A stretch of DNA of 32,065 nucleotides from contig DAIDHF010000034.1 of NCBI GenBank assembly GCA_027452005.1, positions 1 through 32,065 of the forward strand, in the 5' to 3' direction. Source of the stretch: Acidimicrobiales bacterium. Its GTDB lineage: Bacteria > Actinomycetota > Acidimicrobiia > Acidimicrobiales > JAKAVM01. Below the pieces are notes generated by a model, which was not told where the DNA came from, ran no database searches, and was given only the letters and a program-made list of their open reading frames with translations. Position numbers and translations under genes: made by a program. This document shows positions 1 through 32,065 of the stretch, piece by piece; within the stretch, counting starts at the first letter, position 1; each line of letters starts with the position of its first letter.

Positions 1-16
1 CTCTATAAGGAGAAAC

Positions 17-100
17 ATGAACATACATACACACAAAAGATTAGGAGGTACGGATAATACGTACCTAGATGAAAGCAACAATCACCCTATACGCTGGTAG
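17..100 (+). CDS. Possible 27-codon small ORF with a good ribosome binding site
   Basis: An ATG at 17 follows AAGGAG (8-13) with three bases between, and opens a 27-codon frame ending with TAG at 98-100. The peptide starts MNIHTHKRLGG and is hydrophilic, with no recognisable motif or membrane segment. A second ATG at 69 (another frame, 16 codons) follows a second AGGAGG at 43-48. Only the ribosome-binding-site match supports translation. The sequence before base 1 is missing, so this could equally be a leader or a fragment of a degraded gene. No function is proposed. Confidence 0.2.
   Translation: MNIHTHKRLGGTDNTYLDESNNHPIRW
46..66. repeat. 7-bp perfect inverted repeat, operator-like
   Basis: AGGTACG (46-52) and CGTACCT (60-66) are exact reverse complements separated by 7 bases (GATAATA). 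The spacing of about 14 bp between centres would suit a dimeric DNA-binding protein, or it could form a small RNA hairpin. The rest of 101-285 is AT-rich and I see no gene, terminator or repeat in it. Confidence 0.35.
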
Positions 101-285
101 TATAAATATTATTACTTAGCTAAAATTTCGGATTTTGGTGAAAATCGCTGAAGATGGGACCTAGAGTGGCGAAGGGTGACCGACTCTGCGAAGTGATCAC
201 CACCCCTTGGCTAGGAACCCAGATCTCCTCAATGATTACTCTCTATTATCTAGCCAGTTCCAAGCAGAGAAAAATTTCCGAGCGT

Positions 286-2253
286 CTATATTGGAGTAAA
301 ACCAATGATTGGACTTTGAAGGGTCTGACAGCCGCTACCGGTAGTAGGACACGCACCAACAAAGCCTGCATCTCCGAATGCGAATACTCCTCCGTCGGCA
401 CCAACCATCCAGTAACCCTTGCCAGTCGAAGTAGCTACCATTCCAACAATTGGCTTTGCGGGATTGAAAGAGTTGCTTCCTCCGGCCGGCTGCGTGGGAT
501 TGATTTGGCCAGACGAACCAACGAATCCGGCATTCCCGAAAGCGAATACTCCTCCGTCGGCACCAACCATCCAGTAACCCTGGCCACCAGTGGTAGCTAC
601 AATTCCATTGATTGGTTTATTTGGGACAAATGAGTTGGCTCCCCCAGGCGCTTGGGCGGGATTGATTTGACCAGACGATCCAAAGAAACTTGCGTCGCCG
701 TAGGAAAATACACCCCCATCTCCTCCTAGTAGCCAGTAGCCTTTACCATCTGAGGTGGCAGTCATTGCTACTATACCTTTTGCTAGGGTGAGATTTGACT
801 TGGCCGGTGAACCGTAATCGGTGGCATCACCACCAGTAAGTACCTGTCCGCCTTGAGTTGCAACCCAATAACCCAACCCGTCAGAGGTGGAAATAATAGC
901 TACAACCGGGCTGGTCACAAGACTTGTCAGCTCACCATTTGGGCTGTAGTTGACGGCATTGCCAAAAGCGTCCACTTCCCCGTTTATAGCTACAACCCAA
1001 TAACCTTGGCCACTCGGGGTAGCAGCCATTGCGGCAGCCGGGGCACCAAAATTGTTTGCTGAACCAAAGTTTCCGGCAGAACCAAAGTGGAACACGTCTC
1101 CACCTTCATCGAGCATCCAATAGCCGGGTCCTGAAGGTGGTAAAGACGTTGGCGTTCCATAAATGAATATGTTGCCCACATTGTCTCCGGTCACACAAAA
1201 GGTAGGACCAGTACAAGAGACCGCGCTGATGTCATTCCCGTTCACAATAGGGCTAGCCTCGATGACTTGAGGAGAATGCCAAGTACCATTTTGGTACATC
1301 ACAACCGCGCCTTGCCCGCCAGACCCATTTGAGTCATCGAGCGTTGCAACACAAATCGATAAACCTGCACAACTTACATCGGTCACTGGCACGACATCAG
1401 TAGTGATCTGTTGCTCAGTCCCCCAAGCTGTCCCGTCAAATGACAGTGCATTCCCCAAACCGTCTACCGCCATACAAAATGTTGTAGAGGTACATGAGAG
1501 AGCGTCAATCCTATTGCCAGAAGTGTCAGCGGTTACGGCCCCTGTCCATGAAGTTCCGTTAAACGTGACGACATTCCCCTTATCGTCTCCCGCCACACAA
1601 AAACTTGAAGAAGGACATGAAATTGAGTAAAGACCGTCGGAGCTACTCGTAAGAGTTACTCCGCTCGACCATGAGTTTCCATTGTAAGTAAACCCATTTC
1701 CATTGTGATCAACTGCTACACAGAATGTAATAGACGCACATGATACAGAAGAGATAACGACTTGACCAGTCATTCCGGTCCCATTACCTGAACCTTCTAA
1801 CAATACCGATGTACTCCATTTAGTTCCATTAAAGCTTTGAGCGTATCCTGAAGAATCAACAGCGACACAGAAGCTTGAACTGACACATGAGACTGATGCG
1901 ACATAATTCCCGTTACCATTGGTCTGGGGGTCGAACTGAGTTGGTGAAGTCCACGAAGTACCGTCGAAGGTGAAGTATTGTCCCGAAGCATCGACAGCCA
2001 TACAATAGGAAGAAGATGGACACGAAATGCTCTCAATGATTGGATTGTAAGCATTAAGGTCTATTGGATCTGCAGCGCTCCAGCTAGGAGATGGAACAGC
2101 GTGGCTAACAATCTCGACAGTTGAGGATGAAGATTGTCCCCTAGGTTCCAGCGCACCGGCATTTGGAGCCAGAACAAGACCTATAATTCCCAAGAGCCCA
2201 ACAATTACTGGACCTAGAGTTATATGGTTCCACCGATTCCTATTATGATTCAC
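286..2253 (-). CDS. Secreted repeat protein with CX5C repeats and GYW/GGVFAFG repeats
   Basis: 655 residues starting at GTG 2253, with GGAGAG seven or so bases upstream. An N-terminal signal peptide (hydrophobic stretch about residues 11-34, ending near NAGALEP) points to export. Residues about 70-370 hold seven copies of a unit centred on SxSCxxxxxCxAVD, spaced 40-60 residues, followed by a GN...FNGTSW strand pattern, which looks like a beta-propeller-like array with a possible disulfide per blade. Residues about 375-655 hold six copies of a second unit, GYWxxxxDGGVFAFGxAxFxGS. No LPXTG or C-terminal membrane anchor is visible. The second unit is common in secreted proteins of Acidimicrobiia; its function is unknown to me. 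The last two long repeats are almost identical at DNA level, showing recent duplication. The gene overlaps the upstream ORF by four bases and is divergent from a large LuxR-type regulator. Confidence 0.85.
   Translation of the reverse strand: MNHNRNRWNHITLGPVIVGLLGIIGLVLAPNAGALEPRGQSSSSTVEIVSHAVPSPSWSAADPIDLNAYNPIIESISCPSSSYCMAVDASGQYFTFDGTSWTSPTQFDPQTNGNGNYVASVSCVSSSFCVAVDSSGYAQSFNGTKWSTSVLLEGSGNGTGMTGQVVISSVSCASITFCVAVDHNGNGFTYNGNSWSSGVTLTSSSDGLYSISCPSSSFCVAGDDKGNVVTFNGTSWTGAVTADTSGNRIDALSCTSTTFCMAVDGLGNALSFDGTAWGTEQQITTDVVPVTDVSCAGLSICVATLDDSNGSGGQGAVVMYQNGTWHSPQVIEASPIVNGNDISAVSCTGPTFCVTGDNVGNIFIYGTPTSLPPSGPGYWMLDEGGDVFHFGSAGNFGSANNFGAPAAAMAATPSGQGYWVVAINGEVDAFGNAVNYSPNGELTSLVTSPVVAIISTSDGLGYWVATQGGQVLTGGDATDYGSPAKSNLTLAKGIVAMTATSDGKGYWLLGGDGGVFSYGDASFFGSSGQINPAQAPGGANSFVPNKPINGIVATTGGQGYWMVGADGGVFAFGNAGFVGSSGQINPTQPAGGSNSFNPAKPIVGMVATSTGKGYWMVGADGGVFAFGDAGFVGACPTTGSGCQTLQSPIIGFTPI
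380..581. repeat. Direct 40-bp repeat inside the secreted protein gene, 162-bp period
   Basis: Bases 380-419 and 542-581 are identical over 40 positions. The offset of 162 bases equals 54 codons, the length of one GYW/SSGQINP protein unit, so this is an in-frame tandem duplication rather than a mobile element. The flanking 100+ bases are similar but diverged. Confidence 0.8.
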
Positions 2254-2456
2254 TTTGACTCTCCATTTTCGAATAACCCATCTTCAATACCTACTTGATC
2301 TGCGTTCAAACTGGCATCCAATCGCAGCGTGTCAATGACTATCATTAGCTCAGTCCAGCCAGAGAACTGAAGTTCTTGCTTCATGGAAGCACAACAAGCT
2401 CGTCCTATAACTCGATCACCTGGTTCAAGGTAAAGCTTAAGCGAAATAGCATTCAC
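2250..2456 (-). CDS. Hypothetical 68-residue protein coupled to the secreted repeat protein
   Basis: A GTG at 2456 opens 68 codons; its TGA (2250-2252) overlaps the GTG start of the secreted repeat gene (2251-2253), a GTGA overlap that implies translational coupling. The peptide (starts MNAISLKLYLEPG) has two adjacent cysteines, an acidic C-terminus and no signal peptide or domain I recognise. No clear Shine-Dalgarno sequence precedes the GTG, so the true start is unsure, or it may be a remnant of a longer gene. The four-base overlap and the absence of stops over 200 bases are the only support. Confidence 0.4.
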   Translation of the reverse strand: MNAISLKLYLEPGDRVIGRACCASMKQELQFSGWTELMIVIDTLRLDASLNADQVGIEDGLFENGESK

Positions 2457-2483
2457 GCGAATGAAGCTTAGTTTGTTGCTATT

Positions 2484-2512
2484 TTCATAACATCGGGAGA
2501 GTCCCCTATAGT
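2484..2512 (+). promoter_or_regulatory. Weak sigma70-like promoter candidate for the LuxR/ATPase regulator
   Basis: TTCATA (2484-2489) and TATAGT (2507-2512) are separated by 17 bases in the divergent gap between the 68-codon ORF and the regulator gene. The -35 match is poor. A start of transcription near 2520 would leave about 40 bases before the proposed ATA start at 2560 and would include the AGAGAGG ribosome binding site (2547-2553). Confidence 0.3.
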
Positions 2513-2607
2513 TAGTAGGTTACGCCGAAAGTGAGTACGACGGTTCAGAGAGGTAAATCATACCAGTTTTATATGAAAGGCAAAGAACTCAAAGCGCAAT
2601 AGATAAT

Positions 2608-5493
2608 TTGCTAAAAGGAGACGCCGAATCCAACGTGCTATTTATAGTTGGAGAAGCAGGGCTTGGGAAGTCATCTTTGCTTGAATATGCCTTTGAGAAG
2701 TTCGGTAGTTATTCAAGAATTCACCTACCCATTACCGAGTCCCATGGAAGCGCTCCATTCGGGACGGCCAACGACTTGCTGAGAGCATTCAATGCTGGAG
2801 ATTTCCAAGATGCCCAAAATTCGACCATAAAGGAGCGAAGTAATAAGTTGGTCGAACAGCTCTCAAAATGGACTGATCTACCTTTGTTAATTGCCATTGA
2901 TGACATGCATTGGTCAGACACGGACTCTTTGGATGCGTTAAGCCCTTTGCTGACTCAAAGTTTGTCAACACAGTTTGTCTTTATATTTACAATGCGTCCT
3001 TGGCCTACTCAGAGTCTTATTTGGGCTCGAAATCACGAGAGTAGCTCAGAGGGGATACTAGAAGAGTTAGACCCTCTAGGTATCGAATCAGCTCATTTAT
3101 TATTGGAAGAAATAATGGGGAAAGAGTCTAGCTCGGAGACTCGACAGTGGATGTGGGAGATTTGTGCTGGCAACCCACTTTTACTCAAACAATTGGCAGC
3201 AAGTTGGATTGAAGATAGCCACGGGTCATATTCAACAACGGTTTTGTCGCGCTCGGCACCTGACACAACTCTTGAGCATTATAAAAAGAATCCAACTCCG
3301 CCATCAGTTGCAGGTCATAGTGTGCTACTTCCTAAATTTGCTGGAGTTGGAAAGAACGCATTGAATTATATTCGGGCCGCAAGTGTTCTCGGTACGACCT
3401 TTCGGCCCTCTGTCGCGGGAGAGCTGGCTGACTTAGATCTAGACGCGACAGGAGAAGCAATAGCGAAACTGGCAAGAGCAGATCTAATCGAGCCAGCAGG
3501 TCCTGGGAAAACTCAGTTCGTTCATTCGCTTTTTCGTCAAGCACTGTATGACGACATCGATATTCAAGTCCGTGAACAGCTACATTACCGTGCTTCCAAG
3601 ATCCTGGAATCTCAAAATGCTCCACTCGGAGAGATTGCATTTCATGTTCAAAATAGCGTGCACGAAGGAGATGTATCTTCAATTGAACTACTGCAGATTT
3701 GTGCAAAACGTTCAGTCACCTATGGAGCAGTAGCAACAGCTACATCACTTTTTGAGAAGGCGGTTGACGTTAGTGGCGATGATCCCCCAGTCCAGCTACT
3801 GTTAGATTTTGCTTTCTGTCTTATTACAGTTGGTAGAATCGAGGAAGCAAAAACGATTGCTCGCAGTATCTTGACAAGGCTGGACCGATCTGAATTACAA
3901 CCGGTTTTGTCAAAACCAACCCAAGGACAATTGGCAGACGCAGCAAGCCTACTGTCGAAATGTGAAACCATTAGCAAGCTTGGGCACACGCAAGGAGCTA
4001 CAATTGGCGATTTTCAATTACCCTTACCGATTTCATCGGCAATCGGGGTTGGTGGGCAAGCAAGCGATGCGATTAGCCCAAGTTCATCTTCACCAACTGT
4101 TTTAGATCATAGGTTCGACTATCTCGGCGAACTAGATCCGCGTTCTAGAGCAAAATTACTCTTGGAAGATGCGCTTACAAATTGGGTATTGTCTGGTACC
4201 AGGGAGGCGCTGGAGCAGATAAGAAGGGCACGTGATGCAATTGATATTTGTCCAATCGATGACATTTGGTTAAGGGCATCCTGCCTGTGTGCTGAAGGAA
4301 TTGTAAGAGTCGTAAGTGCAGATGCATCTGGATACGACCTAATTAAATCTTCAATTGACCTAGTCGGGAAAGACCCGCAATTTCGCTTTAGAACTGCTAC
4401 TTCAAGCTGGAACCCAGCTTGGGCTTATATAGGTGCTTCAAATGTGCTTGAGCATTTTGAGAATGCTCTCATGATGTACGAAATAGTTAAGCCATCTCCG
4501 TTGTCCCAAGTCAATATTTTTTCCCATGTCTTTTATTCAGTAGGTCATGCTGATACGCTTTGGAGAATAGGTAGATTGAAAGAGGCTCAGGAGATTCTCT
4601 TGGGTGCCTTGACGGTATCGGAGACGATTGATGGATCGGGTCTCCACGTATTCGCGCTACTTGCCTACGTAAATCAACTGTTGGGCAATTCTGTTGAATC
4701 CAAAGAACTATCTGAGCGGGCAAAGAAGCAGTTCACCGAGGGTGTCGGAGGTACCTCTGACGTACAATTGTGGATAAACACTGTCGATTGTCGGGACGCA
4801 TTTATTCAAGGTTCGATCCAAGAAGCAGCCAACAAAGCAGAGATGAGTCTTGGTCTATCGAGGAAAATAGGACCTCTTGAACCTTGTGTGGTGCCCTGGC
4901 ATAGTCTTGCCATCGAAGTATTTATTGCCGCCGGAAGGTTTGATTGCGCTTACGATGTCATTGTTGACCTGGAGTCGGCTTCAAATCAAATACCGTGTAC
5001 TGCCCCAAGAGTTGTCTTAGAGAATGGGAAGGCGCTACTTGCAAGGCAAAATAACCAAATAGAGCAAGTAAGTGAGCACTTCCAAAATGCAATGGATTTA
5101 CTTGAAGGCCTTCAAATGCCAATTCTGAAAGCAGAAACACTCTACAGCTATGGGAAGTGTTTACGTCGCGACGGTCAACTCCAACAATCTCGCAAAGTAC
5201 TGTACAAAGCGGCTGAGTTGTTGGAAGCCAGTGATGCTAATCATCTTTTGAGGCTTGTTGATGAAGAACTATCTAGTGCGGGTGCCAGGCAGAGACGAAA
5301 TTCTCAAAAGGATAATCATTTGACAGTCCGCGAATTACAGGTAGCACGACTTGCAGCCAGCGGAGCTAGTAATGACGACATAGCCGCCCGATTGTTCATC
5401 TCGTCAAAAACGGTTGACCATCACCTGTCACGATGCTATAGAAAACTAGATATTACGTCTCGCTGGGAGTTGAGAGACATAGACTTGATATAG
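2608..5493 (+). CDS. Large ATP-binding LuxR-family transcriptional regulator (LAL/MalT-like)
   Basis: 961 residues when started at TTG 2608. Walker A GEAGLGKS lies at residues 15-22 and Walker B LLIAIDD at 94-100, then a long helical TPR-like middle, then a C-terminal LuxR helix-turn-helix in the last 57 residues (LTVRELQVARLAASG... SSKTVDHHLSRCYRKL). This is the STAND/LAL architecture in which ATP and an inducer drive oligomerisation and DNA binding. The TTG start has no ribosome binding site and removes the usual N-terminal segment before Walker A; reading the same frame upstream to the stop at 2554 gives ATA CCA GTT TTA TAT GAA AGG, i.e. PVLYERQR, which is the family's normal beginning, with AGAGAGG six bases before the ATA. 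I think the protein really starts at 2560. It is divergent from the secreted repeat protein, a plausible target. Base composition is AT-richer than the downstream metabolic genes. Confidence 0.9.
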   Translation: MLKGDAESNVLFIVGEAGLGKSSLLEYAFEKFGSYSRIHLPITESHGSAPFGTANDLLRAFNAGDFQDAQNSTIKERSNKLVEQLSKWTDLPLLIAIDDMHWSDTDSLDALSPLLTQSLSTQFVFIFTMRPWPTQSLIWARNHESSSEGILEELDPLGIESAHLLLEEIMGKESSSETRQWMWEICAGNPLLLKQLAASWIEDSHGSYSTTVLSRSAPDTTLEHYKKNPTPPSVAGHSVLLPKFAGVGKNALNYIRAASVLGTTFRPSVAGELADLDLDATGEAIAKLARADLIEPAGPGKTQFVHSLFRQALYDDIDIQVREQLHYRASKILESQNAPLGEIAFHVQNSVHEGDVSSIELLQICAKRSVTYGAVATATSLFEKAVDVSGDDPPVQLLLDFAFCLITVGRIEEAKTIARSILTRLDRSELQPVLSKPTQGQLADAASLLSKCETISKLGHTQGATIGDFQLPLPISSAIGVGGQASDAISPSSSSPTVLDHRFDYLGELDPRSRAKLLLEDALTNWVLSGTREALEQIRRARDAIDICPIDDIWLRASCLCAEGIVRVVSADASGYDLIKSSIDLVGKDPQFRFRTATSSWNPAWAYIGASNVLEHFENALMMYEIVKPSPLSQVNIFSHVFYSVGHADTLWRIGRLKEAQEILLGALTVSETIDGSGLHVFALLAYVNQLLGNSVESKELSERAKKQFTEGVGGTSDVQLWINTVDCRDAFIQGSIQEAANKAEMSLGLSRKIGPLEPCVVPWHSLAIEVFIAAGRFDCAYDVIVDLESASNQIPCTAPRVVLENGKALLARQNNQIEQVSEHFQNAMDLLEGLQMPILKAETLYSYGKCLRRDGQLQQSRKVLYKAAELLEASDANHLLRLVDEELSSAGARQRRNSQKDNHLTVRELQVARLAASGASNDDIAARLFISSKTVDHHLSRCYRKLDITSRWELRDIDLI

Positions 5494-5573
5494 CAACCAG
5501 AATCAAGTGCGGTAAATTTGCCCCAGGAATTGCCGACTCGAACAGACAATGTTTCGCTTAGATCTTTCGGGGG

Positions 5574-6008
5574 TTAGTTGTAGAGTTTTGCGTCCGAAGC
5601 CCGCAGGCGACCAGCCATGGCGATGAGGAGCTTGTGGGCCAACCTGGGCATGTCGGCCATGACTGAGTTGAACTCCTTTTGGCCTAAGACGAGCAGTGAT
5701 GTTGTGGTTTCTGCTATAACCGTGGCTGAGCGAGGCCTCTTGTCCAAGAGAGAGAGTTCACCAAAGTACTGACCGGGTCCTAGGGTCGCGACCTTCTTCC
5801 CGCGTCTCTTTACCGCGCACCGACCCTCTAGGATAAAGAAAAACTCAAATCCTGGGCGACCTTCTTCACAAAGGATGCTGGAAGGAGATACCGAGATCTC
5901 ATCTGCAACCCTCCCGATCTTGGAAAGCTCTGCCTTGGAGCACTCGGAAAACATCCACATATTGGATAACTGAACCAGCTTACTGTCTTGACCCATGTCT
6001 GAAATCAT
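5574..6008 (-). CDS. Stand-alone cyclic nucleotide-binding domain protein
   Basis: 144 residues, ATG start at 6008, forming one CAP-ED/cNMP-binding beta-roll and nothing else. The phosphate-binding cassette is visible at residues 82-98: FGELSLLDK then RPRSATVIA, with the glutamate (E84) and arginine (R93) that contact cyclic nucleotide in CRP and PKA. There is no helix-turn-helix after the domain, no transmembrane segment and no kinase or transporter domain, so it is not a CRP-type transcription factor; it probably acts by binding a partner protein. It is transcribed divergently from amtB with a 246-base gap. A second methionine at residue 5 is an alternative start. The ligand (cAMP, cGMP or none) cannot be read from sequence. 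Confidence 0.85.
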   Translation of the reverse strand: MISDMGQDSKLVQLSNMWMFSECSKAELSKIGRVADEISVSPSSILCEEGRPGFEFFFILEGRCAVKRRGKKVATLGPGQYFGELSLLDKRPRSATVIAETTTSLLVLGQKEFNSVMADMPRLAHKLLIAMAGRLRASDAKLYN

Positions 6009-6197
6009 AACATTTGGCGCCAGGTCCTGCCGGTTCCCCGCTGGTCTAATTAGTTAATCGTGTCGTAACAAACCTGACTCGGTCGTGAAACACGCCTTGG
6101 TAATGCTGGTAGGCGGAACGGGTCATACCTTTCCAAGCCACGCGTACTCGGCCAACGATCAACGGAGCTCTCTGGCTAGGTCGCATATATTCACAAC

Positions 6198-6213
6198 TGA
6201 CGGTAAGCCGTCA
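6198..6213. repeat. Inverted repeat upstream of amtB
   Basis: TGACGG (6198-6203) and CCGTCA (6208-6213) pair perfectly around TAAG. It sits just before the amtB ribosome binding site, so it could be an operator or a hairpin in the mRNA leader. It does not convincingly match a GlnR box. Nothing else is recognisable in the 6009-6197 gap. Confidence 0.35.
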
Positions 6214-6234
6214 CGAATTACAGGAGGAAATACT

Positions 6235-6254
6235 GTGAAGGAAGATCAGAGATC

Positions 6255-6261
<7 letters not shown>
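6235..6261 (+). CDS. Possible 8-codon leader peptide overlapping the amtB start
   Basis: The only strong Shine-Dalgarno in this gap, AGGAGG at 6223-6228, is seven or so bases from a GTG at 6235. That GTG opens the frame encoding MKEDQRSC and a TAG stop (6259-6261) that overlaps the first codons of amtB (ATG 6255, different frame). Translation of the leader followed by re-initiation could set amtB expression. It may also be coincidence, with ribosomes using the AGGAGG for amtB at a long spacing. Confidence 0.3.
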
Positions 6262-8002
<1,741 letters not shown>

Positions 8003-8031
8003 CACCTAGGGCGTTCCACGTGAAAGAGCGC

Positions 8032-8077
8032 CGCCCCCGGAGAACCCACACGGGTAATAGCCCATCTTCCGGGGGCG
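8032..8077. repeat. Long GC-rich stem with nested hairpin downstream of glnB
   Basis: CGCCCCCGGA (8032-8041) pairs perfectly with TCCGGGGGCG (8068-8077). The 26-base loop contains a second small stem ACCC/GGGT around 8044-8055. No T-run follows, so it is not a classic Rho-independent terminator; it could stabilise the 3' end of the amtB-glnB transcript. Confidence 0.5.
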
Positions 8078-8156
8078 CACGCTCGGGAGCTGGCCCGCCC
8101 ACGTGCGTAATTCCAGCGCCGGGTACGCTCAGTTGGGGTTGGGGGCTTCCGAAACA

Positions 8157-8200
8157 GGGTTCGTCGGGTCATCCTCCGATCCGACGAACCCGATCTTTAC
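8157..8200 (+). terminator. Probable terminator between glnB and gpmA
   Basis: An 11-bp perfect stem, GGGTTCGTCGG (8157-8167) with CCGACGAACCC (8181-8191), has a 13-base loop and is followed by GATCTTTACT. The T-tract is weak. The gap lies between convergent genes, so the stem may stop transcription from either side. Confidence 0.55.
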
Positions 8201-8225
8201 TGTCGAAGGGACGAGTTAGATAGGT

Positions 8226-8999
8226 CTAAATGTCGGCCTGGGCGGCAACCTCGGCCTGTGCCCGGCGTACCTCGTCGGGACTGACCAGATATCTTTCTTC
8301 TAAGGGAACGTCCTTAGAGGGCCTCAGGTTGGCGTCTATCTCATAGACCAAGGGCATCCCCGTGGGGATCTCAACGTCTAGAATATCCCTGTCAGATATG
8401 TTGTCCAAGTACTTTACCAAGGCCCTAAGTGAGTTTCCGTGTGCCACCACCAACACGGTCTCACCAAAGATGAGGTCAGGAACGATGTTGTCGGCCCAGT
8501 ATGGAAGAAGTCGATCAAGCACGCTGACCAGGCACTCAGTTGCTGGTAGGAGGTTCACCGGGACTCGACTATAGCGTGGGTCATGGCTGGGGTGTCGCTC
8601 GTCTTCTACGTCTAAGGCCGGGGGTGGTACGTCATAGCTCCGTCTCCAGATCTTCACCAGGTCGGCCCCGAAGTGCTCGGTGGCCTGTTTTTTGTCCATT
8701 CCCTGTAAGGCTCCGTAGTGGCGCTCGTTGAGGCGCCAACTGCGATCAACCGGCAGCCAGGTCCGACCGAGGGACTCACAACACACCGAGGCCGTTCTGG
8801 CGGCCCGAGTGAGCAGGGACGTGTGGACCTTGGTTATCGGCGGGCACGCGGAGGAGTCTTTGAGCATCTCCCCGGCCGACATGGCTTCGGTTACCCCATG
8901 AATAGTCAAGTCCACGTCGGTCCAACCGGTGAACCTGTTCTCGGCATTCCAGGTGGATTGTCCGTGGCGGAGTAGAACCAGGTGGGTCACGCCTATCAA
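8226..8999 (-). CDS. gpmA: 2,3-bisphosphoglycerate-dependent phosphoglycerate mutase
   Basis: 257 residues, the usual dPGM length. It interconverts 3- and 2-phosphoglycerate in glycolysis/gluconeogenesis in the cytosol. The phosphohistidine motif LLRHGQSTWN is at residues 9-18 (H12 is phosphorylated), the catalytic NERHYGALQG at 91-100, and the second histidine H187 in VVAHGNSLRALVKYLD. The TTG at 8999 gives MIGVTHLVLLRHG; a GTG three codons later is an equally good start, and neither has a strong ribosome binding site. It stands alone, divergent from dnaK. Confidence 0.94.
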   Translation of the reverse strand: MIGVTHLVLLRHGQSTWNAENRFTGWTDVDLTIHGVTEAMSAGEMLKDSSACPPITKVHTSLLTRAARTASVCCESLGRTWLPVDRSWRLNERHYGALQGMDKKQATEHFGADLVKIWRRSYDVPPPALDVEDERHPSHDPRYSRVPVNLLPATECLVSVLDRLLPYWADNIVPDLIFGETVLVVAHGNSLRALVKYLDNISDRDILDVEIPTGMPLVYEIDANLRPSKDVPLEERYLVSPDEVRRAQAEVAAQADI

Positions 9000-9115
9000 T
9001 CTAGAGCCAACTCACCCGGGTATCCAGATCTGTCCTATCAAAGTGCCCGGGAGATCAAGAACTCCAGCCCGACAGGTCAAGGCCACCTCAAAGTTGTGAC
9101 ACCGAAACAGAAATC

Positions 9116-9166
9116 TTGACATTGTATTGACAAACTTGATATTATTAGACTCAAGTTTGCTATAAT
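9116..9166 (+). promoter_or_regulatory. dnaK operon promoter region
   Basis: Several promoter-like hexamers cluster here. TTGACA (9116-9121) with TATTAT (9140-9145) has 18-base spacing. A second TTGACA (9127-9132) has no good partner. A consensus TATAAT (9161-9166) could pair with TTGATA (9136-9141) at 19 bases. All overlap the HAIR operator, so HspR bound there would block RNA polymerase. The rest of the 309-base gap (9000-9308) holds no gene; a 140-base 5' untranslated leader precedes dnaK. Confidence 0.6.
9135..9155. promoter_or_regulatory. HAIR element, HspR operator
   Basis: CTTGATA (9135-9141), seven spacer bases, ACTCAAG (9149-9155): this matches the HAIR consensus CTTGAGT-N7-ACTCAAG at all but two positions of the left half. 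HAIR is the binding site of HspR, and an hspR gene is the last gene of this same operon, giving a closed autoregulatory circuit with DnaK as co-repressor in known actinobacteria. A further CTTGA half-site begins at 9182. Confidence 0.88.
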
Positions 9167-9308
9167 GCAATTATAAATATACTTGAAAATTGAGGTTAAA
9201 CTCGGCAAGTTGATCGGGCTGGGCCTACCATAGGTAGGTATTCCCCAGCCAGGTCGACCAATCCTAGGGCGACACAGTGACATAGAAGATTTTGGAGGCA
9301 AGCAAGAC

Positions 9309-11135
9309 ATGCCAAAGGCAGTAGGTATTGATTTAGGGACGACCAACTCGGTTGTGAGTGTTCTGGAGGCCGGAGAGCCAACTGTGGTTCCCAACGCCGA
9401 GGGAAGCCGGACAACCCCTTCGGTGGTCGGCTTTTCCAAGACCGGAGAGGTGTTAGTTGGAGAGGTGGCCAAGCGCCAGGCGATTACCAACCCGGACCGG
9501 ACAATCCGGTCGGTCAAGCGTCAGATGGGGACCAATTGGAAGATAGACATCGACGGGAAGAACTACAACTCCCAGGAGATCTCGGCCCGGATCTTACAGA
9601 AGCTCAAGAGAGACGCCGAAAGCTATCTCGGTGACACGGTAAACCAGGCCGTTATAACCGTTCCGGCATACTTTGACGACGCCCAGCGCACGGCCACAAA
9701 AGAGGCCGGACAGATTGCAGGTCTTGAAGTACTCAGGATAATCAACGAGCCCACCGCGGCAGCCCTGGCATACGGCCTTGACAAAGAGGGTGAGGATCAG
9801 ACCGTTCTGGTTTTCGATCTTGGCGGAGGAACATTTGATGTATCGATTCTCGATATTGGCGACGGGGTATTTGAGGTCAAGTCGACCTCGGGTAACACCA
9901 ATCTGGGTGGTGACGACTGGGACCAAAGAGTTATAGACTGGTTGGTAAAGTCCTTTAAGGACAAAGAGGGAGTTGATCTGGCCAGTGACAAGATGGCCCT
10001 CCAACGACTCAAGGAGGCCGCTGAGAAGGCCAAGGTAGAGCTGTCCTCGGTACAGGAGACCACAATCAATCTACCCTTTATAACAGCCACCTCCGAGGGT
10101 CCCAAACACTTAGAGGACAAGTTGACCCGGGCCAAGTTCGACGAACTCACCGCCGACTTGGTCGAGGCCTGCAAGGGTCCATTCGAACAGGCCATAAAAG
10201 ATGCCAAGCTCACTAAGGAAAAGATCGACCACGTGGTCTTGGTGGGTGGGTCGACCAGGATGCCAGCCATCCAGGACCTGGTTAAGGGCTTGACGGGCAA
10301 GGAACCCCACAAGGGGGTAAACCCCGACGAGGTAGTGGCTGTCGGGGCCGCAATTCAGGCCGGGGTATTAAAGGGTGAGGTAAAAGACGTCCTCTTGCTA
10401 GACGTGACCCCACTGTCTTTAGGGATAGAGACAAAAGGTGGAATCATGACCAAGCTGATCGAGAGAAACACCACCATCCCGACCAAGAGGACCGAGGTGT
10501 TTACCACGGCCGAAGACGGACAGCCCTCTGTTGAAATTCACGTACTCCAAGGAGAGCGCGAGATGGCCACTTTCAACAAGACCCTGGGCAAGTTTCAGTT
10601 GGTCGACCTTCCGCCAGCACCTCGGGGGATTCCCCAGATTGAGGTTACCTTCGACATTGACGCCAACGGGATCGTACACGTTTCCGCAAAAGACCGGGCT
10701 ACAGGGAAAGAACAGTCGATAACAATTTCTGGCCAGTCATCTCTATCGAAAGACGATATTGATCGAATGGTTAGAGATGCCGAGGCGCATGCAGAAGAGG
10801 ACGTTCGACGCAAAGAAGAGGCCGAGGCCCGAAACAACGCGGACACCTTGGTGTATCGTACCGAGAAACTCCTTGCCGACCAGGGAGATAAACTAAGCCC
10901 ACAAGACCGCGAGGCGGTGTCTGATGGGCTGACCTCCCTCAAGGAGGCCCTGGCCGGAACCGACGTGGGGGCGATAAAAGATGCCACCGACAAGTTGATG
11001 AGTGCGTCTCAAGAGTTTGCCCAGAAGCTCTATGAGCAGTCGGCGGCCGACGCACCTGGCGGGGCAGCCGGAACTGGGGCGCCCTCCGATGACGAGGTCG
11101 TCGATGCCGAGATCGTTGACGAAGCTGGGTCATGA
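9309..11135 (+). CDS. dnaK: Chaperone protein DnaK (Hsp70)
   Basis: 608 residues, close to the typical length. The nucleotide-binding domain starts GIDLGTTNS (residues 6-14) and includes [15 protein letters not shown] and [12 protein letters not shown]; the substrate-binding domain includes [11 protein letters not shown] and the lid follows. The C-terminus ends in an acidic [10 protein letters not shown] tail like other actinobacterial DnaKs. A GGAG sequence precedes ATG 9309. It is the first gene of dnaK-grpE-dnaJ-hspR and its stop overlaps the grpE start (ATGA). It refolds proteins in the cytosol with GrpE and DnaJ. Regulation by HspR through the HAIR site is expected. Confidence 0.98.
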
Positions 11136-12094
11136 CCGACTATCTCGGTGAGTCCGGCCGGGAAGGATCACTGCCGTTCGACCAGCCAGATGGGTCGGGA
11201 GACGATATTGAGTCTGGTGAGGCCGAGCGGAGGAAAAAGGAGGCCCAACGGGCCTATAGCCAAGTAAAGGATCTCGTTGGCGAGCCAGGGCCAACTGACG
11301 GATCCCAAGACATTTCCGAGGCGGCCAACCATGACACCGAATCGCCCACCGGGGCCGGGGCTTCAGTGCTTGACGAACTCTCCGATCCAGGCGGTTCAGG
11401 GGTCTCGGGTCACCTCAAGAGTCCTCCGAGCCAACCGGTTCAACCAGGGAATTCGAGCAAGTCTGGCCTCGGGGCCCAGCCAGGGACGCGACCGGGGGCT
11501 CACTCCCAGGTGGCGGGTTCCAAGCAGTCAGGCCAACCATCAAGACAGGCCGGTTCTCAGCCAGGTGGGGGACCACGGATGCAGTCCCAACAACTAGAGG
11601 CCCTCAACAACGAGTTGCTGGTCAAGGTGGCCGAATTGGAGTTAGAGAAGGCAGAGCTAGTGGAGACAACCAGAAGAGTTCAAGCTGACTTTGAAAATTA
11701 CCGAAAAAGAGTTATTAAACAAGAACACGAAGCTCAGGTTAAATCCGAGCAGGCCATTATCGAGAAGATCCTGCCGGTGTTAGACACCATCGACCTGGCT
11801 ATAGCTCACTCGGCAAACCCGGGCGACCCTGGGCAAGGTGAACTGGGTGTCGTGGACAGTACCCTCGTGATGGTGGCCGCTAATATTGGAGAGGCCCTTG
11901 AAAAGGTGGGGCTTACCAGGATTGATCCCCTCGGGGAGGCCTTTGACCCTGCAATTCACGAGGCCGTGGCATATGAGACAGGTGGGTCGCCAGGCGACGG
12001 GCCGTCCGTGCAAGAGGTGTCCGAAGTAATGAGGGCTGGCTACTTATTCAAGGGACGGGTGATCAGGCCGGCCATGGTCAAGGTAAGAGGCTAG
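11132..12094 (+). CDS. grpE: Nucleotide exchange factor GrpE with a long disordered N-terminus
   Basis: 320 residues, well above the usual 170-220. The GrpE fold begins near residue 152 with a coiled coil ([19 protein letters not shown]), then ADFENYRKR at 185-193 and the C-terminal beta domain ([29 protein letters not shown]). Residues 1-150 are low in hydrophobics and rich in G, S, P, Q and acidic residues, so they are probably disordered. GrpE releases ADP from DnaK and acts as a thermosensor. Start ATG 11132 overlaps the dnaK stop by four bases, which implies coupling. Confidence 0.95.
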
Positions 12095-12157
12095 CCGGTG
12101 CGTGCGGGTTCGTCTCTCGGGCACAGTCTCGGCCCGGTTACCCGAGGGAGGTTGTAG

Positions 12158-13258
12158 ATGGCCGCGCACCGAGAATGGTTTGAGAAGGACTACTACAAGG
12201 TCCTTGGGGTGCCACAAAGTGCCCTAGATCGTGACATAACTCGCGCATATCGCAAGTTGGCTAAGCAGTATCACCCTGACGCAAACCCCGGGTCAGAGGA
12301 GAAATTCAAAGAGATCTCGGCTGCATACGATATTTTAGGCGACCCGGCCAAGCGCAAGGAGTACGACGAGGTTCGCCAACACGGTCTAGTGGGTGCCGGA
12401 GCCGGGGCACGAGGAGGCAACTTCACGTTCCGATTCGACGACCTGGGAGACGTTTTTACGGGCCTGTTCAACCGAGGTGGCAGGGCTTCGGGCAGCCCGG
12501 GATCGGGAGGCCCCCAGAGGGGGGCAAACATTGAGGCGGAACTACACATTGATTTCAAGGAGGCCATAGAAGGGGTAACGACGTCGGTAAATGTGACCAG
12601 TGATGCCGTGTGCTCCCAGTGCGGGGGAACCGGGGCAGCCAAGGGGACCAAACCCTCGATCTGTACCGACTGTCAGGGTCGGGGAGTCTTGGACGACAAC
12701 CAGGGTCTGTTCTCGTTTTCAAGGCCTTGTCCGAAATGCAATGGTCGGGGGATTAGTATTGAAAAGGAGTGCCCAACCTGCGGGGGAACTGGGATTGAAC
12801 ACCGCCCACGTCAGGTCAAGGTTAGGGTCCCCCCGGGTATCGATAACGGGCAGCGGATCCGCATCAAGGGCCGGGGTGAGCCAGGTCGCAACAACGGCCC
12901 GGCTGGAGACCTGTTCGTAAACGTCAGAGTGGGAAGTCACCCGGTCTTTGGCCGCAAGGGAAAGGACCTGACCGTGTCAGTGCCCCTCACCTATCCCGAG
13001 GCCGTCTTGGGCACTACGGTTACGGTTCCCACCTTAGACAAGCCCGTAAAGGTAAAGATTCCCCAGGGGACCCCGTCGGGTAAGACCTTCAGGGTAAAAG
13101 GTCGCGGGATCCCCAAAAAGGAAGGGGCTGGTGACCTCTTGGTAACCGTCGAGGTGGTTATACCCAGAGAGATCTCAGATGACCAAAAGCAGGCCATCGA
13201 GGCCTTGGCGCGGGTAACCTATGAGACACCACGCAGAACCCTGGAGGCAGAGCTATGA
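12158..13258 (+). CDS. dnaJ: Chaperone protein DnaJ (Hsp40)
   Basis: 366 residues, type I DnaJ. The J domain occupies about residues 10-75 with HPD at 39-41; a Gly-rich stretch follows; four CxxCxGxG zinc motifs (CSQCGGTG, CTDCQGRG, CPKCNGRG, CPTCGGTG) span about 148-218; then two beta-sandwich substrate domains. It stimulates DnaK ATPase and delivers clients. The MAAHREWFEKDYYKVLG beginning resembles actinobacterial DnaJ1. GAGGGAGG lies about nine bases before ATG 12158. The TGA overlaps the hspR ATG (13255). Confidence 0.97.
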   Translation: MAAHREWFEKDYYKVLGVPQSALDRDITRAYRKLAKQYHPDANPGSEEKFKEISAAYDILGDPAKRKEYDEVRQHGLVGAGAGARGGNFTFRFDDLGDVFTGLFNRGGRASGSPGSGGPQRGANIEAELHIDFKEAIEGVTTSVNVTSDAVCSQCGGTGAAKGTKPSICTDCQGRGVLDDNQGLFSFSRPCPKCNGRGISIEKECPTCGGTGIEHRPRQVKVRVPPGIDNGQRIRIKGRGEPGRNNGPAGDLFVNVRVGSHPVFGRKGKDLTVSVPLTYPEAVLGTTVTVPTLDKPVKVKIPQGTPSGKTFRVKGRGIPKKEGAGDLLVTVEVVIPREISDDQKQAIEALARVTYETPRRTLEAEL

Positions 13259-13707
13259 GCAATTTTGGGTTTGACAGATCGGGAGGATACGGGACGGCAT
13301 CCATTGGGGACCCCGTAAAGAGGATTTCCGGGGAGATATCCTCTAGAGCCCTGTACGTGATCTCGGTAGCCGCTGAGCTGGCCGGGGTACATCCCCAGAC
13401 CCTGCGAATATATGAGCGAAAGGGCCTTATTGATCCGGCCCGAACCCACGGGGGGTCTAGGAGGTACTCAGACCGTGACATCCAGAGACTCAGGCGGGTC
13501 TGTGAGCTTACCGCCGACGGGCTCAACCTCGAAGGGGTCAAAAGAGTTATCGCCCTAGAGGACGAGGTGGAGCGCCTTAGGGGCGAACTGGTCAAGCTTG
13601 CCGAGGTAGCCAAGGATGAGATTGAAAAGGTTCACCGCCATTATCGGCGAGACATAGTACCCTTTACCGGGGCCGCGACACCCCCGGTCCCGTATCGCCG
13701 CCGTTAG
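13255..13707 (+). CDS. hspR: Heat-shock repressor HspR (MerR family)
   Basis: 150 residues. A winged helix-turn-helix of MerR type begins at about residue 34 (LYVISVAAELAGVHPQTLRIYERKGLIDPART, with RRYSDRDIQRL following) and a short coiled coil (LEDEVERLRGELVKLAE) ends the protein. HspR represses its own operon by binding HAIR, and the operator is present upstream of dnaK. The 33-residue tail before the HTH is longer than in many HspRs; an internal start is possible but ATG 13255, coupled to dnaJ, is preferred. No second HAIR is seen elsewhere in the window. Confidence 0.95.
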   Translation: MSNFGFDRSGGYGTASIGDPVKRISGEISSRALYVISVAAELAGVHPQTLRIYERKGLIDPARTHGGSRRYSDRDIQRLRRVCELTADGLNLEGVKRVIALEDEVERLRGELVKLAEVAKDEIEKVHRHYRRDIVPFTGAATPPVPYRRR

Positions 13708-13709
13708 CT

Positions 13710-13715
13710 TATAAT
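13710..13715 (+). promoter_or_regulatory. -10 element candidate before purA
   Basis: A consensus TATAAT sits directly after the hspR stop and 39 bases before the purA ATG, with AGGAGG between. No clear -35 is seen 17 bases upstream. If it is used, purA would be expressed independently of heat-shock control, which makes sense for a housekeeping gene. Confidence 0.4.
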
Positions 13716-13753
13716 AGCCCGGTTACTTTGTTTAGGAGGATTCCGAGAGGGAC

Positions 13754-15034
13754 ATGCCAGTTACAGTAGTTGTCGGGACCCAGTGGGGTGATGAGGGAAA
13801 GGGAAAACTAACCGACCTGTTCGCCGAGGAGATGGACGTGGTCGTGCGCTACCAGGGTGGTCACAACGCTGGCCACACGATCGTGGTTGACTCGGAGACC
13901 TTCGCGCTTCAGCTGGTCCCGTCAGGGATCTTGTATCCGCACATAACCCCGGTGATCGGTAACGGGGTCGTTGTAGAGCCTCAGACCCTCTTTGAAGAGC
14001 TAGAAATGCTCGCGTCGCGAGGGGTTGACACCTCTCGACTCATGGTCTCGGGAAACGCCCACCTGATCATGCCGTACCACTTAGAACTCGATAAGGTCAC
14101 AGAACGATACTTAGGTAAGAACTCTTTGGGGACGACCAAACGCGGGATTGGACCGGCATACTCTGACAAGGCAGCCCGGGTTGGAATCCGGGTTCAAGAC
14201 CTCTTGGATCCCAAGATCTTTCGAGAAAAGCTAGAGAGTGTCCTGAAAGAAAAGAACGCCATCTTGGCCAAGGTTTATAACCGGCTTCCCATGGACCCAA
14301 AGGCCATGGGGGACCTGTACTTGGACACGTATGCCCCCAAACTGGCCAAGCTTATCGGGGATACCACGTCGTTTCTTCACCGGTGCCTGGCCGAGGGGAA
14401 AGAGGTCTTAGCAGAAGGGGCCCAGGCAACCTTCCTAGACCTAGATCACGGAACCTACCCGTATGTGACCTCGTCCAACCCGACCGCCGGGGGAGCCTGC
14501 GTGGGGACCGGGATAGGTCCTCGCGATATTACCCGGGTGGTCGGGATTGCCAAGGCCTATGTCACCCGGGTTGGGGCCGGCCCGTTTCCGACCGAGGTTA
14601 CCGGGGATATTGCAGACCTGCTGGTTGAACGGGGCCACGAGTACGGGACCAATACCAAAAGACGCAGGCGCCCGGGTTGGTTTGACTGTGTCATGGCCCG
14701 CCAGGCAGTGGCCATCAACTCGTTGTCGGAGATAGCTCTGACCAAGTTGGACGTGCTCGATGCCCTGGAGACCGTGCGGGTCTGTACCGGCTACCGGGTA
14801 GGCGACGATATAACTGAGGAGATCCCCTATCACCAGTCGACCTTGCACAAGGTTGAACCGATCTACTTCGAGCTCGCTGGATGGAAGACCGACATCTCCC
14901 AGTTGACCTGTCTAGACGACCTCCCCAAGGAGGCCCGGGAGTACGTGGGCTTCTTGGAGTCCCAAGTTGGAGTTCCTGTGAGTCTGGTAGGGGTGGGTCC
15001 TGGTCGCAAGCAGTTTGTCGACTTTGCCAAGTAG
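13754..15034 (+). CDS. purA: Adenylosuccinate synthetase
   Basis: 426 residues, standard length. It condenses IMP with aspartate using GTP to form adenylosuccinate, the first committed step to AMP. GDEGKGK at residues 12-18 is the P-loop, preceded by VVVGTQW; the GHNAGHT and [10 protein letters not shown] motifs are present, and the C-terminal LTKLDVLD and VGPGRKQFV guanine-binding features follow. ATG 13754 is preceded by AGGAGG (13735-13740, long spacing) and GAGAGG closer in. purD follows after 21 bases. Confidence 0.98.
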
Positions 15035-15055
15035 CTCTCACCAGAGACGCTCGCA

Positions 15056-16285
15056 ATGAGGGTATGCGTCGTTGGGGCCGGGGCCCGAGAGCATGCCCTG
15101 GCTCGGGCCCTGTCGAAATCGGCCACGGTTGTTGTAACCCCGGGAAACCCGGGAACCGGACGTGACTTTGAAAATGCCTCGGAGAGTCCCGAGGAGATTG
15201 ACGCTGACCTGTTCGTTATTGGTCCCGAAGTTCCCTTGGTCGACGGGTTGGCCGACCGTCTTAGAGCCCGAGGCCGCCTCGTGGTCGGTCCCGGTCGTGA
15301 CGGGGCACGACTAGAGGGGTCCAAGGCCTGGATGAAGGAGGTCTTGGCCCGGGCAGCAATTCCAAGTGCCCGGTTCGAGAGTTTTGGTGCCGACGAGGTA
15401 CCTCAGGCCATCTCATTCCTAAAATCACTCGGGGCACCCTATGTAATAAAGACAGACGGCCTGGCTGGCGGCAAGGGGGTCTTGGTGACCCCTGACCTCG
15501 ACGAGGCCATCTACGACCTGGAGGGAAAACTCTCGGGGGAGACTTTCGGGACGGCCGGGACCAGGGTAGTTGTCGAGGAGTTCCTAGACGGTCCAGAGCT
15601 GTCTGTGATGGCTCTGTGTGACGGGAGTCGGGTGTTTGGGCTACAGCCTGCCCAAGACTACAAGCGGGTGGGAGATAACAACCTGGGGCCAAACACGGGA
15701 GGGATGGGGGCATACTCTCCAGTTGCTCTGGCCACACCACAATTAGTAGACGAGGTAATCAAGAGTGCATTTGAACCCCTAGTACGTGAGTTCAACGTCC
15801 TCGGGATTGACTATAGGGGGATCTTGTATGGAGGGTTGATCATCACCTCGGCTGGCCCGAAGATTTTAGAGTTCAATATTCGACTAGGGGACCCCGAGAC
15901 CCAGGTAGTCCTGCCACTTATGGCTAACGATCTCACTACGATCTTGTTGGAGGTAGCCCAGGGAAATCTCAAGACTTGGCCCGAGTTCTTAGATCAGGCC
16001 TGCGTGGGCGTGGTTATGGCCTCAAAGGGATACCCACAGGGCCCCTTGGATATTGGCGGTACTATCGTCGGGATTGAAGCCGCTGAAGAGGACGACGGGG
16101 TGTCAGTTCTACATGCCGGGACCACAGTGGACTCTTGGGGAAACTTGGTCTCTAACTCGGGTAGGGTCCTAAATGTGACAGCCATAGGAAGGGACCTTGT
16201 TGAGGCCCGCCGACGGGCCTATCGGGCAGTGGCCAAGATAACCTGGCCTGGGGTACATTTCAGGAGTGACATTGCAAGTTTCTAG
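15056..16285 (+). CDS. purD: Phosphoribosylamine-glycine ligase (GARS)
   Basis: 409 residues, an ATP-grasp enzyme that joins glycine to phosphoribosylamine in step 2 of purine synthesis. The N-terminal Rossmann part starts MRVCVVGAGAREHALA; VIGPEVPLVDG, the ATP-grasp core (TDGLAGGKGVLV; VVVEEFLDGPELS; NTGGMGAYSP) and the metal-binding LEFNIRLGDPETQ are all visible. No obvious strong ribosome binding site precedes ATG 15056. The gene is monofunctional: no PurM or PurN fusion. Confidence 0.97.
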   Translation: MRVCVVGAGAREHALARALSKSATVVVTPGNPGTGRDFENASESPEEIDADLFVIGPEVPLVDGLADRLRARGRLVVGPGRDGARLEGSKAWMKEVLARAAIPSARFESFGADEVPQAISFLKSLGAPYVIKTDGLAGGKGVLVTPDLDEAIYDLEGKLSGETFGTAGTRVVVEEFLDGPELSVMALCDGSRVFGLQPAQDYKRVGDNNLGPNTGGMGAYSPVALATPQLVDEVIKSAFEPLVREFNVLGIDYRGILYGGLIITSAGPKILEFNIRLGDPETQVVLPLMANDLTTILLEVAQGNLKTWPEFLDQACVGVVMASKGYPQGPLDIGGTIVGIEAAEEDDGVSVLHAGTTVDSWGNLVSNSGRVLNVTAIGRDLVEARRRAYRAVAKITWPGVHFRSDIASF

Positions 16286-16309
16286 GGCACTTATCAAGAG
16301 AGGTGGTAT

Positions 16310-16759
16310 ATGAAGAAGGTGGCCGTTTTGATGGGTTCTGCTAACGACAAACCCAAGATGGAGCCAGCAATCAAGATGCTAGAGCGCTTCGAGGTGCCCT
16401 GTTCAGAGCATGTCATGTCGGCACACAGGACCCCTAAAGTTGTGGCCGACTTTGCCTCGTCGGCCCGGGAGGCAGGATACGGGGCAATTATCTGCGGGGC
16501 CGGAATGGCGGCCCACTTAGCCGGGGTCGTGGCAGCCCACACGACCTTACCGGTTATTGGGGTTCCACTCTCGGGTGGGGCGATAGGGGGAGTCGATGCT
16601 TTGTATGCCACGGTCCAGATGCCCAGTGGGATCCCGGTAGCCACGGTGGCCATCGACGGGGCGGCCAACGCAGCCCTGATTGCCATTGAGATGTTCGGGG
16701 TCCTCGACGACAAACTCGCCAAGCGCCTAGATGAGTTCAGGGCGAGCGGTGCACGCTAG
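16310..16759 (+). CDS. purE: 5-(carboxyamino)imidazole ribonucleotide mutase
   Basis: 149 residues, the usual class I size. The motifs MGSANDKPKM, MSAHRTP and GAGMAAHLAGVVAAHTTLPVIGVP line the active site, including the mobile histidine of SAHRTP. It rearranges N5-CAIR to CAIR. Class I enzymes need PurK to make N5-CAIR, yet no purK is found in this window. GAGAGGTGG ends a few bases before ATG 16310. Co-directional with purD and purB. Confidence 0.96.
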   Translation: MKKVAVLMGSANDKPKMEPAIKMLERFEVPCSEHVMSAHRTPKVVADFASSAREAGYGAIICGAGMAAHLAGVVAAHTTLPVIGVPLSGGAIGGVDALYATVQMPSGIPVATVAIDGAANAALIAIEMFGVLDDKLAKRLDEFRASGAR

Positions 16760-16815
16760 GCTGGGAGACAGACGTTCGGGTGCCGCGGCTAGGGGCACCC
16801 CAGTTGGATGCAATC

Positions 16816-18120
16816 GTGATTGAGCGCTATAGCTCACCGGAAATTACCGAGATATTCAGTGATATCTCCAGGTTCTCAACCTGGCTTGAGATTGAGTTGC
16901 TAAGTGTCGAGGCCTGGGCCCGGCTGGGCTTTATCCCCCAAGGCGAAGCCGAGTTTTGTAGGGGGCATGCCCCAGTTGTCGACGGAGACTTTGTCGCCGA
17001 GGTGACCGAGCGTGAACGGGTAACCGATCATGACGTTGCCGCATTTGTGGACGTTACCCAGACAAAGATCGGGTTCCCACAGGGGTCATGGATTCACTAT
17101 GGGCTGACCTCTTCAGATGTGGTAGACACGGCTCTCTCATGCGCCCTCACCCGGGCGTGCGATCAGGTAATCTCGGCCCTCGACGGATTGGTCGGAGCAT
17201 TGAAGAGCCGAGCGCTGGAACATGCCTCGACCCCAATGATGGGGAGAACTCATGGGATGGCAGCCGAACCAACGACCTTTGGGGCCAAGTTGGCCCTGTG
17301 GTGCCTACAGGTCGACCGGGACCGAACCCGTATGAAACGGGCCCGCGAGGTTATCTCTGTGGGTAAATTGTCCGGGGCGGTTGGGACCTACTCAAACATC
17401 GATCCCAAAGTCGAGCAAGAGGTCTGCTCGGCCCTCGGGCTTACCCCGGTTCCGGCCACCCAGGTCATTGCCCGGGATCGTCACGGTGAGTATCTCTACG
17501 CTCTGGCCTCAATCGGGTCGTCAATTGAGAGCTTTGCAACCGAGATCCGCCACCTACAACGCAGCGAAGTTGGCGAGGTTTTTGAGCCCTTCAAGACCGG
17601 ACAAAAGGGTTCATCGGCAATGCCTCACAAGAGAAATCCAATCTTGTCGGAGCGCCTTTGTGGAATTGCCAGGATCTTGAGAGGATTTTTAGGGGCAGGT
17701 CTCGAAAACGTGGCCTTGTGGCACGAAAGAGACATCTCGCACTCGTCAGTCGAGAGAGTAGTTCTTCCTGATGCAACCCAGCTGGCATACTACGCTACTC
17801 GAAAGATGACCAATCTGATCGATGGCCTTGAAGTAAATCCCGACCAGATGATGTTCAACATCCAACGGACCCGTGGGGTAAGTTTTAGCCAGTCGGTCCT
17901 CTTGGAGCTGATCCGGGGTGGTCTAGATAGAGATAGCGCCTATAGGATCGTTCAACGAGATACCCGGGTTGCCCTAGATGAAGGGAAGGATCTCAAGGAG
18001 GTCTTGACCCAAGACCGTGAAGTAACAGTCCCCTCCGCTAGGCTTGAAGAGATATTTTCAATTGACCGGTTACTAAAAAATGCCGGACTAACTATAGACG
18101 CGTTGGGCAGTATTTCTTAG
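16816..18120 (+). CDS. purB: Adenylosuccinate lyase
   Basis: 434 residues from GTG 16816. It cleaves SAICAR to AICAR and adenylosuccinate to AMP, so it serves both halves of the pathway. The start is chosen because the protein then begins MIERYSSPEITEIF, the normal beginning of PurB; a GTG at 16780 in the same frame would add 12 residues unlike the family. The fumarase/lyase signature SSAMPHKRNPI is at about residues 265-275, with TSSDVVDTAL and GRTHGMAAEPTTFG (catalytic H) upstream. Next on the same strand is purC, after a minus-strand insert. Confidence 0.96.
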   Translation: MIERYSSPEITEIFSDISRFSTWLEIELLSVEAWARLGFIPQGEAEFCRGHAPVVDGDFVAEVTERERVTDHDVAAFVDVTQTKIGFPQGSWIHYGLTSSDVVDTALSCALTRACDQVISALDGLVGALKSRALEHASTPMMGRTHGMAAEPTTFGAKLALWCLQVDRDRTRMKRAREVISVGKLSGAVGTYSNIDPKVEQEVCSALGLTPVPATQVIARDRHGEYLYALASIGSSIESFATEIRHLQRSEVGEVFEPFKTGQKGSSAMPHKRNPILSERLCGIARILRGFLGAGLENVALWHERDISHSSVERVVLPDATQLAYYATRKMTNLIDGLEVNPDQMMFNIQRTRGVSFSQSVLLELIRGGLDRDSAYRIVQRDTRVALDEGKDLKEVLTQDREVTVPSARLEEIFSIDRLLKNAGLTIDALGSIS

Positions 18121-18152
18121 GGGACCTCGAACGTTTTTACAAATGTGTCTGA

Positions 18153-19061
18153 CTATTTAATGGATGATTCGGATCGTACTGGAAGGCCCTCAAGGAAGGC
18201 CACCGCGACCGATGGCTGGGCTTTACCGCATGCCGGGCAAGCAACTCCTGCTTCAGGAATATTGAGCCAAAAGCCAGTTGCGCCTGCTTTGATGGCAGCC
18301 AAGTAGAGCTCGAGTAGGTCAGTTGAAGTTACCCTTCGGCCATCAGGGTTTGTGCTAAGCCCAGCGAATACTCTCGCACGCAAATGGGAGGAGAGTGCTA
18401 CTTTGATAGCCTCTGGTGCGAAGATGGTCGCAAAGGGTGTTCCTTCGGTCTGTTGGGACTGGATCTCAAAAATATTGCTAACTTTCACCCCGGGTGCGAC
18501 CACTTGGGCATCGAAACTGCTATAGCGTTCAGAGCCCGCAAGATGTTCGTTGGGCTCAATGGCACTTACTAGGTCGACGGCCGGTGTAAAAATAAGGTAC
18601 TTACCATATTTCTCGGCAGCCTGGAATGCTTGGCGGGCAGAGGCAACTGGATTGGCCTGCTCGGTCGCCGGTGTTAGAGACCAGTGCTCAAGATCCAAAA
18701 GCAGAAAATGGATATTTCCAGGGATACGGTTAGTCTGTAGTGCATGCAATAGTGTTCGTGTACTCGTGAAGTCCCAGACTGGGGTTGCCTTGGGGACGAG
18801 GTCGTCGGGCCTTCCACCACGGACGATCACAAAGGTTGATGGTTGGTTGAAGAATTCCTTGAAAAGCGAGGAAGGTAGTCCAGCGCGCTGGAGGCGGGAA
18901 ATACTACCAGCACTGATTATCCACGAGTGAGCGTTAGTTCCCGGGATCTGGTCAGAGGATTGAGATGTGGTTGAACTTGAGAGCGAGCTGCCAGCTGTAG
19001 AACCACACGAAGCTCCGATTAACCCGATTATAAGCGCAATAGTTGATATCTTGGCTCGCAT
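18153..19061 (-). CDS. Putative lipoprotein of unknown function within the purine cluster
   Basis: 302 residues from ATG 19061. A short basic N-terminus (MRAKIS), a hydrophobic core and GASC at residues 16-19 resemble a lipoprotein signal peptide, followed by a Ser/Thr-rich linker (about residues 20-37). An in-frame TTG at 19103 adds 14 residues before the signal and is less likely. The mature part has alternating strands and helices (FVIVRGG, FLLLDLEHWS, YLIFTPAVDL, FWLNIPEAG) suggestive of a TIM-barrel-like hydrolase fold, but I do not recognise the family. A CPACG pair is near the C-terminus. It is AT-richer than its neighbours and opposes purB/purC. No enzyme activity is proposed. Confidence 0.75.
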   Translation of the reverse strand: MRAKISTIALIIGLIGASCGSTAGSSLSSSTTSQSSDQIPGTNAHSWIISAGSISRLQRAGLPSSLFKEFFNQPSTFVIVRGGRPDDLVPKATPVWDFTSTRTLLHALQTNRIPGNIHFLLLDLEHWSLTPATEQANPVASARQAFQAAEKYGKYLIFTPAVDLVSAIEPNEHLAGSERYSSFDAQVVAPGVKVSNIFEIQSQQTEGTPFATIFAPEAIKVALSSHLRARVFAGLSTNPDGRRVTSTDLLELYLAAIKAGATGFWLNIPEAGVACPACGKAQPSVAVAFLEGLPVRSESSIK

Positions 19062-19291
19062 TATATTGATGACTATATCTGTCCAGAACCTTCCTGATGC
19101 CAAACCAGACCTAAAGGTTTTCCCTTCAAGTGTGCTCTTGCCCCCGATCGACGTGGGCCTGACTGGAAAGTCGGGACCGTTCCAGGTCTCCTACCCGGCT
19201 AGTTCCCTCGAACTGGCCTAGCAAAGTCAAAGCTGGTCCCACTAAACTGTGGCCATTCAACACTACTTGAGCAATAGCGGAGGCAACCACC

Positions 19292-20170
19292 ATGGGTGAA
19301 CTAAAACACATATACTCGGGCAAGGTTAGAGAAATCTTCGAGGTCAACAACGAGACTTACCTGATGGTCGCCTCAGACCGGATCTCAGCATTCGATGTCA
19401 TCTTAGACAGGCCTATTGACAACAAGGGCCGGGTACTAAATGCCATGACCTGTTTCTGGCTCGACGAGCTATCGGATCTGGCCCCTAGCCACCTAATCTC
19501 GGCCGACCCGGCCGACTTTCCTGAGGAGTACAAAGAGATCGGCCCGGACGTAGCAGGGCGAGCCGTTCTGGTCAGGAAGGCCCAGATGCTACCCATTGAG
19601 TGTATAGTCAGGGGATACGTCTCGGGGTCGGCATGGAAGGAGTATTCGACCAAAGGCACGATACACTTCATGCCCATTGAGCCAGGTCTCATCGAGTCAG
19701 ACCGCCTTCCAAGTCCCCTATTTACCCCGTCCACCAAGGCCACCGAGGGCCACGATGAGAATATTTCATTTGATCAGGCTCGAGAGCTAATCGGGAACGA
19801 GATGGCTGACAAGGCGCGTGAACTCTGTCTAGCGGCTTATGAACGGGGGGTAAAGCGTGCACTTGAGGCCGGAATTATCATTGCTGACACCAAGTTCGAG
19901 TTGGGCATTATAGACGGCGAGCTAGCCATTTGCGATGAGGTTCTTACCCCGGACTCGTCTCGATTCTGGTCTCTGGACGCTTGGAAACCCGGGACGAGTC
20001 CTCCGTCCTTTGATAAGCAACCCGTCCGAGACTGGCTCGAGTCAACTGGTTGGAACAAGTTGCCCCCACCCCCAGCCCTCCCGGACCATGTGGTTGAGGA
20101 GACCTCCCAGAGGTATCGCTCTGCCTATGAGGCAATCTCGGGCAAGAGCCTCGATAGTTGGTATAGATGA
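19292..20170 (+). CDS. purC: SAICAR synthetase
   Basis: 292 residues, the longer form of the family. It attaches aspartate to CAIR with ATP. The start GELKHIYSGKVREIFEV, the SDRISAFDVILDRPI motif, CIVRGYVSGSAWKEY, and IADTKFELG with DEVLTPDSSRFW are all diagnostic. GGAGG lies about eight bases before ATG 19292. Its TGA overlaps the purS ATG (20167). A 190-base leader precedes it with no gene of its own; I see no clear promoter there. Confidence 0.97.
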   Translation: MGELKHIYSGKVREIFEVNNETYLMVASDRISAFDVILDRPIDNKGRVLNAMTCFWLDELSDLAPSHLISADPADFPEEYKEIGPDVAGRAVLVRKAQMLPIECIVRGYVSGSAWKEYSTKGTIHFMPIEPGLIESDRLPSPLFTPSTKATEGHDENISFDQARELIGNEMADKARELCLAAYERGVKRALEAGIIIADTKFELGIIDGELAICDEVLTPDSSRFWSLDAWKPGTSPPSFDKQPVRDWLESTGWNKLPPPPALPDHVVEETSQRYRSAYEAISGKSLDSWYR

Positions 20171-20430
20171 AGTTCAAGGTTCTAGTAGAGGTTGACTTGA
20201 AGGCGGCAATTGCCGACCCGGCAGGGGCAACCATCGAGCGGGCCCTTCCCGCCTTGGGATTTGAGAACATCTCCCAGGTCCGAGTTGGTAAGGCGATCCG
20301 GTTTTCTCTGGACGCGGCCAACTCCGAGGAGGCCCGACAAATAGTCCAGTTGGTATGTGACCGCCTCTTGGCTAACCCGGTTATAGAGGACACCTCGATT
20401 GTTGTCGAGCCAGTTCAGGCGAGCGACTAG
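20167..20430 (+). CDS. purS: FGAM synthase subunit PurS
   Basis: 87 residues, typical PurS size. It begins MKFKVLVEVDLKAAIADPAGATIERAL, the usual PurS pattern, and ends with the NPVIEDTSIVVEP strand. PurS bridges PurQ and small PurL so that ammonia can be channelled. Start overlaps the purC stop by four bases, and purQ begins five bases after its stop. Confidence 0.96.
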   Translation: MKFKVLVEVDLKAAIADPAGATIERALPALGFENISQVRVGKAIRFSLDAANSEEARQIVQLVCDRLLANPVIEDTSIVVEPVQASD

Positions 20431-20435
20431 ATACC

Positions 20436-21101
20436 TTGCAGATTTCCGTTGGGGTAGTTGTATTTCCGGGCTCAAACTGTGAGTACGACGTGTGCGAGGC
20501 CCTGGAACTCGTCGGGGCAATTCCCAGATTGGTCTGGCACAACGAGTCCAACCTGGGTGACGTCCGAGGCCTGGTCATCCCGGGTGGATTTGCCCATGGA
20601 GACTACCTTCGTCCCGGGGCTATAGCCAAGTTTTCTAGGGTTATGGAGGCGGTTATCAAATTTGCTAAGGATGGCAGGCCTGTTCTTGGGATCTGTAATG
20701 GTTTCCAGATTCTCACCGAGGCCGGTCTTTTACCCGGGGCCCTTCAAAAGAATGCCGGTCTGCGTTTTATATGTAGGCCTGAGTTAGTATCTATCTCAAC
20801 ACGAGACTGTGTAATTACGAGCGAGTTAGCTGTGGGTTCAATGCTATCTCTGCCAATAAATCACTTTGAGGGGAACTACACTTGTGATAAGGCCACCTTG
20901 GACGAACTATTGCAAGACGATCGGGTCGTGATGAGGTACGAGCACAATCCCAACGGGTCCATTGACTCAATTGCCGCTATAGCCAACCAATCCAAGAATG
21001 TGGTCGGGATGATGCCACATCCCGAGCGGGCCTGTGACGATTTACTCGGGTCCACGCACGGATTGCCCATATTTAGGTCTCTCCTCGAGGCGGCAAAATG
21101 A
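20436..21101 (+). CDS. purQ: FGAM synthase glutaminase subunit PurQ
   Basis: 221 residues from TTG 20436. A class I glutamine amidotransferase that supplies ammonia to PurL. The nucleophile Cys87 is in LGICNGFQIL and the His195/Glu197 pair in MMPHPERA. VVVFPGSNCEYD at the N-terminus is the family start. No good ribosome binding site is seen before the TTG, consistent with translation coupled to purS. Its stop overlaps the purL ATG. Confidence 0.96.
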   Translation: MQISVGVVVFPGSNCEYDVCEALELVGAIPRLVWHNESNLGDVRGLVIPGGFAHGDYLRPGAIAKFSRVMEAVIKFAKDGRPVLGICNGFQILTEAGLLPGALQKNAGLRFICRPELVSISTRDCVITSELAVGSMLSLPINHFEGNYTCDKATLDELLQDDRVVMRYEHNPNGSIDSIAAIANQSKNVVGMMPHPERACDDLLGSTHGLPIFRSLLEAAK

Positions 21102-23293
21102 CGAACGCAGAGCCCCTACACAGAGTATTAGGCCTCACTGATGAAGAGGCCGCCAAGATTGAGTCGATACTGGGAAGAAGGCCAAATCACCTAGAGCTGG
21201 CCATGTACTCGGTCATGTGGAGCGAGCACTGCTCGTATAAATCGTCAAAGATTCATCTCAGGCGTCTCCCGAGCGATGGCCCTCATGTCCTGGTCGGGCC
21301 TGGTGAAAATGCCGGGGTTATCGACGTGGGAGACGGGATTGCGGTGGCGATAAGAATTGAGAGCCACAACCACCCGTCAGCTATTGAGCCCTATCAGGGG
21401 GCCGCAACCGGAGTAGGGGGGATCTTGCGGGACATCTTTACCATGGGTGCCCGCCCGATCTGCTTGGGGGACTCGTTGTGGTTTGGGTCCCCCGACTCGC
21501 CTCGGGCGAGGTGGATAACAGATGGGGTAATCTCGGGGATCTCCGGGTACGGGAACGCGGTCGGGGTTCCAACACTATGTGGTGAGACGAACTTTGACTC
21601 GGCCTATGAGGGGAACCCACTGGTCAATGTGATGTGTATAGGGGTCTTGCCGACAGAACGCCTTGTGCTCGCAAGGGCCACCGGAACCGGGAACCTGGCT
21701 GTCTTGCTGGGCTCAACCACGGGCCGGGACGGGATAGGGGGCGTGAGTGTCCTGGCTTCGGCCCCCTTAGAAGACGACGACGAGTCGGCTCAAAAGCGCC
21801 CGAGTGTCCAAGTCGGGGACCCCTTCGAGGAAAAGCGCCTCATCGAGGCCTGTCTGGAGTTGCTTGACGCAGGAGTCGTAGTTGGTATCCAAGACCTCGG
21901 AGGTGCGGGACTTACCTGTGCGACCTCTGAGACCGCATCGCGCGGTGGAGTGGGTATGGATGTTGACGTGTCCAAGGTTCACCTGAGACAAAGTGGCCTG
22001 GAACCATTTGAGGTCATGATCAGTGAGTCCCAGGAGAGGATGCTGGCCATAATCACCCCCGATGCCCTGAACAAGCTAGCTGAGATCTGCAACAAGTGGG
22101 AGGTAAGCTACTCGGTAGTGGGGCGGGTAGTTCCCGGCAACGCCCTGAGAGTCACGGGACCAGATGGGGAAGTCTTGGCCGAACTTCCAGCCAGCTCTCT
22201 GGCCGATGATGCCCCGGTGTACAACCGCGAGATTCAGGTACCGGCGTGGTATGAGGCACGGAACTTCGAGTTGGGTTCTCGGGCACCAGGCGTGGGAGAT
22301 TTGGGCAAGGAGTGGCTAGAGCTAATGGGGTTACCCGGGACTGGTGACAAGTCATGGGTGTATAGCCAGTATGACCACCAGTTGTTCTTGAACACCGTTG
22401 TGGGCCCAGGTGGGGATGCCACGGTACTAAAGCTCAAAGCCCCCGGGCTTCCTAAGACCGACAAAGGCCTAGCGGTCTCGATTGACGGAAACTCTCGGTG
22501 GTGTTCACTAAATCCCCGTCTGGGGGCCAAATTGGTGGTTGCCGAGTCGGTTCTCAATCTGGCCTGTGCTGGGGCCACGCCCAAGGCGCTGGTGAACTGT
22601 TTGAACTTTGGAAACCCAGAAAACCCCGAGGTAATGTGGCAGCTGTCAGAGACCGTTGACGGGTTAGCTGAGATATGCAACGCCCTCAAGCTACCAGTTG
22701 TAGGTGGGAACGTGTCGCTCTATAACCAGTCAGGGACGACCGATATACCTCCAACCCCGGTTGTGGCAACTGTTGGCCTGATCAATAAGTTGACCCACCG
22801 GCCTCCTGGGATCGGGCTGGTCGAGGGATCCACGTTATACCTCCTTGGCAACTATGACGCCAACGTGTCTGGGTCGCGCTGGGCAATCGACCTACATGAC
22901 TACCGTGGAGGTGCCCTTAGCGAGATTAGCTTGCCAGCCTTTTCTGCTCTAGCTGAACTTGTAATTTCCCTAGTGAGGCAGCGGCTAGTTGTATCTATAC
23001 ACGATATATCTGATGGGGGAATGGTGACTGCCTTGTCGGAGATGGCCATAGCTGGAGGCGTCGGATTCTCAATAGGTGGAATCCAAGACAGTGCGGAACT
23101 GTTCTCGGAGGGTCCGGGGCGAGTTTTGATCGGGATTCTTCCTCAGAGTTCTCAGTCGGTGGTCCGAATGGCAGGAGATCTCGCAGTACCCGTTCGCGAA
23201 CTGGGATATTGCGAAGGTGACCGGTTAGCAATTGGCGGTCTCATGAACATTTCTTTAGGTTCAGTTGCCGAGATCTGGACCAGACCATCTTGA
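21098..23293 (+). CDS. purL: FGAM synthase large subunit PurL (small type)
   Basis: 731 residues, the small PurL that works with PurS and PurQ. It converts FGAR to FGAM with ATP and ammonia. WSEHCSYKSSK (residues 41-51), ESHNHPS (88-94), DLGGAGL and the second-half GNVSLYNQS/ISDGGMVTALSEMA motifs are all visible. ATG 21098 overlaps the purQ stop, so purC-S-Q-L read as one coupled unit. Confidence 0.98.
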   Translation: MTNAEPLHRVLGLTDEEAAKIESILGRRPNHLELAMYSVMWSEHCSYKSSKIHLRRLPSDGPHVLVGPGENAGVIDVGDGIAVAIRIESHNHPSAIEPYQGAATGVGGILRDIFTMGARPICLGDSLWFGSPDSPRARWITDGVISGISGYGNAVGVPTLCGETNFDSAYEGNPLVNVMCIGVLPTERLVLARATGTGNLAVLLGSTTGRDGIGGVSVLASAPLEDDDESAQKRPSVQVGDPFEEKRLIEACLELLDAGVVVGIQDLGGAGLTCATSETASRGGVGMDVDVSKVHLRQSGLEPFEVMISESQERMLAIITPDALNKLAEICNKWEVSYSVVGRVVPGNALRVTGPDGEVLAELPASSLADDAPVYNREIQVPAWYEARNFELGSRAPGVGDLGKEWLELMGLPGTGDKSWVYSQYDHQLFLNTVVGPGGDATVLKLKAPGLPKTDKGLAVSIDGNSRWCSLNPRLGAKLVVAESVLNLACAGATPKALVNCLNFGNPENPEVMWQLSETVDGLAEICNALKLPVVGGNVSLYNQSGTTDIPPTPVVATVGLINKLTHRPPGIGLVEGSTLYLLGNYDANVSGSRWAIDLHDYRGGALSEISLPAFSALAELVISLVRQRLVVSIHDISDGGMVTALSEMAIAGGVGFSIGGIQDSAELFSEGPGRVLIGILPQSSQSVVRMAGDLAVPVRELGYCEGDRLAIGGLMNISLGSVAEIWTRPS

Positions 23294-23333
23294 CGGGCCG
23301 GGCACCTCATGTTCTTTGGTCACCTAAATTATC

Positions 23334-24170
23334 GTGATAGACCTGCATACTCACTCTAACCTCTCAGATGGCTCAAGTGAGCCAGAGCAGATCGCCGAGT
23401 TGGCCGCACGGGCGGGTTGCTCTTACTTTGCCCTTACCGACCACGACCGGCTTGACGGGATTGAGCGAGCTAGTCGCCGAGCCGGTGAGCTTGGTATTAC
23501 CTGCATTGCCGGATGTGAGGTTTCATGCGACTTTTTAGGGACCTCGTGCCACGTTCTGGTCTACTTTGTCCAACCGGGTCAGTCGCCCCTACAAGATGAG
23601 CTTGACCGACTCCTTGACGACCGAGAAACGCGCAACGGACGCCTGATCGGTCGGCTCAACCAACTTGGAGTTGACATAACCCTAGAGGAGGTCAGGGCAC
23701 AAGCTGGGCAGGGATCCATTGGACGACCTCACTTTGCCCAGGTACTTGTCGACAAGGGTCTGGTTGGTTCAATCCAGGACGCCTTCGACGAGTACCTGGG
23801 CAAGGGGTCCAAGGCCTACGTGGGCAAGGCCCGGGTTACCCCCGGTGAGGTGGCCAAGTTGGCAAGACTAAGTGGTGGGGTGGCTGTCTTGGCCCATCCC
23901 TTCACTTTGGGCCTGGAGGGTTCTGCCCTAAAAGATGCTGTTTTGGATCTGCGTGACCAGGGACTTGTTGGACTTGAGGCCTACTACGGGCGTTACAGCA
24001 GAGATCAGCAAGACCTTCTGGTTTCACTGGCCAACTCACTAGACATGGTCCCAACTGGCGGTTCAGACTTTCACGGAGACTACAAGCCCGACTTGGCTGT
24101 CGGAGTTGGAACAGGCGATCTTTTCGTCCCAGACGACGTTCTAGATTCCCTCCAAGAACGTTGTCCGTAG
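23334..24170 (+). CDS. PHP-domain phosphoesterase (RNase AM / TrpH-like)
   Basis: 278 residues from GTG 23334. The metal ligands of a trinuclear PHP active site are in order: HTH at residues 5-7, D12, TDHD at 35-38, E62, then LAHPF and the GGSDFHGD ending. This fits the family that includes RNase AM and 3',5'-nucleoside bisphosphate (pAp) phosphatase, not histidinol phosphatase or the DnaE PHP domain. It follows purL by 40 bases on the same strand. The substrate cannot be read from sequence; a nucleotide monophosphate released at the end of RNA decay would suit the purine context. Confidence 0.85.
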   Translation: MIDLHTHSNLSDGSSEPEQIAELAARAGCSYFALTDHDRLDGIERASRRAGELGITCIAGCEVSCDFLGTSCHVLVYFVQPGQSPLQDELDRLLDDRETRNGRLIGRLNQLGVDITLEEVRAQAGQGSIGRPHFAQVLVDKGLVGSIQDAFDEYLGKGSKAYVGKARVTPGEVAKLARLSGGVAVLAHPFTLGLEGSALKDAVLDLRDQGLVGLEAYYGRYSRDQQDLLVSLANSLDMVPTGGSDFHGDYKPDLAVGVGTGDLFVPDDVLDSLQERCP

Positions 24171-24201
24171 GAGATTGGAAGTGACAACAACTTCACGGCC
24201 T

Positions 24202-24213
24202 CCGCTATAGCGG
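24202..24213. repeat. 12-bp perfect palindrome between convergent genes
   Basis: CCGCTATAGCGG reads the same on both strands, in the short gap between the PHP gene and the MFS exporter. It is too short for a confident terminator and no T-run follows; it might be a protein-binding site. Confidence 0.3.
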
Positions 24214-24216
24214 TTC

Positions 24217-25833
24217 TTAGCTACCAACTGGAGTTCGGTCGTGTGTTCGATCACTGGCTCGCCGGTCATGGCTTACCCCACTTTTAGGCTCAATCTGCTT
24301 TCTCCTAGCCGGGAGGAACACGAGGGCAATCATGCCAGAGACTACCGCGATAACTCCACCCACTTTCAGACCTAGATCCATACCCGACACAAAGGATCTC
24401 TTGGCTCCTATTGCCAGGAGGTTCCCTATCTTGCCACCTGCCACGTGGGCGACTGCGAGTGCTCCACCCAGTGATCCCTTTATGATGCCCAGCACCTTAG
24501 GTGGAACCGGGTAGGCTCCAATTAGCTGGGTTAGATGGGTCTGATACCTGCTGGCCAGGACGGTACCAATTACAGCAACTCCAAGGGCACCGCCGAATTG
24601 GAGTGCCGAGCTGTTGGTGGCCGAACCTATCCCGGTCTGTGGAAGATCCAGGGACCCCATGACCGACTCGGTGACCGGGGGAAATGCTAGGCCTGCCCCA
24701 AATCCCACAAGTAGCAACCCGGGGAGTTCCGAACCATAGGAGGAAGTCATGGAGATCGTCGAGATTACGAACAGCCCGACCGCAATAATCAACATGGAAC
24801 CTGCCACCACAATTTTAGATCCCACAAGTCGGTCAAGGATTGATGAGGCTGGCGCGGCAATCCCGAGTATCAGGGCAATTGGGAGTACCCTCAGACCAGC
24901 ACTCAGGGGTGAGTAGCCCAGGGAGAACTGGAAATACTGGGTAATAACAAACAAGAGTCCCATGAGGACAAAGATAATCAGGGTGGCCGACACCATGGCA
25001 ACCGAGAAGCGGCGATTTCGAAACATTCCAAGTTTGAGCAAGGGATATTTTGACCTGTGCTCCCAGAGAACAAAGGCAACTAAAAGGAGAACGCCGGCTA
25101 GTACCGAGCCGACTACTTGGATTGAGGTCCACCCGTGGACCGGGGCGTCGATAATCCCCCACAACAGGCTCGACATCCCCAGGATCGACAACGCAACGCC
25201 CCCGTAGTCACCTCTTGATCTAACCACTTCATGGGTACTAGGAATTAGGAAGATCACCCCAACCATTCCAATGAGAGCGATGGGGATATTTATCATGAAC
25301 ACCGAACCCCACCAGTAGTGCCCAAGGAGCCAGCCACCAATAATTGGTCCGGCTGCAATGCCGAGCCCTTCGGACCCTGACCAGATCCCAATTGCCAGGG
25401 CACGCTCTTCGTGTCTGCGATACAAGGTCGTGATCAGTGACAGGGTGGCTGGCATGATACATGCCGCTCCAACTCCCATGATTGCTCTTCCAAGAACCAG
25501 GTAGTATACAGACCCGCTAAATGCCGACACGGCCGATCCAAGGGTAAAGAAGATCGACCCCGATACAAGAAGTCGCTTGTGGCCAACCCGGTCACTTAGG
25601 CTTCCCGCGAAGATAAGTAACCCGGCCGAGGCAACGGCGTATGCATCAACGATCCATTCAAGCTGAGTATTGGTGGCATGTAACACTCTTACCAGAGTCG
25701 GAAGGGCAATATTGAGTATTGTATTGTCGAGCGATGTAATGATGAGTGTGGTGCACAGAAATCCCAGGGCAATTTTGCGTCTAGTACCCAAGATAGGATA
25801 ATCGGGGGCGCCAAGTCTCACACTGGTAATCAT
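24217..25833 (-). CDS. MFS drug/solute exporter, DHA2 (EmrB/QacA) family
   Basis: 538 residues with about fourteen hydrophobic helices. The N-terminal SLDNTILNIALPTLVR is the DHA2 motif C-like start, LSDRVGHKRLLV is motif A and GRAIMGVGAA is motif B. A basic tail follows the last helix. Proton-coupled export of hydrophobic compounds is the family role; the substrate is unknown. It has its own ATG (25833) and runs against the purine genes. No TetR or MarR regulator lies next to it. Confidence 0.9.
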   Translation of the reverse strand: MITSVRLGAPDYPILGTRRKIALGFLCTTLIITSLDNTILNIALPTLVRVLHATNTQLEWIVDAYAVASAGLLIFAGSLSDRVGHKRLLVSGSIFFTLGSAVSAFSGSVYYLVLGRAIMGVGAACIMPATLSLITTLYRRHEERALAIGIWSGSEGLGIAAGPIIGGWLLGHYWWGSVFMINIPIALIGMVGVIFLIPSTHEVVRSRGDYGGVALSILGMSSLLWGIIDAPVHGWTSIQVVGSVLAGVLLLVAFVLWEHRSKYPLLKLGMFRNRRFSVAMVSATLIIFVLMGLLFVITQYFQFSLGYSPLSAGLRVLPIALILGIAAPASSILDRLVGSKIVVAGSMLIIAVGLFVISTISMTSSYGSELPGLLLVGFGAGLAFPPVTESVMGSLDLPQTGIGSATNSSALQFGGALGVAVIGTVLASRYQTHLTQLIGAYPVPPKVLGIIKGSLGGALAVAHVAGGKIGNLLAIGAKRSFVSGMDLGLKVGGVIAVVSGMIALVFLPARRKQIEPKSGVSHDRRASDRTHDRTPVGS

Positions 25834-25890
25834 CTAAGAAGTACCCGGCCAACTTTAGGGCCATAAGTCCTAGTTTTCCGGCAAAGGCCT

Positions 25891-26586
25891 TTAGTTTGCG
25901 TGAAATACCCCGTTGGTCCAGACCCAAGACAAAGTGTAGGCCAGACCAGCACAGCAGGCCCCCGAGACCTGAGGGTTGGTACTGGTTACCTTGATCGAGA
26001 CCTGAGTAGTGGTAGCAATTAGGTTATTTCCTACAACCCCCTGGGAGAGCGGGATCAGGGTTTGAGACAAAGACGGGGTAGTTGCCGACGTGGCACCGTC
26101 ATAGACATAAAGTCCAATGGGTCCCTCAGAAGATCCGCACTGAACCAGGACGACAGCTAGTGACGTATTTGCATTTGGTACCATAAACCGAACGTCCTTT
26201 ACAGTCGGCGACAGGCCGCCTTGGCCGGTCGGGGGACTGGTTGGGCTCTGGGCTTGGCTGGAATTTGGGCATGCCTGAGGATAGCTAACCTCGGCCCAAA
26301 GTACCGAGCTAAGGTCAACCTGGGGCAACGGTGCGGACGTGGAGCTTGGCGGGACTGTAGAGGTGGTCGGGACCTGAGTCGATTTCGGAGACGACCCGGG
26401 TTTTCTCAGGGGGCCTTGGGCGGGGGCCTTTTTGACCCGGGCCCCCAGGGCAGATAGTACCTGAGAACCCGGCGTGTTGCTCTCGGGTTTGCTATTTCTA
26501 GAAAAGGCCTCCCAAACAAACACTCCAAGCAAGACGGCCACAAGCAGGAGGATCCCGATTTGGCGAAGGCGCCAGTTTTCCACCAC
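25891..26586 (-). CDS. Hypothetical membrane-anchored protein
   Basis: 231 residues from GTG 26586 (a second GTG is the next codon). One N-terminal transmembrane helix (about residues 11-26, ILLLVAVLLGVFVWEA) is followed by a Pro/Ser/Thr-rich linker (about 35-90) and a small extracytoplasmic domain with four cysteines, including adjacent CC near the C-terminus (GACCAGLAY). No domain I recognise. It is 57 bases upstream of the MFS exporter on the same strand and may share its transcript; it is divergent from purF. Confidence 0.7.
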   Translation of the reverse strand: MVENWRLRQIGILLLVAVLLGVFVWEAFSRNSKPESNTPGSQVLSALGARVKKAPAQGPLRKPGSSPKSTQVPTTSTVPPSSTSAPLPQVDLSSVLWAEVSYPQACPNSSQAQSPTSPPTGQGGLSPTVKDVRFMVPNANTSLAVVLVQCGSSEGPIGLYVYDGATSATTPSLSQTLIPLSQGVVGNNLIATTTQVSIKVTSTNPQVSGACCAGLAYTLSWVWTNGVFHAN

Positions 26587-26665
26587 GGGCCAAGTCTATT
26601 GCCTTGGAGAGCAATTGTAGAGCGCGAATGAGCATTGAGGGTAAAAATGTGACAGGATTGGTTAG

Positions 26666-28153
26666 GTGAACGGACTCCTCCGCACAGGGCGACCTCGTGA
26701 CGCGTGTGGGGTATTTGGTATCTACCGACCCGGCACTCCCGTAGCCCGTCAGGCCTTCGACGGGCTATTTGCGCTACAACACCGTGGACAAGAATCTGCC
26801 GGGATTGCTTCTAGTGACGGGGAGACCATTACTGTGGTCAAGGACATGGGTCTGGTGGCCTCGGTGTTCGATGACGGGACCCTGTCGTCTCTAGCAGGTG
26901 ACATGGCCATCGGGCACGTTAGGTACTCGACCACGGGATCGTCAACCTGGCACAACGCCCAGCCGGTCTATAGATCGGCAGGTGAGGCCGGATTTGCAAT
27001 GGGGCACAACGGGAACCTGACCAATACCGAGGCCCTCCTGGGGATGGTTGGTTTACTACCGGGAATTCTCTCGTCAGACAGCGACCTGGTGGCCGAACTT
27101 CTTTCGAGTGTGAGTGACGGGAACCGGATCTCCCACCGGGGAACTCCTGGTGATATACCTACAATTGCCGCGACGACTCAGGTTGTCGGGGAACCCATTG
27201 ATCTCGTGTCGGCATGTCTAGAAGTTCTCCCCCTCCTCGAGGGGGCATTTTCATTTGTGATCATGGATACCGAGAGGATTATTGGCGTTAGAGACCCTAA
27301 CGGCTTTCGACCTCTGTGTCTCGGGAAGTTTGAGGATGGGTGGGTGCTGGCATCTGAAACCCCGGCCCTAGATGTAGTCGGGGCCTCTTTTGTTCGCGAG
27401 ATTGACCCGGGCGAGATGATCGTGATTAGTTCAGCTGGTATTCAGTCACTTCAGCCGTTTTCTCCTCACAAGATAGAACCCAAGATGTGCATATTTGAGT
27501 ACGTCTACTTTGCGCGGCCCGACTCGATACTGGGAGGCATTGAGGTCAATGAGGCCCGTCGGAGAATGGGTGAACGCCTAGCCGAGCAGTCTAGTGTCGA
27601 GGCAGACGTTGTTATGGGGGTTCCAGATTCAGGGGTTCCTGCAGGAGAAGGGTTTGCCAGGGCATCTGGGATACCCTATGGCCAGGGTTTGGTCAAGAAT
27701 CGCTACATTGGCCGGACCTTTATTAATCCCTCCCCTAACGCTCGGGCGGACGGAGTTAGACGAAAGCTAAATCCCCTCAAGAGTACTATTGCGGGAAAGC
27801 GGATTGTCGTGGTTGATGACTCGATAGTTAGGGGGACTACTACTAAGGCCCTGGTAAAAATGTTGAAGGAGGCCGGAGCGCTCGAGGTTCACCTTCGAAT
27901 ATCGTCCCCACCCTTTGAGTGGCCTTGCTTTTATGGGATAGACACCCCAACGAGAGAAGAATTACTTGCGGCAAATCTGTCTCACGACGAGATTGAAGAG
28001 TTCTTGGGGGTTGATTCTTTGGCCTATCTGAGTCTGTCTAACCTGAAATTGGCCGTCGGAGGCGGACAGGGAAACTGTGACGCGTGTTTAACCGGAAACT
28101 ACCCTATCCCGGTCAAGATTGAGCCCAGTTCTTCTCGCCTCCAGGCAAGTTGA
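26666..28153 (+). CDS. purF: Amidophosphoribosyltransferase
   Basis: 495 residues from GTG 26666. It makes phosphoribosylamine from PRPP and glutamine, the first committed purine step. The nucleophile is Cys14 after a 13-residue propeptide (RPRDACGVFGIY), so maturation by cleavage is expected. The PRPP loop VVVDDSIVRGTT is at 381-392. Cysteines 275, 421, 471 and 474 (CDAC) match the four ligands of the Fe-S cluster in the B. subtilis-type enzyme, suggesting oxygen-sensitive control. Residues about 152-178 are an extra loop with the sequence context SHRGTPGDIP. Confidence 0.97.
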   Translation: MNGLLRTGRPRDACGVFGIYRPGTPVARQAFDGLFALQHRGQESAGIASSDGETITVVKDMGLVASVFDDGTLSSLAGDMAIGHVRYSTTGSSTWHNAQPVYRSAGEAGFAMGHNGNLTNTEALLGMVGLLPGILSSDSDLVAELLSSVSDGNRISHRGTPGDIPTIAATTQVVGEPIDLVSACLEVLPLLEGAFSFVIMDTERIIGVRDPNGFRPLCLGKFEDGWVLASETPALDVVGASFVREIDPGEMIVISSAGIQSLQPFSPHKIEPKMCIFEYVYFARPDSILGGIEVNEARRRMGERLAEQSSVEADVVMGVPDSGVPAGEGFARASGIPYGQGLVKNRYIGRTFINPSPNARADGVRRKLNPLKSTIAGKRIVVVDDSIVRGTTTKALVKMLKEAGALEVHLRISSPPFEWPCFYGIDTPTREELLAANLSHDEIEEFLGVDSLAYLSLSNLKLAVGGGQGNCDACLTGNYPIPVKIEPSSSRLQAS

Positions 28154-28241
28154 TCTGAACTCTAGCCTTAGTTACGCTTTAGAATGAGTACGTTGACCGA
28201 GACTATAACAACTATGAGTTACTCAGAATCTGGAGCCAAAA

Positions 28242-29360
28242 TTGGCTCAGACTGAAAATGGCATAACCTATAAAGACTCAGGAGTAAGTATTGAGGCCGG
28301 GGAGCTGTCGGTCTCCAAGATTAGAGACCTGGTCTCATCCACCCATGATGGTAACGTCATCGGGGCCATCGGTGGCTTTGGGGGGCTATACAGATTAGAC
28401 CGGACCGGAATTTCAAATCCCGTGCTGGTTTCCTCCACAGACGGGGTCGGAACCAAGTCATACGTCGCCACCATGACCGGGAGATTCGACACGATCGGTG
28501 TTGACTTAGTGGCCATGTGCGTCGACGACCTGGTATGCACCGGGGCCAGGCCACTGTTCTTGCTCGACTATGTTTCAGTTGAAAGTCTTGATCCACAAAT
28601 CATGCATCAGATTGTCTCGGGGGTTGCAGACGGGTGCAAGCTTGCCAGGTGTTCTCTTATAGGCGGCGAGATGGCCGAACACCCGAGAGAGGTATCCTCG
28701 GACCCAAAAATTACTCCAGATGGGAAGCCGGATAGTTTTTCCTTTGACTTGGCAGGGTTTGCCGTAGGTCTCGTAGATCGAGACAAGATACTCAGTCCAC
28801 AACAGGTTCAAGTCGGTGACGTTCTAATAGGAGTTGGTTCACCCGGGATCAGGTGCAACGGGTACTCACTTGCTCGACACGTCCTTTTCAATCTTGGATC
28901 AAAAAACCTAGACGATCCGGCGTGGGAGTCCAGTCCTTATACCCTGGCGCAAGAGTTGCTCAGGCCATCTGTAATCTACGCCCCAGCAATTGTCGATCTG
29001 GTCTCAAACGTTGAGGTTCACGGGGTTGCTCACATAACCGGTGGGGGTATTTGTGGGAACCTTTCCCGAGTACTACCCAGTGGGGCTCGCGCCCAAGTTT
29101 GCTCGGGGACCTGGGAGGTTCCAAGGATATTTTGTGAGATCCAGGAGATTGGGAACATATCAATCGACGAGATGTCTCGGGTATTCAATCTGGGGATCGG
29201 AATGATCTGTGTGGTTCCACCACATGCAAAACAACCCACTATCGACCTGCTGCAATCAGCAGGTCACCCGGCACACCAGATTGGCACAATAGACATTGGT
29301 GGCCCGGGCCCAGGGTCGGTTATTGACTGGTCCGGGGTGAAAGCCTTGAGAAATTTATAA
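28242..29360 (+). CDS. purM: Phosphoribosylformylglycinamidine cyclo-ligase (AIR synthetase)
   Basis: 372 residues from TTG 28242, with GGAG six bases upstream. It closes the imidazole ring using ATP. VSSTDGVGTKSYVA, VDLVAMCVDDLVCTGARPLFLLDY, GGEMAEHP and GVAHITGGGICGNLSRVLP are the family motifs. After GGEMAEHP there is a stretch PREVSSDPKITPDGKPDSF where many PurMs have only a short PGMY turn. An ATG at 28214 opens a 13-codon peptide in another frame that overlaps the start; it is probably not significant. Confidence 0.96.
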   Translation: MAQTENGITYKDSGVSIEAGELSVSKIRDLVSSTHDGNVIGAIGGFGGLYRLDRTGISNPVLVSSTDGVGTKSYVATMTGRFDTIGVDLVAMCVDDLVCTGARPLFLLDYVSVESLDPQIMHQIVSGVADGCKLARCSLIGGEMAEHPREVSSDPKITPDGKPDSFSFDLAGFAVGLVDRDKILSPQQVQVGDVLIGVGSPGIRCNGYSLARHVLFNLGSKNLDDPAWESSPYTLAQELLRPSVIYAPAIVDLVSNVEVHGVAHITGGGICGNLSRVLPSGARAQVCSGTWEVPRIFCEIQEIGNISIDEMSRVFNLGIGMICVVPPHAKQPTIDLLQSAGHPAHQIGTIDIGGPGPGSVIDWSGVKALRNL

Positions 29361-29440
29361 TTTACTTAGAATGGTTAATCTCATAATTTAGAGGCATAAT
29401 GCTTCCATGTTGTGACCAGTAGGGCGTATCATTGAATTAG

Positions 29441-31570
29441 ATGGTTGACCTAGGATCTGAGTTCGATCAACTTGAGGCTAACGTTGATCTGCACGTCAAA
29501 GATCGTCACACGTCAATCGGACTTACTTCAGACGACCTGGTCAACATGTACTACAAGATGGTCCAGGCACGAAGGCTTGATGAAAAGTTGTGGTCTCTCA
29601 ATCGAATGGGCAAGGCCTCCTTTGCAATCTCCGGTCAAGGCCATGAGGCATGTCAGGTTGCGAGTGCCTGGGCACTAGACAAGGGCCACGACTACGTTTT
29701 GCCCTACTACCGAGATATCGGGGTGGTCCTGGTATGTGGTCTGTCTCCCTATGAGATACTTCTGGGGGCTTTAGGAAGAGGGGATGACCCGTGTTCTGGG
29801 GGTCGTCAGATGCCAAATCACTGGGGGAGTGCGCGGCTTAGAATAATAACCGGGTCCTCGCCAATTGCAACCCATCTCCCGCACGCGGCAGGAATTGGAC
29901 TTGGGGTTCACATGGCCGGAGGTGACGAGGTGGTGGCCTGTTATTTTGGAGATGGGGCGACGTCCAAGGGAGACTTTCATGAGGCTCTCAATTTTGCCTC
30001 AATCTACAAGCTCCCTGTGGTGTTTATCTGTGAAAATAACGGGTACGCAATTTCAGTTCCAATCTCAAAAGAGAGTGCGGTGACAAACATTGCCCAAAAG
30101 GCGTCCAGTTATGATCTTCCAGGGGTAATAGTAGACGGGAACGACGTCTTAGACGTGTACGAGGCCACCAAGGCAGCAGTTGACCGGGCTCGGTCCGGTG
30201 AAGGCCCTACCCTACTTGAGTGCAAGACCTACCGATTCTTGGCTCACACATCAGACGACGACGACAAGGTTTATCGGGCCCGAGACGAAGTAGAGGCTTG
30301 GAAGAAGCATGACCCAATAACAAATCTGAAGCGATATTTACTCGAACAGCGCCTGTTGCCCGAAGCTCTCGAACAAGATCTTATTGAAGAGATCCGCAAG
30401 CAGATTGAAGAGAGTACCCTAGTAGCCGAGGCCCAGCCTGGCCAGGCCCCTGGGGATGTTCAAAAGTGGGTTTTCGCGCCGCAGGAAAAGTTACAGTCGC
30501 CCTACCTGGTTGCAAGCAGCCTGGAGGTCTCACAAAGAGGACCTAGAGAAACTACAGAGCGGACCAATCAGGATCCCGAAGCAGTCCAAGGCACCACGGT
30601 CAATATGATCGAGGCTGTTCGTTACGTACTCGATGAGACCCTCGCCAAAGACCCGGTAGCGCTAATTATGGGTGAGGACGTCGGTACCAAGGGAGGCGTA
30701 TTTGGGGCAACCCGAGGGCTTCTAGACAAGTACGGGTCTGCTCGGGTTCTAGATACTCCACTAGCCGAGTCGTCGATTGTCGGGATAGGGATCGGGCTCG
30801 GCTTTGTGGGCTTTAGACCAATCGTCGAGATTCAGTTTGCTGACTTTATCCACTCGGCCTTTGACCAGATAGTCAGTGAGGCCGCCAGGATCTGCTATAG
30901 GTCCAACGGAGACTTTGTGATGCCTCTCGTGATAAGGGCCCCCTGGGGTGGGGGAGTTCACGGAGCCCTGTATCACTCTCAGTGCATTGAGGCCTTCTAC
31001 GCCCACGTGCCCGGCATGAAAGTTGTCGCCCCGTCAAGTGTTGAGACGACCATCGGGCTGTTTCGCTCGGCGATGGCCGACCCGAATCCGGTTCTGTTCC
31101 TAGAGAATAAGAAGTGTTATCGCAATATCTCAGGGGTTATTCCGCCTGATGATTACACATACCCAATCGGTCGGGCCCAGATCGTCCGACCGGGTTCTGA
31201 CATCTCGGTCATAACATATGGATACCACCGCCATCTGGCACTAGAAGCCGCTGACCGCCTGTCTGAAACGGTGTCGGTAGAGGTAGTCGACTTGGTCTCG
31301 ATCAGCCCCTTGGACAAGGGGACAATCTTAGATTCTGTGGCCAAATGTGGGAGGGCTTTGGTGGTCCATGAGGACAACAGATCCTTTGGGGTTGGCGCCG
31401 AAGTGGCAGCAATCATTGGCGAGGAGGCTTTTTGGAATCTGGAGACCCCGGTCCGCAGACTGGCCATGGTAGACGTGCCAGCGATGCCTTATGCCCCAGA
31501 TCTAGAGCAAGCCGTAACGGTCGGGGTTGACGAGATTACCTCCGAGATCCAGGCCACAATCAACTCCTAA
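29441..31570 (+). CDS. 2-oxoacid dehydrogenase E1, alpha-beta fusion (branched-chain type likely)
   Basis: 709 residues joining both E1 chains in one polypeptide. The alpha half (about 1-345) has the TPP motif GDG at 170-172 through NN at 199-200 and the loop AHTSDDDDKVYR, which matches the branched-chain E1 loop rather than the pyruvate one. A variable linker (about 350-385) leads to the beta half (about 386-709) with MGEDVGTKGGVF, RAPWGGGVHG and HEDNRSFG. It decarboxylates a 2-oxoacid and transfers the acyl group to E2. No E2 or E3 gene lies in the window. ATG 29441 follows a short AT-rich gap; no clear ribosome binding site is seen. Confidence 0.94.
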   Translation: MVDLGSEFDQLEANVDLHVKDRHTSIGLTSDDLVNMYYKMVQARRLDEKLWSLNRMGKASFAISGQGHEACQVASAWALDKGHDYVLPYYRDIGVVLVCGLSPYEILLGALGRGDDPCSGGRQMPNHWGSARLRIITGSSPIATHLPHAAGIGLGVHMAGGDEVVACYFGDGATSKGDFHEALNFASIYKLPVVFICENNGYAISVPISKESAVTNIAQKASSYDLPGVIVDGNDVLDVYEATKAAVDRARSGEGPTLLECKTYRFLAHTSDDDDKVYRARDEVEAWKKHDPITNLKRYLLEQRLLPEALEQDLIEEIRKQIEESTLVAEAQPGQAPGDVQKWVFAPQEKLQSPYLVASSLEVSQRGPRETTERTNQDPEAVQGTTVNMIEAVRYVLDETLAKDPVALIMGEDVGTKGGVFGATRGLLDKYGSARVLDTPLAESSIVGIGIGLGFVGFRPIVEIQFADFIHSAFDQIVSEAARICYRSNGDFVMPLVIRAPWGGGVHGALYHSQCIEAFYAHVPGMKVVAPSSVETTIGLFRSAMADPNPVLFLENKKCYRNISGVIPPDDYTYPIGRAQIVRPGSDISVITYGYHRHLALEAADRLSETVSVEVVDLVSISPLDKGTILDSVAKCGRALVVHEDNRSFGVGAEVAAIIGEEAFWNLETPVRRLAMVDVPAMPYAPDLEQAVTVGVDEITSEIQATINS

Positions 31571-31607
31571 CCAGGTCCAATCCTGTTTGCTAATTCGCCT
31601 ATTTCAG

Positions 31608-31680
31608 TGGTCGGGACCGGCGTCGATCCGGTGACCTCACGCTTTTCAGGCGCGCGCTCTGCCAACTGAGCTACCCGACC
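31608..31680 (-). tRNA. tRNA-Phe (GAA)
   Basis: Read on the minus strand the cloverleaf is complete: acceptor GGTCGGG/CCCGACC, D stem GCTC/GAGC, anticodon stem CGCGC/GCGTG (one G-T pair) around loop CTGAAAA with anticodon GAA, T stem ACCGG/CCGGT. The discriminator base is A and CCA is not encoded. The T-loop is ATCGACG, with A where T54 is usual. It lies 37 bases past the E1 gene and points toward it; no terminator is obvious. Confidence 0.93.
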
Positions 31681-31800
31681 AGGGTGATTTTCAATTCTCT
31701 AGTCTGACACAACTGAGTCACGCCGTGCTAGTTCTAGGGTCTCGGGGGTAACCAGGGTAGTTCTATAACTCCGTCAGCAAATCTAAGTGCAATTCGTCTC

Positions 31801-31833
31801 CCTAAAAGACCAGGAACTCAAGGCTCTTTTAGG
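31801..31833. repeat. 9-bp perfect inverted repeat in the gap after tRNA-Phe
   Basis: CCTAAAAGA (31801-31809) and TCTTTTAGG (31825-31833) are exact reverse complements with a 15-base loop. It is A/T-rich and lies in the otherwise featureless 31681-31920 stretch, where I see no gene or promoter I can support. It could be a bidirectional terminator, or a relic of an element end. Confidence 0.4.
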
Positions 31834-31924
31834 CCTCTTCGTTAGTGGCAATTACTTTAAAGCATTTCTCACAATAGATCTAAGTTAAAGAGCTTTCGCA
31901 GATAGCTGGATCACTGGTAGCCAT

Positions 31925-32065
31925 CAAGTTACCCCGAGGGGACTGGCGGCTTCAGCCGTCAGGGGAATCGGGGTTCGGGGCGACGCCCCGGGGCGTCACA
32001 CCCGAGGTGTACAGTGGATGGCAACGGGATTGGACGGGTCCTTCAAGCGCCTGTAGGGGAATGGC
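31925..32065 (+). ncRNA. Hairpin-dense structured RNA candidate, HEARO/omega-RNA-like, cut by the window end
   Basis: Consecutive stems pack this stretch with almost no free sequence. CCCCGA (31932-31937) pairs with TCGGGG (31968-31973) and encloses an 8-bp hairpin (31943-31950 with 31955-31962, loop TTCA). Next come CGGGGC/GCCCCG (31976-31990, loop GAC), ACACC/GGTGT (31998-32010, loop CGA) and a closing TACAG/CTGTA (32010-32014 with 32051-32055). The base composition jumps sharply from the AT-rich flank. No ORF is supported in it. Position and layout fit the RNA that precedes IscB-type HNH nucleases in IS200/605-like elements; the nuclease would start just beyond the window. The strand is inferred from this comparison. 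A TnpB right end read on the minus strand is the alternative. Confidence 0.45.

What the first reader, a model, noticed from the sequence alone, without database searches (positions are those of the whole stretch)
31925..32065. Structured-RNA block at the right edge that may be an omega-RNA (HEARO) of an IscB-type element
At least four stems occur in about 140 bases: a nested stem (31932-31973), and hairpins at 31976-31990, 31998-32010 and 32010-32055 (closing helix). The block is GC-rich, abuts AT-rich DNA and carries no supported gene. Established: HEARO RNAs sit directly upstream of HNH (IscB) nuclease genes and their 5' part is a guide copied from the host flank. Inference: here the guide would derive from bases just left of about 31925 and the nuclease would start just past 32065. 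If right, this is an RNA-guided nuclease locus next to a tRNA gene in an acidimicrobial genome.
Basis: partly seen in the sequence, partly recalled or inferred. Interest (0 to 1): 0.8.

Follow-up and report, generated by a model that had tools for sequence, protein, structure and literature searches.

The report
Small gene-less IS605 transposon with guide-RNA scaffold

Summary
The structured block is real and its left boundary (31925) is exact. It is not HEARO/IscB. The window is the end of contig C34, and the block is the first 141 bp of a dispersed 207-bp element (about ten near-identical copies plus older and truncated ones). Its ends match those of autonomous IS200/IS605 elements in the same genome, which encode a Y1 TnpA and a guided TnpB. 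39 of 41 insertions follow CCAT, and one reconstructed empty site fits insertion after CCAT without duplication. It is therefore a non-autonomous IS200/IS605 element (PATE). Its core matches the 3' end of tnpB, directly for a sister family (25-nt match, 0/2000 shuffles) and only through that family, narrowly, for this copy. It can form the stem 1, 3'-end pseudoknot, stem 2 and right-end hairpin expected of a TnpB omega RNA. The guide would be the flank right of the element, beyond 32065; the nuclease would act in trans. Whether the RNA is made and used is untested; within the sister family the core is barely better conserved than the linker. New member of a known kind.

The parts
31921..31924 (+). 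CCAT target site, which would be the TAM of the partner TnpB
   Evidence: 39 of 41 distinct left ends in five genomes are preceded by CCAT (exceptions ACAT, CCTT) and nothing further upstream is conserved; slipin empty site fits CTTCCAT|TTTTAG
31925..32065 (+). 5' 141 bp of a 207-bp non-autonomous IS200/IS605 element (PATE, here called MITE-1); cut by the contig end
   Evidence: 90-99% identical copies elsewhere in the genome; one 96% copy in another actinobacterial MAG
31931..31974 (+). left-end subterminal hairpin (CCCCGAGGGGACTGGCGGCTTCAGCCGTCAGGGGAATCGGGG), the presumed TnpA binding site
   Evidence: fold; the first 70 bp are 81-86% identical to the left ends of the autonomous tnpA-tnpB copies on C9 and C36
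31975..32007 (+). variable linker with GC-rich hairpin
   Evidence: most variable stretch among MITE-1 copies
32026..32041 (+). putative TnpB omega-RNA stem 1 (GGG/UCC) with loop GAC (32033-32035) that can pair with the 3'-terminal GUC of the element
   Evidence: alignment and pair counts; same layout in autonomous tnpB 3' ends
32042..32065 (+). putative omega-RNA stem 2, cut in its 3' arm; the right-end hairpin, the terminal GTCAC and the guide flank lie beyond the contig end
   Evidence: complete copies in L010, L004, L079; pair counts

Best explanation
The block is the truncated start of a 207-bp non-autonomous IS200/IS605 element. TnpA supplied by full-length relatives recognises its left and right hairpins and moves it as a single-stranded circle to sites 3' of CCAT. 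Its core is a remnant of the 3' end of tnpB and can fold like a TnpB omega RNA. If transcribed into the right flank, it would yield an RNA whose guide is that flank; a TnpB made elsewhere in the cell could load it and cut donor sites that lost the element (CCAT plus flank), helping it to persist. Shown: dispersal, shared ends, target preference, homology of the core class to tnpB 3' ends, compatible RNA architecture. Inferred: use of this TnpA, transcription, TnpB loading, cleavage. The confidence given is for the element being a non-autonomous IS200/IS605 element with a tnpB-derived core; for an active guide RNA it is about 0.3.
For: Repeat in many copies at unrelated sites. Autonomous 1.73-kb copies with the same ends encode Y1_Tnp (3e-33) and guided_TnpB NF040570 (1.3e-84); same-genus tnpB-only elements have these ends too. 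CCAT at 39/41 sites. Empty site: C9 left flank plus C36 right flank rebuild a slipin gene that is 3 nt longer than the G001 gene if CCATCAA is kept, and in register if only CCAT is kept. Sister-family core C62 matches both tnpB 3' ends over 21-25 nt (0/2000 shuffles each); the MITE-1 core beats all 1000 shuffles with the sister-family profile, narrowly (6.2 vs 5.5 bits). Structure: 87.9% of cells paired versus 17-55% when slid, covariation reached by 1/500 shuffles; same stems and pseudoknot in autonomous ends, 94.3% paired. ISDra2 precedent: reRNA is tnpB 3' end plus RE plus 16 nt of flank (PMC8612924), with a stem 1 and a pseudoknot to the 3' end (PMC10097598).
Against: A direct match of the MITE-1 core to the tnpB ends is not significant on its own. 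Within the sister family the core (81% mean identity) is barely better conserved than the linker (78%), so there is no sign of selection on it since those copies spread. RNAalifold alone finds little consensus structure, and the structure counted was chosen by me from these sequences. Pseudoknot pair 49-158 is broken in 6 of 20 sequences. No autonomous element carrying exactly this core was found. Four 48-bp copies without the core have moved too, so the core is not needed for transposition. No expression data.
Confidence: 0.85

Rival explanations
1. Non-autonomous IS200/IS605 element whose core is only a dead deletion remnant of tnpB; no RNA function, the structure matters only for TnpA recognition and as GC-rich folding.
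For: Nearly uniform divergence along sister-family copies; 48-bp core-less copies are mobile; folding energy not exceptional; weak RNAalifold consensus.
Against: The core persists in gene-less copies of other families of the order (G033, G035); stems and pseudoknot mostly kept.
Confidence: 0.5
2. HEARO/IscB omega RNA with the guide from the left flank and IscB to the right.
For: GC-rich multi-stem block at an insertion boundary.
Against: No HEARO match over the cut-off; no RRXRR domain (control silent); complete copies have no nuclease of their own to the right; end-sharing elements encode TnpB.
Confidence: 0.02
3. REP/RAYT-like repeat: structured repeats spread by a domesticated, immobile Y1 transposase, with no link to TnpB.
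For: Hairpin repeats plus a Y1 enzyme; TnpA hits the REP-associated model below its cut-off (27.6 vs 80 bits).
Against: TnpA is an IS200 equivalog (115 vs cut-off 55) and sits with tnpB between the same ends in two dispersed copies.
Confidence: 0.03

Closest known systems
PATEs (palindrome-associated transposable elements) of Haloquadratum walsbyi, PMC3119063
   Same: Transposase-free, subterminal palindromes related to IS605-type transposons, some made by deletion of the core, many copies
   Different: Different domain of life; here a tnpB 3'-end core with omega-RNA layout is kept; target CCAT defined
ISDra2 reRNA/omega RNA of TnpB (PMC8612924, PMC10097598)
   Same: tnpB 3' end plus right end, stem 1 with pseudoknot to the 3' end, guide from right flank, TAM equals insertion target
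   Different: No tnpB in cis; TAM would be CCAT, not TTGAT; activity not shown
HEARO RNA of IscB (Rfam RF02033)
   Same: Transposon-borne structured guide RNA
   Different: Not matched; guide on the other side; other nuclease family

Membership tests
IS200/IS605 non-autonomous element (PATE) | Ends shared with a Y1-transposase element | tested here: met
   C9 and C36 copies share left and right ends and encode PF01797/NF033573
IS200/IS605 non-autonomous element (PATE) | Subterminal palindromes, no transposase gene inside | tested here: met
   Folds and full copy sequences
IS200/IS605 non-autonomous element (PATE) | Insertion 3' of a fixed short target without duplication | tested here: met
   CCAT at 39/41 sites; one reconstructed empty site with no duplication, exact cut position ambiguous by a base or so
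TnpB omega RNA (reRNA) | Scaffold from tnpB 3' end plus right end | tested here: met
   Met for the sister family: core matches tnpB ends, 0/2000 shuffles; this copy's core is linked to it only narrowly
TnpB omega RNA (reRNA) | Stem-1 loop to 3'-end pseudoknot | tested here: inconclusive
   Pairable in 90% of cells, conserved but with little covariation
TnpB omega RNA (reRNA) | Expressed, bound by TnpB, guides cleavage next to the TAM | not testable with these tools
   No RNA or biochemical data
HEARO / IscB omega RNA | Match to Rfam HEARO model | tested here: not met
HEARO / IscB omega RNA | IscB (RuvC-HNH) gene downstream | tested here: not met
   No such gene downstream of complete copies; RRXRR search of the genome empty, but its control was silent

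The most novel reading that the evidence does not exclude
A genome-wide set of about 20 gene-less elements each expresses a TnpB scaffold with a different flank-derived guide, so that a few TnpB genes are programmed in trans with a distributed guide repertoire that protects transposase-free elements from loss.
Probability: 0.25. Interest if true: 0.65.

Novelty: new member of a known kind. Interest (0 to 1): 0.38.

Why it matters
It corrects a HEARO/IscB call to a TnpB-type non-autonomous element, gives a probable TAM (CCAT) and a compact scaffold for an actinobacterial TnpB family, and provides a natural test of whether gene-less transposons exploit guided nucleases in trans as well as transposases. 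It also explains many contig breaks in this assembly.

Tried and rejected
Rfam scans at both thresholds: only the tRNA and chance matches. HEARO and RRXRR in the whole genome: nothing convincing. A 30-nt core match in G051 (L054) proved to lie inside an ordinary nucleotide-sugar gene. Pattern scans found one further copy in another MAG and none in viral contigs. A search of 395 genomes of the class for an autonomous parent with the full core found only gene-less copies and ordinary tnpB ends. Synteny with three relatives did not reveal which contig continues the window, so this copy's guide is unknown. RNAalifold on all cores gave little.

Full report
Observation. The sequence at 31925-32065 folds much as described, although its energy is not exceptional for its composition (z -1.64). 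Its significance comes from repetition: in the window's own genome (G000, 195 contigs; the window is all of contig C34) the block has 41 matches including itself, eight of them 96-99% identical over nearly all its length. Copies start at window 31921 or very near it, in unrelated flanks. The window ends inside a copy because the assembly breaks in the repeat, as do many other contigs.

The whole element. Complete copies on C4, C28, C3, C8 and C2 are about 211 bp when counted from CCAT, i.e. 207 bp from CAA to the terminal GTCAC. One further copy, 96% identical, lies in another actinobacterial MAG (L079). No gene is carried.

The autonomous relatives. C9 and C36 carry 1.73-kb elements with the same kind of left and right end that encode a 134-aa Y1 transposase and a 393-aa TnpB. 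Same-genus genome G001 has tnpB-only elements with these ends, and left ends are shared with other genera. The element is thus a non-autonomous member of the IS200/IS605 group, a PATE in the terms of PMC3119063.

Target site. In 39 of 41 distinct left ends from five genomes CCAT precedes the element (ACAT and CCTT in the others), with no conservation further upstream (the count leaves out the chance matches of the pattern printed there). The left flank of the C9 element and the right flank of the C36 element together make one intact slipin gene. Compared with the slipin gene of G001 (LPFLDRM) the joined gene is three bases too long if CCATCAA is kept and in register if only CCAT is kept: CTTCCAT|TTTTAGATCGG. 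So CAA belongs to the element and CCAT is the target, with an ambiguity of a base or so. The swapped flanks mean that the two IS copies recombined or that the assembly was joined wrongly across them.

The core. A sister family of gene-less elements (MITE-2; C24, C44, C62, C3, C43, C2, C26, C31) aligns with MITE-1 along its length. The core of copy C62 contains GGGCTGGACTGGCCCTTC, found at the 3' end of tnpB in the autonomous elements. The matches exceed all 2000 shuffles for C62 against both tnpBs and for C44 against G001, but not for C44 against C9. MITE-1's own core does not match tnpB significantly by itself and is linked through MITE-2 only narrowly outside the shared ends (6.2 bits against a shuffle maximum of 5.5). 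Gene-less copies with this core also occur in G033 and G035, of other families of the order.

RNA architecture. I wrote down a structure modelled on the ISDra2 omega RNA (PMC10097598): stem 1, a pseudoknot between its loop (GAC) and the terminal GUC, stem 2 and the right-end hairpin. On 20 gene-less cores 87.9% of cells pair, against 17-55% for slid versions, and the covariation score is reached by 1 of 500 shuffles. On the autonomous tnpB ends the same layout pairs in 94.3% of cells. The structure was chosen with these sequences in view, so the slid control flatters it; covariation rests on few pairs.

Mechanism. From ISDra2 it is established that the reRNA consists of tnpB 3' end, right end and about 16 nt of the flank, and that the TAM equals the insertion target (PMC8612924). 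By analogy the guide of this copy is to the right of the element, beyond 32065, and the TAM is CCAT. TnpA and, if the RNA is used, TnpB must come in trans. Mobility in the recent past is indicated by near-identical copies at different sites; that TnpA of C9/C36 is the one used is inferred from shared ends. Expression and TnpB use are not shown. Against them: within MITE-2 the core is barely better conserved than the linker (81% against 78%), and four identical 48-bp copies (C13, C4, C2, C29) that lack the core have moved too.

Verdict. HEARO/IscB is not supported. The finding is a new member of a known kind: a non-autonomous IS200/IS605 element that retains a probable TnpB guide-RNA scaffold. 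That non-autonomous elements with omega RNAs and stand-alone omega RNAs have been reported elsewhere is my recollection; the searches of the held library did not return a paper on this combination for actinobacteria.

Noticed in passing
G000 C13:60058, C4:55235, C2:6042, C29:1056 (L021, L022, L016, L037): Four identical 52-bp mini-copies (48 bp without CCAT): the left-end arm fused to the right-end tail through the shared CTGGCGGCTTCAGCC hairpin, at four unrelated CCAT sites; a very small mobile unit.
   Followed up: partly
G000 C9:34500-38500 and C36:19500-23600 (L030, L031): Flanks of two 97% identical IS605 copies are swapped: one slipin (SPFH) gene is split between them, by recombination or misassembly.
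   Followed up: partly
G000 C8:2454 (L013): This MITE copy contains an inverted left-end tip (CCCCTCGGGGTGTTTTGATGG) in its linker, hinting at a palindromic ancestor or a recombination event.
   Followed up: no
G000 C3:82298-82900 and C8:2765 (L042, L049): MITE copies sit inside or next to remnants of other tnpA/tnpB genes.
   Followed up: no
window 29441-31570: Single 709-aa ORF that reads like a fusion of pyruvate/2-oxoacid dehydrogenase E1 alpha and beta; homologous DNA lies beside a tRNA-Phe match in relatives.
   Followed up: no
G000 C64, L029:1027-1066: A lone right-end palindrome GTGACGTCC...GGACGTCAC without the rest of the element.
   Followed up: no
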